Positions 1 through 64,000 of a stretch of DNA of 64,000 nucleotides are shown piece by piece. The DNA lies in assembly GCF_024227715.1 (NCBI RefSeq), contig NZ_CP100448.1:1364001-1428000 (forward strand), written 5' to 3'. Made by a program: the position numbers and the translations under genes. The notes beneath the pieces were generated by a model. It ran no database searches. It had not been told where the DNA came from and saw nothing but the letters and a program-made list of their open reading frames with translations. Every line of letters starts with the position of its first letter. The stretch's first letter is position 1. This DNA is from Halomarina litorea (lineage in GTDB: Archaea > Halobacteriota > Halobacteria > Halobacteriales > Haloarculaceae).

Positions 1-306
1 GGAGTGGTGGCAGTACCCTCGCCGACGTGACCGAGTCCTCGGAAAACCCACTGTCCGAATCGATGTTCAAACGCGCCCGGACAATCGGGGCCACTCATCA
101 GCCACACTGCAACGTACGACTGTGCTGGGACACTCATTGCAGTACCAGAGGTCGAGTTCGATGCGCTTGTCGAAGCTACACCACGGAAGATGGAGGTAAC
201 GATGAAGTTCCCCGAGCGGAGCTATACTGCGGTTCTCCCTGCTTTCTGTAGTAAGCTATGGCGTCAGTACGAGTAACCTGTTCCGAGACCGGACCTCCCC
301 AGTAGC

Positions 307-331
307 GTTAGACAGACGCTCTCTGTCTAAC
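307..331. repeat. Hairpin, 10-bp stem
   Basis: Perfect inverted repeat: arms 307-316 and 322-331 with a 5-base loop. It is one of three hairpins within 225 bases. Role unknown; no gene starts next to it. Confidence 0.6.
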
Positions 332-480
332 AGCGAGTCGTCTGTATGTCGGGGACGCACTTCGGGTGCGCCTCGGATGTCGTACGGTCCCGATGGACGA
401 ACCCATCCTGTGTCCGCGCGAGTGGAACGAACGCGGTTCTCCGATTCCGAGCGCGAGCGAGGAACCGGCCCTTTTTATCG

Positions 481-501
481 CCGAAAGTCACTGACTTTCG
501 G
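481..501. repeat. Palindrome, 10-bp arms
   Basis: Arms 481-490 and 492-501 are perfect reverse complements separated by one base. A T-rich run (471-478) lies just before it. It may be an operator-like palindrome or a cruciform or hairpin site. Confidence 0.6.
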
Positions 502-508
502 CTGTTAA

Positions 509-529
509 CCAGAACGCTGTGCGTTCTGG
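509..529. repeat. Hairpin, 9-bp stem
   Basis: Arms 509-517 and 521-529 form a perfect stem with a 3-base loop, eight bases after the previous palindrome. Two adjacent hairpins of this quality suggest an RNA structure or a remnant of a mobile element end. Confidence 0.55.
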
Positions 530-615
530 TGATAGCGTAGATTTTTGCGAGGAGGGGTGCCCGGAGCGAGCGCCGAAGGCGCGAGCGAGGACACCCGACG
601 AGTAAAAAGGTACGG

Positions 616-960
616 CTATTGGTAGGCCAGCCGCATGATCCACTGCGAGAAGGCGTCGCTCTGGACACCGAGTTCGTCGTCCGCGACGAACGGCGAGAGC
701 ATGTCGCCGGCCATCAACAGTGAGAAGTCGAGGTCCTTCGCGGCCGGGGTGATGAAGTAGGTGTTGTGGCCGTTGTAGACGGTGTCCTCGCGCTGGACCA
801 TGCCCTTCTCGACGAGCGATTCGACGATGCGACTGCCCTTGCGCGAGGAGACGTCGAGGGCCTTCCAGAACTCGCTCTGGTGGATGCCGCCGCTCTCCCG
901 GACGAGTTCGAGGCCCGCCAACTCGTCCTCGGAGAGGTCGGCCTCCGCGGTAGCGCTCAT
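616..960 (-). CDS. Winged helix-turn-helix regulator
   Basis: A 114-residue protein with an acidic N-terminus, then a winged helix-turn-helix at about residues 12-70: the recognition-helix region reads SEFWKALDVSSRKGSRIV and the wing carries VYNGHNTYFIT. This resembles MarR-like or sugar-type small archaeal regulators, usually dimeric. The last 40 residues could be a dimerisation helix. It stands alone downstream of the NRDE-domain gene (986-1768) on the same strand, 25 bases apart, so co-transcription is possible. Its target is unknown. No ligand-binding domain is seen. I assign the fold with good confidence but not the function. Confidence 0.8.
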   Translation of the reverse strand: MSATAEADLSEDELAGLELVRESGGIHQSEFWKALDVSSRKGSRIVESLVEKGMVQREDTVYNGHNTYFITPAAKDLDFSLLMAGDMLSPFVADDELGVQSDAFSQWIMRLAYQ

Positions 961-985
961 ACGGTCAATACGGGGGCTCCCCGGG

Positions 986-1768
986 TTAAGTCTGACTGTC
1001 CGTTCGGGCCTCCGCGCCCACCCGCTCGAAGGCCGTCTCGCACGGCGGGCCGTCCGCGAAGTGGAACTCCCCCCGCCCGTCGTCGTCGATGGTCACGAGC
1101 GAGGAAGAGACGGTGCCGAAGCCGGCCGTCTCACCGGACTCGCCCTCGTTGTGGATGCAGACGCCGTAGCGGTGGTCGCCGAGCGCCGACCCGGCCCGGT
1201 CGCGCCACTCGACTGCCGACTCGCCGGGGTCCGGCTGGAGCGCGTCGTACAGTCGGCGGCCGTTCTCGGCCTGTCGCTCCGCCGGTTCGGGGCGGAACTC
1301 GGGGACGAAGTACGCGGTGTCGTAGCCGACGTTCATCACGACGTGGACGCCGGGGTCGAGGTGGGTGACGTGCGTGCCGCCGTCGTTCGAGACGAGGATG
1401 CAGGCGTTCGCGTCCGCCAGCAGGAGGTAGAACCCCTCGTAGCGCGTCGCGTCGAGTTCGCGTTCGACCAGTCGGGCGGCGTCCTCGGCGCTCTCACACC
1501 CCAGAACGTCCCGGACGAGCAATCCCCGCGAGCGTTCGCCCTCGGGAACCTGTACCCAGCGGTTCGTCAGCGCGACGAACAGGCCCGCGTCGTTGTACCC
1601 CATCCACGTCCCGCCGGCCTCGTCGTCGGTCGGCGCGACGACCCGCCGTCCCTCGACGTCGAAGGCATGTGGCGGTGTGGAGGGGCGGTCGTAGCGTTCG
1701 TCGCGGTTCGCCGCGACGACGACGGGGTGCGAGGGGAACGTCTGCCAGGCAACGGTGAGGGTACACAC
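986..1768 (-). CDS. NRDE/TANGO2 family protein
   Basis: A 260-residue protein starting at a GTG that puts Cys at position 2, followed by TLTVAWQ and then the AANRDERYDRPS motif that names the NRDE family. The N-terminal MC fits family members, which are thought to have an Ntn-hydrolase-like fold, although no activity is firmly established. TANGO2 relatives in eukaryotes act in lipid or haem handling. Further conserved pieces are GGTWMGYNDAGLFVALTNR and the HVVMNVGYD region. A longer frame exists upstream but has no family sequence, so the GTG at 1768 is preferred. It sits between menE and the helix-turn-helix gene, 32 bases behind menE, and may belong to that transcript. Confidence 0.82.
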   Translation of the reverse strand: MCTLTVAWQTFPSHPVVVAANRDERYDRPSTPPHAFDVEGRRVVAPTDDEAGGTWMGYNDAGLFVALTNRWVQVPEGERSRGLLVRDVLGCESAEDAARLVERELDATRYEGFYLLLADANACILVSNDGGTHVTHLDPGVHVVMNVGYDTAYFVPEFRPEPAERQAENGRRLYDALQPDPGESAVEWRDRAGSALGDHRYGVCIHNEGESGETAGFGTVSSSLVTIDDDGRGEFHFADGPPCETAFERVGAEARTDSQT

Positions 1769-1800
1769 GGACCGGGGTAGGGCGACCCGACAGTTAACAG

Positions 1801-3339
1801 TTACACGCCCGGTTCGTCGGGCGTCTCCGAGTCCTCGGCCTCCCGGACCGGACGGAGTCGCGTCCGGACGGCCTCGCGGTCGGCGGTCCCCGACTCCGTC
1901 CGGGGGATGGTGCCGAACGCGACGACGCGCGGGAGTTTGTAGCCCGCCAGACGCTCGCGGCAGTGTGCCTCGACGGCGTCCGAATCGGGGTCGGCACCGG
2001 CCACGGGTTCGACGAGTGCGGCGACGCACTCACCCCACTCCTCGTCGGGGAGGCCGAGGACGACGGCGTCGGCCACTCCGTCGAGTTCTCGGATGACGCT
2101 CGCCACTTCGCTCGGGTCGACGTTCTGCCCGCCGGTGATGATGCGCTCGTCCTTGCGCGAGCGGACCCAGAGGCGACCGTCGCCGTCGAAGTAGCCCACG
2201 TCGCCCGTGTAGAATCCGTAGGGGCCGAACGCCCGGGCCGTCGCCGCCGGGTCCTCGTAGTAGCCCGGTGTCACGGTCGGTCCCGAGACGACGAGTTCGC
2301 CCGGCTTGCCGGCGGGGAGGGGGTCGCCGTGGTCGTCGACGACGGTCACCTCGGTGAACATGAGCGGACGGCCGACGCTCCCGACGTGGGCGGTTGCCTC
2401 GCCCGGCCTGACGGTCGCTATCTGCGAGGCCGTCTCCGTCATCCCGTAGGTGGGACAGACCGGGACGCCCCGCTCGCCACAGCGCTCGACGAGTTCGTCG
2501 GAGGCGGGCGCGCCACCCAGCAGGACGAATCGGAGCGAGTCCGGCAGGGCCCCGGCGTCCAGTAGGCGCGAGAGGAGCGTCGGGACGAGCGAGACGCCCG
2601 TCGCCTCGTACTCGGTGAGCGCCGCCAGCAGTTCGTCCGGGTCGGTCGAGCAGAGCAGAACGTTCGACCCGTAGAGCACGGCGCGGTAGACGGGCGCAAG
2701 CCCGCCCATCGAACTCGTCGAGAGCGGGGACGCCCACCGGTCGTCCGGGAGGACGCCGAGGTGGAACGCGCTGGCCGTCGCGCTGGCGAGGACGTTCCCC
2801 ACCGTGAGGACGACGAGTTTCGGCGTGCCCGTCGTCCCCGACGTCGCGAGCATGACGAGTGGGTCGCTCAGCGCCCACTCGGGCAGGTCGAACGGCCGGG
2901 GCGTGGTCGCGTCGATGCTCGTCGCCGCGCCGTCGCCGTCCACCGACCGGACGGGGACGTCCCCGGCGGCCGCCAGCGCTCGCTCCTCGGTCGCCGACTC
3001 GCAGAGCAGGAGGTCGAGGTCCGCCCGGTCGACCTGCGTCTCCAGTTCCGCCGTCGTGAGGCGCGTCGAGAGCGGGACGAGTCGCGCGCCGACGCGCATC
3101 GTCGCGTGGACGGCTTCGACGGTGGCGGGACGGGTGCCGACGAGCATCCCGACGTGCTGGTCCACGCAGACGCCCTCGGCGGCGAGTCGACCGGCCAGCA
3201 ACTCGACCGACGCGTCGAGGTCGTCGTACGAGAGGGTCGCACCGCTCGTGGCGTCGACGAGCGCCGTCGCCTCGGGCGATGTCCGTCGCCGCTGGCTCAG
3301 CCAGTCACGCACTGCTCGAACCACCCCCTGCGGGTACAT
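1801..3339 (-). CDS. menE: 2-succinylbenzoate-CoA ligase (MenE)
   Basis: A 512-residue AMP-forming ligase of the ANL superfamily. In menaquinone synthesis MenE activates o-succinylbenzoate with ATP and CoA. The adenylate-binding loop MLATSGTTGTPK lies near residues 165-176, YGMTETAS follows mid-protein, and TGDVGYFDGDGRLW with RKDERIITGGQNV marks the hinge. The C-terminal subdomain reads IPRTESGTADRE, with Thr at about residue 485 where most ANL enzymes have the catalytic Lys of the GK pair. The start overlaps the 3' end of menC by 35 bases, and the order menA-menC-menE on one strand supports the assignment over a generic fatty acyl ligase. Confidence 0.9.
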   Translation of the reverse strand: MYPQGVVRAVRDWLSQRRRTSPEATALVDATSGATLSYDDLDASVELLAGRLAAEGVCVDQHVGMLVGTRPATVEAVHATMRVGARLVPLSTRLTTAELETQVDRADLDLLLCESATEERALAAAGDVPVRSVDGDGAATSIDATTPRPFDLPEWALSDPLVMLATSGTTGTPKLVVLTVGNVLASATASAFHLGVLPDDRWASPLSTSSMGGLAPVYRAVLYGSNVLLCSTDPDELLAALTEYEATGVSLVPTLLSRLLDAGALPDSLRFVLLGGAPASDELVERCGERGVPVCPTYGMTETASQIATVRPGEATAHVGSVGRPLMFTEVTVVDDHGDPLPAGKPGELVVSGPTVTPGYYEDPAATARAFGPYGFYTGDVGYFDGDGRLWVRSRKDERIITGGQNVDPSEVASVIRELDGVADAVVLGLPDEEWGECVAALVEPVAGADPDSDAVEAHCRERLAGYKLPRVVAFGTIPRTESGTADREAVRTRLRPVREAEDSETPDEPGV

Positions 3340-4366
3340 TTCCCTTTCCTTCCGGGACGGTCACCGCACCGTGGACGACCGGTGCGGGGTCCGACGCGAG
3401 GTCCTCGGCGAGGAAGTCGGCGGTCGCCAGCCCGCACGCCGGGAGGGGGGCGAGGCTGGCGGCGACGTGGACCGCGGCGGTCCGCGCGTACACGGCGTCG
3501 ATGGTCGTCGTGACGACTGCCTCCAGACCTGCTTCGCGCGCGCGGAGCGCCGCGTCCCGCGCTCGGTCCGGTCCCCCGAGCGCCATCGGTTTCAGGACGA
3601 GGACGTCCGCCGCCCCCGCCGCCAGCACCGCGTCGACGCCGTGCTCGCCGAGCGACTCGTCGAGGGCGACGCCGACCGGACCGCCCCGAAGGTCGGCGTG
3701 GCCCGTCAGGTCCCCTGTGGGGAGCGGTTGCTCGACGTACTCGACGCCGTGGCCGCCGAACTGCCCCATCGCTCGCCGGGCCGTCTCGCGGTCCCACGAC
3801 CCGTTGGCGTCGGCGCGGAGGGTCGCGTCGGGACAGGCCTCGCGGACTGCCTCGACGCGGTCGAAGTCGGCGGTCAGCGAGCGTGCGCCGACTTTCACCT
3901 TCAGGCAGTCGAACCCCTCGTCGACGGCCGACTCGGCGTCCGCGACGCTCGTCTCGACGTCGCCGTCGCCCACCGTCGCGTTGACCGGGACGGCGTCGAC
4001 TTCGGCCTCGCCACCGAGATACCTGTAAAGTGGTTCGTCGGTCGCTCGCGCCCGTGCGTCCGCGAGAGCGAGCGAGAGTCCGTGTCGCGCGGCGGGCGTC
4101 TCGCGGGCGTCGAGGGCGTCGAGGGCCGCCTCGTACCCGTCGCTCCCGGCACGCTCTGTCGCCCGTTCGAGGGCCGCCTCGCAGTCGTCGAGCGACTCGG
4201 TCCACCCCGGCAGAGGAGTGGCCTCCCCGACGCCCGACTCGCCGTCGCACGCGACGCGGACGAGGAACCCCTCACGGTGATCGATGGTCCCCCTCGCGGT
4301 GTCGAGGGGTCGGGCGAGGCGGAGCGAGAAGGGTTCGAGGTCGACGCGGTCGCACTCGGCAGTCAT
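3305..4366 (-). CDS. menC: o-Succinylbenzoate synthase (MenC)
   Basis: A 353-residue enolase-superfamily enzyme that dehydrates SHCHC to o-succinylbenzoate. Visible active-site pieces in order are the Lys of CLKVKVGA, the metal ligands in LRADANG, YVEQPL and VALDESLGE, and the second Lys in LVLKPMALGG. This is the pattern of the MenC and muconate-lactonising subgroup. The chosen ATG overlaps the menA stop codon (ATGA), the usual sign of translational coupling. A much longer open frame upstream is antisense-type shadow over menA. An Ala/Glu epimerase of the same fold is the alternative, but the neighbours argue for MenC. Confidence 0.92.
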   Translation of the reverse strand: MTAECDRVDLEPFSLRLARPLDTARGTIDHREGFLVRVACDGESGVGEATPLPGWTESLDDCEAALERATERAGSDGYEAALDALDARETPAARHGLSLALADARARATDEPLYRYLGGEAEVDAVPVNATVGDGDVETSVADAESAVDEGFDCLKVKVGARSLTADFDRVEAVREACPDATLRADANGSWDRETARRAMGQFGGHGVEYVEQPLPTGDLTGHADLRGGPVGVALDESLGEHGVDAVLAAGAADVLVLKPMALGGPDRARDAALRAREAGLEAVVTTTIDAVYARTAAVHVAASLAPLPACGLATADFLAEDLASDPAPVVHGAVTVPEGKGNVPAGGGSSSA

Positions 4367-5307
4367 AGCATTGCGGGCACGACGAACCCGGCGGCGAACA
4401 GCACCGAGTGGGCCGCCAGCAGTTTTCCGGTCGTCTCCAGTGCGGGGTTGAGCGCCGCTCCACTCGTCTCGGTGAGGACGGTCCCCGCCAGTGAGGCGGC
4501 GAGCGGCAGGGTGAGCAGTGGCAGGAGGGTCAGCGGCGAGTAGCCCGTCAGCGCGAACACGACGGGGACGACGTAGGCCATCCCGAGCATCAGGAGGAAC
4601 TCGACGCGACTCGCGCGGTAGCCGAGTGCGACCGCCAACGTCCGCTTGTCGGCCTTCATGTCCGTCTCCCGGTCGCGGATGTTGTTCACGACGAGGATGC
4701 ACGTCGAGAGGCCCGCGGCGGGGAGACTGGCCACGACTGCGGCGAGGGGGAGTGTCTCCGACGGGAGCCACAACGGGAACGGTTCGGCGAGCGCCGCCGC
4801 TGCCTGCACGTAGTACGTCCCCGTGACGGCGACGAGGCCGAAGTAGACGAACACGAAGAGGTCACCCAGTCCGCGGTAGCCGTAGGGGTACGGGCCGCCG
4901 GTGTAGAGGATGCCCGCCGCGACCGAGGTGAGGCCGACGACGACGATGGGCAGGCCGCCGACGTACACCAGATAGGTGCCGAGGAGGATGGCGGTGGCGA
5001 ACGTGAGGTACATCGCCCGCTTGACCTCGGGCGGGTCGATGAGGCCGCCCGCGGTGACGCGAGTGAACCCCTCGCGCTCCTCGGTGTCAGCGCCGCGGAC
5101 GGCGTCGTAGTAGTCGTTGGCGAAGTTCGTCCCAACCTGGAGGAGGAGCGCGCCGACGAGTGCCGCGAGGGCGGGGAGCGCTCGGAACACCCCCGCGTGG
5201 AACGCGAGGGCAGTCCCGACGAGGACCGGCGACGCACCCGCCGGGAGCGTCTGCGGGCGCGCGGCCATCACCCACGCCTTCGCCTTCGATGTCTCCGTCT
5301 CGGCCAT
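4363..5307 (-). CDS. menA: DHNA polyprenyltransferase (MenA)
   Basis: A 314-residue integral membrane prenyltransferase of the UbiA superfamily that attaches the isoprenoid chain to 1,4-dihydroxy-2-naphthoate. After a short cytosolic start come about nine hydrophobic segments. The first Asp-rich motif is NFANDYYDAVRGAD (residues about 62-75) and the second is NNIRDRETDMKADKRT in the second half; both bind the prenyl diphosphate through Mg2+. It is the first gene of menA-menC-menE, and its stop overlaps the menC start. The ATG at 5307 is followed by a short Thr/Lys-rich stretch and then the first membrane helix, which fits the family. Confidence 0.93.
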   Translation of the reverse strand: MAETETSKAKAWVMAARPQTLPAGASPVLVGTALAFHAGVFRALPALAALVGALLLQVGTNFANDYYDAVRGADTEEREGFTRVTAGGLIDPPEVKRAMYLTFATAILLGTYLVYVGGLPIVVVGLTSVAAGILYTGGPYPYGYRGLGDLFVFVYFGLVAVTGTYYVQAAAALAEPFPLWLPSETLPLAAVVASLPAAGLSTCILVVNNIRDRETDMKADKRTLAVALGYRASRVEFLLMLGMAYVVPVVFALTGYSPLTLLPLLTLPLAASLAGTVLTETSGAALNPALETTGKLLAAHSVLFAAGFVVPAML

Positions 5308-5492
5308 TGGCCGATTTTCGGGCGGCCGCCGTATGAATCTCCCCGTTCCGGGCGACTGGCGGCGCTACGGGTCCGGTGGCGAACAGGCGAGACTCACATC
5401 CGACGCGCGCCGACGACTCGCACTCCCGCCTCGGTCGGTACGCGGCGACTGGTCAGGGCATGAGGTGGGTGGTCGCGTTCCGGTACTTGAAC

Positions 5493-5942
5493 CTACGCTC
5501 GACTGGGCTGTTCCGAGACTGCTGCGAACACGCCGAGACTCGCCACGGCGTAGCCGCCGCCGACCACACTCGCACTGACCTGCTTGTGACAGCGGTAGCC
5601 GTCGCCGTAGCGGTCGCCGAAGTGGAGCACGCCGGTCGACCAGTCGTATGCGAACCCGGTCCGTGCCCCCGCGGTTTCGACCAGGAGGCACGTCGCCGGG
5701 TCGTGGAGGAGGGCACTGACGAACAGGAGGGTACCGACGGTCAATACCGCCAAGGACGCTCGCCTTCGGCGACTCGCCCGAACCGAAGCGGTGAGAGAGC
5801 CGACCAGGACGATACTAGCCAACAGTACGAGCGACGACAGTCCGAGCGTCCACTCGGTGGCGAATTCGAGGTACGCGACGCCGAACAGCACGACTGCGGT
5901 TCCGAGAGCAGCGAGAACGATACGAGGGAGGGCACTACGCAT
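5493..5942 (-). CDS. Four-helix membrane protein, unknown
   Basis: A 149-residue protein I do not recognise. Hydrophobic segments lie at about residues 5-27, 33-53, 64-84 and 124-144. The third and fourth are separated by a soluble loop with two Cys and an aromatic-rich stretch (FAYDWSTGVLHFGDRYG). A TATA-like TTTATAAC (minus strand, about 5963-5971) sits 26 bases before the ATG at 5942, so the transcript is probably leaderless and that ATG is better than a TTG six codons earlier. GC content is a little lower than in the men genes on either side. It interrupts the men cluster with no evident link to quinone synthesis. Confidence 0.65.
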   Translation of the reverse strand: MRSALPRIVLAALGTAVVLFGVAYLEFATEWTLGLSSLVLLASIVLVGSLTASVRASRRRRASLAVLTVGTLLFVSALLHDPATCLLVETAGARTGFAYDWSTGVLHFGDRYGDGYRCHKQVSASVVGGGYAVASLGVFAAVSEQPSRA

Positions 5943-6010
5943 GCGACTAGTTCGTCGCAAAGTTATAAAAAACGACCATTCTCGCCGGAATCAGCTACGG
6001 GACGAGCGAT

Positions 6011-6898
6011 TCAATAATGCCACGGGACGTCCGAGAAGTCCGGCCGCCGCCCCTCCACGAACGCGTCCCGTCCCTCTGCCGCCTCGTCGGTCATGTATCC
6101 GAGCCTCGTCGCCTCGCCCGCGAACACCTGCTGGCCGACCATGCCGTCGTCGGTCATGTTGAAGGCGTACTTCAGCATCCGCATCGCGGTGGGCGACTTG
6201 GCGTTGATGGCCTCACCCCACTCCAGCGCCGTCTCCTCCAGTTCCTCGTGGGGCACGGCCTCGTTGACCATCCCCATCTCCTCGGCCTCCTCCGCGGAGT
6301 AGGTCTTCCCGAGGAAGAACACCTCGCGGGCCTTCTTTTGACCCACCTGCTTGGCGAGGTACGCCGACCCGAACCCGGCGTCGAAGGAGGCTACGTCGGG
6401 GTCCGTCTGGAGGAACTTCGCGTGCTCCTCCGAGGCGAGCGTCATGTCACAGACGACGTGCAGGGAGTGGCCGCCGCCGACGGCCCACCCGGGGACGACG
6501 GCGACGACCGGTTTGGGGATGAACCGGATGGCCCGCTGGACTTCGAGGATGTGCAGTCGTCCGGTCTCACTCGCGTCCGCTTCGTCACCCTCGTACTGGT
6601 AGCCGTCCGCACCTCGGATGGCCTGGTCGCCGCCGGAGGAGAACGCCCATCCGCCGTCCTTCGGGGAGGGACCGTTGCCCGTTAGGAGGACACAGCCGAC
6701 GTCCGTCTGTCGCTTGGCGTGTTCGAGCGCCCGGTAGAGTTCGTCGACCGTGTTCGGGCGGAAGGCGTTCCTGACCTCGGGGCGGTCGAAGGCGATGCGG
6801 ACGGTCCCTTGCTCGCGGGCGCGGTGATAGGTGACGTCCCGGAAGTCGAACCCCTCGACGGGGTCCCACCTCTCTGCGTCGAACAGCTCGGAAACCAT
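6011..6898 (-). CDS. menB: 1,4-Dihydroxy-2-naphthoyl-CoA synthase (MenB)
   Basis: A 295-residue crotonase-fold enzyme that closes the second ring of the naphthoquinone from o-succinylbenzoyl-CoA. The N-terminal part carries IAFDRPEVRNAFRP, then the oxyanion-hole region PKDGGWAFSSGGDQ and the VVPGWAVGGGHSLH stretch. The C-terminal helix containing RRPDFSDVPW is typical of MenB. The ATG at 6898 opens the family sequence; the frame is open upstream but codes nothing recognisable. The gene stands apart from menA-menC-menE by one unrelated membrane gene and is divergent from the transporter operon beginning at 7142. Confidence 0.93.
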   Translation of the reverse strand: MVSELFDAERWDPVEGFDFRDVTYHRAREQGTVRIAFDRPEVRNAFRPNTVDELYRALEHAKRQTDVGCVLLTGNGPSPKDGGWAFSSGGDQAIRGADGYQYEGDEADASETGRLHILEVQRAIRFIPKPVVAVVPGWAVGGGHSLHVVCDMTLASEEHAKFLQTDPDVASFDAGFGSAYLAKQVGQKKAREVFFLGKTYSAEEAEEMGMVNEAVPHEELEETALEWGEAINAKSPTAMRMLKYAFNMTDDGMVGQQVFAGEATRLGYMTDEAAEGRDAFVEGRRPDFSDVPWHY

Positions 6899-7141
6899 GG
6901 TCCGGGTGCGCGTGGGCGTCGCAAAAAGCTTGCCAGTGTATCCGGTGGCCCCTGCGAGGACCACGAGGGGACCGCTCTCGTCGGGTGCTCGCCCCCGGTG
7001 CCTGGTCTCGCAAGCACAGTTCGTAACGGTCTTTCACCGTACCGAAGAGTACGCACGATGTCAGGACCGCGTCACCGCGTACGGCCTGCGTTCGCATCGC
7101 ATCGGCTTGACCCGTCAGAGTCCGACGGAGCGAGGTAGCCG

Positions 7142-8077
7142 GTGGACTGCTCCAGACGTGACCTCCTCCGTACCGGTGGGGGAGCCGTGGCGACACTCGC
7201 GACCGGTGCGACCGCCGGATGCGTGAGTCTCGGGGCCACCGGCGGCGTGAAGGTCAGTTCGATGCGCTTCACCGAGGACATCGTCCTCGGCTACATGGCG
7301 CTGGAGTCGCTCCGCGCGAACACCGACCTCACGGTCCTGGACGAGACGGGTCTCGGCGGGAGCGCGATGAACTTCCGCGCCGTCGACAACGGCGAGGTAG
7401 ACCTGTTTTGGTTCTACACCGGCGGCGCGTGGGCGACCATCCCGCCGAAGAAAGAACGGGTCATCTCTGACGCCGAGCGACTGTACGAGGCGGTCCGCGA
7501 GAAGTTCCGCGAGCACTACGGTCTCGCCTACCTGAATCGCGCGCCGTTCAACAACACCTACGCCATCATCGCCGACCCGGCGTGGGTCGAGGAGACGGGC
7601 GTGGAGACGCTGAGCGGGTTCGCCGAGTACGTCGACAGCGGCAACACGGACCTGACGGGCGTGATGGGGCCGGAGTTCCAGCAACGCGCCGACGGGTGGC
7701 CGGGGCTAGCCAAGACCTACGGTTTCGACGACATCCGGAGCGAACTCGACATCCGCAACGTCGGGCCGTCGCTCACCTACCAAATCGTCGGCGAGGGCGA
7801 GGCACAGTTCGGGATGGGCTTCAGCACGAACCCGAAGATAGCGAAGTACGACCTCGTCACGCTGGAGGACGACGAGGGCTTCTTCCCCATCTACAACCCG
7901 GCCCCGACGGTCAGCACCGCAATCGAGGAGTACCCCTCGATGCGCGACCCGCTGAACGCCATCGGGCCGACGCTGAACACGGAGAAGATCATGCGCCTCA
8001 ACCACCGGGTGTCGCTACAGGGCGAGGACGCACAGACCGTGGCCCGCGACTACCTGCAGTCGGAGGGGTTGGTGTGA
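7142..8077 (+). CDS. Osmoprotectant-type ABC substrate-binding lipoprotein
   Basis: A 311-residue substrate-binding protein of the ProX/OpuAC type (PF04069). The N-terminus has a twin-arginine motif (RRDLL, residues 5-9), a hydrophobic stretch and a lipobox ending in Cys27 (TAGC), so it is predicted to be Tat-exported and lipid-anchored outside the membrane. Family members bind glycine betaine, choline, carnitine or related quaternary amines. Aromatic residues near LFWFYTGGAW may form the cation-binding box. It starts at GTG and opens a four-gene operon in which every junction overlaps: substrate-binding, permease, ATPase with CBS, permease. The actual ligand cannot be read from the sequence. 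Confidence 0.88.
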   Translation: MDCSRRDLLRTGGGAVATLATGATAGCVSLGATGGVKVSSMRFTEDIVLGYMALESLRANTDLTVLDETGLGGSAMNFRAVDNGEVDLFWFYTGGAWATIPPKKERVISDAERLYEAVREKFREHYGLAYLNRAPFNNTYAIIADPAWVEETGVETLSGFAEYVDSGNTDLTGVMGPEFQQRADGWPGLAKTYGFDDIRSELDIRNVGPSLTYQIVGEGEAQFGMGFSTNPKIAKYDLVTLEDDEGFFPIYNPAPTVSTAIEEYPSMRDPLNAIGPTLNTEKIMRLNHRVSLQGEDAQTVARDYLQSEGLV

Positions 8078-8784
8078 GCGTCCTCGGCTTCCTCGCCGAC
8101 CTCGTCCAGTTCACGGTGGAGAACGACGCTCGCCTGCTCCGGATGCTCGCCGAGCACGTCCTGCTGATCGTCCAGACGCTGGTCGTCGCCCTCCCGCTGG
8201 CCGTGGGACTGGGCGTCCTCAGCACCTACGACGAGCGACTGGCGACGGTCGTCCTCTGGGGAGCGGGCGTCCTGATGACGATACCCGCCATCGCCCTCTT
8301 CGGCGTGCTCATCCCCGTCCTCGGCATCGGGAACCCGCCGGTCATCGTCGCCCTCGTGGCCTACGCCCAGTTGCCAGTCGTCCGGAACACGTACGTGGGT
8401 CTCACGTCGGCCGACGGTGCCGCCATCGACGCCGGGACGGGTCTCGGGATGACCCGCTGGCAGCGACTCCGCCGGGTCCGCCTGCCCGTTGCGCTCCCCG
8501 TCGTGATGGCAGGCATCCGCAACGCCGTCGTCATCCTCGTCGGCCTCGCCGCCATCGGGGCGTTCATCGGTGGGGGCGGCCTCGGGGACTTCATCTTCTA
8601 CGGCATCGCCGACGGCGACACCGCGATGATCGTCGTCACGACGATAATCCTCTCCGTGCTGGCACTGGCCTTCGACTACCTGCTCGCCGTCGTCGAGGAG
8701 GGGTTGCGTCTCCGCAACGGGGAGGCCGTCGACCCGACCCTCGCGACGCGAACGCTCCGCGGACTCCACGCTAAACTCCCATGA
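8074..8784 (+). CDS. Osmoprotectant-type ABC permease 1
   Basis: A 236-residue permease of the OpuCB/ProW type with about five to six membrane helices. The cytoplasmic coupling loop reads AIDAGTGLGMTRWQRLRRV, matching the binding-protein-dependent transport signature (EAA-loop) that contacts the ATPase. The GTG start overlaps the stop of the binding-protein gene (GTGA), and the stop overlaps the ATPase start (ATGA), so the genes are translated together. It pairs with the second permease at 9779-10453 to make the membrane channel; the two share the GAFIGGGGLGDF / AFFIGGGGLGVW stretch. Confidence 0.9.
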   Translation: MSVLGFLADLVQFTVENDARLLRMLAEHVLLIVQTLVVALPLAVGLGVLSTYDERLATVVLWGAGVLMTIPAIALFGVLIPVLGIGNPPVIVALVAYAQLPVVRNTYVGLTSADGAAIDAGTGLGMTRWQRLRRVRLPVALPVVMAGIRNAVVILVGLAAIGAFIGGGGLGDFIFYGIADGDTAMIVVTTIILSVLALAFDYLLAVVEEGLRLRNGEAVDPTLATRTLRGLHAKLP

Positions 8785-9779
8785 TTCGATTCGACGACGT
8801 CCACAAACGGTACAGCGACGGCACGCACGCGGTGAAGGGCCTCGACTTCACGGTCGAGGAGGGGACGACGACGGTGCTGGTCGGCCCCTCCGGGTGCGGC
8901 AAGACGACGACGATGCGACTCGTCAACCGCCTCGAGGAACCCACCGAGGGGACCGTCCACTACGACGGCACGGACGTGCGTGACCTCGACGCGACGACGC
9001 TCCGCCGGGACATCGGGTACGTCATCCAGGACATCGGCCTGTTCGACCACATGACCGTCGCGGAGAACGTCGCCACCGTCCCGGACCTGAAGGGCTGGGA
9101 CCGCGAGCGCATCGACGACAGGGTGGACGAACTGCTCGAACTGGTCGACCTGCCCCCCGGAAAGTACCGCGACAGCCACCCGACGGAACTCTCCGGCGGG
9201 CAACGCCAGCGAGTCGGCGTGGCCCGCGCACTCGCGGCCGACCCGGACGTCCTCCTGATGGACGAACCGTTCGGCGCGCTCGACCCCATCACGCGCGAGG
9301 AACTGCAAGACGAGTTCCTCGCCATCCAGCGTGACATCGAGACGACCATCCTCTTCGTCACCCACAGCATCGACGAGGCGCTGAAGATGGGCGACCGCAT
9401 CGCCGTGATGAACGGCGGCGAACTCGTCCAGTACGACACCCCGCGCGCCCTGCTGGACGACCCCGCGACGAAGTTCGTCGAGGACTTCGTCGGTCCCGAC
9501 CGGACGCTCAAACGCCTGCGCGTCCTCCGCGTCGGCGAGGTGATGACCGAGCAGGTGCCCGACGAACACGAGGACGTCGTCGAGGCGTTCCGTGCCGACC
9601 GAGGGGTCGTCGCCGACGGGGGCGAGGTGATTCCGGTCACGCCCGACGACAGCGCACAGGTCGCCCTCTCTCGGTGCATCCAGGCGAACGTCGACGCCCT
9701 GCCCGTCGTCGAGGAGGCGTCGGTGGTCGGCGTCGTCACCGAGTCCGCCATCCGGGAGTGGCAGCGGGGCGGTGTCTGA
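8781..9779 (+). CDS. Osmoprotectant-type ABC ATPase with CBS region
   Basis: A 332-residue ATPase of the OpuCA/ProV group. The Walker A motif is GPSGCGKTT, the signature LSGGQRQRVGVARAL, Walker B DVLLMDEPFGALDP and the switch His is in FVTHSIDEA. After about residue 240 comes an extension with CBS-like halves (GEVMTEQVPD and VDALPVVEEASVVGVVT). In OpuA-type systems CBS modules sense ionic strength and gate transport, so osmotic control is plausible here, but the first half is short. The start overlaps the permease stop and its own stop overlaps the next start (TGATG). Confidence 0.92.
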   Translation: MIRFDDVHKRYSDGTHAVKGLDFTVEEGTTTVLVGPSGCGKTTTMRLVNRLEEPTEGTVHYDGTDVRDLDATTLRRDIGYVIQDIGLFDHMTVAENVATVPDLKGWDRERIDDRVDELLELVDLPPGKYRDSHPTELSGGQRQRVGVARALAADPDVLLMDEPFGALDPITREELQDEFLAIQRDIETTILFVTHSIDEALKMGDRIAVMNGGELVQYDTPRALLDDPATKFVEDFVGPDRTLKRLRVLRVGEVMTEQVPDEHEDVVEAFRADRGVVADGGEVIPVTPDDSAQVALSRCIQANVDALPVVEEASVVGVVTESAIREWQRGGV

Positions 9780-10453
9780 TGGGACTGGCCGACCTGCTCG
9801 CGGCGACGTGGGCCTTTCTCGTCTCCCACCCCGACCGGTTCGTCGAACTGCTCCGCGAACACCTGCTGCTGGTGTTCGTCTCGGAGACGGTGGCCGTCGC
9901 CGTCGCCGTCCCCCTCGGCGTCGCCGCGATGTGGGACGAGCGCGTCTCCCGCGTCGTCTCGAACCTCGGGAACGTCGCCCAGACGATTCCGACGCTGGCG
10001 GTCATCGCGCTCGTCTTCCCGCTGCTGGGTCTCGGCTTCCTGCCGTCGCTCGTCGGGCTGACGGTGTACGCCCTGCTGCCCGTGCTGACGAACACCGTCG
10101 CCGGTCTGGAGAGCGTCGACGAGGAGACGGTCGACGCCGCCCGCGGGATGGGGATGACCCGGTGGGAGGTGCTCCGCGACGTCCGCTTTCCCCTCGCCCT
10201 GCCCGTCGTGTTCGCCGGCATCCGGACCAGCGTCGTCCTGACCGTCGGGACGGCCTACCTCGCCTTCTTCATCGGCGGGGGCGGCCTCGGCGTCTGGGTC
10301 ATCGGCGGCATCAAACTGTTCAACACCGCTCAACTGCTCGCGGGGGCGATTCCCGGCGCGTTGCTCGCCGTCGCCCTCGATACGGGTCTCGCGCTCGTCG
10401 AACGCCATCTCGGGGGGACGGGGAGCGCGGACGGCGTCCCGGCCGCGGGGTGA
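9779..10453 (+). CDS. Osmoprotectant-type ABC permease 2
   Basis: A 224-residue permease, paralogous to the product of 8074-8784, with about five to six membrane helices and the coupling-loop motif DAARGMGMTRWEVLRDVR. Two different permeases around one ATPase is the OpuC-like arrangement. It is the last gene of the operon; 97 bases later the HTH_10 regulator starts on the same strand. The ATG at 9779 overlaps the ATPase stop. Confidence 0.9.
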   Translation: MGLADLLAATWAFLVSHPDRFVELLREHLLLVFVSETVAVAVAVPLGVAAMWDERVSRVVSNLGNVAQTIPTLAVIALVFPLLGLGFLPSLVGLTVYALLPVLTNTVAGLESVDEETVDAARGMGMTRWEVLRDVRFPLALPVVFAGIRTSVVLTVGTAYLAFFIGGGGLGVWVIGGIKLFNTAQLLAGAIPGALLAVALDTGLALVERHLGGTGSADGVPAAG

Positions 10454-10550
10454 GCGGTCGGCGGGGTCGGCCCACGAGGGTCGATTCTGTCGCCCGACCA
10501 CCATCCGAAGTACCGGCACGTATTTCTCCTACCCTCGCGGATTCTCCCGA

Positions 10551-11189
10551 ATGAGCGTCATCGCCGAGTTCAGCATCGACAGCGCGGAGTTCGTTCTGGG
10601 CGAGGTGCTGGCGACGGACCCGGAGGTACGTATCGAACTCGAACGAGTGGTGCCGGCCTCCCGGCGGGTGATGCCGTTCTTCTGGGCGGTCGGCGAGGGC
10701 CGGAAGACGTTCGAACGGGAGGTCAGGAACAGCGAGTACGTCCGGTCGCTCGTCCCCCTCGACGAACTCACGAGACAGACGCTCTACAAGATCGAGTGGA
10801 GCGAGGAGGTAGAGAGCCTCATCTACGGTATCGCGGAGGTCGGAGCAACCATCCTCGAAGCGCAGGGTGACGGAGACTGGTTCTTCCGCATCCGATTCGA
10901 CGACCACTCGGGGCTGGCGGCCTTCCACAACTACTGCCAGAGACACGACATCTCGTTCACCCTCGAACGGGTGTACACCCTCGAAGCCCGCGACAGCGCC
11001 GGCTTCCAGTTCGACCTCACCGACGAACAGCGCGAGGCAGTGGTCCGGGCGGTCGAAGGCGGGTACTTCGACGTCCCGCGCGGCGTGACCCTCGACGACC
11101 TCGCCGCGGGCCTCGGCATCTCCCGGCAGGCCGTCTCCGAACGCATCCGCCGCGGGGTGGGAAAGGTCCTCTCGTCGGTCGCCCTGTGA
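10551..11189 (+). CDS. Bat-type HTH_10 transcriptional regulator
   Basis: A 212-residue haloarchaeal regulator. The N-terminal 150 residues form the bacterio-opsin activator-type domain (opening with FSIDSAEFVLGEVL). The C-terminal HTH_10 domain has the family hallmark LTDEQREAVVRAVEGGYFDVPR and then a helix-turn-helix, DDLAAGLGISRQAVSERIRR. It lacks PAS or GAF sensor domains. It lies 97 bases behind the osmoprotectant transporter on the same strand and may regulate it, but that is inference from position only. Confidence 0.9.
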   Translation: MSVIAEFSIDSAEFVLGEVLATDPEVRIELERVVPASRRVMPFFWAVGEGRKTFEREVRNSEYVRSLVPLDELTRQTLYKIEWSEEVESLIYGIAEVGATILEAQGDGDWFFRIRFDDHSGLAAFHNYCQRHDISFTLERVYTLEARDSAGFQFDLTDEQREAVVRAVEGGYFDVPRGVTLDDLAAGLGISRQAVSERIRRGVGKVLSSVAL

Positions 11190-11282
11190 AAATATATCAC
11201 ACCCAATATTTCGGGGGGTTGTTTTAAGTAGCATGATTTGACAAGCCGAACAGCGTTGCTCGGAGAGTCGAACGGTGGATGC

Positions 11283-11663
11283 GTGACCGAGACTCCCGAG
11301 TCGACCGACCGGCGTACGCCAGACGAGTGGGACGCGGTCTACGACACCCTGGCGAGTCACCGCCGTCGGCTGGTACTCGCGTTCCTCGACCGGGAGGTCC
11401 AGGCGTACCTCGCCGACATCGTCGAGACCATCGCCCGGAACGAACCGGCGGAGGGCCGAGCGGGCGCCGCCCGCGACCGACAGGCCATCGAGATATCGCT
11501 CCACCACGTCCACCTCCCGAAACTCGAAGACGCCGGGTTCGTCGAGTGGGACCGCGAGACGACCGAAGTCACCCTCACCGAGTCGCCGCCGGTTCCCCTC
11601 GCCGACCTCCCCCCGACGCTCCTCGGCGGGTCGGACATCTGCGGGGCGAGCACGACCGACTGA
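11283..11663 (+). CDS. DUF7344 winged-helix regulator
   Basis: A 126-residue haloarchaeal winged-helix protein. The core reads DTLASHRRRLVLAFLDR near the start and ISLHHVHLPKLEDAGFVEWD near the end, the characteristic ends of the DUF7344 fold. Such proteins are common in halophiles and mostly uncharacterised. The GTG at 11283 is chosen because GGTGG lies just ahead and a TATA-like TTTAAGTA at 11223-11230 gives a short leader; a TTG at 11238 would lengthen the protein by 15 residues. It is convergent with menD and follows the HTH_10 gene. Confidence 0.8.
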   Translation: MTETPESTDRRTPDEWDAVYDTLASHRRRLVLAFLDREVQAYLADIVETIARNEPAEGRAGAARDRQAIEISLHHVHLPKLEDAGFVEWDRETTEVTLTESPPVPLADLPPTLLGGSDICGASTTD

Positions 11664-11735
11664 GCGTCACGCCCGGACAGTCGACCTCGCGCACCTCGTC
11701 CGTCAGGACGCTCTCGCCGTCGCTCCCTCGCTCTC

Positions 11736-13493
11736 TCAGTCCTCGCCAGTCGTCCGTCGCACCGCCCGGTCGTGGAACCCCTCGCGGTGTCGGTGTGACG
11801 TCTCGCCGTCGACGACCACCTCCACCACCTGCGTCCCCTCGCTCTCGAGGGAGGTGGTGTACGCCTCGCGGAACGCCGACAGCGAGTCGACGCGGGCGAA
11901 CTCCAGCCCGTAGAGTTCCGCCGTCGGCGAGAAGTCGAGACCGTGCGGCGTCCGGAAGTAGTCGGTGAAGGGCGGGTCGAACGCCTCCACCGGGAGGAGG
12001 TGGAAGATGCCGCCGCCGTCGTTGTTCACGAGGACGATAGTCGCGTCCACGCCACAGCGCGCGACGGCGAGCAACCCGTTCGTGTCGTGGTAGTACGCGA
12101 GGTCGCCCGTGACGAGAATCAGGGGGTCGTCGGTGGCGCTTCCCGCGCCGAGGGCCGTCGAGGTGATGCCGTCGATGCCCGACGCCCCCCGGTTGGCCAG
12201 CGCGGTCACGTCGGCCGTCCGAGGTTCGGAGAACCGGTCGAGGTCGCGGACGGGCATGGAGTTCGAGACGAACAGCGTCGACGGGTCGGGCGCGAGGCCC
12301 GCCACCGTCCCCAGAACCGACCCCTCGAAGAGCGTCCCGTCCTCGTCGACCGTGTCCCAGTATCGCCGCTCGTAGCCCGCGAACCGCTCGCGCCACGCGT
12401 CCCCGCCGGGGTGGTCGACCGCTCCCGCCAGCGCCCGCGCGACCCGGTTCTCGTCGGCGACGACGAGGTCCGTCGCGGTGAACGTCGCCTCCCGCCACCG
12501 GCCCGCGGGGTCCACGACGAACTGGCGCGCCCCCGAGTCGCGCAGGTAGTGCCGGGCCGTCTTCGAGGTGGGGGAAGCGCCGAACCGGACGACGAGGTCG
12601 GGGGCCGCCTCCACGCCCGCGAGGTACGAGTCGTAACCGCCACAGACCGTCGCGCCCGCGACGTGCGGGCCGAACCGCGCGCCGGAGAGCGGGTCCGCGA
12701 GGACGGGAAAGCCCGTCGCCGACGCCAGCGACCCGAGCGCCTCGCTCGACAGCCGACTCTCCGGCCCGGCGACGACGAGGCCCCGGTCGGCGCCCTCGAC
12801 GGCCGACACCAGCGACGCGCGGTCGGTGGGGTCCAGCGCCGGCCTCCCCCGCGCGACGCGGACGAACGGCCCGTCACGCCCCTCGACGGCGAGGGGGTGG
12901 TCCTCGGCGAACCCCTCGGGCACGTCTCCCGGGACAGGCGTGGGTTCGAGGGGCTTCTCGAAGGGGACGTTCAGGTGGACGGGTCCCGGTTCCGTCCCCG
13001 TCGACGTCGCCACGGCGCGCGCGAGGGCGACCCGGAGCGACCGGAGCTTCCGGTCGTCGGCCGCGGGTTCCGGGAGCGTGCGGTAGGCCCGCACCGAGTC
13101 GCCGTACAGCTTCTCCTGGTCGATGGTCTGGTTCGCCCCCGAGTCCCGGAGGACGGGCGGCCTGTCGGCGGTGAGCAGGAGCATCGGCACGCGCGACTGG
13201 TGAGCCTCCACGACGGCGGGGTGGAAGTTGACGGCGGCCGTCCCCGACGTACAGACCAGCGGCGTCGGCCTCCCGGTTCGCTTCGCCCGACCCAGCGCGA
13301 AGAACGCCGCCGAGCGCTCATCGAGGTGCGAGTAGGTCTCGACGGCCTCGTGGGCGGTGAGCGCCATCGTCAGCGGCGTCGACCGACTTCCCGGCGCGAG
13401 ACAGGCGGCGTCGACGCCCGCCTTCGCCAGTTCGTCGGCGACGACGTGGCCCCACAGCGTGTTGCGGTTGGGGAACGGGTCGGGGCCGCTCAT
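11736..13493 (-). CDS. menD: SEPHCHC synthase (MenD)
   Basis: A 585-residue thiamine-diphosphate enzyme that joins isochorismate and 2-oxoglutarate in menaquinone synthesis. The N-terminal PYR domain has LAPGSRSTPLTMAL and the glutamate-containing YSHLDERSAAFFALG. The C-terminal PP domain has the ThDP/Mg motif spread over GDLAYYHDTNG to LVNNDGGGIFHLLP. The ATG overlaps the stop of menF (ATGA). The very long open frame extending upstream over menF is shadow. Size and motif order match bacterial and haloarchaeal MenD. Confidence 0.95.
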   Translation of the reverse strand: MSGPDPFPNRNTLWGHVVADELAKAGVDAACLAPGSRSTPLTMALTAHEAVETYSHLDERSAAFFALGRAKRTGRPTPLVCTSGTAAVNFHPAVVEAHQSRVPMLLLTADRPPVLRDSGANQTIDQEKLYGDSVRAYRTLPEPAADDRKLRSLRVALARAVATSTGTEPGPVHLNVPFEKPLEPTPVPGDVPEGFAEDHPLAVEGRDGPFVRVARGRPALDPTDRASLVSAVEGADRGLVVAGPESRLSSEALGSLASATGFPVLADPLSGARFGPHVAGATVCGGYDSYLAGVEAAPDLVVRFGASPTSKTARHYLRDSGARQFVVDPAGRWREATFTATDLVVADENRVARALAGAVDHPGGDAWRERFAGYERRYWDTVDEDGTLFEGSVLGTVAGLAPDPSTLFVSNSMPVRDLDRFSEPRTADVTALANRGASGIDGITSTALGAGSATDDPLILVTGDLAYYHDTNGLLAVARCGVDATIVLVNNDGGGIFHLLPVEAFDPPFTDYFRTPHGLDFSPTAELYGLEFARVDSLSAFREAYTTSLESEGTQVVEVVVDGETSHRHREGFHDRAVRRTTGED

Positions 13494-14836
13494 CGGCGGC
13501 GCAACTCGTCGAGGACGGGCCGGTACTTGAGCTGGACCTCCTCCCACTCCGCGTCGGGGTCGGAGTCCCCGACGATGCCGTTGCCCGCGAACAGCGTGGC
13601 CGAGCGGTCGCCCGCGACGCCCGAGCGGATGGCGACGGCGAACTCGCCGTTCCCGTCCGCGTCGAACCAGCCGAGCGGGGCGGCGTACCAGCCCCGCTCG
13701 AACGTCTCCGTCTCGCGGATGACGTCCCACGCGGTGTCGGGCGGGAGGCCGCCGACGGCGGGCGTGGGGTGGAGCGCCTCCACGATGTCGAGGACGTGGC
13801 CCTCCCCGGAGAGCGTCGCCTCGATGGGCGTCCGGAGGTGCTGGATGGTCGCCAGTCGGTGGACGCCCTGGTCGCCCTCCCGCACCTCGCCGAGCGGGTC
13901 GAGTTGCTCGCAGATGGCGTCGACGACGAGGCGCTGTTCGTGCTGGAGTTTCTCGCTCTCCAGCAGGGAGGCGGCGAGGTCGGCGTCCTCCTCGGGAGTG
14001 TCCCCGCGGGCGACCGACCCCGCGAGCGCCTCGGTCCTGACCTCGCGGCCGTCGAGGGCGACCAGTCGCTCGGGGGGCGCGCCGAAGAAGGCCGCCGCCT
14101 CGGTCGGCTGGACGAGGAAGCGGTAACACTCGGGGTACGTGCGTCGGAGCCGTTCGAGGACGCTCGGCGCGTCGACGGGTTCTTCCAGATCGACGGCGAG
14201 CGCCAGCGCGAGGACCACCTTCTCCAGTTCGCCGTCGGCGATGCGGTCGGCGGCCGCCCGGACCTGCGCCTTCCACTCGGCCTCCGGCGTGCGGTGGTGG
14301 GTCGCTCGCACCCCCGGCGCGACGCCGCGCGGGGCCATCGCCGGGAGGTCGGCGATTCGCTCGCGGATGGCCTCGAGCGAGGCCGCCACCTCCCCGGGGC
14401 CCTCCTCGGGGTCGAACGCGGAGACGGTCAGGTAGGTGGTCTCGTCGGTGCGGACCAACTGGACACGCGGGAGGACGAACAGCGCCGCCGGAAACCCGGC
14501 CCACGGCGGCGCGTCGGCGTGTCGCTCGTTGAACGCCGCGCCGCCGACGAGGCGCGGCCGGGCCGCGTGGGGGCCGTCGACGTCGAGGTCCGAGAACAGT
14601 GCGGCCGCGTCCTCGCGGAGCGCCTCGAACCGGCCGGGGCCCTCCGCGACCAGCCGCGCGGCGGCTCCGCCGCCGGCGATTTCGAGGCCGTCGGGGGCGC
14701 TCCAGTGGATGCGCGGGACCGGCTGTGCGGCGAGAAAGGCTCGGTAGGAGACGTCGGGGACCTCACAGGTGCGACTCACCAGCGTGGTGTCCGCCCGTAC
14801 CCCGGCGGTCACGCCCCCGCTACGCGCGGATTCCAT
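13490..14836 (-). CDS. menF: Isochorismate synthase (MenF)
   Basis: A 448-residue chorismate-binding enzyme converting chorismate to isochorismate, the entry step of menaquinone synthesis. Family pieces are LAGSVARGDTPEED, LLESEKLQHEQRLVVD, the TPAVGGLPPDTAW turn and the C-terminal FAVAIRSGVAGDRS and FAGNGIVGDSDPDAEW. It is the promoter-proximal gene of menF-menD, with a 4-base stop/start overlap. Salicylate- or siderophore-linked isochorismate synthases look similar, but pairing with menD settles the role. The ATG at 14836 is used; an in-frame methionine is not available closer to the first conserved block. Confidence 0.94.
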   Translation of the reverse strand: MESARSGGVTAGVRADTTLVSRTCEVPDVSYRAFLAAQPVPRIHWSAPDGLEIAGGGAAARLVAEGPGRFEALREDAAALFSDLDVDGPHAARPRLVGGAAFNERHADAPPWAGFPAALFVLPRVQLVRTDETTYLTVSAFDPEEGPGEVAASLEAIRERIADLPAMAPRGVAPGVRATHHRTPEAEWKAQVRAAADRIADGELEKVVLALALAVDLEEPVDAPSVLERLRRTYPECYRFLVQPTEAAAFFGAPPERLVALDGREVRTEALAGSVARGDTPEEDADLAASLLESEKLQHEQRLVVDAICEQLDPLGEVREGDQGVHRLATIQHLRTPIEATLSGEGHVLDIVEALHPTPAVGGLPPDTAWDVIRETETFERGWYAAPLGWFDADGNGEFAVAIRSGVAGDRSATLFAGNGIVGDSDPDAEWEEVQLKYRPVLDELRRR

Positions 14837-14881
14837 TGTCGTCCAATCGGGTCCGACCGCCCTTGAGACTATCCTTCCCGG

Positions 14882-15478
14882 TCAGCTGTAGCGCTCCTCG
14901 TTCCACGGGTTCGCCGTGTCCGAGTAGCCCCGCTTCTCCCAGTAGCCCAGTTCCTTCTCGGTGAGGAACTCGACGCCGTCGACCCACTTCGCGCCCTTGT
15001 AGGCGTAGCGGTGGGGCGTGACGACGCGCACGGGGCCGCCGTGGTCGTCTGGCAGTGGTTCGCCGTCGAGTTCCCACGTGAACACGACCTCCTCGCGCAT
15101 GCAGGTGTCGAGCGAGAGGTCCGTCGTGTAGTCGTCGAACCCGTGGAACATGACGTGCGTGGCGTCGTCGCGGACGCCGACGTGCTCGGCGAGCGTCGGG
15201 AAGGTGACGCCCGTAAACAGGTTGTCGAACCGGCTCCACCCGGTCACGCAGTGGAAGTCCTGTCTCTGCGTCTCGCTCGGCAGGTCGCGGAACTCGTCGA
15301 GCGAGAACGACCGCGGCTCCTCGACTGCGCCCCACACCTCGAACTCCCACGTCTCGGGGGACCACGAGGGCGTGCCGCTCTTCGAGAGCACGGGGAACCG
15401 GGACGTCTCGCGCTGGCCCGGCGGCAGTCGCTCCTCGCCGAACTCCTCGTACAGGTTCGTCACGTCGCGGACGCTCAT
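14882..15478 (-). CDS. Sulfite oxidase-like molybdopterin protein
   Basis: A 198-residue protein with the oxidoreductase molybdopterin-binding domain (PF00174). The molybdenum-coordinating Cys is Cys77 in DFHCVTGWSRFDN, followed by HGFDDYTTDL and HGGPVRVVTPHRYAYKGAKW, typical of the YedY/sulfite oxidase-like group. No signal peptide or Tat motif is seen, so a cytoplasmic location is likely, unlike MsrP/YedY. Substrate unknown. The ATG at 15478 gives the family-length protein; the frame upstream is open but unrelated. It stands alone, 45 bases after menF on the same strand. Confidence 0.85.
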   Translation of the reverse strand: MSVRDVTNLYEEFGEERLPPGQRETSRFPVLSKSGTPSWSPETWEFEVWGAVEEPRSFSLDEFRDLPSETQRQDFHCVTGWSRFDNLFTGVTFPTLAEHVGVRDDATHVMFHGFDDYTTDLSLDTCMREEVVFTWELDGEPLPDDHGGPVRVVTPHRYAYKGAKWVDGVEFLTEKELGYWEKRGYSDTANPWNEERYS

Positions 15479-15660
15479 GGGGGACGGTGGACCGCGGCGA
15501 CCGTAGGCGTACCGACTCCAACGCGCGGCCGGATTTGTCTTCCGAGAACCTCCGTGTCGTCTCACAGAAGAAAAGTTTTCCAGCCGAGATAGTGTGTTTT
15601 CCGTTGGGCAAACTTTGGCCGGTAGAGTTAAATACTGGACTGTCAAAGCGACGTGTATCA

Positions 15661-15876
15661 ATGCCCAAAGTAGAGATAACTATCCCGGAGCACCTGGAGA
15701 TGCAGATCACCCAGCTCATCGAGCAGGGTGAGTTCGTGAACCGGGAGGAAGCGATGGAGGACCTCCTGGCTGCGGGGATTCGCGCGTACAAGACCAGCGG
15801 CCCGATGGACGACGAGGAGCCGGGGACGTTCGAGGACGACGGCATGATGGGCCACGAAGACGAGTACGTCTTCTGA
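15661..15876 (+). CDS. Ribbon-helix-helix (CopG-like) protein
   Basis: A 71-residue protein opening with KVEITIPEHLEMQITQLIEQ, the beta-strand plus first helix of a ribbon-helix-helix DNA-binding dimer, then GEFVNREEAMEDLLAAGIRAY for the second helix. The acidic tail after residue 48 has several Met and Asp/Glu. A TATA-like GTTAAATAC (15627-15635) stands about 30 bases ahead of the ATG, consistent with a leaderless or short-leader transcript. It is not part of a recognisable toxin-antitoxin pair: no toxin gene adjoins it. Confidence 0.8.
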   Translation: MPKVEITIPEHLEMQITQLIEQGEFVNREEAMEDLLAAGIRAYKTSGPMDDEEPGTFEDDGMMGHEDEYVF

Positions 15877-16030
15877 GCTACTGCGGTCCCCGTTCTCGCG
15901 CTCTCGCGGTTCTCACGTTCTCTCTCGCCGTCCTCGGACCGACCAGCCGTCGGCGCGTCGGTCCCACCGGTGCGCCACTCGGTATCGGGATTCGCGTTAC
16001 GTTTAAACAGTCATCGGAGTAAACGTGCGT

Positions 16031-16309
16031 ATGCACAAAGACGAGCTTCTGGAGTTGCACGAGCAGATGGTGACCATCATGGAGTACTTCCGCGGCGTCG
16101 ACGGCGTCGACTCCAGCCTGTTCGACCCCTACGACGAACTCGACGTCTCGCCCGACGACGTCCACAAGTCCAAGAGCGAGCACAAACACGCCGTGTTCGT
16201 CCTCGGTAACGCCCTCGCCTCGGCGATGAGTGACGACGAGTTCTCGGACGCGGGGCGCATCTCCAAGCGGATGCAGGAACTCGCCGACGACGCCGAACAG
16301 AAGCTCTGA
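16031..16309 (+). CDS. UPF0058 family protein
   Basis: A 92-residue all-helical protein beginning MHKDELLELHEQMVTIMEYF, the UPF0058 hallmark. Function is unknown; some annotations call it a metal-binding or DNA-associated protein. A TATA-like GTTTAAAC at 16000-16008 lies about 27 bases before the ATG at 16031, so that start is preferred to the GTG two codons earlier. A second, longer member of the family is at 48322-48666. Both share KDEL/KREL-type openings and the SKSEHK or SKGAHE patch. Confidence 0.85.
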   Translation: MHKDELLELHEQMVTIMEYFRGVDGVDSSLFDPYDELDVSPDDVHKSKSEHKHAVFVLGNALASAMSDDEFSDAGRISKRMQELADDAEQKL

Positions 16310-16463
16310 ACCGGACTCCTCGCCAGCGCGAGCCGGCCCGCCGAGTGCCCTCTCCGCCTCTCCACCCTTCAGCCCCTCAATCCGACGGCCGGGCCGCACT
16401 CCGCCGAACACTCACTATACACAGAGATACAAGCTATTTTATGGGTGGGTCCGTGCGGCCGGT

Positions 16464-18641
16464 ATGCAACCGCGTACCGCCGACCAGATAGACGCGTGGC
16501 CGACACAGCCCCTCACCGGGGGGTACGAGGGCCTCCACCGACTCGCGGGCGAGTCGTTCACCGGGGCCGTCTCCACCGCCGGGTCGTGGCTGTTCATGCT
16601 CAACGGGCGCTGCGTGGGCACTGAGGGGCGACTGGAGGACTTCGCCGAGGCCAGCGGCACCGTCCACACCGCCCCCGACGCCGCGCTACCGCTCCTGTTC
16701 TCGATGTTCGTCGCCGAGGGCGAGGAGCGCGGCCAGTACTACACCGGGCGGACCCCGCTCTCGACGGTCCACGAGACGCTGCGCGACGGCGGCTTCACCG
16801 GCTACGTCGAACTCTCGGAGAACGTCATCAGTGGGGACTACTACGTCGCCTACTACGGCGGGGACCCCGCGTTCGCCGCCTTCGTCGGACAGAGCGACCG
16901 CCTGCTGACGGGCGAGGAGGCGTTCGACCGCGCCTGCGACGAGGTGGGCATCTACACCGTCACCGCGACGACGCTGGACGTCCGGGACGTGCCCGGTCGC
17001 GCCGCCGCGACGCAGTCGACCGCCCCGGCCGCCGGCGCGTCTGCCGCCGCGGCCGGCACGACGGCAGACGCCGACCAGTCCGTCGCGGACTCGTCGGACG
17101 CGAGGTCGCCGGACACCGGCCCGTCGGACGGCGGTCCGTCGGGAGACGCCCCGGACGCGGAGGGGGCCGACGAACCGCTCCCCGTCGAGCGGTCGAACGC
17201 CGACGCGGCGGGGGCCGTCGACGGTGCCACGGACGCCGGAACGGCCGAGTCGCCGGGGCGTGACTCGCCCCGCCCGGCGGACGCGCTGGGCGATCGGGAG
17301 CGCGAGGCCACGACGGACTCCCCGGACGCGGGACGCTCGGAGACCGAGGTGAGCGACCCGACGCCCGGCCCGGAGGCCGACTGGCCCGAGTGGCCCGACG
17401 CGCCGGGGGCGAGCGACCCCGCCGGGGAGGCCGAGGCGGACGACGACACGCCGGCCCCGCCCACGCACCCCGAAGGGCTGACGCCCGCGGTGCGCGACGT
17501 GCGCGGGACGCCCGCACCCGACGTGCCCGACGTTCCAGACGCCCCGTCGCTCGACGGGGCGGACGGCGACGGCGTCTCCGGACCGCCGGACGGGTCGGTC
17601 CCCGAGGCCCCCACCGACGGGTCGACGGAACTCGACGACATCTTCCGGGCGTCCGATGCGGACGAGGTGGACGCCGAGGCCGCGGGTGCGACGGCGGCTG
17701 GGGGGAGTACCGCGCGCGCCGCCGAACTGGAGGCGGCCCGCGACCGCGCGACGGTGCTGGAGCGCCGCCTCGCAGACACCGAAGACGAGATGCGCCGCGT
17801 CGCCGACGAACGTGACGCGGTCACGGCCGAGCGCGACGAACTCAGAGAGCGCGTCGCCCGGTTCGAGGCCCGCATCGAGGAACTGGAGGCAGAGGGCGCG
17901 ACGGCCCCCGAGGGGACATCCGAGGCTGCCCTCCAGCACCTGACACCGGCGGCCGCGCTGGCGGACACGGACCTGTTCGTGCGCTACGGGTCGCGCGGCG
18001 ACGCCACTCTCTCGGACGCCCACGCGGGTGCGGACAACCGGGACGCGGTGCGGGCGAACCTCGACCTCGAACACCACACCCGGTTCGACGGCGAGGCGGT
18101 GGCCGTCGACGGGTCGCCCTTCGAGGCGTTCCTGCCGACGACGCTCGAACACGAGTTCGTCGACTGGTTCGTCCGCGACCTGCTGTTCGAGGTGCGCGAG
18201 ACGGGCCACGCCGACGCGCTCCGGGCGCTCTACGACGTGGTCCCGGACGTCGACCGCGCGGAACTCCACGGGTCGGTCGACGTGGAGGACGGCTCCGTCG
18301 ACTTCGACGTGGTCTGTCGCGACCGCCTCGGGAACCCGCTGGTCTGCGTCGACCTCCACGACTCCCGGAACCCGGCGACCGCCGAGGAGATGGAGGCGCT
18401 GCTGACGAGTGCGAACGAGGTGGCGTCGGTCCACGACGGGTTCGCGGGGGCGTTCCTCGTCGCGTCGAGTTTCTTCGACCCGGGCGCGCTCGAACTGGCC
18501 GACGAGGTGACCGCAAGCGGCGGGTTCCTCGGTGGCGGCAAGCGCGCGAGCTACGTGCGCGTGACCCGCAAGCGGGGCTACCACCTCTGTCTCGTGGAGG
18601 CGAGAGAACGCCGCTTCCACGTCACCGTACCGGAGCTGTAG
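16464..18641 (+). CDS. Long DUF7527-type protein with disordered middle
   Basis: A 725-residue protein. Residues 1-170 form a folded domain (GGYEGLHRLAGESFTGAVS, NGRCVGTEG, FTGYVELSENVISGDYYVAYYGG) that I think is the haloarchaeal DUF7527 type, sometimes labelled transcriptional regulator. Residues about 175-410 are a low-complexity linker rich in Asp, Pro, Ala, Ser and Gly. A coiled coil runs at about 415-475 (ELEAARDRATVLERRLADTE). The final 240 residues are a second folded domain with EFVDWFVRDLLFEVRET and a basic end. The TATA-like ATTTTATG (16434-16441) precedes the ATG by about 26 bases. The C-terminal domain resembles a nuclease-like or AAA-associated fold only vaguely. Function unknown. 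Confidence 0.8.
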   Translation: MQPRTADQIDAWPTQPLTGGYEGLHRLAGESFTGAVSTAGSWLFMLNGRCVGTEGRLEDFAEASGTVHTAPDAALPLLFSMFVAEGEERGQYYTGRTPLSTVHETLRDGGFTGYVELSENVISGDYYVAYYGGDPAFAAFVGQSDRLLTGEEAFDRACDEVGIYTVTATTLDVRDVPGRAAATQSTAPAAGASAAAAGTTADADQSVADSSDARSPDTGPSDGGPSGDAPDAEGADEPLPVERSNADAAGAVDGATDAGTAESPGRDSPRPADALGDREREATTDSPDAGRSETEVSDPTPGPEADWPEWPDAPGASDPAGEAEADDDTPAPPTHPEGLTPAVRDVRGTPAPDVPDVPDAPSLDGADGDGVSGPPDGSVPEAPTDGSTELDDIFRASDADEVDAEAAGATAAGGSTARAAELEAARDRATVLERRLADTEDEMRRVADERDAVTAERDELRERVARFEARIEELEAEGATAPEGTSEAALQHLTPAAALADTDLFVRYGSRGDATLSDAHAGADNRDAVRANLDLEHHTRFDGEAVAVDGSPFEAFLPTTLEHEFVDWFVRDLLFEVRETGHADALRALYDVVPDVDRAELHGSVDVEDGSVDFDVVCRDRLGNPLVCVDLHDSRNPATAEEMEALLTSANEVASVHDGFAGAFLVASSFFDPGALELADEVTASGGFLGGGKRASYVRVTRKRGYHLCLVEARERRFHVTVPEL

Positions 18642-18669
18642 GAGTCGTTCGAACTGCAGTATCAGCCGT

Positions 18670-18975
18670 TCAGGATTCGATTTCCGCCATCTCGTCTATC
18701 TTCATTCCCTCCAGCTTGTCGATGATCTCGTCGACCTTGCCGTCGAGGTCGGAGACGAACTCCGAGGTGGTCTCCGTCGTGATGGCACCCTGGCTGGAGG
18801 GTTCGATGAGGTTCTCCTCTTCGAGGACGCGCAGCGAGTAGCGAACCTTGTGATGCGGGTAGCCCGTCTCGTTGGACATCTTGACGATGCCGATGGGCTC
18901 GTTCTCGATGACCATCTTCAGAACCTGAAGATGGCGCTCGAGCATGTCGACTTCCTTCTCAAGTCGGTCTATCAT
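18670..18975 (-). CDS. Small HTH regulator with coiled coil
   Basis: A 101-residue protein: an N-terminal helix with leucine-type heptads (MIDRLEKEVDMLERHLQVLK), then a helix-turn-helix PIGIVKMSNETGYPHHKVRY, a connecting strand, and a charged C-terminal helix. Archaeal proteins of this kind are annotated as HTH regulators without known targets. A TATA-like CTTAAATGC (minus strand, around 19003-19011) is about 26-30 bases ahead of the ATG, arguing for that start. It is convergent with the 725-residue gene and divergent from purA. Confidence 0.78.
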   Translation of the reverse strand: MIDRLEKEVDMLERHLQVLKMVIENEPIGIVKMSNETGYPHHKVRYSLRVLEEENLIEPSSQGAITTETTSEFVSDLDGKVDEIIDKLEGMKIDEMAEIES

Positions 18976-19137
18976 GGCAATTGTTAACTTGTGTTTGCAG
19001 CATTTAAGAGTTGCTGTCCGTTTCGCCGGAAGGAGCGTGGCAATGCGTTCCCGCGGAGAGGATATAACAGTTGTGGCAGGAGTCCACAAGGTTCCGTATC
19101 GTAACGGGTATGGCCCGCGACTCGGAAGGTGCGCGCG

Positions 19138-20508
19138 ATGACTGTCACTATCGTCGGGTCGCAACTCGGCGACGAGGGGAAAGGCGGTATCGTCGACCTC
19201 TACGGCGACAGCGCCGACGTGGTCGTCCGCTATCAGGGCGGCGACAACGCCGGCCACACCGTCGTCCACGGCGACGAGACGTACAAGCTCTCGCTGGTTC
19301 CGAGCGGCGCGGTCCGGGGCAAGACGGGCGTGCTGGGCAACGGCTGTGTCGTCAACCCCGAGACGCTGTTCGAGGAGGTCGACGCACTCGCAGAGCGCGG
19401 ACTGGACCCCGACGTGCGCGTCGCCGAACGCGCCCACGTCATCCTCCCGTACCACCGCGTCCTCGACGGCATCGAGGAGGCCGAGAAGGAGGACCTCGCG
19501 GCGGGCACCACCGGGCGCGGCATCGGCCCCACCTACGAGGACAAGGCCGGTCGCCGCGGCATCCGCGTCGGCGACCTGCTGGACGCCGATGTCCTGCGCC
19601 AGCGACTGGAGTACGTCGTCCCGCAGAAGCGCGCGCTCTACTCCGAGGTGTTCGGCGGCGACCCCGACGACCCCGAACTCGACGGCGCGTTCGACGTCGA
19701 GACCCTCTTCGAGCGGTACCGTACCTACGGCGAGCGAATCGCCGAGGAGGGCATGGCCGTCGACTGCGGGGCCTTCCTCGACGACCGACTCGAGGCCGGG
19801 GACGACGTGATGATGGAGGGCGCACAGGGCACCTCCATCGACATCGACCACGGCATCTACCCCTACGTCACCTCCTCGAACCCCACCGCGGGCGGGGCCT
19901 CGACGGGCACCGGTCTCGGTCCCACCGTCGTCGGGCAGGGCGAGGTCGTCGGCATCGTGAAGGCGTACCTCTCGCGAGTCGGCACCGGTCCCCTCCCGAC
20001 CGAGATGGGTCACGTCGAGGGACAGACGCCCGAGGACGGCGGCGACACGAGCGACGAGGCCGAGGAGATCGCCACCTACATCCGCGACGAGGGCGGCGAG
20101 TACGGCACCGTCACGGGTCGCCCGCGCCGCGTCGGGTGGCTGGACATGCCCATGCTCCGCCACGCGGCCCGCGCGAACGGCTTTACGGGCCTCGCCGTCA
20201 ACCACCTCGACGTGCTCGCCGGACTGGACCCCGTGAAGGTCGGCCACGCCTACGAGATGGACGGCGAGGAACGACGCTCGATGCCCGCGACCACCGAGCA
20301 GTGGGGTCGCTGTACGGCCACCTACCGCGAGTTCGACGGCTGGGAGGCCGTCGACTGGGCCGCCGTCGCCGAGGAGGGCTACGACGCCCTCCCCGAGAAC
20401 GCGCGCACCTTCCTCGAGTACATCAGCGACGAACTCGACACGCCCATCTATGCCGTCGGCGTCGGTCCCGGCCGCGACGAAACCGTCGTCGTCGAGAACC
20501 CCTTCTGA
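19138..20508 (+). CDS. purA: Adenylosuccinate synthase (PurA)
   Basis: A 456-residue enzyme making adenylosuccinate from IMP, GTP and aspartate in AMP synthesis. The N-terminal P-loop reads VGSQLGDEGKGGIVD with the partner QGGDNAGHTVV. Further family segments are GTTGRGIGPTYEDKAGRRGI, GAQGTSIDIDHGIYPYVTSSNP and GRPRRVGWLDMP. Gly replaces the usual Lys after GDEGKG, which may be a halophile variant. The ATG at 19138 gives the family start. A TATA-like ATATAAC at 19061-19067 gives a leader of about 45 bases. Confidence 0.96.
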   Translation: MTVTIVGSQLGDEGKGGIVDLYGDSADVVVRYQGGDNAGHTVVHGDETYKLSLVPSGAVRGKTGVLGNGCVVNPETLFEEVDALAERGLDPDVRVAERAHVILPYHRVLDGIEEAEKEDLAAGTTGRGIGPTYEDKAGRRGIRVGDLLDADVLRQRLEYVVPQKRALYSEVFGGDPDDPELDGAFDVETLFERYRTYGERIAEEGMAVDCGAFLDDRLEAGDDVMMEGAQGTSIDIDHGIYPYVTSSNPTAGGASTGTGLGPTVVGQGEVVGIVKAYLSRVGTGPLPTEMGHVEGQTPEDGGDTSDEAEEIATYIRDEGGEYGTVTGRPRRVGWLDMPMLRHAARANGFTGLAVNHLDVLAGLDPVKVGHAYEMDGEERRSMPATTEQWGRCTATYREFDGWEAVDWAAVAEEGYDALPENARTFLEYISDELDTPIYAVGVGPGRDETVVVENPF

Positions 20509-20568
20509 CCCGCTCCGGCCGAGCGACCGACCCGGCACGCTTTTGACGGGATGCCCCGATTTCGGGGT

Positions 20569-20763
20569 ATGAAGGAATCCCTGATGGATATCCTCTGCTG
20601 TCCGCTGGACAAGCAGGACCTCGAACTCGAAGTCGTCCGGCGCGACGAGAACGAGGTGCTGGAGGGTCGACTCGTCTGTACCGAGTGCGGTGAGGAGTAC
20701 CCCATCGAGGACGGCATCCCCAACCTCCTCCCGCCGGACATGCGTGACGGCGCGCCGGCCTGA
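20569..20763 (+). CDS. Trm112-type zinc-ribbon activator
   Basis: A 64-residue protein with KESLMDILCCPLDKQDLEL, then LVCTECGEEYPIEDGIPNLLPPDM. This is the Trm112 fold: a zinc-knuckle (two Cys pairs) and the central strand. Trm112 binds and stabilises SAM-dependent methyltransferases acting on tRNA, rRNA or translation factors; haloarchaeal Trm112 is known to partner several enzymes. Translation from the ATG at 20569 begins directly at the family sequence, with CTTTTGAC about 26 bases ahead. An earlier ATG at 20551 would add a non-family stretch. Confidence 0.88.
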   Translation: MKESLMDILCCPLDKQDLELEVVRRDENEVLEGRLVCTECGEEYPIEDGIPNLLPPDMRDGAPA

Positions 20764-20805
20764 GGGCCTAGAGCTTTTTCACCACCACCCCCCACCCTAC
20801 TGCCC

Positions 20806-21366
20806 GTGACCGGAAGCCTCGTCGTCGACCTGAACCAGGACGGACTGCACACGCTGTCCGTCCCCGCTACGTTCGAGACCAGCGAGAGCTTCGACGTGCG
20901 TCTGAAGAACCACGGCGAGGCCGCCCACGTCTACCTCCACCTCGACGACGACCTCTCGGCGGTGGCCGCCCTCGAGGGGAGTCACCACTACATCACGAGA
21001 GACGACATCCAGGTCGTCCACGTCGCCGTCGCGGACGGCGCGCGCGCCTCCGGGACGCTGGAGGTGACGACGGCCCACGGCGGGACGACCGAACGAGTCA
21101 CCGTCGACGTGGGTCCGCAGGAACGCGAAAAGCCCAGCGTGGAGGTCGACGAGTCGCTGTCGAACCCCGCGCCCCGCGAGGAACCCGACCCGCTGGAGTC
21201 GTTCGGCGGGACGGAGCGGCTTCCCGTCCTCGCCCTCGGCGGGGTCGCCGTCGTCCTCGCGCTCTCGACGCTCGCCGTCGACGGCACCGCCGCGATGGTC
21301 CTCGGTGCGCTCGCGGTGCTGACGGCCGTCGTCGCCGCCGCCTACGTGGCGCTCAGTCGGGAGTAG
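20806..21366 (+). CDS. Membrane-anchored beta-domain protein (DUF7524-type)
   Basis: A 186-residue protein from a GTG start. Residues 1-105 look like a beta-sandwich (LVVDLNQDGLHTLSVPATFETS, FDVRLKNHGEAAHVYLHLDDDLS). A charged linker follows, then two hydrophobic helices at about residues 137-155 and 162-182. I believe this is the haloarchaeal DUF7524 family; no function is known. The beta domain resembles conserved extracytoplasmic or COG1470-like CARDB folds, but no signal peptide is present, so the C-terminal hairpin may tether it on the cytoplasmic face. Confidence 0.72.
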   Translation: MTGSLVVDLNQDGLHTLSVPATFETSESFDVRLKNHGEAAHVYLHLDDDLSAVAALEGSHHYITRDDIQVVHVAVADGARASGTLEVTTAHGGTTERVTVDVGPQEREKPSVEVDESLSNPAPREEPDPLESFGGTERLPVLALGGVAVVLALSTLAVDGTAAMVLGALAVLTAVVAAAYVALSRE

Positions 21367-21376
21367 CGACCCCTCG

Positions 21377-21944
21377 CTACCCGTCCCGCCGACGACCTGT
21401 CCCGCCATCGACCGGGTGGGGCGTGCCGTCCTCGGACAGGCTGAGACGCCGCTCCCGGTCGGTGCGGGGGACGACGCCCACGGCACCCCCAGTCCCACGT
21501 CGGAGATGTTGCGAAAGAACGTCTCGTAGCTTCCGGCCTCGACGACGTACAGTTCGGTCCAGAAGCCGACGCCGCCGCCCTCGTCTCCCTCGTCCTCGTA
21601 CCACGTCCACGCCGGGACGTGGAGGCCGTCCGGGTCGTTCGCGAAGCGCTTCAGGTCCGCCAGCGACCGCCAGTACTGGATGGCCGCGCCGGTTCGCAGG
21701 CCCATGAACGCCGGCTGGTAGCCCAGGAAGCCGCTGTCCGGGTCCGCCTCCAGTCGCTCGAACATCGCGGCGAGTTTCCGCCCCGCGGCGACCCACTCGC
21801 GGACGGCCCGGAGTCTGTTGAGTCGCATCCCGTCGACGTACACCCGAGGCTCCCGTCGATGTCGGCGACCATCCGGCCAGTGTCGGAACGCACCGTGCGC
21901 AGAGGGACGCGGTCGGCGGGGATGAACTGTCGCCCGGTCGTCAC
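21377..21944 (-). pseudogene. DUF4188 gene broken by two frameshifts
   Basis: Three minus-strand frame pieces together spell one DUF4188 (monooxygenase-like) protein of about 188 residues: GRMVADIDGSLG, then VYVDGMRLNRLRAVREW through YETFFRNISDVGLG, then AVGVVPRTDRERRLSLSEDG. The breaks fall at the G-run opposite 21843-21845 and the five-base run opposite 21486-21490. Adding one G at each restores a single frame from GTG at 21944 to the stop at 21377. This is either a real pseudogene or two homopolymer sequencing errors. It lies 34 bases behind the SDR gene on the same strand. Confidence 0.72.
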
Positions 21945-21978
21945 GGTTCCGGGTCGGTCGAACCGAGGGGGTCGCCGC

Positions 21979-22773
21979 CTACTCCCGCTGTTCCAGCGAC
22001 TCGGCGGTCGTCCCGCTCACCTCCACGAACCGCGCGGTCCCGCGCCGCACGAGCGACGGGAACCGCCGGGAGAGCGCCAGTCCCAGTCTCGTCTTCAGGT
22101 CGGCCGCGATGAACCCGTCGGTCGACTCGATCTGCTTCGCGAGGTTCCGGCCCACGTCGGCGGGGTCGCTCAGCAGCGACTCGGGGTAGCCGAGTCGGGC
22201 CGTAGACCGGGTGTTCGACAGCGCCGGGTGCATCACCGTACAGTGGACGTCCTCGTGCTGGAGTTCCAGCCGAAGGGTACGCACGAGCGCCTCGACCGCC
22301 CCCTTCGTGGAGGCGTACCCGGAGAGTCCGGGGTGCCCCACCAGTCCCGCTCCGGAACTCACGTTGTGGACGATGCCCTCCCCGCGCTCGCGCATGTGCG
22401 GCAGGACCGCACGGATGGTCCGGACGTAGCCGAAGTAGTTCACCTCGAACTCGCGGCGCGTGTCCTCGATGGTCTGCGTGGCGAACGGCGCGAAGGTGAA
22501 CACCGCCGCGTTGTTGACGAGGACGTCGACGTGTCCCCACTCGTCGAGGACGCCCTCGATTGCAGTCGTCACGTCCCCGTCGACGGTCACGTCGCACTCG
22601 AAGAACCGGACCCGCTCCGGGAACCGGTCCCGGAGGGACTGGAGGTTCGCCCCGTCCACGTCGAGGGCGGCCACCCGGTAGCCGTCCTCGAGCAGCGTTC
22701 GCAGCATGTGGTAGCCGATACCCTCGTTCGCGCCGGTGAGGACGACGACGCGGCCGTCCTCGGAGTGGTTCAT
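21979..22773 (-). CDS. Short-chain dehydrogenase/reductase
   Basis: A 264-residue SDR with the cofactor motif TGANEGIGYHM, Asp in ALDVDGANL, NNAAVF, the active-site Ser in VHNVSSGAGL and YASTKGAVE for Tyr and Lys. Asp after the second strand suggests NAD(H) preference rather than NADP(H), by the general SDR rule. Substrate unknown. The ATG at 22773 is just before the Rossmann strand (VVVLTG); a longer start exists 24 codons upstream. The 178 bases upstream contain a duplicated end of the next gene. Confidence 0.88.
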   Translation of the reverse strand: MNHSEDGRVVVLTGANEGIGYHMLRTLLEDGYRVAALDVDGANLQSLRDRFPERVRFFECDVTVDGDVTTAIEGVLDEWGHVDVLVNNAAVFTFAPFATQTIEDTRREFEVNYFGYVRTIRAVLPHMRERGEGIVHNVSSGAGLVGHPGLSGYASTKGAVEALVRTLRLELQHEDVHCTVMHPALSNTRSTARLGYPESLLSDPADVGRNLAKQIESTDGFIAADLKTRLGLALSRRFPSLVRRGTARFVEVSGTTAESLEQRE

Positions 22774-22863
22774 CACCGACGAGATACGACGCGTGAGGAT
22801 ATCAGCCTGTTGACGGGTGTGCCCTCGGATTTCGGAGGTTCTCACTCACGACTCCGCCGTTCG

Positions 22864-22885
22864 CTCCGAACCGCGCTAGTCCTCG
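22864..22885. repeat. 22-bp direct repeat, copy 1
   Basis: Identical to 22940-22961, which covers the stop codon and last codons of the DR2241 gene. The copies are 76 bases apart. This looks like a small local duplication of a gene end. Confidence 0.65.
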
Positions 22886-22939
22886 CGGGTCGCGTACGCT
22901 CCCCGCTCGGTTGTCCGCGGTTCTCGGACCCTTCGGGTC

Positions 22940-22961
22940 CTCCGAACCGCGCTAGTCCTCG
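22940..22961. repeat. 22-bp direct repeat, copy 2
   Basis: Second copy, spanning the stop codon of the DR2241 gene (stop at 22952-22954). The same pattern, larger, occurs at 38911-39145. Confidence 0.65.
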
Positions 22962-24019
22962 GTCTTCACCCCACACAGGTTCCCGTCCTCGTCGAAGCGC
23001 TTCGCACGCAGGAAGCGCGTCCGGTAGCGGTTCGCCCCCTCGTAGACGTCCGCCTCCCGAATCTCGTCGGTCCGGCCGTCCGCGACGGCGTCGATGATGT
23101 CCTCTACCTGCTCTTTCTCGCTCGGCGTGAGTTCGAAGGAGTACTCGCGGGCCTCCTCGCGTTCGAGCGTGGTCCACTTGCGCGCGGCGGCGACGACCAG
23201 CGAACACGGTTCGCGGCAGGGGAACTCGCTGTCCCCTCGGGGCGCGTCGAGTTCGTGGTCCTCGTTCAGGTCCCACTGGCGGCGCTTGAGACACTGCGAG
23301 TCGACACAGCAGGTCTGGGCGACCCACTCGACGGCCTCGGGGTGGAGTTCGTCGATGATGTCGTAGATGCCCGTCTGGCGCTCTGCGGTCTCCTGCCAGT
23401 GGGTCACGTCCAGTTCACCCTCGCGCTCGCGGTGCCAGTTGGCGACCGTCGCAGGGTAGAAGAAGTCCACCGCTCGGACGAGTTCGGCCCCGGAGAGGTC
23501 CGGGAACACCCATCCCGACCGGAGCGAAGGGGCGGTCTTCAGCGGGCGGTAGCGCCCGTCCTCGTCCTCCGTGGCGAGGTGGCGGGCGTCGAGAGGGTCG
23601 CGGTGCGCGTCGAGGGCCGTCGGGTCGTGGTCCGCGTCGTCCTCGTGGCGCAGGTCGTAGGTGCGGCCGTCGTCCTCGTCCAGCGAGACGGTGACGAGCA
23701 GTTCGCCCCACGTCCGCTCGATACCCTCGTGGAGCGCCTCGTATCGCTCGGGCACGGGGTGCTCGTCGGCCATCTCGGCCCACCGGAGGAACGCCCGGCG
23801 GTCGGCGGTCCGTTCGGGGACCGACCAGACGTACCAGTTGGAGACGTACTCGTGGTTCGCGGCGGCGGCCTCGCGGAACGCCTCGGCCGAGAGGTCCTCG
23901 TGGCGCTCCTCGGGCGTCTCGAAGACGTAGGCGTCGCCGTCGAACGAGACGTGCAGGCCGTCGAGTGCCACGCCGTCGGCGGCCGCCTCGCGCAGCGCCT
24001 CGATGTGGGTCGCGCTCAT
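22952..24019 (-). CDS. DR2241 family Cys-rich protein
   Basis: A 355-residue protein of the DR2241 family, known in Deinococcus and halophiles and often next to CbiX. The first 190 residues look like an alpha/beta domain. Residues 225-280 carry five Cys: TCCVDSQC (Cys237, 238, 243) and FPCREPC (Cys268, 272), enough for an iron-sulfur cluster, which is how I read it. A YxxG-like C-terminal domain is suggested by ELTPSEKEQVEDIID. The CbiX gene lies two genes upstream, supporting a role in tetrapyrrole metabolism. No activity is proven. The ATG at 24019 gives the family N-terminus. Confidence 0.8.
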   Translation of the reverse strand: MSATHIEALREAAADGVALDGLHVSFDGDAYVFETPEERHEDLSAEAFREAAAANHEYVSNWYVWSVPERTADRRAFLRWAEMADEHPVPERYEALHEGIERTWGELLVTVSLDEDDGRTYDLRHEDDADHDPTALDAHRDPLDARHLATEDEDGRYRPLKTAPSLRSGWVFPDLSGAELVRAVDFFYPATVANWHREREGELDVTHWQETAERQTGIYDIIDELHPEAVEWVAQTCCVDSQCLKRRQWDLNEDHELDAPRGDSEFPCREPCSLVVAAARKWTTLEREEAREYSFELTPSEKEQVEDIIDAVADGRTDEIREADVYEGANRYRTRFLRAKRFDEDGNLCGVKTED

Positions 24020-24264
24020 AGTCCACTCGTGGGGCGGACGGGGGTAAAGTCGGTCGCTTCGGGCGAATCGACACGAGTTGACGACGAGGTTATTAGTCCG
24101 AGTTCGTAACCGTCGTCCATGGTCCCCGAACGAGGTGTGCGGTAGTGGAGTGGCGGACCGACCGCCGAGCGACGGCACGTGCCGGGACGGCCGTCGTCGT
24201 CACCGGTGGGGGCCGGATACGGGCGTACGAACTCTGAGCCGCCTGATTTCGGAGCGGTCCGGGG

Positions 24265-25011
24265 TCAGTCGCCTGCGACTCGGTCCCCGCGGGTCCGTTC
24301 GCGTTCGGCGGGCGACTCGGTCCCGTCCTCGCGGTCCGTCTCGCGGCGCTCCCGGAGTTCCTCGACGCCGTCCAGCGCGCGCTGACGTTCCTCCTTCACC
24401 CAGTTCGGGCGCAGGCCGAGGGAGAGTGCAGTGTCGAGTGCCTCCAGCGCGAACTCCCAGAGGCCGCGTTCGTTGTAGAGGAAGCCGAGGTTGTACCACG
24501 CGTGGGCCGACCGCGAGTCGAGTTCGACGGCGCGTTCGGCGTGTTCGAGGGGCCGGGAACTGTCGCCCATCGCCCACAGCGCGTACGCGAGGTTCGTCTC
24601 GGCGGTGGCGGCGTGTTCGGTGTCGTCGCCGAGGCGGATGGCTTCGAGATACGCGCCGACGGCCTCGTCGTACTCCTCTAGCTGGCCGTGGGCGACGCCC
24701 GCGTTCACCCACGCCTCCTGTGCGACGTCGGAGTCCTCGGGGGCGAACCGGACCACCCGCGCGAAGGCGTCCAGCGCCTGCTCGTACTGCTCGATGGCGA
24801 AGTACTCGACGCCCACCGCCAGCAGTGCGTCGAGGTCCACGTCCGCCGGGACGACCTGCTCGGGGTCGAGGATGTCGGTGAGAGCGTGGTCGTCGGCCGG
24901 GTCCACGAGCACTGGGTCGGTCGGTGTGGATTCGCGGTCGAGGTCGAACCCCTCGTACGGGTCGTCGAACCCTGCACCCTCCGAGAACCGGTGTCTGCGT
25001 GGCGTGGACAT
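24265..25011 (-). CDS. Tetratricopeptide repeat protein
   Basis: A 248-residue soluble protein. An acidic N-terminal 60 residues precede about four TPR-like units between residues 62 and 205: YFAIEQYEQALDAFARVV, AGVAHGQLEEYDEAVGAYLE, TNLAYALWAMGDSSRPLEHA and YNLGFLYNERGLWEFALEAL. The C-terminus is charged and probably disordered. TPRs scaffold protein partners. It sits between CbiX (25082-25954) and DR2241 (22952-24019) on the same strand, so it could bridge them. The 245 bases to the DR2241 gene make a single transcript uncertain. Confidence 0.85.
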   Translation of the reverse strand: MSTPRRHRFSEGAGFDDPYEGFDLDRESTPTDPVLVDPADDHALTDILDPEQVVPADVDLDALLAVGVEYFAIEQYEQALDAFARVVRFAPEDSDVAQEAWVNAGVAHGQLEEYDEAVGAYLEAIRLGDDTEHAATAETNLAYALWAMGDSSRPLEHAERAVELDSRSAHAWYNLGFLYNERGLWEFALEALDTALSLGLRPNWVKEERQRALDGVEELRERRETDREDGTESPAERERTRGDRVAGD

Positions 25012-25081
25012 CAGGCCCGGTACGGGCCGGGTGAGAATAGCGATAGCGGTGGCGTGCGGCGGGTTTGCGGGAACTCGGCAC

Positions 25082-25954
25082 TCAGTCGCCGGCGACGCCG
25101 CCCGTCTCCGCCCGCACCCTGTCGATGGCGTCCCCGACATCCGCCCCCGCCTCGGCGGCGCGTTCGAGGATGACGTCGGCCATCAGCGGTTCGGTCCCCA
25201 CCGCACCGGCGTACCAGATGTTCGTCCCGTCTACCTCTGCTGGTACGTCGTACCCCGTCCGGTAGTCGTCGGTGATGCCCATGTCCTCGGGGATGTCCTC
25301 CTGCGTGTGGAACCCGTCGGCGACGAACAGGGGGACGACGACCACGTCGTCGCTCTCGAAGAACTCGGCGACGTCGTCCACCTCGGGGTCCTCGTCCATG
25401 AACAGAGCCTCCACCTCGTCGAAGCGGCCCGTCTCGCGGATGCGGTCGGCGTGGTAGTGGATGGCCTTCGCGCTGTTCTCGTTGCGTTCGGTGCCGTGGC
25501 CGACGACGGCGAGGCCGAACCCGGGCCCCACGTCCGGGTCGCCGGTGACCGTCTCCGCACGCTGGACGATGACGTCGGCCATCGAGCCGTGCGTGCCGAC
25601 CGGCCCGCAGTAGTGGACCGTCTTGTCCACGTCTCCCGCCCGCAGGGTGGCGTGACTCGCGCTGGTGCCGTCGGAGTCCCACTCCGAGACGTCCCAGTCG
25701 TCGAGGCGGAGTTCGCGCGGGATGACGTCCTCCGTGAAGTACCCCTCCGAGATGAACAGGGGCACGACGAACACCTCGTCGGCTTCGACGGTTCGGAGTA
25801 CCTCCCGGAAGGACGGCTCCTCCTTCCAGAACGCCTCGCGCACCTCGTCGAACGCGCCGGAGGCGCGGATGGTGTCGGCGTGGTCGTACGTCGGCGTGCT
25901 CGAATCGGGGTTCAGGTGCGACCCGTGGGCGACGATGACGAGCGCCTGTGACAT
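25082..25954 (-). CDS. cbiX: Double-domain CbiX-type cobaltochelatase
   Basis: A 290-residue protein made of two CbiX/SirB-like domains, each opening with a His-containing motif: ALVIVAHGSHLNPDSS at residue 4 and LAVVGHGTERNENS near 150. The first-domain helix TYDHADTIRASGAFDEV parallels YHADRIRETGRFDEV in the second. CbiX inserts Co2+ into sirohydrochlorin in anaerobic cobalamin synthesis (nickel or iron in relatives). A fused tandem is the long form; in archaea the short form works as a homodimer. The ATG at 25954 is preferred to a GTG two codons ahead. Confidence 0.85.
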   Translation of the reverse strand: MSQALVIVAHGSHLNPDSSTPTYDHADTIRASGAFDEVREAFWKEEPSFREVLRTVEADEVFVVPLFISEGYFTEDVIPRELRLDDWDVSEWDSDGTSASHATLRAGDVDKTVHYCGPVGTHGSMADVIVQRAETVTGDPDVGPGFGLAVVGHGTERNENSAKAIHYHADRIRETGRFDEVEALFMDEDPEVDDVAEFFESDDVVVVPLFVADGFHTQEDIPEDMGITDDYRTGYDVPAEVDGTNIWYAGAVGTEPLMADVILERAAEAGADVGDAIDRVRAETGGVAGD

Positions 25955-26040
25955 TGCCACGGCTAGGGGGAGCGGCGGCTTAGGGCCTTCGTCCCCGGCG
26001 ACCCGCGGCGCTTATGTCCCGACGCCCCGCGGGAGGGCAC

Positions 26041-26541
26041 ATGTCACTCGCCGCCGCGGCCCGCGACGCCGTCCGGGCCCGACCGTTCCTCCACGACGCC
26101 CTCCGCGCGGGCGTCGTCAACTACGCCGCCGCCGCCCGGCTGCTCGCCGAGGAGTCAGACGCGCTCGCCGACGCCGACGAGGAGACGGTCACCGCCGCGC
26201 TCCGACGGTTCGCGGGGGAACTGGACGAGTACGAACCGCCCCGTGGAGACGCCCGCGTCTCGATGAAGAGCGGCCTCGGCCCCGTCGAGAGCAACGGGGC
26301 CGACGAGAGTGACGACTCTCTCCTCCGGGTCGGCGGGACGACTCTCGCCGACGGCGGGTCGCTCACGGGCATCCTCGCGTCGGGTACCGTCGACGCCCCG
26401 CTACTGGCGAACGTCGTCGGCCGACTGGAGGCCGCCGACGTACCGGCGACGGCGGCGGGCGTCGCGGGGGACTCTCTCCTCGTCGTGGTCGAACGCCGCG
26501 ACGGGCCGACGGCGCTCCGAATCGTCGAGGACGTGCTCTGA
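26041..26541 (+). CDS. DUF7523-type haloarchaeal protein
   Basis: A 166-residue protein. The N-terminus AARDAVRARPFLHDALRAGVVNYAAAARLL reads as a helix-turn-helix-like bundle; given here in part, AAARDAVRARPFLHDAL. The C-terminal half (GGTTLADGGSLTGILASG, VPATAAGVAGDSLLVVVERR) has an ACT-like pattern. I believe it is DUF7523. ACT-type domains often bind amino acids, so a regulator is possible, but nothing shows which ligand. The ATG at 26041 is preferred to a GTG or ATG nine codons earlier because the conserved sequence begins there. Confidence 0.68.
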   Translation: MSLAAAARDAVRARPFLHDALRAGVVNYAAAARLLAEESDALADADEETVTAALRRFAGELDEYEPPRGDARVSMKSGLGPVESNGADESDDSLLRVGGTTLADGGSLTGILASGTVDAPLLANVVGRLEAADVPATAAGVAGDSLLVVVERRDGPTALRIVEDVL

Positions 26542-26552
26542 GCCAGTCAGAC

Positions 26553-27719
26553 TCAGACTGACTCCACGCGGAGGCCGTCGTCGGGCGCACAGGCGTAGAC
26601 GTCCGCTTCCCTCCCCGTTCGCTCGGGGTACTCGCGGTCGACGGCCTCCCGGAAGGCGTCGACCGTGTCCGGGCGGACGAGGGCGACGACGCTCCCGCCG
26701 AACCCGCCGCCGGTCATCCGTGCCCCGTAGACGCCCTCGATCCCGCCGGCAATTTCTACGACCGCGTCCAGTTCCGCACAGCTCACTTCGTAGTCGTCGC
26801 GCAGGCTCGCGTGGGAGGCCCACATCCGGTCGCCCGCAGTCTCGTAGTCCTCCCGTCGAAGTGCGTCGGCCGCCTCGCGCACTCGCTCGTTCTCCCGGAC
26901 GACGTGGCGACACCGCAGTTCGACGGTCTCGGGGAGCGAGGGAGCCACGCGCGCGAACGCCTCCGGGGTGACGTCGCGGAGGGCGTCGAAGTCCCTGTCG
27001 AGTTCGGCGGCCAGCAGTTCGACCCCGCGCTCACAGGTCGCCCGTCGCTCGCCGTAGGCAGAGTCGGCGAGTTCGTGGTGGACGTTCGTATCGACGGCCA
27101 CCAGTCGCGCCCGGTCGGCGTCGAGGGGGACGTACTCGGCGTCGAGGCTCCGACAGTCGAGTTCGAGGGCGTGGTCCGCCCGTCCGAAGACGGTGGCGAA
27201 CTGGTCGAGGACACCACAGGAGACGCCGACGAACTCGTTCTCGGCACGTCGGCAGGTCCGCGCGAGGTCCGTCGGGTCGGGGACGACTTCAGCCAACTCA
27301 CACAGCGCGCCCGCGACGGCGACTTCCAGCGCCGCCGACGAGGCGAGACCCGCGCCGGGTGGGACGTCGCTGGCGATAGCGAGGTCCGCCCCGGGCGTCG
27401 AGACGCCCTCCTCGCGGAGCGCCCACGTCACGCCCGCGACGTAGTCCGTCCACGTCCCAGTGGAGTCGCCGTCGAGGGGGACGACGCGTTCCTCGTCCGT
27501 CGCCTCCGAGGAGACGCGCAGTCGGTCGTCGTCCCTCTCTCGTGCGGCGACGGCGGTTCGGCGGTCGATGGCGGCGGGGAGGACCCAGCCGTCGTTGTAG
27601 TCGGTGTGGCCGCCGACGAGGTTGACACGGCCGGGTGCGCTCGTGGTGCAAGCGGGCGGGTCGAACCGCTCGGCACATTCGCGGTGCGCCCGTTCGACGG
27701 GAGGGGCGGTGCTGGTCAC
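26553..27719 (-). CDS. galK: GHMP kinase, galactokinase family (GalK)
   Basis: A 388-residue sugar kinase of the GHMP superfamily. Galactokinase motif 1 reads APGRVNLVGGHTDYNDG (residues 29-44), motif 2 VPPGAGLASSAALEVAV binds ATP, and the C-terminal motif is GARMTGGGFGGSV. In galactokinases the second Gly of NLVGGHTDY is normally Glu (GEH) and contacts galactose, so the substrate could differ. The catalytic Asp region is in SCGVLDQFATVFG. The gene starts with GTG, stands alone, convergent with the DUF7523 gene and divergent from cysS. Galactokinase fits best, but another hexose is possible. Confidence 0.85.
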   Translation of the reverse strand: MTSTAPPVERAHRECAERFDPPACTTSAPGRVNLVGGHTDYNDGWVLPAAIDRRTAVAARERDDDRLRVSSEATDEERVVPLDGDSTGTWTDYVAGVTWALREEGVSTPGADLAIASDVPPGAGLASSAALEVAVAGALCELAEVVPDPTDLARTCRRAENEFVGVSCGVLDQFATVFGRADHALELDCRSLDAEYVPLDADRARLVAVDTNVHHELADSAYGERRATCERGVELLAAELDRDFDALRDVTPEAFARVAPSLPETVELRCRHVVRENERVREAADALRREDYETAGDRMWASHASLRDDYEVSCAELDAVVEIAGGIEGVYGARMTGGGFGGSVVALVRPDTVDAFREAVDREYPERTGREADVYACAPDDGLRVESV

Positions 27720-27820
27720 ACGGGGCGTCGGGGTGCCTCGCTGTTAGGTGGCACGCCTGGGGCGCGAGGCGCTCTCACGGTTCCGACGGATTGAAACGCG
27801 CCTCCGTGGAACTCCCACCG

Positions 27821-29305
27821 ATGACCCTACGCGTGACCAACACGCTCTCGGGCGAACGGGAGGCCTTCGAGCCACAGGACGACACCGTGCTCCTCTACGT
27901 CTGTGGCCTCACCGTCTCCGACCCCGCCCACCTCGGCCACGCACGCCTCTGGACGCACGCCGACGTGGTCCACCGCTGGCTCTCGCACGTGGGCTACGAC
28001 GTGCGACACGTCGAGAACATCACGGACGTAAACGAGAAGATCGTCGCCCGCATCGGCGAGGCCGGCGACGACGAGGCCGACGTCGCGCGGACCTACACCG
28101 CCGAGATACTGGAGAACATGCGCGCGCTGAACCTGAAGCGCGCGGAGGTGTACCCCCGCGTGACCGAACACGTTCCCGAAATCGTCGACCTCATCGAGAC
28201 GCTCGTGGAGGGCGGCCACGCCTACGAGTCCAACGGGTCGGTGTACTTCGACACCACGACGTTCGAGGAGTACGGCAAACTCTCGAACCAGTCCATCGAG
28301 GACCTCGAATCGCAGGGGCCGGACGACGAACGCTCGGAGAAGCGCAACCCGACCGACTTCGCCCTCTGGAAGGCCGGCGGCGTCCCCGCGAGCGACGTCG
28401 CGGAACACCGTCACGAGGGGGCGGCCCCGGCCGAGGAGGCCTCCGAGGGTGCCCAGACGTGGGACTCGCCGTGGGGCGAGGGCCGCCCCGGGTGGCACAT
28501 CGAGTGCTCCGCGATGAGCATGACGCACCTCGGGGAGACGCTGGACATCCACATGGGCGGGCAGGACCTCGTCTTCCCGCACCACGAGAACGAGGTGGCC
28601 CAGAGCGAGGCGGCCACGGGTGAACCGTTCGCCCGATACTGGCTCCACGTCCGCCTGCTGGAGATGGACGGCGAGAAGATGAGTTCGAGCCTCGGCAACT
28701 TCTGGACCGTCGGGGACGCCATCGCCGAACTCGGCGCGGACGTGGTCCGGACGTTCCTCCTCTCGACGGCCTACGACTCCCGGCAGACCTACTCCGAGGC
28801 CACCATCTCGGAGGCCGAGGAGCGCTGGGAACGACTCGACCGCGCCTACGAGCGGGCGACGGAGGCAGTAGACGGCCCCGACGCCTACGCCACCGTCACC
28901 GACGAGGCCCTCCGCGGGACCGTCGAATCGACCCGCGAGGCGTTCACCGAGGCGATGAACGAGAACTTCAACACCCGGGAGGCGATTGCGGCCCTCCTCG
29001 ACCTCGGGCGGGCCGTGAATCGCCACGCCGACGAGTCCGAGTGCTTCGACTATCGAGGGTTGCGCGAGGCCGTCGAGACGTTCGAGGAACTCGGTGGGGA
29101 CGTCCTCGGACTCGCCTTCGGTACCGAGGGGAGCGAGGGGGACGTCACCGTCGCGGGCGAAGTCGTCGAACTGGTCCTCGATCTGCGCGAACGGGAGCGC
29201 GCGGCGGGCAACTACGAGAAGGCGGACGGCCTGCGCGACGGGCTAGAGGCCCTCGGGGTCGAGGTAGAGGACACCGACGAGGGGCCGACGTTCCGCCTCC
29301 CCTGA
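27821..29305 (+). CDS. cysS: Cysteinyl-tRNA synthetase (CysS)
   Basis: A 494-residue class I synthetase charging tRNA-Cys. The HIGH motif appears as [10 protein letters not shown]; zinc ligands are Cys in YVCGLTV and IECSAM together with HHENE. The KMSKS loop reads [10 protein letters not shown]. The C-terminal part includes the DALR-like helical domain ([16 protein letters not shown]). The ATG at 27821 starts the family sequence directly; the frame is open further upstream without meaning. An acidic insertion around residue 200 ([14 protein letters not shown]) is typical halophile decoration. Confidence 0.95.
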
Positions 29306-29372
29306 GGCGGGGTCCCCCGTCGCCCTCGGCGCGGAGGCGTACCTTTTCCTCGGAGCGCCGTCAGAGCGGGGT

Positions 29373-29528
29373 ATGAATCGCGTCCGTGCGGTCGGGCTCC
29401 TCGTCACGGGGCTCGCCCTCGTCGGGTACGTCGTCGGCGCCGAGGCGGCCTATCCGGGCCGCGCGCTCACCCTGACGGGGCTGATGGTGGGGGTGGCGCT
29501 CGTCGCCATGTCGGGAGGGTGGGGATGA
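29373..29528 (+). CDS. 51-residue membrane protein
   Basis: A short open frame of 51 residues with two hydrophobic segments: residues 4-24 (VRAVGLLVTGLALVGYVVGA) and 31-46. Its stop overlaps the start of the CorA gene (ATG at 29525 inside ATGATGA-type junction), the usual sign of translational coupling. CTTTTCC about 26 bases ahead could serve as a TATA element. Short two-helix proteins beside transporters are sometimes modulators; I do not recognise this one. Confidence 0.6.
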   Translation: MNRVRAVGLLVTGLALVGYVVGAEAAYPGRALTLTGLMVGVALVAMSGGWG

Positions 29529-30517
29529 TACAGGTCGTCGTCTACAACCACGACGGGGTCCGGGTGGTCCCCGTCGACAGCGACGAGGACCTCGTCGCCG
29601 CCCGCGAGGCCGACGGGACGACGTGGGTCAGGGCGACCGAAGCCACCATCGACGAACTCGACCGGGTCGCCGACGCGTTCGGCATCCACCCGCTGGGGGT
29701 GGAGGACGTGGTTCGCAACGCCCGTCCGAAGACCGAGGAGTTCGCCGCCTACACGTTCGTCCTCGTCAAGGAGGCCGAACTCGCCCGCGGCGAGCAACCC
29801 TTCGACGAGGAGGTCCGCGACGAACCGGTCGGGGTCTTCCTGGGCGACGACTGGGTGTGTACGCTCTCGACGGAGGCGGTCTCCGCGGTCGACCGGGTGT
29901 GGACCGCGGTGGAACGCGGCGACGAGCGACTGCTCGAACGCGGGGCGGACTTCACCGCCTACCGCGTCGTCGACCGGCTCGTCGACGAGTACTTCGAACT
30001 GCTCGACCACGTCGAGTCCCAGATAGAGACCATCGAGGACGAGGTGCTCGTCTCGACGGGCATCGAGACGCTCGAACGCATCAACGGCGTCCGCCGCGAC
30101 CTGCTCGCCTTCCGCAAGACGGCGTGGCCCACGCGCGAGGCCGTCGGCGTCCTCGCGCGCGGCGACCCCGACCAGATTCGCCGGGAGAACGAGAAGTACT
30201 ACCGGGACGTCTACGACCACCTCGTGCAGGTCGTGGACCTCACGGAGACGTACCGCGACCTCGTTCGCGGCGCGCGAGACATCTACCTCAACACGGTCTC
30301 GCAGTCGACCAACGAGGTGATGAAGACGCTCACCGTCGTCGCCACCGTCTTCCTCCCGTTGACGTTCATCGCGGGCGTCTACGGCATGAACTTCGCCGAC
30401 GGGGCGTACGCCATGCCGGAACTCGCCTGGCCGTACGCCTACCCCGCCGCGATGCTCGGGATGGGTCTCGTCGCCCTCGTCATGCTCGCGTACTTCCGCC
30501 GACTGGAGTACATCTGA
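29525..30517 (+). CDS. corA: CorA family metal transporter
   Basis: A 330-residue divalent cation transporter, probably Mg2+ (Co2+/Ni2+ also possible). A large N-terminal cytoplasmic domain (residues 1-260) ends in the long stalk helix, then two membrane helices. The signature GMN sits in AGVYGMNFADGAYAMPEL, next to the first helix at about residues 270-290. The C-terminus is short and basic (FRRLEYI). The ATG at 29525 overlaps the stop of the 51-residue gene; a GTG two codons earlier is possible. Confidence 0.93.
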   Translation: MIQVVVYNHDGVRVVPVDSDEDLVAAREADGTTWVRATEATIDELDRVADAFGIHPLGVEDVVRNARPKTEEFAAYTFVLVKEAELARGEQPFDEEVRDEPVGVFLGDDWVCTLSTEAVSAVDRVWTAVERGDERLLERGADFTAYRVVDRLVDEYFELLDHVESQIETIEDEVLVSTGIETLERINGVRRDLLAFRKTAWPTREAVGVLARGDPDQIRRENEKYYRDVYDHLVQVVDLTETYRDLVRGARDIYLNTVSQSTNEVMKTLTVVATVFLPLTFIAGVYGMNFADGAYAMPELAWPYAYPAAMLGMGLVALVMLAYFRRLEYI

Positions 30518-30607
30518 TGACGTCCGAGAGCGGCCCCGGCGGGTCGCCGGTGTCCCTGCAGGCCTGTCGTTCTTCTTCGCCCTCCGCGTATCGGGTCCAT
30601 CGTCCGA

Positions 30608-31627
30608 ATGACGCCCTGTGAGTACCCCCCGCCCGTCGAGGCGGGCGACCGTGTCGCCGTCCTCTCCCCGTCGCACGCCGCCCCCGCCGCCTTCGACCGC
30701 GGACTCGACCGACTCCGCTCGTTCGACGTCGACCCCGTGGTCTACCCCACCGCGCGCCGCGAGACGGAGTGGCTCCGGGACCACCCCGAGGAACGCGCCG
30801 CCGACCTCGAACGGGCGTTCGCCGACCCGTCGATTCGCGGCGTCGTCGCCACGATGGGCGGGAACGTCGCCGTGCAGGTGCGCTCCCGACTCGACCTCGA
30901 CGTCCTCGAACGCAACCCCACCCGCTTTCTCGGGGGCAGCGACAACACCCACCTCCACTCGCTGCTCACGCGGTGCGGGCAGGTCTCGCACTACGGGGGC
31001 CAGCTCTTCCCGGACCTCGTCGCCGACGACGAGATGCACCCCTACACCCGCCGGCACGTCCGGCGGGCGCTCCGGTCGACCTCGCACGGGCAGGTCGACC
31101 CCGCCGACGAGTGGACCGACGAGTACGCGGACTTCGAGGAGGGGACGGTCCGGTCGTGGTACCCCGGCGACGGCTGGACGTGGCACCTGCCGGGTGCCGA
31201 CGAGACTCCGGTTCGCGGCCCCCTCGTCGGGGGATGCCTGTCGATGCTCCGGATGCAACTCGCCCTCGGGGCCCCCGGCCCCCTCGCCGACCCCGAGGGC
31301 TGTGTCCTCGTCGTCGAGACGTCCGGGGAGACGCCGCCGCCGGCCGCCGTCGAGCGGTTCTTCACCGTCCTCGGCGAACGGGGCGCCCTCGGAAGCCTCG
31401 CAGCACTCCTCGTCGGCCGTCCCGAGACGCCCTCGCGGGACCCGGCCGAACGTGAGCGCTACCGGACGGCCCAGCGCCGGGCGGTCACGCGGACGGTCGA
31501 TACCTACGCCCCGGACCTCCCGGTCGTCTTCGACCTCGACGTGGGCCACACCGCGCCGGTGTTGCCACTCCCCCTCGGTGCGACCACCGAGGTCGACCCC
31601 GGTGAACGGACCATCCGGTTCCCGTAG
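30608..31627 (+). CDS. S66 family peptidase (LD-carboxypeptidase-like)
   Basis: A 339-residue protein with the S66 fold. The nucleophile is Ser111 in FLGGSDNTHLHSLL. The Glu of the triad lies in VLVVETSGETP and the His in DLDVGHTAPVLPL. Archaea lack murein, so the natural substrate is not peptidoglycan LD-peptides; the family also includes MccF, which cleaves aminoacyl nucleotides and gives microcin C immunity. Detoxification of peptide- or nucleotide-like compounds is a fair inference. It follows corA by 90 bases on the same strand. Confidence 0.87.
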   Translation: MTPCEYPPPVEAGDRVAVLSPSHAAPAAFDRGLDRLRSFDVDPVVYPTARRETEWLRDHPEERAADLERAFADPSIRGVVATMGGNVAVQVRSRLDLDVLERNPTRFLGGSDNTHLHSLLTRCGQVSHYGGQLFPDLVADDEMHPYTRRHVRRALRSTSHGQVDPADEWTDEYADFEEGTVRSWYPGDGWTWHLPGADETPVRGPLVGGCLSMLRMQLALGAPGPLADPEGCVLVVETSGETPPPAAVERFFTVLGERGALGSLAALLVGRPETPSRDPAERERYRTAQRRAVTRTVDTYAPDLPVVFDLDVGHTAPVLPLPLGATTEVDPGERTIRFP

Positions 31628-31677
31628 TCTGGACGGGACTCCCGACTCCGACCGCCGACTGCCTCCCGGCGCTTCGC

Positions 31678-32916
31678 CTACGCGCCCAGCGCCAGCGGCC
31701 CCATCAGCACGCCCATCAGGTGTGCCCGGCGGACGCCGAAGCGGACCGGGACCTGCCCGACGACGCCCGCGGCGGCCAGAATCCCGACGCCGAGGGCCCC
31801 GGCGAACAGGTACGAGAGCACGCAGAGCATCGCCAGCACGCCCAGCGAGAGGCGGGTGTAGTCCGCCCGACCCACGGTTTCGAGGTAGGCGTCCCCGAGG
31901 ACGACGACGAGGGCGAACCCCGCGACCGCCGCCAGCGCCACCGCGCCGAGCAAGAGGGGGAGCGTCCCCCCGTCCGCGGGCACCCCCGTCTCCGACAGCG
32001 CGACGAGGACGCCCGTCCGGGGACTGCCGAGGGCGACGAGGGCGAACAGCGCGAAGATGGTGTTCGCGGTGTTGACGCCGCTGGTGGCGACGACGAACCC
32101 CCGCGCGCCGTACTTGCCGGGGACGGCGAGGAGCGCCAGCGTCGCCGCGACGGCGCTCGACACGCCGGGGAGGTAGCCCACCACCGCCCCCGCGAGCGTG
32201 CCCACCCCGCCCAGACCGGCGACTGCCCCGCGGGAGACGAACACGGGCGCGTCTTCCTGCGGCGGGACGCCCGCACCGCCGACGGCGTCGAGGAGGACGG
32301 GGACGCCGAACAGCCCCGCGAACAGCGGCGTGAGGACGCTCCCCGCCAGCGGGCCGCCGACGGGCAGGTCGAGCGTCAGGAGCCCGAGGGCGGCGCTGGC
32401 GGCGAACGCGCAGGCCCCGCCGAGTCGGGCCGGCCAGTCGCGTTCGGTGAGCACCAGGGCGAGGGCGGTCCCGCCGAGGACGACCGGGAGGTTCGAGCGG
32501 ACTGTCGGGTACACTGCCGTGACCGCCTCCGTCACCGGTATCGCGAGGGGGACGGTGAGGACGACGGCGACGCCACTCCCGAGCGCCGAGAGCCGGAGCG
32601 CCTCCCTCCCTCGCCCTTCGAGGACGAGACGGTGGCCGGGGAGCGCCCCCGCGGCCATCGCCGGGTCCGGCACCCCGAGGGCGAGCGCGGGCACCACGTC
32701 GAGGAACGTGTGGACGACGCCCGCCGCGAGCATCGCACACCCGACGAGCGCGGGGGGGCCGGGCGCGTGCGGCGCGACCGCCGCCAGCAGGAGCGCCATG
32801 TTGTTCGCGTGGAGCCCCGGGACGAGACCGCTCGCGGTCCCCAGCACGCAGCCCCCGAGCGTGAACGCGAGCAGGGAGAGTGCGAACTCCGGGGCGACGG
32901 CGAGGCGAGGGTCCAT
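31678..32916 (-). CDS. TctA-like permease, no TctB or TctC beside it
   Basis: A 412-residue membrane protein with about twelve hydrophobic segments and two pseudo-repeats: ASGLVPGLHANNMALLLAAV (residues about 29-48) and GYLPGVSSAVAATLALLAV further on. The PGLHxN and PGVSS glycine-proline loops characterise the TctA/DUF112 large subunit of tripartite tricarboxylate transporters. No small membrane subunit or periplasmic binding protein is adjacent, which is usual for archaeal members. Substrate unknown. It is convergent with the S66 gene. Confidence 0.8.
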   Translation of the reverse strand: MDPRLAVAPEFALSLLAFTLGGCVLGTASGLVPGLHANNMALLLAAVAPHAPGPPALVGCAMLAAGVVHTFLDVVPALALGVPDPAMAAGALPGHRLVLEGRGREALRLSALGSGVAVVLTVPLAIPVTEAVTAVYPTVRSNLPVVLGGTALALVLTERDWPARLGGACAFAASAALGLLTLDLPVGGPLAGSVLTPLFAGLFGVPVLLDAVGGAGVPPQEDAPVFVSRGAVAGLGGVGTLAGAVVGYLPGVSSAVAATLALLAVPGKYGARGFVVATSGVNTANTIFALFALVALGSPRTGVLVALSETGVPADGGTLPLLLGAVALAAVAGFALVVVLGDAYLETVGRADYTRLSLGVLAMLCVLSYLFAGALGVGILAAAGVVGQVPVRFGVRRAHLMGVLMGPLALGA

Positions 32917-33049
32917 CGCGCCGGAGTGGTCCCGTCACCGCACTTGAACTCACGGGTCGTCCGCGAGCGCCGGACGGTGCCGTCGCTCGGCGCGCGAAAG
33001 AACGAGAAGGTTCGCAGTCGGGACTGCGGCCGGAGCCGCGCGGTCCCGT

Positions 33050-33394
33050 TTAACCGAAGAGCTCGCCGAGGCCTTCGCCGGAGGCGTCGTCCTCCTCTTC
33101 CTCGTCGTCGCCGTCGTCGGCGTCGGCTTCCTCGGCCTCGTCGGCACCCTCGTCGGCTGCCTCGTCGGCCTCGCCGCCCGCGCTGGCACCGCCCGCGGCC
33201 CCACCGGCGGCGGGGACGGCGGCGGCCTGCTCGACGGCCTCCTCGATGTCGACGTCCTCGAGTGCGGCGACGAGCGCCTTCACGCGGGACTCCTCGACAT
33301 CGACACCAGCGGCCTCGAGGACGCTGGTCAGGTTGTCTTCGTTGATCTCTTCGCCGGTCTCGTTCAGGATGAGTGCTGCGTAGATGTACTCCAT
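33050..33394 (-). CDS. rpl12: Ribosomal protein P1/L12
   Basis: A 114-residue archaeal stalk protein, equivalent to eukaryotic P1/P2 and functionally to bacterial L7/L12. N-terminal dimerisation domain [20 protein letters not shown]; an Ala/Gly-rich hinge ([18 protein letters not shown]); and an acidic tail ending GEGLGELFG, which recruits elongation factors. Last gene of the L1-L10-L12 group, 18 bases after L10. An acidic tail of the same kind ends L10. Confidence 0.97.
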
Positions 33395-33412
33395 TGGTTG
33401 AATTCCTCGTTG

Positions 33413-34462
33413 TTATCCGAACATCGCGCCGAGCGCGTCGCCACCGTCCTCGTCGTCGTCCTCGTCGTCGGTGTCGTCGGCGTCGGCTTCCTGGTCGTCT
33501 GCCTGTTCGTCCTCGCCCTCGTCGGTGTCGGTGGTCTCCTCGCCAGCCGTGTCGGGGGCGGCGAGGTCAGCACCGCGCAGTTCCTCCGGGAGCGCCTCCT
33601 CGTCGTCGATGAGGGCCGCGAGCGCGCGCATCTGCGCGTCGGCCTTGGCGACGAGGTCGTCCGCGATGTCGGGGCTCTCGATGGCCGCGAAGAGCCCGAG
33701 CGAGCGGGCCTCGTTGCTCGCCTTGGCGAGCAGGAGGTCCGCGGTGCGGGCCGTCGGGTAGACGGCGTTGACCGAGAGGTTGCGCCCGGCGGCGACCGCG
33801 CTCTCGATGTCGGCGCGGTACTCCTCGACGTCGATGGCGAGTTCCTCGGGGTCGAAGAACACGCCGTCGGAGTAGACGCCGCGGAGGTCGAGCCCGACCT
33901 CCTTCGGTTCGATGCCGAGTTCGCTCAGGACGTTCGACAGCTGTGCGTCGACCTCCTCGCCGGCCTCGAGGACCGTCGAGTCGGAGAGCACCTGGATGGA
34001 GCCGTCCTGGATGCGGGCGTCGGCACCCACCTGCTGGAGTTCACCCACGAAGGGACCGGGGTCGATGCCCGTGTCGCCCTCGGGGATGACGATGTCGTTG
34101 GGTGCGACTTCGCCGGCGTTGATGGGGGCGGGCGTCTTCGACTCCTCGAGCTGTTTGTACAGCCCGAAGGGGTTGTCGTTGGTCCCGATGAGACCGACCT
34201 GCCCCTCGATGTGTTCGACGAGCTGTTCGAGGCCGTCGTCGACCTCCTCCAGTGCGCGGACCATCAGCGTATTGCGCGAGACGCGCAGTTCCGCCGTGCC
34301 GTGCAGGTCCTTGCGCATGGCCTGGAGCTGCCGGCTGGGGATGCCCGCGAGGTTGACCACGCCGACGCTCTCGTAGCGCGAGAGCGTCTCGGTGAGCGCG
34401 TCGACCTCCTCCTGTTTCCACTGGGGGATGGTCTCTGTCTTGCGTTCGCTCTCTGCGGACAT
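33413..34462 (-). CDS. rpl10: Ribosomal protein P0/L10
   Basis: A 349-residue stalk base protein that binds 23S rRNA and carries several L12 dimers. The rRNA-binding N-terminal half includes [19 protein letters not shown] and [13 protein letters not shown]12-anchoring helices follow near residues 235-300, and the acidic C-terminus ends ALGAMFG like L12. The ATG immediately follows the L1 stop (TAAATG). Confidence 0.97.
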
Positions 34463-35101
34463 TTAGGCTACCTCCACCGCCGGGCCCATCGTCGTCTTGA
34501 CGAAGATGCGGTCGATGTTGAGCGGGCCCTTCTCGAGGTTTGCCTCCAGCCGACGGACGATGACGTCGATGTTGCCGGCGATCTCCTCGGCCGACATGTC
34601 TTCCGCGCCCACGCGCGTGTGGAACGTCCGACGGTCCCGGCTGCGAAGCTGGACCGTGTTCTTCATGCGGTTGACGGTCTCGACGACGTCGTCGTCGGGC
34701 TGGAGCGGGGTCGGCATCTTCCCGCGGGGACCGAGTACGGTCCCGAGGAATCGGCCGATGTCCTGCATCATGCTCGCCTCTGCGATGAAGAAGTCGGTGT
34801 CGTCCGCGAGGTCCTTCGCGGCGTCGGTGTCGTCACCGAGTTCTTCGAGGTCGTCGCCGCCCAGTACGTCGTCGGCGACATCCTCGGCTCGCAGGGCAGT
34901 TTCGCCCTCGGCGAACACGACGATACGTGTGTCTTGACCCGTTCCGTTCGGGAGCACGATGCCCTCGTCGACACGGTTCGACGGGTCGTTTAGGTCTAGG
35001 TCGCGCAGATTGATAGCGAGGTCGACCGTCTCGCGGAAGTTCCGCGGCGGTGCCTCCTCCAACGCGCGAGAGACTGCGTCCTCTATTGCCTGATCTGCCA
35101 T
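34463..35101 (-). CDS. rpl1: Ribosomal protein L1
   Basis: A 212-residue archaeal L1, binding the 23S L1 stalk and known in archaea to repress its own operon by binding the mRNA leader. Sequence marks: [54 protein letters not shown] (the most conserved L1 segment) and [13 protein letters not shown] at the end. A strong Shine-Dalgarno (GGAGGTGA) sits four bases before the ATG, unlike the leaderless genes around it. The leader is described separately. Confidence 0.97.
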
Positions 35102-35164
35102 TGTTCACCTCCGTAGTACGCCACATGGCTGCTACGGCGTGAAACAGGCGTGAAACCTGTCTCG
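35102..35164 (-). promoter_or_regulatory. L1 mRNA leader, candidate autoregulatory site
   Basis: A TATA element (TTTAAG, minus strand, 35188-35193) predicts a start near 35164 and a leader of about 62 bases, which is rare in this window. It contains two direct copies of a 10-base sequence (35136-35145 and 35147-35156 on the plus strand), a hairpin from 35145 to 35159, a second hairpin from 35111 to 35137 with a 6-bp outer and 3-4-bp inner stem separated by a small loop, and then the ribosome binding site. In other halophiles the L1 leader mimics the rRNA site for L1; by inference this one does too. Confidence 0.6.
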
Positions 35165-35342
35165 TGTGTATCGTCTAGTGTCCCGGACTTAAACACGTCG
35201 AACTGGGTGCGCGAGCGCGCCAGCACGAGGCGGACGTCGGACGGCGCTCGCCGCGGCAGTCGGTCGCTGAGCGGCGATATCGACACGTTCGCTCCGGGAG
35301 GCATCGCTGGCGGGCCGTGGAGAACAGAGAGAACCGGACGGG

Positions 35343-35834
35343 TTACGCGGCGGCCGTCTTCTCGCCGAGTTCGTCGTCGAACTCGCCGTCCTCGACGCGC
35401 TGTTTGAACGTGCGCGCGTCCTCGCCCTCGATGGTCACGCCCAGCGAGACGCACGTGCCGGCCACCTCGAGGGCGGCCCCGCGCGTGTCGTAGGCGAGCA
35501 GGTCGGGCAGCTTCTGCTCGGCGACGGTCTTCAGCTGTTCGATGGACATGTCCGCGACGAACTCCGACTGCGGCCGACCGCTGCCGGTCTCGAAGCCGAG
35601 TTCGTCCTTGACGAGTGCCGCCGTCGGCGGCACACCGACGTCGATCTCGAAGCTCCCGTCGTCCTCGTAGGTGACGGTGACGGGAACCTCGGTGCCGTCG
35701 AACGCCGCCGTCTGCTCGTTGATCTCGCTCACGACAGCCTGCACGTCCACGGGCGTCGGGCCGAGTTCCGGACCGAGCGGCGGTCCGGGGTTGGCCTCGC
35801 CACCGGGGACGAGCACTTCGATGGTACCTCCCAT
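35343..35834 (-). CDS. rpl11: Ribosomal protein L11
   Basis: A 163-residue L11, binding the GTPase-associated centre of 23S rRNA. N-terminal proline-rich segment GEANPGPPLGPELGP; central VPPTAALVKDELGFETGSG; C-terminal rRNA-binding domain with a long acidic-to-basic tail. A TATA-like TCTTAAAC (minus strand, 35859-35866) lies about 26 bases before the ATG, so L11 has its own leaderless promoter, separate from L1-L10-L12 (241-base gap). Confidence 0.97.
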   Translation of the reverse strand: MGGTIEVLVPGGEANPGPPLGPELGPTPVDVQAVVSEINEQTAAFDGTEVPVTVTYEDDGSFEIDVGVPPTAALVKDELGFETGSGRPQSEFVADMSIEQLKTVAEQKLPDLLAYDTRGAALEVAGTCVSLGVTIEGEDARTFKQRVEDGEFDDELGEKTAAA

Positions 35835-35930
35835 GTCCGCTGTGTTCCGCCCTTGCGGGTTTAAGAGTTGTCGTCTACGTCCCCACCGGGACTGCGTGAC
35901 ACGGTCGGGAGAGGGGGGTCCGGGGGACGG

Positions 35931-36131
35931 TCAGGGGACGGCGACGCCCTGCCGGGTGAGCCACTCGCTCGCGCCCTTGATCTCGACGGGACTGCCGATG
36001 ATCCGGGTGGTGTCGGCACGCTCGACGAACGAGAGGACGAACTCCCGATCGAGGTCCGCCTTGAGTCCCTCGAGGCTTCCGCGTGGGAGGACGATCTGCG
36101 TGCTGTCGCGGAACCGTCCGGCGTCGCTCAT
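35931..36131 (-). CDS. VNG_1110C family small protein
   Basis: A 66-residue protein I recognise as the haloarchaeal VNG_1110C type, usually found next to L11. It has an alpha/beta pattern with FRDSTQIVLPRGSLEGLKAD and ADTTRIIGSPVEIKGASEWL. Function unknown. The TATA-like TTAATACG centred near 36159 predicts a start near 36133, so the ATG at 36131 is preferred to a GTG seven codons earlier. The last residues are QGVAVP. Confidence 0.75.
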   Translation of the reverse strand: MSDAGRFRDSTQIVLPRGSLEGLKADLDREFVLSFVERADTTRIIGSPVEIKGASEWLTRQGVAVP

Positions 36132-36212
36132 CGTCTGTTCGTCCACGGGCACCCCGTATTAACATGTTGAAGTCCCGGCGCTCGGGCGGCGAACGTCGAT
36201 GATTCGGAACGC

Positions 36213-36374
36213 TCAGAGGTTGACGACGACCAGTCCGACCAGCGCGAGGATGGCCACCGCCCCGCCGACCGTCGCGAGTCCCGTCTCGAAGACGAAACTG
36301 AGCGCGGTGTGGGCGAGCGCGACGAACGCGAGGCCGACGAGCAGGAGGTTGTACCCGAGTCGCCGTTTGTCCAT
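36213..36374 (-). CDS. 53-residue two-helix membrane protein
   Basis: A short protein: DKRRLGYN then hydrophobic stretches at residues 9-29 and 32-52, ending in VVVNL. Positive residues sit at the N-terminus, suggesting it faces the cytoplasm. Similar tiny proteins are common in halophiles. No function is known. It is divergent from the GTPase gene and 81 bases ahead of the VNG_1110C gene on the same strand. Confidence 0.65.
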   Translation of the reverse strand: MDKRRLGYNLLLVGLAFVALAHTALSFVFETGLATVGGAVAILALVGLVVVNL

Positions 36375-36501
36375 ATCCCGGATTGGGGACAGCGGCGTAA
36401 AGCGGTGACCGTCGCGGCGAGCCACACGGCGGAGACGGGTCACCCCGCCCCGACAGGGCGGAAGGACACGCTTTTGCCCGACGGTGGCGGACCGTGGAGT
36501 A

Positions 36502-37611
36502 ATGGGACTTGAGGAGGAGATCGAGGCCATCGAGGAGGAGATAGCCAACACTCCCTACAACAAGTCCACCGAGGCGCACATCGGTCGGCTGAAGTCGAAA
36601 CTCGCCCAGAAGAAAGAGAAACTGGAGAACCAGTCCTCGGCGGGCGGCGGACAGGGCTACGCCGTCGAGAAGACCGGCGACGCCACCGTCGCCCTCGTCG
36701 GGTTCCCCTCCGTGGGCAAGTCGACGCTCCTGAACGCGCTCACCAACGCCGAGAGCGAGGTGGGCGAGTACGAGTTCACGACGCTGAACGTCAACCCCGG
36801 AATGCTCCAGTACAACGGGGCGAACATCCAGCTACTCGACGTCCCCGGCCTCATCGAGGGCGCGGCCGTCGGGCGCGGGGGCGGGCGGGAGGTGCTCTCC
36901 GTGGTGCGGACCGCCGACCTCGTCCTGTTCGTCCTCTCGGTGTTCGACATCGACCACTACGACCAGTTGCAGAAGGAACTGTACTACAACAAGATTCGAC
37001 TGGACACCTCCCCCGCCAGCGTCAGCGTCTCGAAGAAACACAAAGGAGGCATCAAACTCACCACCAGCGGCGACGTGGGCCTCGACGACGACACCATCAA
37101 GAGCGTCCTGCGCGAGTACGACTACATCAACGCGGACGTCACCGTCCGCGAGGAACTCGACATCGACCGCCTCGTGGACGCCCTCATGGACAACCGCGTC
37201 TACCTCCCCTCCATCGTCGCGGTGAACAAGGCCGACCTCATCGACGAGGACTACCTCCAGACCGTCTACGAGCAGTTGCGCGAGCGCGACATCGACCCCG
37301 AGGAGGCCGTCTTCATCAGTGCGGAAGAGCAGAAGGGGCTGGAGAGCCTCAAGGAGTCCATCTGGGAGGCGCTCGGCCTCATGCGCATCTACATGGACAA
37401 GCCCGGACGCGGGGTGGACTACGAGGAACCGCTCGTCCTCGAACGCGGGTCCACCATCGAGGGCGCCTGCGAGAAACTCGGCGGGGACTTCAAGGAGCGG
37501 TTCCGCTTCGCGCGCGTCTCCGGCCCCAGCGCGAAACACGACGAACAGCAGGTCGGGATGGAACACGAACTCGCCGACGAGGACGTCCTCCGACTGACCG
37601 TCACTCGATGA
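36502..37611 (+). CDS. DRG-type GTP-binding protein
   Basis: A 369-residue GTPase of the OBG/DRG group. An N-terminal helical part (LEEEIEAIEEEIANTPYNK) precedes the G domain: P-loop GFPSVGKSTLLN, switch 2 LLDVPGLIEGA, and NKADLIDE. An inserted domain lies between G3 and G4. The C-terminal TGS domain is near residue 295 onward. DRG proteins interact with translating ribosomes. A CTTTTGCC element about 27 bases ahead of the ATG suggests leaderless transcription. Its stop overlaps the next start (ATGA). Confidence 0.92.
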   Translation: MGLEEEIEAIEEEIANTPYNKSTEAHIGRLKSKLAQKKEKLENQSSAGGGQGYAVEKTGDATVALVGFPSVGKSTLLNALTNAESEVGEYEFTTLNVNPGMLQYNGANIQLLDVPGLIEGAAVGRGGGREVLSVVRTADLVLFVLSVFDIDHYDQLQKELYYNKIRLDTSPASVSVSKKHKGGIKLTTSGDVGLDDDTIKSVLREYDYINADVTVREELDIDRLVDALMDNRVYLPSIVAVNKADLIDEDYLQTVYEQLRERDIDPEEAVFISAEEQKGLESLKESIWEALGLMRIYMDKPGRGVDYEEPLVLERGSTIEGACEKLGGDFKERFRFARVSGPSAKHDEQQVGMEHELADEDVLRLTVTR

Positions 37612-38096
37612 GTACGGGATCGGACGAGGAGTCCCCGTTCTGGTCGCCCGGCTTCGACCCGCGCGCCGCCCGACGCCTCCTCTTGCTCGTCGCCCTGGCG
37701 TTCGTCCCGTGGACGGTCATCCTCGGACCGGACCTGACGCTCGTCTTCCCGTTCGGCCTCGTCAACGACAACCCGTGGTTCCTCGTCCGCGTCGACGACT
37801 ACCTCCGGCTCTCGTCGTACGGCCGCTTCGCCTTCATCGACGCGTGGCTCATCGGGGCAGGCCTGTACGCCGTCGCCCTCCTGAGCGCGCTCGGCGGGGT
37901 GGCCGGCGTCGAGGACCGACGGCTCACGGGCGGATTGCTCGTGTTCGCGGGGGTGAGCCAGTTCCCCCTCGCGCTGGGGTTCTCCCGGCGGACGGGCTAC
38001 GTCGGCCTGCCCGTCGGGAGCCTCTTCCTCCTCGCCGCGGCATGGTGGCTCTACTGGTCAGACGTGCGTGCGTGGGTGGGCGCGCGCGTGGAGTGA
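37608..38096 (+). CDS. TIGR04206 family membrane protein
   Basis: A 162-residue protein with four hydrophobic segments, roughly residues 23-45, 77-99, 104-122 and 130-150. Family features are FVPWTVI, the FPFGLVNDNP motif and SYGRFAFIDAW. TIGR04206 proteins are confined to halophiles and have no known function. It is coupled to the GTPase gene by a 4-base overlap, so a role near the membrane for that GTPase, or merely a shared transcript, is possible. Confidence 0.82.
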   Translation: MSTGSDEESPFWSPGFDPRAARRLLLLVALAFVPWTVILGPDLTLVFPFGLVNDNPWFLVRVDDYLRLSSYGRFAFIDAWLIGAGLYAVALLSALGGVAGVEDRRLTGGLLVFAGVSQFPLALGFSRRTGYVGLPVGSLFLLAAAWWLYWSDVRAWVGARVE

Positions 38097-38197
38097 GCGA
38101 AAGAACGGCGAACAGGACGACAGGAACGAAGCCCGAACCCGGTTCGGAGGGCCGGTGCCGCCACCCTTATCGCTCGTCCGGGAGTGTAGGGGGACGT

Positions 38198-38953
38198 ATG
38201 CACGCGATTCTCGACCACGTCATGATGCGCGTGGAGGATCTGGACGCCAGCCTCGAGTGGTACACCACGCACCTCGACTACGAGGAGAAGGGCCGCTGGG
38301 AGGCCGACACCTTCACGAACGTCTTCCTCGGGCCCGAGGAGATGCACGACGAGGGGGCGCTCCTCGAACTCACGTACAACCACGACGACCGGACCTACGA
38401 GCAGGGTGACGCGTGGGGCCACATCGCCGTCCGAACCGACGACGTCTACGACGCCTACGAGGAACTGATGGACGAGGGTGTGGAGGACTACCGCGACCCC
38501 GACTCCTGTGGTGGGCGCTACGCGTTCGTGACGGACCCCGACGGCCACGAGATCGAGATCGTCCAGCGCGACCACGGTGTGGAGTGGAGCCTCGACCACA
38601 CGATGATGCGCGTCGAGGACGCCGACGCCGCCATCGGCTGGTACACCCGCAAGCTGGAGTACGACCTCTTCCGCCGCGAGGAGTTCGAGGACTTCGCGCT
38701 GTACTTCCTCAAACCCGAGGACGCCGCCGACGAAGCGATGAGCGTCGAACTCACGTACAACTACGACGGCAGCACGTACGACATCGGCGACTCGTGGGGT
38801 CACGTCGCCGTCCGGACGGACGACCTCGACGACGCGTGGGAGACGCTGATGACCCGCCACGCCGAGGACTACCGCGACCCCGAGTCCTGCGATCACAACT
38901 ACGCCTTCACGAAGACGAACGACGGCCACGAGATAGAAGTCGTCACGCGGTAG
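38198..38953 (+). CDS. Double VOC-domain protein
   Basis: A 251-residue protein with two tandem vicinal-oxygen-chelate domains, residues 1-125 and 130-251. Both start with LDHVMMRVEDLDAS or LDHTMMRVEDADAA, have a LELTYN strand with the metal-ligand Glu, and end with GHEIEIVQ or GHEIEVVTR. Each has a His at the strand-1 ligand position. This matches glyoxalase I-like proteins in which the two domains form one metal site. Substrate unresolved; methylglyoxal is the usual guess. The 3' end is duplicated downstream. Confidence 0.87.
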   Translation: MHAILDHVMMRVEDLDASLEWYTTHLDYEEKGRWEADTFTNVFLGPEEMHDEGALLELTYNHDDRTYEQGDAWGHIAVRTDDVYDAYEELMDEGVEDYRDPDSCGGRYAFVTDPDGHEIEIVQRDHGVEWSLDHTMMRVEDADAAIGWYTRKLEYDLFRREEFEDFALYFLKPEDAADEAMSVELTYNYDGSTYDIGDSWGHVAVRTDDLDDAWETLMTRHAEDYRDPESCDHNYAFTKTNDGHEIEVVTR

Positions 38954-38955
38954 TC
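38911..38955. repeat. 45-bp direct repeat, copy 1
   Basis: Covers the last 14 codons, the stop codon and two bases beyond of the VOC gene. It is identical over 45 bases to 39101-39145, 190 bases away. Immediately before the repeat the two sides are similar but not identical (gc-ttca). Confidence 0.85.
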
Positions 38956-39654
38956 GCACGAGCACTCCGCGACCGAGCGTCGCGAGGTCGCGTCCCGGCG
39001 AGCGACCACCGGGAGCGAGTCGAGGTTTTCGTCCAGGGTTTGCCAGTGAGTGAGTCGGCCGGTGGCCGGCGAGCGAGCGCAGCAAACGGTGGGCGTTCAG
39101 GAAGACGAACGACGGCCACGAGATAGAAGTCGTCACGCGGTAGTCACACTGCACGTCCGCCAAAGTCTGTATTCTCCGACACGTTCGGCGTCGAATAATC
39201 GCACCCTTCTCGTCGGCCCCGAACTGTTTCTTCCAGCCAGCACGAACGAACCGGTCGAGAGTGTTCGCAATCGGCGACAGTCCGTGCGCACGATACAGGG
39301 GTCGAGCGGCGATGATTCACGCTCGTCGACCACCGGAACCAACGCGGACGTTATCGGGAACGATAGTATATATTGGCGGGTTACTGACCATATGTCAGTC
39401 TTATGTCCGACTTGCGTCAGACACTCGTCGTGCGAACGGCCGATTGGGACACAAAGCCTATATCCGATGATTTCGGGCTTGAGAGAGCCTAACACACTAT
39501 TGAGTTCACCAGAAAGCATTTATAATGACGGCCATACCGTTTGGCTGTACCCCTACCCATGGTGACAGTACAACGTTCCCGACCTTTCGCGACCGACGTG
39601 GTCGCATCTTCGGAACCCGTGCCGTCGCCACACTGGTAGAACCAGATTCCAACC
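38954..39654 (+). promoter_or_regulatory. S-layer upstream region with several TATA-like elements
   Basis: Seven hundred bases without a gene. The first 190 hold the spacer between the 45-bp repeats. The rest is AT-richer. TATA-like elements are at 39366-39372 (TATATAT), 39457-39465 (CCTATATCC) and 39519-39526 (TTTATAAT); the last predicts a leader of about 105 bases for the S-layer gene. An inverted repeat with arms 39383-39388 and 39394-39399 sits where the first promoter would start. S-layer genes of other halophiles also have a long leader and strong promoters. Confidence 0.6.
39101..39145. repeat. 45-bp direct repeat, copy 2
   Basis: Second exact copy. The sequence that follows turns AT-richer and leads into the S-layer promoter region. 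A duplicated gene 3' end is what an integration site (attL/attR) or a copy-choice replication slip leaves behind. Confidence 0.85.
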
Positions 39655-42339
39655 ATGACAGGTACACACAACAAGATTCGTAGCCTTCTGCTGGTTACGC
39701 TGATGGTCCTCTCGGTCTTCGTAGGATCTATCGGCCTCGCTGGCGCGCAGTCTACGGGCAACGAGGAGCTGGACGACGGAGGCGTATACTTCGTCGGACA
39801 GACCCTCATCGAGAGCAGCGCAGTAAACGGTGAATCGTACTCGCTCGTCGACGGTGACGACAACTTCGTCCGCCAGTACACGGCGGATTCGAACGGCGTC
39901 ACTATCGACACCGAGAACCTCGAGACCGGCTCGTACACGCTCAGTGGCGATTCCGTGGACAGCTCGTTCACGCTCGCCGAGCAGAGCCTCAACACGGAAG
40001 TCGACGGCAACACGCTCACCGTTGACTCCAACCGCGCAGGTTACACGGTCGAAATCACGTCCGACGACCTGAGTGACACGGAGCTCAACACCCTCCTCAC
40101 CAACGAGGCGGACCCGAGCAACGTTCAGGTCTCCGGCAACTCCAAGGACATCGCGCTGGACACGTCCGGCCTCGAGGGCTCCTACGAGCTCAGCATCGAC
40201 GTCGTCGACACGTCCGCGAGCGCGAACGCGACTGTCAACGTCGGCGCTGTCTCCGGTGACAGCCTCGAGTTCGAGCAGTCCGTCTACGAGGTCATCGGCG
40301 GTGACGTCGGCCAGATCGGAGTGAACTTTGAGGGCAGTGCGACCTCGGGTGAGGTTCAGATCGGTTCCGACGACGTCAACTACAACGTCACGCTGAACGT
40401 GAAGGACGGCGCGAACGGTGACGCCGACGGTAACGTCACCATCCTGTTCAACACGTACAACACGACCAACGCTGGCGACGCCTTCAGCGCCGCCGACGAA
40501 GACGACTCCGTCAGCGTCGTCGGCTCCGAGCCGACTCTCGACGAGATCATCTCGTCCGAGGCCGCCTACGACCTGAGCGCGCGCCACGGCGGTCAGGAGA
40601 CCGACGTCGCGACCCTCGCGGTCAACGACGGTTCCATCGGCTCCTTCAGCCTTCTGACGGCACCCGAAAACAGCGATCTGGACTCCGTTAGCGAAATCGA
40701 GAACGCCTCGACGGAGCGTAACACCATCGCGCAGGGCGACGAAATCGTCCACCGTCTCGAGGCCACTGGCATCTTCGGTGCACTTCAGGGCGGTCAGCTC
40801 AGCGACTTCGCGACCATCAATGTCTCTGAGACCACGGCCGGTCCGAACGACGACCCTGTCACCGAGGAGATCGGCTCTGGCAATTACAACGTCGTCACGG
40901 ACGGTGAGGGCGTCGTCTACGTCGTCATCGACTCGGACGACCTCCCCAGCAGCATCGACACGGATCAGGAGCTCGAAGTCTCGCTCACGCTTGACGCCGA
41001 CTCCAAGCTCGTCAGCGAAGACACCGAACTCAACCAGACGTTCGAGATCGTCGACCGTACGGCCGAGTTCGACACTGAGGAAATGGACGGCGAGGACACC
41101 ATCGTTGTCCGCGCCGAGAACAACGCCTCCATCACGGGTACGACCTCGGTCGCACCCGGTTCGGAGTTCAACGTGCGCGTCCGCTCCGCGGGCGACAGCC
41201 CGTTCCTCATGACCGACGAGGTCGAGGTTCAGGAGGACGGCACCTTCGAGGCGAACTTCAACTTCTCGGGCGTCAGCTCGAACACGACGTTCGAAGCGTC
41301 CATCACGGGCGGCACGTTCGCTGAACCCCCGACTGACGTCCCTGGTGTCGTCGAGCCCGCACAGCGCGGCTCGGTGAACATCCAGGACCAGACGGTCGCC
41401 AACGGTAGCGACCAGACGGTGACCATCACGGCCGCGGTCCTCACGGACGGTGGCTTCATCACCATCCACGACAGCACGCTGCTCGACGGCGAGCTGTTCA
41501 GCTCGGTTCGCGGTACCTCGGACTACATCGAGCCCACGGGCGAGGATGCAGTCCGCAACGTCGAGATCACGCTCGACAACCCGTACAACGAGTCCGGCAC
41601 CGCCATCGCGATGCCGCACCTCGACACGAACGACAACCAGCAGTACGACTTCGTCACCTCCGAGGGTGAGGACGACGGCCCCTACACCGAGAACGGTGAG
41701 CCGTCGACCGACTCCGCGGAACTGACCCTCGAAGAGGGTAACGAGTCGGAGAACGGCTCCGCCTCCGTCACCGTCGAGGACCAGACGACGAACGGCGAGA
41801 CCGTGACCGTCGCGTCCGCCAACCTCCCCGAGGGTGGCTTCGTGACGATTCACGACAGCACGCTGCAGGACGGTGCGACCATCGAGTCCGTCCGTGGCAC
41901 GTCCGACTACCTCGAGGCCGGTGAGAACAGCGACATCAACGTGTCCCTGGACTCCGCCTTCGAGCAGGGCGAGCACACGGTCATCGCGATGCCGCACATG
42001 GACACCAACGGCAACCAGCAGTACGACTTCGTCTCCTCCGACGGCTCGGAGGACGGCCCGTACACTGACGCCGACGGTAACATCGTCACTGCCTCGGCCA
42101 CGCTGACGGTCGGCCAGGGCAACGGCACGAACGGTACGGACAACGGTACGGACAACGGCACGGACAACGGCACGGCTACGGCGACCGCCACGCCCGACTC
42201 CAACACGACCGAGACCGCTACCAGCAGTCCGACTGACGAGCCCACCACCACGTCCGGCGACGGGCCTGGCTTCGGTGTCCTCGTCGCGCTCGTCGCGCTC
42301 GTTGGCGCTGCGCTCCTCGCGGTGCGCCGCAACAACTAA
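39655..42339 (+). CDS. csg: S-layer glycoprotein with PGF-CTERM
   Basis: An 894-residue secreted glycoprotein building the cell wall. Sec signal peptide MTGTHNKIRSLLLVTLMV..., cleaved after Ala31 (AGA|Q). The mature start QSTGNEELDDGGVYFVGQ is typical of haloarchaeal surface glycoproteins. Two DUF7282-type domains at about 574-690 and 702-818 share VTIHDSTL and AMPHxDTNxNQQYDF. About twenty N-glycosylation sequons are present, including NGTDNGT repeats (about 825-840) in a Thr-rich stalk. The tail has GDGPGFGV (PGF 871-873), a membrane helix and RRNN: the signal that archaeosortase A removes and replaces with a lipid anchor. GC content is below that of its neighbours. Archaeosortase A is the next gene. 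Confidence 0.93.
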   Translation: MTGTHNKIRSLLLVTLMVLSVFVGSIGLAGAQSTGNEELDDGGVYFVGQTLIESSAVNGESYSLVDGDDNFVRQYTADSNGVTIDTENLETGSYTLSGDSVDSSFTLAEQSLNTEVDGNTLTVDSNRAGYTVEITSDDLSDTELNTLLTNEADPSNVQVSGNSKDIALDTSGLEGSYELSIDVVDTSASANATVNVGAVSGDSLEFEQSVYEVIGGDVGQIGVNFEGSATSGEVQIGSDDVNYNVTLNVKDGANGDADGNVTILFNTYNTTNAGDAFSAADEDDSVSVVGSEPTLDEIISSEAAYDLSARHGGQETDVATLAVNDGSIGSFSLLTAPENSDLDSVSEIENASTERNTIAQGDEIVHRLEATGIFGALQGGQLSDFATINVSETTAGPNDDPVTEEIGSGNYNVVTDGEGVVYVVIDSDDLPSSIDTDQELEVSLTLDADSKLVSEDTELNQTFEIVDRTAEFDTEEMDGEDTIVVRAENNASITGTTSVAPGSEFNVRVRSAGDSPFLMTDEVEVQEDGTFEANFNFSGVSSNTTFEASITGGTFAEPPTDVPGVVEPAQRGSVNIQDQTVANGSDQTVTITAAVLTDGGFITIHDSTLLDGELFSSVRGTSDYIEPTGEDAVRNVEITLDNPYNESGTAIAMPHLDTNDNQQYDFVTSEGEDDGPYTENGEPSTDSAELTLEEGNESENGSASVTVEDQTTNGETVTVASANLPEGGFVTIHDSTLQDGATIESVRGTSDYLEAGENSDINVSLDSAFEQGEHTVIAMPHMDTNGNQQYDFVSSDGSEDGPYTDADGNIVTASATLTVGQGNGTNGTDNGTDNGTDNGTATATATPDSNTTETATSSPTDEPTTTSGDGPGFGVLVALVALVGAALLAVRRNN

Positions 42340-42351
42340 GCGACGCTAACC

Positions 42352-42368
42352 ACCGGACCTCGTCCGGT
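42352..42368 (+). terminator. Hairpin behind the S-layer gene
   Basis: Perfect 7-bp stem (42352-42358 with 42362-42368) and 3-base loop 12 bases past the stop codon, followed by a T-rich stretch to about 42390. A likely transcription terminator that separates the highly expressed S-layer gene from artA. Confidence 0.65.
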
Positions 42369-42487
42369 CACTTGCGGTTTCATTTCTTCGGACGCCACGC
42401 CCCGAGCGACGGCCATCGTCCGACGCGCGAGCGGGGCGAACGGGCGTAACGGCAAGACATATACCCGCGACAGACCACCTCGAAAAC

Positions 42488-43447
42488 ATGCTCGGGACCG
42501 TACTGGGCGTGCTGGAGTGGGCACACCAGTTCTCGGACCCCCTCGCGTGGCTCGTCGTCGCGGCGTTCCTCCTCGCGGCGGCCCTCGACGTGGCCGGCCG
42601 CGACCCGGAGGCGCGCTACACGGCCGTCGCCGGGTGGGTCCTGTTCGCCGCCTTCTGGCTTTCGCTGATTCACTACTACGCCATCACCTCGAAGAGCATC
42701 GTCGAGGGAATCGGCAGTCTCGTCGCCGTCCCCGGGAGCCTCTATGCGGGCTACCTCCTCGCGCGCGGCCGCGACTCGTTGCTCGTCCTCTCGCGTGCGG
42801 TGGGCGGGATGGCGCTCGTCTTCCTCACCTTCGAGTCCATCACGCCGGTCAGGAACTTCCTTATCGAGGAGGTCACCCGCCAGACGGAGTTCGCGATGGG
42901 GCTGGTCGGCCAGACCGCCCCCGAGGACTTCCGGGTGGTCAGCGGGTCCGTCGTCGACCGCCCCGACCTCCGGAGCACGTTCCTGTTCATGGAGGGGGAC
43001 CACCGCATCACCTACACCATCCGCATCGCCTGTACGGGACTGGGGAGCATCGCCATCTTCGCGGGTGCCATCGCGGCCGTGCGCGCGCCGGTCCACCGCA
43101 AGGTGCGAGCGCTCGCCGTCTCCGTCCCCGTCATCTACGTGCTGAACATCGTCCGGAACACCTTCATCGGCCTCTCGTTCGGCCAGCAACGCCTCCAGTT
43201 GTTCCCCGGGCAGGTGATGACGATGTTCGCCTCGAACGACCCCTACATGGTGTCGTACTTCATCGCGGACCGCATCCTCGCACAGGTGCTCTCGGTCGTC
43301 GCCCTCGTCGGTATCACGTGGCTCGTGGTCCGCGAACTCCCCGAGATTACGACCATCCTCGAAGACGCCCTGTTCATGCTCACGGGCACCGAGTACGACC
43401 TGCAGGCGGCCATCGCCGGGTCGGGGTCGGGGTCGACAGAAGAGTAG
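42488..43447 (+). CDS. artA: Archaeosortase A (ArtA)
   Basis: A 319-residue membrane transpeptidase that processes PGF-CTERM proteins, with about eight helices. The catalytic Cys182 lies in IRIACTGLGSIAIF, Arg223 in NIVRNTFIGL and Arg262 in FIADRILAQV. Relative to the three catalytic residues known in Haloferax volcanii ArtA, all are shifted by the same nine positions, so the active site is intact. A TATA-like CATATACC (42459-42466) 26 bases before the ATG indicates its own leaderless promoter. Its substrates here include the S-layer protein directly upstream and the BtuF-like protein at 51740-52852. Confidence 0.95.
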   Translation: MLGTVLGVLEWAHQFSDPLAWLVVAAFLLAAALDVAGRDPEARYTAVAGWVLFAAFWLSLIHYYAITSKSIVEGIGSLVAVPGSLYAGYLLARGRDSLLVLSRAVGGMALVFLTFESITPVRNFLIEEVTRQTEFAMGLVGQTAPEDFRVVSGSVVDRPDLRSTFLFMEGDHRITYTIRIACTGLGSIAIFAGAIAAVRAPVHRKVRALAVSVPVIYVLNIVRNTFIGLSFGQQRLQLFPGQVMTMFASNDPYMVSYFIADRILAQVLSVVALVGITWLVVRELPEITTILEDALFMLTGTEYDLQAAIAGSGSGSTEE

Positions 43448-43463
43448 TTCGTTCGGCTCGTTC

Positions 43464-44291
43464 TCAGACGGTCCGTTCCTCGACCACGTCCTCGGGAGCG
43501 CCGCCCAGCGCGCGCATCGCGTCGGCTTCCAGCAGGTGCAGGTCGCCCGGGACCACGAGCAGGTGGAGGGGGTCGCCGAACTCCCGGTCCGCGAGCGCGC
43601 CGAGTCGATCGGCGACGACGAGGGGGTCCGGCGACCCGGCCCGACAGACGGCGACGGCGAGTGCGTCGGCGTCCCAGTGGGTCGCGAGGAGGTCGGCGGC
43701 GTAGTCTGCGCGCATGAACGCCTCCCGTTCGCGCTCGTCGTCGCCGGTCGCCCGTTCTTTCCCCGGGTTGTGGTCGACCTTGATGTCGAGGTAGACGAGC
43801 GTGTGGAGGCCGCGCTCCCGGTTGGCCTCGACGGTGTCGACGACGCTCTTCGGGACGCCGTCGCCGCCGTGGGCGTAGGGGAACGGCAGGGTGGTGGCCT
43901 TCCCGAAGCGGTAGTTCTGGAGGCCGGTGATGGCGGCGGCGGCGGCCCCGGCGGTCGTCCCGTGGACGACGCGCGTCTCGATGCCCCGCTCCTCGGCGCG
44001 CATCCGCAGGTCGACGTGGGTGGTGGAAATCATCGTGTCCCCGGCGGTGAGAAAGACCACGTCCTCGGATTCCGCGGCCGCGAGTATCGGTTCGGGGTCG
44101 CGTTCGACCCCCGCACGGTCTCTGACCTCGACGTCGACGTCGTGGTACGCTTCGAGGTCCTCGACGGTGGTGCCCATCAGCCGCGAGGTGTAGAACTCCG
44201 CGAAGGCGCGGTCGCACGCGCGCAGGGCGTCGCGGCCCTCGATGGTGATGGAGCGTTCGTCGTAGAGACCGAGGCCGACGAAGGTGAGCAT
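43464..44291 (-). CDS. dph5: Diphthine synthase (Dph5)
   Basis: A 275-residue tetrapyrrole-methylase-fold enzyme that trimethylates the amino group on the histidine of elongation factor 2 during diphthamide synthesis. It opens with MLTFVGLGLYDERSITIEG, has FLTAGDTMISTTH, VVHGTTAGAAAAAITG and LHLLVVPGDLHLLEADA near the end. This matches the archaeal enzyme in length and motif order. Convergent with artA (16 bases apart), divergent from the Trm5 gene. Confidence 0.94.
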   Translation of the reverse strand: MLTFVGLGLYDERSITIEGRDALRACDRAFAEFYTSRLMGTTVEDLEAYHDVDVEVRDRAGVERDPEPILAAAESEDVVFLTAGDTMISTTHVDLRMRAEERGIETRVVHGTTAGAAAAAITGLQNYRFGKATTLPFPYAHGGDGVPKSVVDTVEANRERGLHTLVYLDIKVDHNPGKERATGDDEREREAFMRADYAADLLATHWDADALAVAVCRAGSPDPLVVADRLGALADREFGDPLHLLVVPGDLHLLEADAMRALGGAPEDVVEERTV

Positions 44292-44394
44292 AGTTCCCCT
44301 GACAGACGCGGGGGCTTAACCCGCGCGGAGTCGATCTCGTGGGCCACCCACCGCGAAGCGTCACGTTTAGCCCGGCCCGTCGTCCAGAGGAGGT

Positions 44395-45369
44395 ATGGAA
44401 GTCCCGTGCGTCCGCGTCCGCCCGCAGGACGGCGAGCGGACCCGAGCGGCCCTCGCCGACCGCGGTCTCGTTCACGACGGCTACGAGATAACCGTCGAGG
44501 GCGGCTGGCTCTACGTCCCCGTCTCGGACGCGGAGGGGGTCGGCGCGGAGTACGACGTGACGACCCACGACCTGCCCGTCCGCGAGGGCCAGACGCTCCC
44601 CGCCGACCTCCTCGGGTTCGAACCCTCCTACGAGCGCATCGGGACCATCGCCATCGTCGACGAGGACGACGAGGACCGGGCGCGAGCCATCGCGGACGCC
44701 ATCGTCGAGAGCGACCTGCCCCTCGACAGCGTCGTCAACCGCGCCTCGAAGGTGAAAGGTGAGTTGCGGGTGCGCGACTGGGAGGTGCTCGCCGGTGGCA
44801 CCGAGACGATCCACCGCGAGTACGGCTTCGAGTACGCACTCGACCTCGCCACCGTCTACTTCTCTCCCCGTCTCGCCACCGAACGCCACCGGGTGACCGA
44901 ACAGACCGAGGCGGGCGAGAACGCCCTCGACCTGTTCGCGGGCGTCGGGCCGTTCGTGATTCCGTTCGCCGCCCGCGGTGCCGAGGCGGTCGGCGTCGAC
45001 CTCAATCCGGCCGCCGTCACCTTCATGCGCGAGAACGCCGAGCGAAACGGCGTCGCGGAGCGCGTCACCGCAATCGAGGGCGACGTGCGCGAACTCTCGG
45101 GGTACGACGACTGGGCCGACCGCCTCGTGATGAACCTCCCGCACAGCGCCGACGCGTTCCTCGAGACGGCGGTGCGACTCGCGGGCGACGACTGCACGCT
45201 CCACTACTACGACATCCAGTCTGACGATGACCCCTTCGGCCCCGGTGAAGCGGCCATCCGCGCCGCCGCGGAACCCGAGTACGACGTGACCGTCGAGAAC
45301 CGACACGTGGTGCGTTCCTACGCCCCACACGAGGAGAACGTCTGTCTGGACGTGCGGTTGACGAGGTAA
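44395..45369 (+). CDS. trm5: tRNA (guanine37-N1)-methyltransferase (Trm5)
   Basis: A 324-residue SAM-dependent enzyme making m1G37 in tRNAs reading CNN codons, which prevents frameshifting. An N-terminal D1 domain, an RNA-binding part with IVNRASKVKGELRVRDWEVL-type sequence, and a Rossmann domain with NALDLFAGVGPFVIPFA, VGVDLNPAAVTFM and the NLPHSADAFL motif. DLNP and NLPH suit the archaeal Trm5b group. Residues at the C-terminus (VRSYAPHEENVCLDVRL) match the family. It is divergent from dph5 and adjacent to another translation-modification gene. Confidence 0.92.
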   Translation: MEVPCVRVRPQDGERTRAALADRGLVHDGYEITVEGGWLYVPVSDAEGVGAEYDVTTHDLPVREGQTLPADLLGFEPSYERIGTIAIVDEDDEDRARAIADAIVESDLPLDSVVNRASKVKGELRVRDWEVLAGGTETIHREYGFEYALDLATVYFSPRLATERHRVTEQTEAGENALDLFAGVGPFVIPFAARGAEAVGVDLNPAAVTFMRENAERNGVAERVTAIEGDVRELSGYDDWADRLVMNLPHSADAFLETAVRLAGDDCTLHYYDIQSDDDPFGPGEAAIRAAAEPEYDVTVENRHVVRSYAPHEENVCLDVRLTR

Positions 45370-45400
45370 CGCTGAGGACGCGAGAAAGAGCGTCGGTCGG

Positions 45401-45634
45401 TTACGGCTTCCAGTCCATCTTCACCGTGACCGTCTCGTAGTTCCCGCGGAGGAGGGAGGAGCGCTCGCGGACGCCGATTTCGAAGGCGATGCTGTCGGCG
45501 GGCGAGAGTTCGACCGTCTTGTTCCCCACGCGGACGTTCCCCGACCCGTCGCGAATCTCCTGTGCGAGCGCCTCGAGGCGGTCCGCGGCCTCCTCGCGCG
45601 CGAGCTTCTCGCCGTGTGACGTCTTATCTGCCAT
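45401..45634 (-). CDS. Amphi-Trp domain protein
   Basis: A 77-residue protein of the haloarchaeal amphi-Trp family: GEKLAREEAADRLEALAQEI (helix), IRDGSGNVRVGNKTVELSP and FEIGVRERSSLL, ending VKMDWKP with the conserved Trp. Function unknown. The ATG at 45634 starts the family sequence. It is convergent with the Trm5 gene, with a 31-base gap. Confidence 0.82.
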   Translation of the reverse strand: MADKTSHGEKLAREEAADRLEALAQEIRDGSGNVRVGNKTVELSPADSIAFEIGVRERSSLLRGNYETVTVKMDWKP

Positions 45635-45704
45635 ATGGGACGATGAACCGCTCGCCCGATAAGCGTGCGGGCGGCGGCAGCGCTCTCTCCTCCTCCCGTG
45701 CCCC

Positions 45705-46103
45705 TCAGGCTCCCGGCACGCCGAGCGCCGTGATGGAGATGAGGCCGACGAGGTGGAGGACGTAGAGGACGACCTCCACGGCCAGCCACGCGACGAGGCC
45801 GATACCGGCCGCGCTCCCCCACCCGCCGGGGTACGACCAGTTGATGACGCCGACCCAGGCGACGAGCGCCAGCACCGGGCCGACGACCGGGAGCCCCCCG
45901 AGGAAGAAGTTGACCAGCCCCCAGACGAGTGCGCCGGCGAGGGCCGCGACCACCGCCCGCCCGTAGCCGACGTCCTTGTCCACCAGCAGGCGCGCGCCGA
46001 CGTGGATGCCGAACGCACCCACGAGCAGGCTGATGAGGAACACGACGACGGCGTTCGTCGAGGCGGGGACCTCGCTCTGGAGGACCACCGGGGCGAGGCT
46101 CAC
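45705..46103 (-). CDS. Four-helix membrane protein, paralogue 1
   Basis: A 132-residue membrane protein. Hydrophobic segments at about residues 19-40, 47-67, 72-90 and 100-123, ending GVPGA. A GTG preceded by the Shine-Dalgarno-like GGAGGTG (46112-46118, minus strand) eight bases upstream marks 46103 as the better start; a GTG eleven codons earlier keeps the frame open. It is a clear paralogue of the product at 53139-53546, with the same order of helices and the same GVP end. Function unknown. Confidence 0.68.
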   Translation of the reverse strand: MSLAPVVLQSEVPASTNAVVVFLISLLVGAFGIHVGARLLVDKDVGYGRAVVAALAGALVWGLVNFFLGGLPVVGPVLALVAWVGVINWSYPGGWGSAAGIGLVAWLAVEVVLYVLHLVGLISITALGVPGA

Positions 46104-46274
46104 GAGCGCCGCACCTCCGAGACGGTCGGCTCCCACGGGCCGCGAGTTCTCGGCGCCACAGTGCTCGGCCGGTCGCGTCGACGTGTCCGTCTCATCGTTC
46201 GGTGCCCGGGAATACGTCGCGGCGCTGTAAGTATCTACACCCGCCTCCGTGTGGGACTGTCGCGCGGGGACGAC

Positions 46275-46709
46275 TCACTCCTCGTCCTCGTCGGTCATCC
46301 GGACGGTGAGGACCGGCACCGGCGAGAGGCGGACGACCTTCTCCGTGACGCTCCCGAGGAGGTAGCGGTCGAGGCCGGTCCGACCGTGGGTCCCCATCAC
46401 GACGAGGTCGACGTCGTTGTTCTCGACGTACTCGACGATGCGGCGGTAGGCGGGCCCCCGTTCGACGCGGGTGACGCACTCGACGCCCGCGGCGCGGGCG
46501 CGGTCCGCGATGTCGTCGGTCGCGCGCTCACCCACGTCGGTGAGGGCGTCGATGACCCGTTCGACCGCGAGGTCGCTCGCGTACATCGGGTTGACGACGT
46601 AGAGGGCGTGGAGTCGCGCGTCGAACGTCGTCGCGAGGTCGAGTGCGTGGTCGACGGCGACGCGCGCGCCGTCGCTTCCGTCGGTGGGCACGAGGATGTC
46701 GTGGTACAT
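46275..46709 (-). CDS. Universal stress protein A family
   Basis: A 144-residue UspA-type protein: MYHDILVPTDGSDGARVAVD at the start, and the ATP-binding G-x2-G-x9-G(S/T) pattern in MGTHGRTGLDRYLLGSVTEKV near residues 105-126, so it belongs to the nucleotide-binding class. Acts in the cytoplasm, with a role in stress endurance inferred from the family. It is a single-domain version and stands alone. Confidence 0.93.
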   Translation of the reverse strand: MYHDILVPTDGSDGARVAVDHALDLATTFDARLHALYVVNPMYASDLAVERVIDALTDVGERATDDIADRARAAGVECVTRVERGPAYRRIVEYVENNDVDLVVMGTHGRTGLDRYLLGSVTEKVVRLSPVPVLTVRMTDEDEE

Positions 46710-46813
46710 GGGCTCTCTCGAGAAGCTATGCGCTCCGTGACTATAGCCTGTCGCGCGCCGTCGCCGGCGTCCGACCCACCGTAGCTTTACGTGCGGGACG
46801 GGTGGTCACTGGG

Positions 46814-47443
46814 GTGAACGAAGACGAGGTCCGACGAGTGTGGGCGGAACGGTCGGGGGAGTTCTCCCCGGAGTACTACGCCTACTACGGGCCCAACGAG
46901 ACGAGCGAGCGCATCCGCGAGGTGCTCGAGGCGACGGTCGGACGCGGAGCGAGCGTCCTCGAACTCGGCTGCAGTGCCGGGCGACACCTCGCCCACCTCC
47001 ACGAGAGCGGGTACGCGGACCTCCACGGCATCGATATCAACGAGGACGCGTTCGACGTTCTCCGGGAGACGTACCCGGCCCTCGCCGAGGCGGGCACCTT
47101 CCACCTCGGGGCCATCGAGGACCTCCTCGCGGACACCCCGGACGGGCGCTACGACGCCGTCTTCTCCGTCGAGACGCTCCAGCACGTCCACCCGGACGCC
47201 CAGACGACGTTCGACGACGTGGCACGGGTCACGGCGGACACGCTCGTCACCGTCGAGAACGAGGGGCCCGGCGAGGGGTCGCCCGACGACCCGGGCGTGA
47301 ACTACGTCAACGACGAGTTCCCCCTCTTCTATCGTGACTGGGGGCGCGTGTTCGGGGAACGCGGGTTCGAGGAGGAACGGACGGAACGTCTCGACCGGGA
47401 CACCCTGCGCGTGTTCCGGAAGCGGGGCGCTGAGGCCGAGTAG
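46814..47443 (+). CDS. SAM-dependent methyltransferase
   Basis: A 209-residue class I methyltransferase starting at GTG. Motif I is VLELGCSAGRHLAHL, post-I DLHGIDINEDAFDVLRE, and the acidic motif IV region AVFSVETLQHVHPDAQ. The N-terminal YYAYYGPNETSERIRE fits bacterial and archaeal small-molecule enzymes, but the substrate cannot be read. It is divergent from the stress protein and upstream of tRNA-Thr. Confidence 0.87.
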   Translation: MNEDEVRRVWAERSGEFSPEYYAYYGPNETSERIREVLEATVGRGASVLELGCSAGRHLAHLHESGYADLHGIDINEDAFDVLRETYPALAEAGTFHLGAIEDLLADTPDGRYDAVFSVETLQHVHPDAQTTFDDVARVTADTLVTVENEGPGEGSPDDPGVNYVNDEFPLFYRDWGRVFGERGFEEERTERLDRDTLRVFRKRGAEAE

Positions 47444-47591
47444 ACCCACGCCCGACGACTGGCGAAGCACGACCGACTCCTGGCACGACATCCTCGATAG
47501 GAGAACTGACGGACAGGTCCGCGACTCGTCCGCTCGGAACCGGGCGCAGACGGAGAGGGCGGCCGCTCCGGGCGCAGTTCGCGTCAGAAAG

Positions 47592-47663
47592 AGCCGGTGG
47601 GGGGATTTGAACCCTCGACCTAATCCTTACGAAGGATTCGCTCTGCCAGCTGAGCTACACCGG
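47592..47663 (-). tRNA. tRNA-Thr (anticodon CGT)
   Basis: 72 bases on the minus strand. Acceptor stem GCCGGTG pairs with CACCGGC; D-arm GCTC...GAGC; anticodon stem AATCC/GGATT with loop TTCGTAA (anticodon CGT, reads ACG). The T-loop is TTCAAAT; the T-stem GAGGG/CCCCC has one A-C mismatch at the second pair (plus-strand 47600 against 47614). No intron and no encoded CCA. The mismatch may be corrected or tolerated. Confidence 0.92.
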
Positions 47664-48188
47664 CGCTATCAGGACATGGTGGCAACGTGGGCATAAGGAT
47701 TCCGGAGTCGGTCCGCCGTGTCCCGGTCTGGCGTGTCCCACGCCTCGCCCGCATGGGTCAGGGGACTCGCTACGGGCGGACGCGAGCAGCGACCTTCGGC
47801 GAACACGCTGCGGTTCTGGACGATACCAGCGCCGGCCAGCCATGGCGAGGGAGAAAACCAACGAAACGAGGAGTGTACGGGCAGCTAGTTCTCCGAACTA
47901 CCGAAACTCGCGCGGGAACTACCCATCCCATGCGCTGGTGATGATATTAGTTCCCTAGTACCAAGATTGATAACGGCTGGCGTAGTTCGTTGGGATGCAA
48001 TGTCCGTCCGACAGTCGTGGCGTGTGTCGGCCTCGCCCGGCCGGCCCGTCGTGTCGAACCGTCCCCCCGCCGAGGTGGTCGTGAGGTAGGCGACCCCGTT
48101 CCCGTCACTCACAGTAGTTACTGTTCGTCCGGCCGCGCTGACTCGAACTCCGGCGCGGCCACCTGCGTGTGTTCTCGCGGTTCCGCTT
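47664..48188. other. No confident gene; AT-rich island
   Basis: 525 bases beside tRNA-Thr. A minus-strand frame (47885-48202) contains stretches of haloarchaeal codon use around 48030-48110 but no recognisable family, so I do not call it. The core at about 47940-47985 is AT-rich (gatgatattagttccctagt) and could hold a promoter. Nothing else is evident. Confidence 0.4.
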
Positions 48189-48302
48189 CTACAGTACGAC
48201 ACTCAATGCGACCCCGACCACGATGAGGACGAAGATGAGCGTCGAGACGATGAGAAGAACCGGTCGGCGAAGCTCATGGCTGCGTGAAGAACGAGCGGAC
48301 AC
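48189..48302 (-). CDS. 37-residue single-helix peptide
   Basis: Possible small protein: GTG start, SARSSRSHELRRP, then one strongly hydrophobic helix (VLLIVSTLIFVLIVVGVALSVVL is the core; part shown VLLIVSTLIFVL). Positive N-terminus suggests it faces the cytoplasm. It is 19 bases after the UPF0058 gene on the same strand. The call rests on the clean membrane helix and spacing only. Confidence 0.4.
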   Translation of the reverse strand: MSARSSRSHELRRPVLLIVSTLIFVLIVVGVALSVVL

Positions 48303-48321
48303 GTAACGTCCTACGCTCGCG

Positions 48322-48666
48322 TCAGTCGCTCCGGGCGTCCACCTGGTTCCGCTCGGCCGCCGTCGACTCCGTCCGCTCGCCACCCTCGGCTACCGCGGAC
48401 GGCCGGTCGTCGGACCGCGCTCCGTCCCGCCTCCCACCGTCTTCGTCCTCGCGGTCGACCGTCTCCCCGACGGCCTCCGCCAGCGCCTCCGACAGCGTGG
48501 TGACTGCGGCCTCGTGCGCCCCCTTCGACCGGAACACGGCGGCGGGTGCGACGTCGAGTCGGCTGTACGTCTCCAGTTCCGCGTCTTCGAGGTCGTCGCG
48601 CCCTCGCATGAACCGTCCGACCCGGTCGAGCAGCGCGTGCATGTGGACCAGCTCACGCTTTCGCAT
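48322..48666 (-). CDS. UPF0058 family protein, long form
   Basis: A 114-residue relative of 16031-16309. The first 72 residues follow the family (KRELVHMHALLDRVGRFMRG, then RSKGAHEAAVTTLSEALAEA), and a disordered, Arg- and Glu-rich tail of about 40 residues follows (REDEDGGRRDGARSDD). Function unknown. The family is largely haloarchaeal. The tail is what distinguishes it from the first copy. Confidence 0.8.
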   Translation of the reverse strand: MRKRELVHMHALLDRVGRFMRGRDDLEDAELETYSRLDVAPAAVFRSKGAHEAAVTTLSEALAEAVGETVDREDEDGGRRDGARSDDRPSAVAEGGERTESTAAERNQVDARSD

Positions 48667-48770
48667 TGTGATCTCGCTAGGTTTTTGGCACGCCTAAACC
48701 CTTCGTGGGAACGAGTGACACGAGTCCGCAGTCGTGCGGTTCGCCGGACGAGCCGTCGCCGCCGTCGCGA

Positions 48771-49484
48771 TCAGCAGAGGTCGATCGTGACGTAGACCCG
48801 GGCGTCCGCGGTGACGTTCACGCCGATGCCGGCGCGGTCGGCGTTCCGGTAGAGCAACTTCGTCTTCTCGTCGGCCTCGCCCTGCCACTTGGCGACGACC
48901 TGGTCGGCGATCTCGCGTTCGCTCGGGACCTCGCCCGATTCGAGGGTGAGGCGTCCGACGAGTTCGATCTCCTCACCGTCGCGGACGCCGGCGCTCCCGG
49001 CGATGCGACAGTGGTTGTACCGGTCGAACTCCTTGTACCGCTCCGTCGTCGAGTAGCCAGCGGCGGCGTGGGAGGGGTAGCCCTGTTCGGCCATGTTCAC
49101 GCTGTGGAAGCGCGCCATCTCGTCGAGGGTCGACTCGCGGCGCAGGGGCTCACGACCCGCCCGCGCCCGGACGTGGTCGTTGACGATGGAGAGGACGTGC
49201 CCCTCGACGGCCGCCTCGTTGACCGAGGATTTCTCGAACGGTTCGGGCGTGGGCGTCGGTGTCGCCTCGGGGGTAGGCGTGGGTGTCGACGGCGTCGGTT
49301 CGGGCGTCGGTGTCGCCGTCGGTGCCGGCGTTGGTTCGGGCGTCTGCGTGAGCGTCGACTGGTTCGTCGTCGACCCCAGGTTGTTCGAGGCGTCGTCGGC
49401 GAACTGGGTGCCGATGAACCCGCCGACGGCCATCGACGTGAAGACGACGGCGCTGACTACCACGAGAAGGACTCGGTTCACCAT
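48771..49484 (-). CDS. Secreted or anchored CAP-domain protein
   Basis: A 237-residue protein. An N-terminal hydrophobic segment (NRVLLVVVSAVVFTSMAVGG) is either a signal peptide or an uncleaved anchor. A stalk of PTP/PEPT repeats (residues about 45-85) separates it from a CAP (SCP-like) domain with the His and Glu of DEMARFHSVNMAEQGY, a central Cys, and YVTIDLC at the end. Two Cys (CRIAG and the terminal C) could pair outside the cell. CAP proteins have varied extracellular roles. The ATG at 49484 is chosen; the longer open frame upstream runs into unrelated sequence. Confidence 0.82.
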   Translation of the reverse strand: MVNRVLLVVVSAVVFTSMAVGGFIGTQFADDASNNLGSTTNQSTLTQTPEPTPAPTATPTPEPTPSTPTPTPEATPTPTPEPFEKSSVNEAAVEGHVLSIVNDHVRARAGREPLRRESTLDEMARFHSVNMAEQGYPSHAAAGYSTTERYKEFDRYNHCRIAGSAGVRDGEEIELVGRLTLESGEVPSEREIADQVVAKWQGEADEKTKLLYRNADRAGIGVNVTADARVYVTIDLC

Positions 49485-49576
49485 GCGTGCGTATCGGCAA
49501 TCCGGTACATCTAACTTTTGGATACATACATAGAAACTTGAGAAAATGCAGGGTCGCTCGCGCCTCTCCCACGGGT

Positions 49577-49816
49577 ATGGACTGGCTCTCCCGGGGACGC
49601 GACGGGCGGCGATTCGCCGCCCACGTCGGCACGGCGGTCGTCGCACTGCTGGTCGTCTCCTTCCGCGAGTCGCTGCTCTCGCTCGCCCCACTCGTCCGGC
49701 CGCCCGGCGGGACCCGCTGGTTCACGCTGGTCGCCGTCGTCGTCCTCTCGTTCGTCGTCCCGCTACTGGTCGCCGTCGGCCTCGCCGACGCCCGCTACAC
49801 CCGACGCTCCCGCTGA
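49577..49816 (+). CDS. 79-residue two-helix membrane protein
   Basis: Two hydrophobic segments: residues 14-33 and 48-68 (WFTLVAVVVLSFVVPLLVAV). Charged ends (MDWLSRGRDGRR and DARYTRRSR) flank them. Unknown function. The last 54 bases overlap the end of the btuD-type gene on the opposite strand. Preceded by an AT-rich stretch that could carry a promoter. Confidence 0.6.
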   Translation: MDWLSRGRDGRRFAAHVGTAVVALLVVSFRESLLSLAPLVRPPGGTRWFTLVAVVVLSFVVPLLVAVGLADARYTRRSR

Positions 49817-50584
49817 GTCCTCCAGTGCGGTCACGGTCGGCGTCCCGGTGGCGGGGTTCTCCCCGATGGCCGCGCGAGCGCCGAAGGCCCGTTCGACGAC
49901 GCCCTCTGTCAGCACCGTCCCGGGCGGCCCGGCCGCGAGCACCCGCCCGTCGGCGACGACGACGAGGGCGTCGCAGAACCGCGCCGCGAGGTCGAGGTCG
50001 TGGATGGCCGCCAGCGCGGTCCGACCCTCTCCGACCAGCGAGCGGACGAGCGAGAGCGTCCGCACCTGGTGGTTGATGTCGAGGCTGGCCGTCGGTTCGT
50101 CGAGCAGGAGGGCGGGCGTCTCCTGTGCCAGCGCGCGCGCCAGGAGGACGCGCTGGCGCTCCCCGCCGCTGACGGTCCCCACGGAACGGTCCGCGAGGTC
50201 CGCCACCTCCGCCCGGTCGAGGGCCCGGTCGACGGCCGCGCGGTCCTCCTCGGTCGTCCGCTCGAAGCGCCCCCGGTGGGCGCTCCGGCCCATCGCCACC
50301 ACCTCGCGCACCGGGAAGTCGAAGGCGAGCGAGGTGTCCTGCGGGACCGTCGCCACCCGCCGGGCGACGGCGCGCGCCGAGAGTCCCTCCACCGCCTCGC
50401 CGTCGACGAGGACCCGTCCATCGTCCGGCGTGAGGACGCCGTTGACCGTCCGGAGGAGGCTGGTCTTGCCCGCCCCGTTCGGCCCCACCAGCGCGACGAA
50501 CGTCCCTCGCTCGGCGTCGAAGGAGACGTCCCGGAGGATTCGGGTCCCGCCGAGCGAGAGCGAGACGTCCTCGACGCGGATCAC
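49763..50584 (-). CDS. btuD: Cobalamin/siderophore-type ABC ATPase
   Basis: A 273-residue ATPase of the FecCD/BtuCD family. Walker A GPNGAGKTS, signature TVSGGERQRVLLARAL, Walker B ALLLDEPTASLD, switch His in AAIHDLDLA. The GTG start overlaps the stop of the permease (GTGA). Vitamin B12 or Fe(III) chelates are the usual cargo; B12 is suggested by the double CbiX cluster elsewhere in the window, but that is weak evidence. The 3' end has a charged tail of about 30 residues. Confidence 0.9.
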   Translation of the reverse strand: MIRVEDVSLSLGGTRILRDVSFDAERGTFVALVGPNGAGKTSLLRTVNGVLTPDDGRVLVDGEAVEGLSARAVARRVATVPQDTSLAFDFPVREVVAMGRSAHRGRFERTTEEDRAAVDRALDRAEVADLADRSVGTVSGGERQRVLLARALAQETPALLLDEPTASLDINHQVRTLSLVRSLVGEGRTALAAIHDLDLAARFCDALVVVADGRVLAAGPPGTVLTEGVVERAFGARAAIGENPATGTPTVTALEDSAGASGVAGVGEADGDQ

Positions 50585-51681
50585 AGCGCGTGCACCTCGC
50601 GCTCCCGCAGGAGGTAGAGGAAGAAGGGCGCGCCGACGGCAGCGGTGACGATGCCCACCGGGAGTTCGGCGGGGCCGGAGCGCGCGACGGCGTCCGTGAC
50701 GACGAGGAAGGTCCCGCCGGCGAGCGCACTGGTCGGGAGGAGGATGCGGTGGTCCGGGCCGACGAGCAGTCGCATGACGTGCGGGACGACCAGCCCCACG
50801 AACCCGATGACGCCGACGACGGCGACGGCCGTGGCGGTGACGAGACTCGACACCGCCAGCAGGACGCGCTTCGTGCGCTCCACGTCGATACCGAGGGTGT
50901 GGGCGTCCTCCTCGCCGACGAGCAGGACGTTCAGGTCGCGGGCGTACGCCGCCAGCACCGCGAACCCCAGCACGGTCGGCGGTATCGTGAGGGCGACGGC
51001 GTCCCACGAGGCCGCCGAGAGGTGACCCATCAGCCAGTAGAGCGCCCGTTCGAGGCTGTCACCCGAGTGGAGCAGCATGTACGAGACGACCGCACCGAGG
51101 AACGTCTGGACGGCCACGCCCGCCAGCAACAGCGTCGCGACGGGCGTGCGGCCGTCCTCCGTCGCGATGAGGTAGACCGCGAACGCGACGACGAGCGCCC
51201 CCCCGAAGGCGGCCGTCCGCAGGCCGAACGGGAGGAGCGCCGGGAAGGCGATGGTCGCAACCGCGCCCGTCGCCGCGCCCGAGGAGACGCCGATGATGGA
51301 GGGGTCGGCCATCGGGTTCCGGAAGAACCCCTGCATGACGGTGCCCGCCGAGGCGAGGGCGACACCGACGACGCCCGCGAGGACGACGCGAGGGGCGCGG
51401 AGCGTCGTCACGATGACCTGGTCGGAGCGCTCGACCGGGAACGAGAAGGGGTGGACGGTCCCGACGTGGAGGCGGACCCACGGCACCTGCCCGACGCTCG
51501 ACAGGCGGGCAGCGCTCCACTCGAACGAGAGGGACGCGGGCACCGCGAGGGCGTTGAGCAGCGCCTTCGCCACGGTCACCGGACCGACCTCAACCGTGCC
51601 GTGCGCGATGCTCACGACGGAGGCGACCACCAGCAGGGCGAGGAGCCCCAGCGACCACGTGACGGTGCGCGCCCACTGCAT
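50581..51681 (-). CDS. btuC: Cobalamin/siderophore-type ABC permease
   Basis: A 366-residue FecCD-family permease with about ten helices. Family features are APRVVLAGVVGVALASAGTV, QGFFRNPMADPSIIGVSSGA and ATAVAVVGVIGFVGLVVPHV. An N-terminal insertion after the first helix (residues 45-85) is longer than usual. It begins at ATG 51681 and is divergent from the binding protein; the 58 bases between them carry an AT-rich core (about 51700-51716) that could be a shared promoter. Confidence 0.9.
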   Translation of the reverse strand: MQWARTVTWSLGLLALLVVASVVSIAHGTVEVGPVTVAKALLNALAVPASLSFEWSAARLSSVGQVPWVRLHVGTVHPFSFPVERSDQVIVTTLRAPRVVLAGVVGVALASAGTVMQGFFRNPMADPSIIGVSSGAATGAVATIAFPALLPFGLRTAAFGGALVVAFAVYLIATEDGRTPVATLLLAGVAVQTFLGAVVSYMLLHSGDSLERALYWLMGHLSAASWDAVALTIPPTVLGFAVLAAYARDLNVLLVGEEDAHTLGIDVERTKRVLLAVSSLVTATAVAVVGVIGFVGLVVPHVMRLLVGPDHRILLPTSALAGGTFLVVTDAVARSGPAELPVGIVTAAVGAPFFLYLLREREVHAL

Positions 51682-51739
51682 GTACGCAACCGTGGTTGGA
51701 TTAGGTAAATACTTATTGCATACGGTCGCAGGTCCGGCG
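51682..51739. promoter_or_regulatory. Divergent promoter for btuC/btuF
   Basis: 58 bases between two divergent start codons. The AT-rich core TAGGTAAATACTTATTGC (about 51700-51717) can supply TATA elements about 26 bases from either start, so the two transcripts probably share one control region. Confidence 0.55.
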
Positions 51740-52852
51740 ATGCGATACACAGCGATACTGGCCGCTCTCGCACTCGTCCTCGCCGTCGTCCCGGCGGCGG
51801 TCACGGGAGTTGCGGCCGCACCCGGAGTACAGCAGGAGAACTGTTCGTTCCCGTTCAGCGGCACCGACGCGACGGGCACCGAGGTGACCGTCGAGGACCG
51901 GCCCGAGCGAATCGTCGCGTTGCAGGCCAGCACGGCCCAGATTCTCTGGGAAGTCAACGCCCAGGAGCGCGTCGTCGGGATGCCCGTCCGGTCGTACACG
52001 GCGTACCTGAACGGCTCCGAGAGCAGGACCGACGTGCTCACGGGCGACGGAACGAGCGTGAACGTCGAGCAGGTCGTCGCGCTCGAACCGGACGTCGTCG
52101 TCGCGCCGAGCAGCATCCCCAACGCAACCGTCTCACAGCTTCGGGACGCGGGCGTCACCGTCTACAAGTTCTCTTTCGACCGCTCCATCGAGGGCATCTA
52201 CGAGAAGACGACGCTCCTCGGTCGCCTCGTCGGGAACTGCGAGGAGGCGAACGCCACCGTCGAGGAGATGCGCTCGTCGGTCGAGCGTATCGAACGGGCG
52301 GTCGAGGGCCGTGAACGGCCGGACGCGCTCTACTACTTCTACAACTTCACCGCCGGTAACGGGACGTTCATCCACGAGGTCATCACCACCGCGGGCGGGG
52401 ACAACGTGGCCGCGAACGCGGGCATCTCCGGGTTCGGCCAGATCAGCGACGAGGTCGTCGCCGAGCGAAACCCGGACTGGATACTCCACCCCTCCGACGC
52501 GCCGCTCCCACAGCGCGAACCGTTCGCGAGCACGACCGCCTACGCGCAGAACCAGACGCTCTCGGTGAACGCGAACTACATGAACCAGCCCGCACCCCGC
52601 GTGGTCATCCCCATGCTGGAGATCGCGCAGGCGCTCCACCCCGAGGCGTTCGAGGGAGGGGCGAACGGTACGACCGCCAACGAGACGGCGACCGACGAAC
52701 CGACGACGAACGCGACAGACAACGCCACCGCCGCCGACCCCGGTGACCCGCCGGGCGAGACGCCCACCTCCAGCGGCGACGGTCCCGGCTTCGGGGTCGT
52801 CGCGACACTCGTCGCACTGCTCGCGACGATGCTCCTCGTCCGCCGGTCGTAA
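51740..52852 (+). CDS. btuF: BtuF-like binding protein, PGF-CTERM anchored
   Basis: A 370-residue substrate-binding protein of the TroA/BtuF type. It has a Sec signal peptide (RYTAILAALALVLAVVPAAV) and no lipobox Cys at the cleavage site (GVAAAPG). Binding-domain segments are EDRPERIVALQASTAQILWE, QVVALEPDVVVAP and GDNVAANAGISGFGQISDEV. A Thr-rich stalk with NGT, NET and NAT sequons precedes GDGPGFGVVATLVALL and RRS: a PGF-CTERM signal. So this lipid anchor is added by archaeosortase A, not lipoprotein processing. Fe-chelate binding is the alternative to B12. Confidence 0.88.
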   Translation: MRYTAILAALALVLAVVPAAVTGVAAAPGVQQENCSFPFSGTDATGTEVTVEDRPERIVALQASTAQILWEVNAQERVVGMPVRSYTAYLNGSESRTDVLTGDGTSVNVEQVVALEPDVVVAPSSIPNATVSQLRDAGVTVYKFSFDRSIEGIYEKTTLLGRLVGNCEEANATVEEMRSSVERIERAVEGRERPDALYYFYNFTAGNGTFIHEVITTAGGDNVAANAGISGFGQISDEVVAERNPDWILHPSDAPLPQREPFASTTAYAQNQTLSVNANYMNQPAPRVVIPMLEIAQALHPEAFEGGANGTTANETATDEPTTNATDNATAADPGDPPGETPTSSGDGPGFGVVATLVALLATMLLVRRS

Positions 52853-53138
52853 CCGCCGGTCCGTCCGGCCGTCTCTCTCGATACCCGGCCCTTCTTACGT
52901 CCCCTGAGTGTGCGTGGTTCGGATATCGGCGAGTTGCCGCCGTATCTCCGAGCGTTCACCGAACGCGACAGCGCCCGCCTCGGTGGATAGCCCCGGCCCC
53001 CTCCGCAGGTGGCCCTGGCGCGACTTCGGCCCAGAACCCGGCGGGACGACGCGTCCTCCCGCCCGGTCCCGACTCCGACTTCGAAAAGAGTTCCTGCGAG
53101 CGCCGTCCGTCCGTTCTGTCGCGTCTCGTCTCCCGGTC

Positions 53139-53546
53139 TCAGATTCCCGGCGGGACGCCGACGATCTCGAACGCCTGGAAGCCGAGCGCCGCCAGCGCGT
53201 ACAGCAACGCGAAGTCGATGACCCACGTCAGTATCGAGACGCCCGTCGCGGTGACGATAGAGCCCGAGTACCGGAGGTCGATGACGACGATGTACGCGAG
53301 CAGTCCCAGCAGCGGGCCCAGGGCGACGACGTACCCCGAGACGCCGACGTACCCCGAGATGAGGTACGTCGCGCCGACCCAGACGGCGCTGGCGATGAGC
53401 GCGGTGACGAACGAGTGGCCGAGGCTCCCCTCGCCGAGGAGGACCTCCGTCGCGAGGTAGGTCGCAACCGTCCCGACGAGGAGACTGGCGATGAATCCGA
53501 CGAGCGCGTCACTCAATCCGAGCTGAACGGTCTGTAGTGGTAGCAT
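53139..53546 (-). CDS. Four-helix membrane protein, paralogue 2
   Basis: A 135-residue membrane protein: hydrophobic segments at residues 10-29, 46-66, 72-95 and 103-127, ending GVPPGI. It matches 45705-46103 in length, helix order, the LVG motif (IASLLVGTV against ISLLVGAF) and the GVP end. Function unknown. The 286 bases downstream (52853-53138) hold no gene that I can see. It is divergent from the SRP19 operon. Confidence 0.7.
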   Translation of the reverse strand: MLPLQTVQLGLSDALVGFIASLLVGTVATYLATEVLLGEGSLGHSFVTALIASAVWVGATYLISGYVGVSGYVVALGPLLGLLAYIVVIDLRYSGSIVTATGVSILTWVIDFALLYALAALGFQAFEIVGVPPGI

Positions 53547-53651
53547 CGTCCGAGATGACTCCCGGCTCCCGTATCCGATCGGGGCTTGAACATACAGGCC
53601 CCTGATATCCCGTCCGAAAGGTAGTTCACCGGGCCGCCGGGTAGTGGGCAC

Positions 53652-53930
53652 ATGGTCGAGAACGTCATCTGGCCCGCCGCGCTCGACGCGGAGCGTTCGC
53701 GCAGCGAGGGTCGTCGGGTCGCCCGTGACCTCGCGGTGCCGGCCCCGACGGTCGACGAAATCGCCCGCGCGGTCCAGCAAGTAGGGTACGACGCCGTGGT
53801 CGAACGCGAGAAACGCTACCCCCGCGAGTACGAGACGCGCGGGCGAGTGCTGGTCCAGAACGCCGACGACGCCGGCAAGTCCGACCTCCTGCAGGCCGTC
53901 GCGGCGTACGTCGTGGCGCTTCGCGAATGA
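53652..53930 (+). CDS. srp19: Signal recognition particle SRP19
   Basis: A 92-residue archaeal SRP19, which binds 7S RNA and helps SRP54 load. Family pieces: [22 protein letters not shown] near the start and [15 protein letters not shown] in the middle (Arg-rich RNA-binding surface). Residues past 80 are short. Opens an operon with GAR1 (4-base overlap) and, 44 bases later, a presenilin-type protease. Confidence 0.93.
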
Positions 53931-54154
53931 AGCGCGTCGGCGAAGTCGTCCGGACCGCACAGGGACTCGCCGTCCTCCGGTGTCCCGACGACGACTACCC
54001 CGACATCGGCACGATGGTCATCGACGAGGACCTGAAGAGCGTCGGTCGGGTGGTGGACGTCTTCGGACCGGAGTCCCGCCCCTACGCCGCCGTCACGCCC
54101 GACGACGACGTGCAACTACCGCTCCTGCTCGGGAAGGCCATCTACGCGCGGTAG
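53927..54154 (+). CDS. gar1: H/ACA RNP protein GAR1
   Basis: A 75-residue GAR1, the H/ACA RNP subunit that contacts the pseudouridine synthase. The Gar1 beta-barrel pattern is seen in [40 protein letters not shown] and YAAVTP. Lacks the eukaryotic Gly/Arg-rich tails, as in other archaea. ATG overlaps the SRP19 stop (ATGA). Confidence 0.93.
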
Positions 54155-54198
54155 TCCCTAAGCACAACGCACAAACGCCCCCTCCGCCACCCTCCAGT

Positions 54199-55227
54199 AT
54201 GAAGCGGTCCTCCGTCGCCACCGTCGCCGCGCTGACGGTGTTCCTGATCGTCCAGTTGGGGACGCTCGCGCTGGTCCAGCCCTTCGAGAGCGCGGGCTAC
54301 CAGACCGTCGAGGACCCCTCGGACCCGACGAACAGCCTCCTCTACCTCGTCGCCATCCTCGTCGCGACGGGCGTGATGCTCGCGGCGTTCAAGTTCGGCG
54401 TCGACGGCCTCGTCCGGGGACTCATCGTCTTCTCCAGTTCCCTGCTCTCGTACTACGTGTTCTCGGTGCTCCTCCCGCCCGCCGTCCGCGTCGGAGGGGC
54501 GAACGCGCTGGCCGTGGGGGGTGCGCTGGTCGTCGCCGTCGCCCTCCTCGTCCACCCGGAGTGGTACGTCATCGACGGCGTCGGCGTCGTGATGGGGATG
54601 GGCGCGGCGGCGCTGTTCGGCATCAGCTTCGGCCTCCTGCCCGCCATCGTCCTGCTGACGGCGCTCGCAGTCTACGACGCGGTCAGCGTCTACGGCACCG
54701 AACACATGCTCACGCTCGCCGACGGCGTGATGGCCCTCAAGATTCCCGTCGTCCTCGTCATCCCGCTCACGCTCGGCTACTCGTTCCTCGACGAAGGTGA
54801 GGGGGACGAGGGTGATGGAAACGAGCAGGGCGGGACCCCCGAGGGCGCCGCCACGGACGGGAGCGGCCGGGACGGGTCGGGTAAAAACGGGGAGGACGCC
54901 CGCGAGCGTCCCGCGCCCGACGAACGCGACGTGTTCTTCATCGGACTGGGCGACGCCGTCATGCCGACCATCATCGTCGCCAGCGCCGCGTTCTTCCTCG
55001 ACGCGCCGTCGCTCGGCGTCCCCGGTCTCGCGCTCACGCTCCCCGCACTGACCGCCATCCTCGGGACGCTCGCGGGACTCGTCGTCCTCGTCAGGATGGT
55101 GATGAAGGGGCGGGCGCACGCCGGTCTGCCCCTGCTCAACGGCGGGGCCATCGGCGGCTACCTCGTCGGCGCGCTGGCGAGTGGGATTCCGCTGACGACG
55201 GTGCTCGGTCTCGGGCCGTACCTCTGA
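54199..55227 (+). CDS. Presenilin-family intramembrane protease (PSH)
   Basis: A 342-residue aspartyl protease with nine hydrophobic segments. The two catalytic Asp are in the YD and GLGD motifs: LAVYDAVSVYG (about residue 158) and GLGDAVMPTI (about 252). A disordered acidic insert of about 45 residues (GEGDEGDGNEQGGTPEGAA) separates the two, as is common in haloarchaeal members. Archaeal PSH cleaves membrane-embedded peptides, and may act on signal-peptide remnants. The natural substrates are unknown. Confidence 0.9.
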   Translation: MKRSSVATVAALTVFLIVQLGTLALVQPFESAGYQTVEDPSDPTNSLLYLVAILVATGVMLAAFKFGVDGLVRGLIVFSSSLLSYYVFSVLLPPAVRVGGANALAVGGALVVAVALLVHPEWYVIDGVGVVMGMGAAALFGISFGLLPAIVLLTALAVYDAVSVYGTEHMLTLADGVMALKIPVVLVIPLTLGYSFLDEGEGDEGDGNEQGGTPEGAATDGSGRDGSGKNGEDARERPAPDERDVFFIGLGDAVMPTIIVASAAFFLDAPSLGVPGLALTLPALTAILGTLAGLVVLVRMVMKGRAHAGLPLLNGGAIGGYLVGALASGIPLTTVLGLGPYL

Positions 55228-56217
55228 TCACCGACCAGTCAGTGCCTCGCTGCCCGGCGCGACGTCGATGGTCTCGCCGAGGTTCTGTGCCTTCGCCTTG
55301 TGGTAGAGCATGTGAGCGGCGGCCACCGTCTCGATGCCCGTCCCGCCGCTGTCGAACACGGTTATCTCCTCGTCGGACTGTCGCCCCGGCACGTCGCCCG
55401 CGAGGACCTCGCCGAGGTCACCGTGGATGTGGTCTTCCGTCACCGCGCCCTCCTCTACCGCCTGCAGGAACGCACCCGCGTCGCTGGTCGCACGGGCGCG
55501 GAGGTCGGGGACGTACACCGACCGCTCGATGGTCGTCGTGTCGAGTTCGCGCTTGCCGGGGTCGTACTGGCCCATCGCGGTGACGTGCGTACCGGGGTCG
55601 AGCAGGTCGCCGTCGAACACCGGGTCCGAGGCGTTCGTCGCGGTGATGACCACGTCCGCGCCCTCGACGGCCGCCGCGCTGGAGGCGACAGCACCGACGC
55701 TGGCGTCGAACTGCTTGTTCATCTCGCTGGCGAACGACTCGCGGTGTTCCTTCGTCGGCGAGTAGACGTTCACCGTCTCGAAGTCGCGCACCGTCATCGT
55801 CGCCCGGAGCTGCCCACGGGCCTGTGCGCCGCTCCCGATGATAGAGAGGGTCGTCGCGTCCTCCCGGGCGAGGGCGTCGACGCCCACCGCGCCCGTCGCC
55901 CCGGTCTTGAACGGGTTCATGCTCGCGCCGTCGAGCATCGCCAGCGGTTCGCCCGAGTTGGCGTCGAACAGCGGCGTCATGAAGTGGACGTCCGCGTCGC
56001 CGAAGCCCGCGGCGTACGTGTACCCCCCCATCGCGCCCGTCTCGGGGAGGATGGCGATGTAGCTCGTGAGCATCCCCATCGGCTCGTCGTTGACGAGTTT
56101 CGTCCGGGGTTCGGCGGGTCCCTGCTGGCGGTACCCCTCGCGGACGGCGTCGACGTACTCGGCCGGGTCTGCCAGCCCGGCGAGTTCCTCGCTGGTGAGA
56201 AACAGTGTGTCGGTCAT
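55228..56217 (-). CDS. Ornithine cyclodeaminase-like enzyme
   Basis: A 329-residue protein of the OCD/mu-crystallin family. Rossmann pieces are TTLSIIGSGAQARGQLRA (residues about 121-138) and ADVVITATNASDPVFDG. The N-terminal part has RTKLVNDEPMGMLTSYIAI and the substrate-binding Lys in FKTGATGA. The family includes ornithine cyclodeaminase, alanine dehydrogenase (archaeal) and ketimine reductases; none is excluded. Directly adjacent, convergent, with the presenilin gene. Confidence 0.88.
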   Translation of the reverse strand: MTDTLFLTSEELAGLADPAEYVDAVREGYRQQGPAEPRTKLVNDEPMGMLTSYIAILPETGAMGGYTYAAGFGDADVHFMTPLFDANSGEPLAMLDGASMNPFKTGATGAVGVDALAREDATTLSIIGSGAQARGQLRATMTVRDFETVNVYSPTKEHRESFASEMNKQFDASVGAVASSAAAVEGADVVITATNASDPVFDGDLLDPGTHVTAMGQYDPGKRELDTTTIERSVYVPDLRARATSDAGAFLQAVEEGAVTEDHIHGDLGEVLAGDVPGRQSDEEITVFDSGGTGIETVAAAHMLYHKAKAQNLGETIDVAPGSEALTGR

Positions 56218-56346
56218 CGACTGCGAGTCGGACGGCCCCGGCTTAGGGTTTGGGAAGGGCGCAGATGCTCGGACCGGATCGGAGCCGTGAGAGCCGAGAG
56301 AAGTGAAGAGCGGAGAGGTGAGGAGAACTGCAATCGGGTGGTGCGT

Positions 56347-56550
56347 TCAGTCGGCGTTGACGCGTCGGGGGTTGGGCGTCGCGTCGGTCGGCGAGCGAAC
56401 GAACAGCGCGTGGCCGACGAGTGCGACGGCGACGCTCGCGGCCAGCGGGACGGCCGTCGTCACGTTGAGGCCGGCGAGGACGAGCGTTCCGGAGATGCCG
56501 AGGAGTGCGAGCGGGATGAGGCCGAGAACGATGTCGTAGTACCCAGTCAT
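56347..56550 (-). CDS. 67-residue two-helix membrane protein
   Basis: Two hydrophobic segments: residues 5-27 (YDIVLGLIPLALLGISGTLVL) and 31-50. Ends in RVNAD. Function unknown. An AT-rich element (ATTTATATG, minus strand, about 56579-56587) lies 30 or so bases ahead of the ATG. It is divergent from the MFS gene. Confidence 0.65.
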   Translation of the reverse strand: MTGYYDIVLGLIPLALLGISGTLVLAGLNVTTAVPLAASVAVALVGHALFVRSPTDATPNPRRVNAD

Positions 56551-56797
56551 AGTATATCATTACAGATGGTGAACACACATATAAATCTATCGAATAATCG
56601 ACCCATAGGTTCGACAGTACCCGACATATACTGGAGGGATACCACCTGTGGTGGTTTCGCATAAGTTATGAGTGCTATTCTAAGCGAAATCACCCGACTG
56701 CGGCGGGTTGCTGAGACATTGATATAGCTGTCGTTCGTCACAACGGAAGTATCGGTTCAACCGACGGCTTCAAACGCGTCGTATCCGAGGGTCGGAC
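56551..56797 (+). promoter_or_regulatory. Promoter region upstream of the MFS gene
   Basis: 247 AT-richer bases. An imperfect inverted repeat (arms 56650-56660 and 56684-56694, 10 of 11 bases matching, 23-base spacer) surrounds a smaller palindrome CATAAGTTATG (56660-56670). A TATA-like GATATAG (about 56728-56734) precedes the GTG start by about 65 bases. This looks like an operator, but no regulator is identified. Confidence 0.5.
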
Positions 56798-58048
56798 GTG
56801 AACGACAACGACCGGGCGATAACCGGACTGGTCATGCTGGCGCACTCGCTGGTCCACACCTACGAGTTCGCCTTCCCGGTGTTCGTCCCCATCTGGCTCT
56901 CGCAGTTCGGCGCGACGGAGGCCGCCATCGGCCTCGCGCTGACGGTGGGGTTCTCGCTGTTCGGCCTCGGGTCGCTCCCGGCCGGTATTCTCGCCGACCG
57001 CCGCGGGTCGAAGGCCCTCATCGTCGCCTGCCTCGTCGGGATGGGCGGTTCGTTCCTCCTGTTGAGTCTCGCACCCGCGGCGTCGCCCTGGAACCTCGCC
57101 GTGGTGACGCTCGCGCTCGTGGTGTGGGGCGTCTCGGCGAGCGTCTACCACCCCGCGGGCCTCTCGCTCCTCACGCGCGGCGTCGAGGAACGCGGGAGCG
57201 CCTTCGCCTACCACGGCACCGCGGGCAACATCGGCACCGCGATGGGCCCGCTCCTCACGACGATTCTCCTGTTCGCGCTGACGGACGACTGGCGACTCGT
57301 CGCCGCCCTGCTCGCGCTCCCCGCGCTGGCCGGCGTCCTGCTGGCGGTGCGTATCGACGTCAACGAGACGGCCGCCGTCGCGGCCGACGGCGGCGAAGAC
57401 GGCGGGAGCAAGGCCAACCCCGGCGTGGACTCGCTGGGCGAGTTCCTCTCCGTCTCCCGGACGCTGTTCACGGGCGCGTTCCTCGCCGTCTTCGCCGCCG
57501 TGATGCTCTCGGGGCTGTACTACAGGGGGACGCTCACCTTCCTCCCGGCGCTGTTCGAGGGCTTCGAGGCCATCCAGCCGGTGGAGGCGTTCGGGCGCAC
57601 CTTCGAGCCGGGCAACTACATCTACACGGGTCTGCTGGCGACGGGCGTCCTCGGCCAGTACGCGGGCGGGAAGCTCACCGACCACATCCCCGTCGAACTC
57701 GGCCTCGCGCTCGGCTACGGCGGCCTCGGGGTCATCGCGCTGGTCTACCTCCCCGCCGCGAACGCCGGCCTCCTCCCCCTGCTCGTCCTGAGCGCCGTCC
57801 TCGGGTTCTTCCTGTTCGTCGTCCAGCCGTTCTACCAGGCCACCGTCGCCGAGTACACGCCCCCCTCGGCGCGGGGGCTCTCCTACGGGTTCACCTACCT
57901 CGGTGTCTTCGGCGTCGGCGCACTCGGCGCGACGGTGGCGGGCGTCGCCCTCACCGAGTTCTCCCCGCCGACGCTGTTCGCCGTCCTCTCGGTGTTCGGG
58001 TTCGTCGCGGGCGGTCTGGGACTCCTGTTGCTCACGCGCGCACGCTGA
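56798..58048 (+). CDS. MFS transporter
   Basis: A 416-residue major facilitator with twelve hydrophobic segments. Loop 2-3 reads GSLPAGILADRRGSKALIVA, the DRxG-type motif A of the superfamily. The loop between halves is acidic with VAADGGEDGGSKANPGVDS. The GTG start is used; the hydrophobic sequence begins at about residue 8 (ITGLVMLAHSLVH). Resembles drug or small organic anion exporters, substrate unknown. Its last 17 bases overlap the DUF3054 gene on the opposite strand. Confidence 0.88.
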   Translation: MNDNDRAITGLVMLAHSLVHTYEFAFPVFVPIWLSQFGATEAAIGLALTVGFSLFGLGSLPAGILADRRGSKALIVACLVGMGGSFLLLSLAPAASPWNLAVVTLALVVWGVSASVYHPAGLSLLTRGVEERGSAFAYHGTAGNIGTAMGPLLTTILLFALTDDWRLVAALLALPALAGVLLAVRIDVNETAAVAADGGEDGGSKANPGVDSLGEFLSVSRTLFTGAFLAVFAAVMLSGLYYRGTLTFLPALFEGFEAIQPVEAFGRTFEPGNYIYTGLLATGVLGQYAGGKLTDHIPVELGLALGYGGLGVIALVYLPAANAGLLPLLVLSAVLGFFLFVVQPFYQATVAEYTPPSARGLSYGFTYLGVFGVGALGATVAGVALTEFSPPTLFAVLSVFGFVAGGLGLLLLTRAR

Positions 58049-58448
58049 CCGCGACGCGCCACGGCACCAGCAGGGCGAGTCCCACCGCGATGGAGACGAC
58101 GACGAACGGGAGCGCGAGGTTCCCGTGGAACAGGTCCGTCCCCCGGAGCAACTGCCCGACGAGCGCCGCGCCCGTCCACGCGCCCGCCGTCAACAGGGCC
58201 GCGAGCCACGGTTGTTCGCGGGCGCGCCGCCCGTACACCCCCACCAGCGGCGCGACCAGCGCCCACCCGACGTAGAAGGGAATCGCGGTGCCGAGGACCC
58301 ACAGCGGCCGTTCGAGCACGGAGACGCCGTGAGAGAACTCCCCCACGACGATGAAGACGGCTATCAACAGCACGTCGCCCAGCGCGACTTTCAGCGTCGT
58401 CGGGGAGGGGTCGATGCGGCCCCCCAGCGTGGCCGTGGAGGTGCTCAT
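58032..58448 (-). CDS. DUF3054 membrane protein
   Basis: A 138-residue protein with four hydrophobic segments: residues about 21-40, 47-70, 80-100 and 110-133. Family pieces are LKVALGDVLLIAVFIVVGE, VGWALVAPLVGVYG and GTDLFHGN. DUF3054 is found in Actinobacteria and halophiles; the function is unknown. It is convergent with the MFS gene. Confidence 0.85.
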   Translation of the reverse strand: MSTSTATLGGRIDPSPTTLKVALGDVLLIAVFIVVGEFSHGVSVLERPLWVLGTAIPFYVGWALVAPLVGVYGRRAREQPWLAALLTAGAWTGAALVGQLLRGTDLFHGNLALPFVVVSIAVGLALLVPWRVAVSVRA

Positions 58449-58563
58449 GTCACCGGGTCCGGGCGGCGCGGACTTCAGTTGCCCGTTCCGGGGTCCGTCC
58501 TCGACGAGTTCCCCCGCGGTTCGCGTCCCGAGCCTACATCCCCCCGCGGGGCGAACGCCCCCC

Positions 58564-59154
58564 GTGCGCTTCGAACTGCTCGGCTGGCCCGACGACGGGG
58601 TGACGCTCCGACTGGACCACGAGCGGTTCGCCTACGCGGGGAAGTTCGTCATGTCCTCAACGGGGAAGGCCGTCGCCGTCGAAGGCGACACCGTTTCCGC
58701 GTTCCCGGACGCCCGGGAGGGGTACGCCGAAGGGGTCCTCGCGGCCGTCGCGTTCAACGAGGACCGGACCGACCCCGACACCCTCTGGCTCCGGTACGTC
58801 ACCGTCCGGGCCGACCGGCGCGGCGAGGGTATCGGCTCACGATTCGTCGCGTTCGTCACCCGCCGCGCCCACGAGGCGGGCTACGAACGGGTCCGCATCG
58901 CCGTCAACAACCCCTACTCCTACGAGGCACTCTCGAAGGCGGGCTTCGGCTTTTCGGGCCGCGAGACGGGTATCGCAGAACTCGTCATGGAGCACCCGAG
59001 CGACGGGGCGAGGTACCGGGAGGGCCTCGCCCGCTTCGCCGACCGGGACCTCTCCCCCGAGGAGAAACGGTTCGTCGCCGAACGCACCGAACGCGGTCCC
59101 CCGCCGCGCCCCGGGGACGACTCGCCCCCCGACGGGGACCGCCGGGGGAGTTAA
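58564..59154 (+). CDS. GNAT family acetyltransferase
   Basis: A 196-residue protein starting at GTG. The acetyl-CoA loop is VRADRRGEGIGSRFVAFVT (motif A, residues about 80-98), then VRIAVNNPYSYEALSKAGFG (motif B). Substrate unknown. The last 40 residues are a charged, disordered tail (ERTERGPPPRPGDDSPP). The family sequence begins at this GTG (FELLGWPDDGVTLRLDH); the frame is open further upstream. Begins 115 bases after the DUF3054 gene. Confidence 0.85.
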   Translation: MRFELLGWPDDGVTLRLDHERFAYAGKFVMSSTGKAVAVEGDTVSAFPDAREGYAEGVLAAVAFNEDRTDPDTLWLRYVTVRADRRGEGIGSRFVAFVTRRAHEAGYERVRIAVNNPYSYEALSKAGFGFSGRETGIAELVMEHPSDGARYREGLARFADRDLSPEEKRFVAERTERGPPPRPGDDSPPDGDRRGS

Positions 59155-59178
59155 CCCCCCGCCGCGTCACCTCGCCAC

Positions 59179-60240
59179 ATGCGCGCGGCAGTCCTGCGGG
59201 AGTACGGCGAACCGCTCTCGGTCGAGTCGGTCCCCGCCCCCGCCCCCGACCCGGACGGCGTCGTCGTCGAGGTGGAGGCGTGTGGCATCTGCCGGAGCGA
59301 CTGGCACGCCTGGCAGGGCCACGGCGAGTGGGCCGACGACCGGGTGCCACTGGGACAGATCCTCGGACACGAACCCGCCGGCCGGGTCGTCGAGGTGGGC
59401 GAACGCGTCGAGACACTCGCGCCCGACGACCGGGTGGTCGTCCCGTTCAACCTCGGCGACGGCACCTGCCACCAGTGTCAGAACGGCCACGGCAACGTCT
59501 GTTCGGACGGGAACGCACTCGGCTTCGAGGCGAGCGTCCCCGGCGCGTTCGCCGAACGGGTCCACGTCCCGAACGCCGAGTTCAACGCCACGCGCCTGCC
59601 GGACGGCGTCTCGACCACCGAGGCCGCCGCCCTCGGCTGTCGGTACGTCACGGCGTTCCACGCCCTCTCCCACCGGGCGCGCGTGGCGGGCGGCGACTGG
59701 GTCGCCGTCCACAGTTGCGGCGGCCTCGGCCTCTCCGCCGTCCAGATTGCGAGCGCCCTCGGCGCGAGCGTCGTCGCCGTCGACATCCGCGAGGGTCCTC
59801 TGGGGATGGCCGCGGACCTCGGGGCGAAGGCGACCGTTCTCGCCGAGGAGGGCACCGACGTGCCCGGCGAGGTGCGCTCGATTACCGACGGCGGCGCGCA
59901 CGTCTCGATGGACGCCCTCGGGCGCGCGGAGACGTGTCGCAACAGCGTCGAGTGTCTCCGGACGCGCGGGACCCACCTGCAGGTCGGCCTGACGACGGAC
60001 GCCGAACGCGGCGAAGTGTCGCTCCCCACCGACTCGATGACCCGGTGGGACGTCTCCTTCCTCGGGTCGCGCGGGATGCCGCCCTCGCGCTACGACGAAC
60101 TCCTGCGCATGATGGCTGCCGGCACCCTCGACCCCGCCGCACTCGTCACCCGGGAGGTGGGACTCGAGGACGTCTCCGACCGCCTCGCCGCGATGTCCGA
60201 TTACGACACGCGGGGGGTCGAGGTCGTCACCGAGTTCTGA
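59179..60240 (+). CDS. Zinc-dependent alcohol dehydrogenase family
   Basis: A 353-residue medium-chain dehydrogenase. Catalytic zinc residues are in CGICRSDWHAWQGHGEW and GHEPAGRVVEVG. The structural zinc loop reads GDGTCHQCQNGHGNVC, with Asp where the first Cys of the four usually sits. The cofactor fold follows in VHSCGGLGLSAVQIASALGA and VVAVDIREG. Asp at the end of the second strand favours NAD+. Substrate unknown. The ATG at 59179 opens the fold. Confidence 0.9.
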   Translation: MRAAVLREYGEPLSVESVPAPAPDPDGVVVEVEACGICRSDWHAWQGHGEWADDRVPLGQILGHEPAGRVVEVGERVETLAPDDRVVVPFNLGDGTCHQCQNGHGNVCSDGNALGFEASVPGAFAERVHVPNAEFNATRLPDGVSTTEAAALGCRYVTAFHALSHRARVAGGDWVAVHSCGGLGLSAVQIASALGASVVAVDIREGPLGMAADLGAKATVLAEEGTDVPGEVRSITDGGAHVSMDALGRAETCRNSVECLRTRGTHLQVGLTTDAERGEVSLPTDSMTRWDVSFLGSRGMPPSRYDELLRMMAAGTLDPAALVTREVGLEDVSDRLAAMSDYDTRGVEVVTEF

Positions 60241-60291
60241 GCGGTCGCCCCGGACCGGCGGGCTTTCGGCCCTCCCGTACGGACCCCGCCT

Positions 60292-60612
60292 ATGAACCAC
60301 GCGTGGGGCACGCTCGTCGTCGCGGGACTGTTCGAGGTGGGGTGGGCGCTCGGCCTCGGCTACTCCGAGGGCTTCTCGAAGTTCTGGCCGAGCGTCGGCA
60401 CCGTCGCGGCCCTCGCCGTGAGCATGGCCCTGCTGGCGAAGGCGACGCGGACGCTCCCCGTCGGCACCGCCTACGCCGTCTGGACGGGTATCGGGGCGGT
60501 GGGGACCGCCGTCGGTGGTATCGTCCTGTTCGGCGAACCCCGCTCCGTCCTCCGGGTCGGTTGCATCCTCCTCGTCGTCGCGGGCATCGCGGGGCTGAAA
60601 CTGACCGCCTGA
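60292..60612 (+). CDS. SMR family exporter (Gdx/SugE type)
   Basis: A 106-residue protein with four helices. The essential Glu15 is in AGLFEVGWALGLGYSEGFSK; WALGLxYSxGF is characteristic of the SugE/Gdx subgroup, which exports guanidinium in bacteria. It works as a dual-topology dimer. Downstream of the alcohol dehydrogenase with a 51-base gap; a shared transcript is possible. Confidence 0.88.
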   Translation: MNHAWGTLVVAGLFEVGWALGLGYSEGFSKFWPSVGTVAALAVSMALLAKATRTLPVGTAYAVWTGIGAVGTAVGGIVLFGEPRSVLRVGCILLVVAGIAGLKLTA

Positions 60613-60669
60613 GTCGCGGGGGCAGCGAGGGTCGGGAGGTTCAAGCGACGGCGCCGACTACCACCGTCA

Positions 60670-61644
60670 ATGGGAAACGCAGACCTCCGGCAGTTGGCGG
60701 TCCTCCGCGAGGTGTCCTTCGACGACCTCTCCGGGACCGTCGCCGTCGACGCGCACAACTGGCTCTACCGCTACCTCACGACCACCGTCCGGTTCACGTC
60801 GAGTCACAAGTACACCCACGACGGCGAGGAGGTGGCGAACCTCATCGGCGTCGTCCAGGGGCTCCCCAAGTTCTTCGAGCACGACCTCTCGCCGGTGTTC
60901 GTCTTCGACGGCGGCGTCACCGAACTGAAGGACGCGGAGGTGAGCGACCGGCAGGCCCAGCGCGAACGCTACGAGGAACAACTGGAGGAGGCCCGCGAGG
61001 GGGGTGACGCCGCCGAGATAGCGACGCTCGAGTCCCGGACCCAGCGGCTCACGCCCACGATTCTGGAGACCACGCGTGAACTCCTCTCGTTGCTCGACGT
61101 GCCCGTCATCGAGGCACCGGCCGAGGGGGAGGCGCAGGCGTCGTACATGGCCCGGAAGGGGGCGGTCGACTACGTCGGCAGCGAGGACTACGACACGCTC
61201 CTCCTCGGTGCGCCGCTCACTCTCCGGCAACTGACGAGCAAGGGCGACCCGGAACTGATGGACTTCGAGGCCACCCTCGACGAACACGACCTGACGTGGG
61301 AGCAACTGGTGGACGTGGGCATCCTCTGTGGGACGGACTTCAACGAGGGGGTGTCGGGCATCGGCCCCAAGACGGCCGTGAAACTGGTCCGCGAACACGG
61401 CGACCTGTGGGGCGTCCTCGAGGCGCGCGACGTCTACGTGGAGAACGCCGACCGCATCCGCGAGCTGTTTCTCCACCCGGCGACGACCGACGACTACGAC
61501 TTCGACCCGGACCTCGACCCGGACGTCGACGCCGCGCGCACCTACGTCTGCGAGGAGTGGGGTGTTCCCGAAGGAGAGGTCGACCGCGGCTTCGAGCGCA
61601 TCGAGGAGTCCGTCACGCAGACGGGTCTCGACGACTGGCTCTGA
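60670..61644 (+). CDS. fen1: Flap endonuclease 1 (FEN1)
   Basis: A 324-residue structure-specific nuclease for Okazaki fragments and repair. N-terminal [20 protein letters not shown], then the Asp of [17 protein letters not shown] region is [19 protein letters not shown] and [13 protein letters not shown]. The helix-hairpin-helix is [24 protein letters not shown]-box is plausible at the C-terminus (QTGLDDWL) for binding PCNA. Length matches archaeal FEN1. Confidence 0.95.
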
Positions 61645-61812
61645 CTACGAGGGGTCACACACCTCGTCTTCGACCTCGAACGTCGCGCTCAGGAGGCGCG
61701 GCGAGTGACCCTCCCACTCCTCGAGGAACGCCTCGATGTCCTCGACGGTGAGTTCTCCGCCCGCTCGCTCGGGTCCGTCGGCCTCCAGCGTGAACTTCCG
61801 TTGATATGCCAT
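61645..61812 (-). CDS. 55-residue conserved-looking protein
   Basis: A short minus-strand frame directly abutting the FEN1 stop: MAYQRKFTLEADGPERAG, LTVEDIEAFLEEWEGH, SPRLLSATFEVEDEVCDPS. Regular codon use and a plausible alpha/beta pattern argue it is real. No family recognised. It is convergent with fen1 and divergent from the dodecin gene (147-base gap). Confidence 0.65.
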   Translation of the reverse strand: MAYQRKFTLEADGPERAGGELTVEDIEAFLEEWEGHSPRLLSATFEVEDEVCDPS

Positions 61813-61958
61813 GACGTAACAGTGGTAAGGGCTGACGGGGTTAAACCTTGCTACGTGTGGAACGTTCGTGTAAAACTTGCCAGGGCCAGGACCGCGTGGT
61901 CCGGTATCAGATGGTGACTGCTAACGAGATAAACACTCGCGTCGTATGACACTCGGCT

Positions 61959-62228
61959 ATGACCGCCGTAAAAATCATCGAACTGCTCGGTACCTCGGAG
62001 AAGTCCTGGGAAGACGCCGCGAAGAACGCCCTCGGCGACGCCGCCTACACCATCGAGGACATCCACGGCATCGAGGTGACGGACATGACCGCCGACGTGG
62101 TCGACGGCGACATCGTCCAGTACAAGACCACCTGCCGCATCGCGTTCCCGGTCCACGAACACGCCGAGCCGATGCGCGAGGGCATCGCCTCCCGCGTCAA
62201 GAAGAGCGCGTCGAAAGTTCGCCGCTGA
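61959..62228 (+). CDS. Dodecin-family protein with basic tail
   Basis: An 89-residue protein. Residues 1-67 match dodecin: VKIIELLGTSEKSWEDAAKN, AAYTIEDIHGIEVTDMTADV and QYKTTCRIAFPV. Archaeal dodecins form 12-subunit shells that store flavin between symmetry-related tryptophans; here Trp17 is near GTSEKSW, while the Trp used for stacking in Halobacterium (VWAEV position) is Gly-Ile (HGIEV). The 22-residue tail (EPMREGIASRVKKSASKVRR) is basic and unusual. Flavin binding is therefore uncertain. Confidence 0.82.
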   Translation: MTAVKIIELLGTSEKSWEDAAKNALGDAAYTIEDIHGIEVTDMTADVVDGDIVQYKTTCRIAFPVHEHAEPMREGIASRVKKSASKVRR

Positions 62229-62310
62229 ACGTCGACCGACTGTCTCGTTTTCCGCGTCCGCGGCTCTCCGAAACCCGTCGCTTATTCCCGTCGCTCACCG
62301 ATGCCCGACC

Positions 62311-62565
62311 ATGACACCCGAGGAAGTCGAGCGGCTCATCGAGGACGGTATCGCAGACTGCGAGGCGGACGTCTTCCGCCCGCGGAACCCCGACGACGAC
62401 ACGCACCTCGCGGCCGTCGTCGTCTCACCCGCCTTCGAGGGGCAGTCGCTCGTCCAGCAACACCAACTCGTCTACGACGCCCTCGGCGACCACATGACCC
62501 GCGACATCCACGCGCTGGAACTGAAGACGTTCACGCCGGAGGAGTACGCCGAGCGCGCGGAGTAG
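62311..62565 (+). CDS. BolA family protein
   Basis: An 84-residue BolA/IbaG-like protein: VERLIEDGIADCEADVFRP, HLAAVVVSPAFEGQSLVQQH, QLVYDALGDHMTRDIHALEL and TFTPEEYAE match the class II-fold. BolA proteins pair with monothiol glutaredoxins in iron-sulfur metabolism. The conserved metal His is in EGQSLVQQHQ and the C-terminal part (IHALEL). No glutaredoxin gene adjoins. Confidence 0.88.
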   Translation: MTPEEVERLIEDGIADCEADVFRPRNPDDDTHLAAVVVSPAFEGQSLVQQHQLVYDALGDHMTRDIHALELKTFTPEEYAERAE

Positions 62566-62718
62566 CCGTTCGACGGGCCACCTCGTCGGGCCACTATTCG
62601 CGGACGCCCGACACGCGACCACGGCTGTCCGGTCGCATCGCGAACGTGGGTCGCGCGAGGCGAGAAGACGAACGGGGCGGAAGTCCGACGGCCGCGCCGG
62701 GGCCGTTCCCGACCTGGA

Positions 62719-63816
62719 TCAGGCGCCGAGGACCGGGACGTAGGAGTGTCCCGGGAATATCCCGACGAGATAGCAGACGGCGATGAGGAACGACCCGAAG
62801 ACGATGGCCGCGGCGGGCGGGTCCCAGTGGGTGTCGCCGTGCGCGTAGAAGATACGCTGGAACAGTTCGCCGAACAGGGCGGCGAGACACCCGAACAGGC
62901 CGCCGACGAGGACGGCGAGGAGCAGTCCGCCCGAGACGAGGCCCGTCCCCTCTGCGGTCACCGCGACGGCGGCCGCACTGCTCACCAGCGAGATGTGGTG
63001 GGTGACGGGTATCTGCTCGACGCCGCAGTTCAGGAAGACGAGGCTCGCCGCGCTGATGCCGAACGCGAGGAACGTACTCCCCGTCTGGATGGCGATGAAC
63101 GCCCCGAGGATGCCGACGACGACGCCGATGGTCGCGACGTTCGCCCACTCGTACTGGTGGGGGAGCCACGGTTCGACCATGAACCGGCCCCGCGCCTCGC
63201 CGCCGTCGGCCGTCGGGTCGTCTCGGCGGGTGGCCGCGTCGCCGATGACGCGTCGCTGTTCGCGCGCGAAGGGACTCATGTCGAGGATACTCGCTCCGCG
63301 GACCTTCCCGATGAGCGGGTAGCCGAAGGCGACGCGGGCGATGCCCGCCGACAGCACGACGCCCATCGCGATGGAGTCGTACGGCAGGGCGAACGTCCCC
63401 GAGAGGACGGTCAGCCAGTAGCCGAGGACGCCGAAGACGCCGCCGACCGCCAGCACGTCGGGTTTCGTCCCGAGGGCGAAGGCGATGTTCTTCGCCTCGT
63501 GGTAGTCGAAACCGGTGTCCATGTACCCCCGTCGGGAGGCGTAGGCCGCGGCGGCCACGCCCCCGGCGAAACTGATGGCCGGCGAGAACACCGGCCCGAA
63601 CGCGACGGCGCTGGTGATGCCCGTCGTGCCGACCGCCTCCGGGTCCACGCCGCCCGCCTCCCCGACCGCCCGGGTGGCGACGTTCGCGGCCTCGCCCGCG
63701 ATGACGGCGAACCCGGTGAAGATGAACGCCGGGAGCGCACCGAGTGCCGCGCCGAACGCCCCGCCGGCGAACGCCGCGATGAGCATCTCGAGCGCCCAGA
63801 GGTCCTCCAGCGCCAT
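62719..63816 (-). CDS. GlpX-like haloarchaeal membrane protein
   Basis: A 365-residue membrane protein with about nine hydrophobic segments, opening MALEDLWALEMLIAAFAGGA. A soluble loop of about 50 residues (SPFAREQRRVIGDAATRR) divides the halves. It lies two bases behind the glycerol kinase stop on the same strand. In Haloferax the same arrangement follows glpK and is called GlpX, a proposed glycerol or glycerol-3-phosphate facilitator, unrelated to the bacterial phosphatase. That transport role is not proven. Confidence 0.72.
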   Translation of the reverse strand: MALEDLWALEMLIAAFAGGAFGAALGALPAFIFTGFAVIAGEAANVATRAVGEAGGVDPEAVGTTGITSAVAFGPVFSPAISFAGGVAAAAYASRRGYMDTGFDYHEAKNIAFALGTKPDVLAVGGVFGVLGYWLTVLSGTFALPYDSIAMGVVLSAGIARVAFGYPLIGKVRGASILDMSPFAREQRRVIGDAATRRDDPTADGGEARGRFMVEPWLPHQYEWANVATIGVVVGILGAFIAIQTGSTFLAFGISAASLVFLNCGVEQIPVTHHISLVSSAAAVAVTAEGTGLVSGGLLLAVLVGGLFGCLAALFGELFQRIFYAHGDTHWDPPAAAIVFGSFLIAVCYLVGIFPGHSYVPVLGA

Positions 63817-63817
63817 C

Positions 63818-64000
63818 TCACTCCTCCTCCCGCGCCCAGTCCTTCGAGCGCTCGACGGCCTCGCTCCAGCGTCCGTAGCGCCGTTCGAGGTCGGCGTCGG
63901 CGTCGGGCGTGAACTCGCGGTCGACCTGCCAGTTGTCGCGGAGTTCGTCGACCGTCTCCCAGTAGCCGACGGCGAGGCCGGCGGCGTACGCGGCACCGAG
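63818..64000 (-). CDS. glpK: Glycerol kinase, C-terminal end (partial)
   Basis: The last 60 codons of a FGGY-family kinase. LGAAYAAGLAVGYWETVDEL matches the end of glycerol kinase; then RDNWQVDREFTPDADADLER and a helix to the stop. The 5' part is beyond the window edge. Glycerol kinase phosphorylates glycerol to glycerol-3-phosphate in the catabolic pathway halophiles use for algal glycerol. It overlaps nothing and precedes the GlpX-like gene directly. Confidence 0.9.
   Translation of the reverse strand, partial: LGAAYAAGLAVGYWETVDELRDNWQVDREFTPDADADLERRYGRWSEAVERSKDWAREEE

Follow-up and report, generated by a model that had tools for sequence, protein, structure and literature searches.

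Behind the stop codon of a VOC (glyoxalase-family) gene of the archaeon Halomarina litorea lies a non-coding hairpin repeat of a kind dispersed in haloarchaeal genomes, and beyond that repeat the end of the gene occurs a second time. The repeat belongs to a family that docks at the 3′ ends of genes, the same arrangement recurs behind other genes, and at a site in Haloferax it is precisely present or absent from one genome to another. Our preferred explanation, to which we assign a probability of about 0.5, is that the repeat docks at gene 3′ ends, that behind the VOC stop the last ~68 bp of the gene would have been duplicated beyond it by template switching, and that recombination would later remove such repeats. 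The joining step by template switching is the part that we infer.

The duplicated end of the VOC gene

The window analysed here is a stretch of 64 kb of the H. litorea genome (contig NZ_CP100448.1, positions 1,364,001 to 1,428,000), in which the VOC gene, an S-layer-type gene and archaeosortase A are grouped together (38198–43447). An exact 45-bp direct repeat had been predicted from the letters of this window to copy the last codons and the stop of the VOC gene. The two stretches are indeed identical over 45 bases, copy 1 holds both the codons and the stop, and the pair is the longest exact direct repeat of the window, the runner-up having 22 bases (contig position C1:1402911-1403145; Table 1). 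The distance of 190 bases given for it is correct from start to start and does not describe the spacer, which is 145 bases long between the exact copies. Gapped alignment widens the duplication to 68 bases per side, over which the copies differ by two gaps of one base each and by a few mismatches; because these flank the exact core, the copies are not fresh and perfect at their margins. Within the VOC gene lies a further duplication (38210–38950), of two domains that are ~71–74% identical at a spacing of 381 bases. No match at gathering score was obtained in an Rfam scan of 36000–43000, and the single tRNA of the window, a tRNA-Thr at 47591, lies ~8 kb off and is unlinked to the repeat.

Table 1. 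Features of the VOC locus, in window positions.
Feature	Position	Strand	Identification and remarks
VOC (glyoxalase-family) gene, 3′ end duplicated	38198..38953	+	Pfam PF00903 (Glyoxalase) E=2e-30, two domains; NCBIfam lactoylglutathione lyase models
Duplicated gene end, copy 1; remains the coding 3′ end of the VOC gene	38903..38970	+	exact core 38911-38955
Hairpin repeat separating the copies	38971..39092	+	core stem-loop 39038-39087; right end GGTGG 39088-39092; related copies interspersed in own genome and in relatives
Copy 2 of the gene-end duplication; non-coding here, reads AFRKTNDGHEIEVVTR*	39093..39160	+	exact core 39101-39145
S-layer-type glycoprotein gene, downstream context only	39655..42339	+	NF041335, NF045517, TIGR04126 matches

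Copy 2 is followed by an intergenic region, the S-layer-type gene and then archaeosortase A. The S-layer-type gene scores above the cut-offs of the surface-domain model NF045517 and the PGF-CTERM model TIGR04126, and its match to the full-length S-layer model NF041335 falls below the curated cut-off. A composition change had been placed at this edge. GC is in fact lower here (0.52–0.57 around 39150–39750), and the stretch corresponds to the intergenic and leader region of the S-layer gene and to no foreign block. A foreign origin of the S-layer region was rejected, the leader motif being present at 15 of the 30 VOC loci of the order (own locus counted).

Relatives of the locus were retrieved with a VOC query that matched 56 of 59 genomes, from which 30 loci were given, own included. 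Gene-end duplication is missing from 27 of the 29 other loci, among them those of all 6 same-genus relatives represented (of seven). One genome of the same family and another genus (L049, in G019) has a VOC-end duplication whose spacer ends in GGAAAAAGGTGG, with copy 2 within a few bases; L055 has an 18-base tandem copy of the VOC end and no hairpin. As to whether relatives hold the same two copies around the same spacer, none of the six same-genus genomes does, and the hairpin spacer of the other-genus genome is related to ours, not identical.

A hairpin repeat family at gene 3′ ends

The sequence between the two copies had been called unrelated, and this does not hold: the spacer is a member of an interspersed repeat family. 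A genome-wide search with 38850–39200, of the kind proposed for the 45-bp repeat, brought out relatives of the spacer at C1:177519 (80% over 85 bases) and C1:1571491. When the spacer served as the query, matches at E≤0.001 came from 29 of 59 genomes, a count that includes matches to the query's VOC gene ends. A motif scan that covered the window, two own loci and the 40 regions retrieved first gave 41 cores. A relaxed pattern finds 3 copies in the own genome, a slightly stricter one occurs in 6 of the 8 same-genus genomes, and a very strict one in just 8 of 195 genomes of the order, which means that the exact form of the repeat varies by genus. A pattern scan of named genomes returned at least 117 stretches, many of them from unrelated bacteria and probably due to chance; among the matches listed are Halarchaeum, Halococcus, Halorussus, Haladaptatus, Halolamina, Halobacterium and Haloferax.

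The core of the repeat folds as TTTTGC...GCAAAA with a variable inner stem. Against mononucleotide shuffles, the core folds (n=145) have a median z of -2.75, with 86% below -1.5, and the core at the VOC locus has a z of -3.0. The consensus fold of 51 aligned repeats is weak, and we therefore claim no structure conserved by covariation. The ends of the repeat, CCGCGAGCG... and ...GGTGG, were compared by eye. The right end is sharp, identity stopping just past GGTGG in 4 of 4 paralogous pairs from two related genomes. It also lies 0–5 nt from the stop codon of a convergent open frame for 53 of 146 repeats, compared with 38 of 2920 random points, a count that rests on heuristic gene calls. Some repeats come in arrays: L151, L108, L091 and L096 combine repeats with other modules and are not gene ends, and at the same-genus loci L093, L095, L098, L101, L102, L104, L108 and L151 hairpin arrays alternate with an inverted-repeat module, GGCGTGCAGGCGACGCC...GGCGTGGCGTCGC.

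The sharp right end, the docking at stop codons and a duplication that brackets the insert where a clean single-end site also exists (in Haloferax, below) all speak for transposition, with the hairpin as a non-autonomous mobile element for which some hypothetical enzyme would make long, variable target-site duplications near stop codons. We regard this as unlikely. DDE transposases make short target duplications of fixed length, such as are looked for in MITEs, and the lengths duplicated here (~27 to 81 bp) are unlike them; the Y1 transposase family (RAYT, PF01797), found in 2 of the 8 same-genus genomes, is absent from the own genome (G000) and from the repeat-rich G003; and the best within-genome pairs of repeats are only ~78–89% alike, bar one pair beside an assembly gap. 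Movement driven by a RAYT was rejected because the own genome has no Y1 transposase. The near-identical pair L389/L397 (G136) was rejected as a case of recent copying, since both hold N at an imperfectly repeated stretch, probably through scaffolding.

The REP/BIME sequences of bacteria are short, non-coding, dispersed hairpins that lie mostly between convergent genes or behind stop codons and are sometimes arrayed. The haloarchaeal repeat resembles them as a short non-coding hairpin, dispersed at gene 3′ ends behind stop codons and sometimes in arrays; it differs in being archaeal, in its flanking gene-end duplications and in the absence of RAYT/Y1 from the own genome and G003. It is also like the PATEs, SMRs and MITEs of Haloquadratum in being a transposase-free haloarchaeal repeat. 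For those elements, excerpts of the published account describe repeat-mediated deletion as a mechanism of loss, with PATEs and SMRs causing no target duplications and MITEs carrying transposon-related inverted repeats (PMC3119063); unlike them, the hairpin repeat has gene-end duplications of 27–81 bp and a right end that abuts stop codons. The absence of target duplication in PATEs, which derive from IS605, contrasts with gene-end duplications at seven sites here. Hairpins and T-stretches behind genes are likewise described for the 3′-end terminators of Haloferax, a likeness that does not imply termination by the repeat, and the excerpts of that paper describe neither a repeat family nor gene-end duplication (PMC7237163). 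Short haloarchaeal repeats and repeat-mediated deletion are thus already known in kind, and in open-licence papers we found no description of this hairpin repeat or of gene-end duplications with it.

Duplicated gene ends with and without the repeat

The layout of gene, repeat and second gene end was found at seven sites, behind six kinds of gene in four genera. We collected 153 distinct repeats in 253 sequences and tested 151 for a duplicate across the core, eight of the 151 being one orthologous Haloferax site. The protein genes concerned are those of VOC (window), citrate synthase (L004), thiolase (L119), a heme-binding protein with chlorite dismutase and ABM domains (Haloferax, 8 genomes, counted once) and Elp3 (L364), and in all five the duplication starts a few bases past the right end of the repeat. 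The citrate synthase case also sits in the own genome, where 2 of the 3 repeat copies have a duplicated gene end. Two further duplicated ends, of the VOC gene in L049 and of a Rad3-like helicase gene in L457, accompany a diverged hairpin that ends in AAAAAGGTGG. The duplicated ends range from ~27 to 81 bp. At L314 (1504–1790), several fragments of a tRNA-Ile 3′ end flank the hairpin repeat on both sides, as if repeatedly duplicated.

Classically, attL and attR are recognised by the duplication of a gene's 3′ end, and tRNA 3′ ends, too, are duplicated beside the repeat (tRNA-Arg in L179, tRNA-Ile in L314). The original prediction had seen in the VOC repeat the possible attachment sites of an integrative element, since lost or reduced. 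We hold this to be highly improbable: the spacer is a dispersed repeat, no one target gene is shared by all occurrences (seven sites, six kinds of gene), and a PF00589 search of the own genome found its nearest tyrosine-integrase match ~121 kb off, at C1:1524748-1525317, with none within 120 kb, in line with the earlier remark that no integrase was in view. No single integrase could duplicate the own end of a different gene in each case, so that an integrase attachment site is unsupported. What survives of the prediction is a duplicated gene end that brackets an insert, with an analogous presence and absence in Haloferax; a scar of a larger lost element it is not, the insert, a hairpin repeat of ~120 bp, being still in place.

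A slip during replication, offered as the other origin, gives an incomplete account, since wherever the hairpin is present copy 2 begins a few bases past its right end. In a fuller form, the gene end and its flank would have undergone tandem duplication or slippage with the hairpin present beforehand, the second repeat being lost later. Short tandem gene ends without a hairpin do occur (L055; L457 near 11265), and L151 retains two tandem units of 77 bp plus repeat, both repeats intact, which also fits tandem duplication. A separate later loss of the downstream repeat would nevertheless be required at each of the seven sites, and we judge such a history very unlikely.

How often gene ends are duplicated at all was gauged from controls. 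Among 296 gene ends of longer loci, four matches scored at least 15 (the VOC case, the Haloferax case, an acidic low-complexity tail and a hairpin), and none was a true gene-end duplication without the repeat; for 1198 random points, the best 6 matches listed lay at repeats, at the citrate synthase site or at the internal domain duplication of the VOC gene. An unbiased sample of six genomes comprised 1425 gene 3′ ends (733 + 692) and 1307 gene 5′ ends (679 + 628). The 3′ ends gave seven raw matches, from which a CRISPR-like array and the mirror of another match were set aside. The five remaining are the VOC case, a 22-bp duplication in the window, L439, a 26-bp direct tandem repeat at a gene end without hairpin (L457 near 11265) and the Rad3-like helicase end with its diverged hairpin (L457 near 15422). 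Five raw matches at 5′ ends consist of two tRNA-like ones (by eye), a CRISPR-like one, one in the L439 region and a 22-bp gene-start duplication (L473). Duplication is somewhat more frequent at 3′ than at 5′ ends, in numbers too small for a firm claim.

Gene-end duplication is thus rare and, as the cases without the hairpin in the unbiased sample show, not confined to it. The 22-bp pair of the window (22864–22885 and 22940–22961, 54-base spacer) lies without such a hairpin behind a DR2241-domain gene on the minus strand (22955–24199). In L439 (G000:C1:770001-790000, reverse strand near 9152–9240), the end of the aspartate--tRNA ligase gene is repeated ~50 bases downstream without a hairpin, and the copies have six codon differences, all synonymous, TAG for TAA among them. 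A CRISPR-like array in L455 (G019:C1:300001-320000, 788–2790) has ~30-bp repeats, GCTTCAACCCCACAAGGGTTCGTCTGGAAC. Some observations qualify our preferred explanation. Only five independent protein-gene cases accompany 151 repeats, so the family either does not regularly produce the duplication or soon loses it by decay; and the window pair, L439, L457 near 11265 and L055, all without the hairpin, show that gene ends duplicate by other routes too.

Divergence, loss and a possible origin

The heme-binding gene of Haloferax reveals both states of one site. In the 15 genomes of this genus (that of L239), 8 are carriers, with gene, repeat and second end, and the other 7 show one gene end and no repeat; in one of the latter, G069, the two parts of the query share 38 overlapping bases, which marks a single end as clean. 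In a tree of the 1.3 kb upstream, G069 falls inside the carriers as sister to G060 and G061, from which it follows that the repeat and one copy can vanish precisely, and its state is best explained by a deletion in which the two ends recombined. The same tree places the carrier G066 among single-end genomes, so that for the polarity of the site many losses, transfer or two gains are possible. In the alignment, read by eye, two codons covary in copies 1 and 2 within genomes, as conversion would give; gene conversion in the polyploid Haloferax volcanii is the topic of PMC8223754 and PMC11276520.

For eight gene ends aligned in frame, one of them (L439) without hairpin, 23 codons differ synonymously and 5 nonsynonymously between the copies (12 to 3 plus 11 to 2, stop-for-stop changes counted as synonymous). 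Random single changes would be synonymous in 23.5% of cases, which gives p=1e-10 against non-coding drift and p=0.009 against a half-and-half mixture of coding and non-coding drift, both values being approximate because multi-change codons were counted once. The synonymous excess implies that for most of their history both ends either acted as coding alleles or were renewed from such an allele, and suggests gene conversion or the joining of two alleles. A gene end recoded synonymously, with the old end left downstream, is what prophage e14 has produced at icd in E. coli. The cases described here share the recoded end and the displaced old one, and differ in that there is no prophage or integrase, the insert is ~50–150 bp and many different genes are involved.

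Copies that differ almost only synonymously (23 to 5), with stop-for-stop changes, would also be left by allele capture, in which incoming DNA of another strain replaced the gene end together with the 3′ flank, an illegitimate join placing it upstream of the resident end, which was left as a displaced fossil, the hairpin being the donor's flank. The AGC/TCG serine codons that differ between the Elp3 copies of L364 and the same pattern without a hairpin in L439 are in its favour. Capture alone, however, does not account for a join at the right end of the hairpin, the 45-bp core shows no difference between the window copies, and the covariation within Haloferax genomes, seen by eye, points to gene conversion; we find capture quite unlikely.

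According to our preferred explanation by template switching, replication or recombination would run through the end of the gene on one chromosome copy or on an incoming allele and through a hairpin repeat, the template would be left at the right end of the hairpin, and copying would resume some 25–80 bp further back in the same gene. Gene conversion would afterwards keep both gene ends alike, and recombination between them would delete the repeat together with one copy, restoring a clean gene end. A switch at the hairpin end that resumes upstream would account for the order seen, for lengths that vary and for a right junction that is fixed. Only tentatively, and with more doubt than belief, do we extend this to a general proposal: a widespread, previously undescribed haloarchaeal hairpin family that docks at stop codons might spread without a transposase, its right end serving as the exit for template switching, so that its placement could duplicate a gene end, or recode it from another allele, and recombination between the ends could erase the repeat cleanly.

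The arrangement looks like a recurrent way in which salt-loving archaea pick up and shed small repeats, and not like the scar of a lost virus. For annotators it is a warning that such gene-end repeats need not signal a lost virus or integrative element. If our explanation is true, it shows how small repeats can be added without damage behind core genes such as those of citrate synthase and Elp3 and how haloarchaeal intergenic regions grow and shrink, and in polyploid archaea past gene conversion or joining of alleles could be read from the synonymous divergence of the two gene ends.
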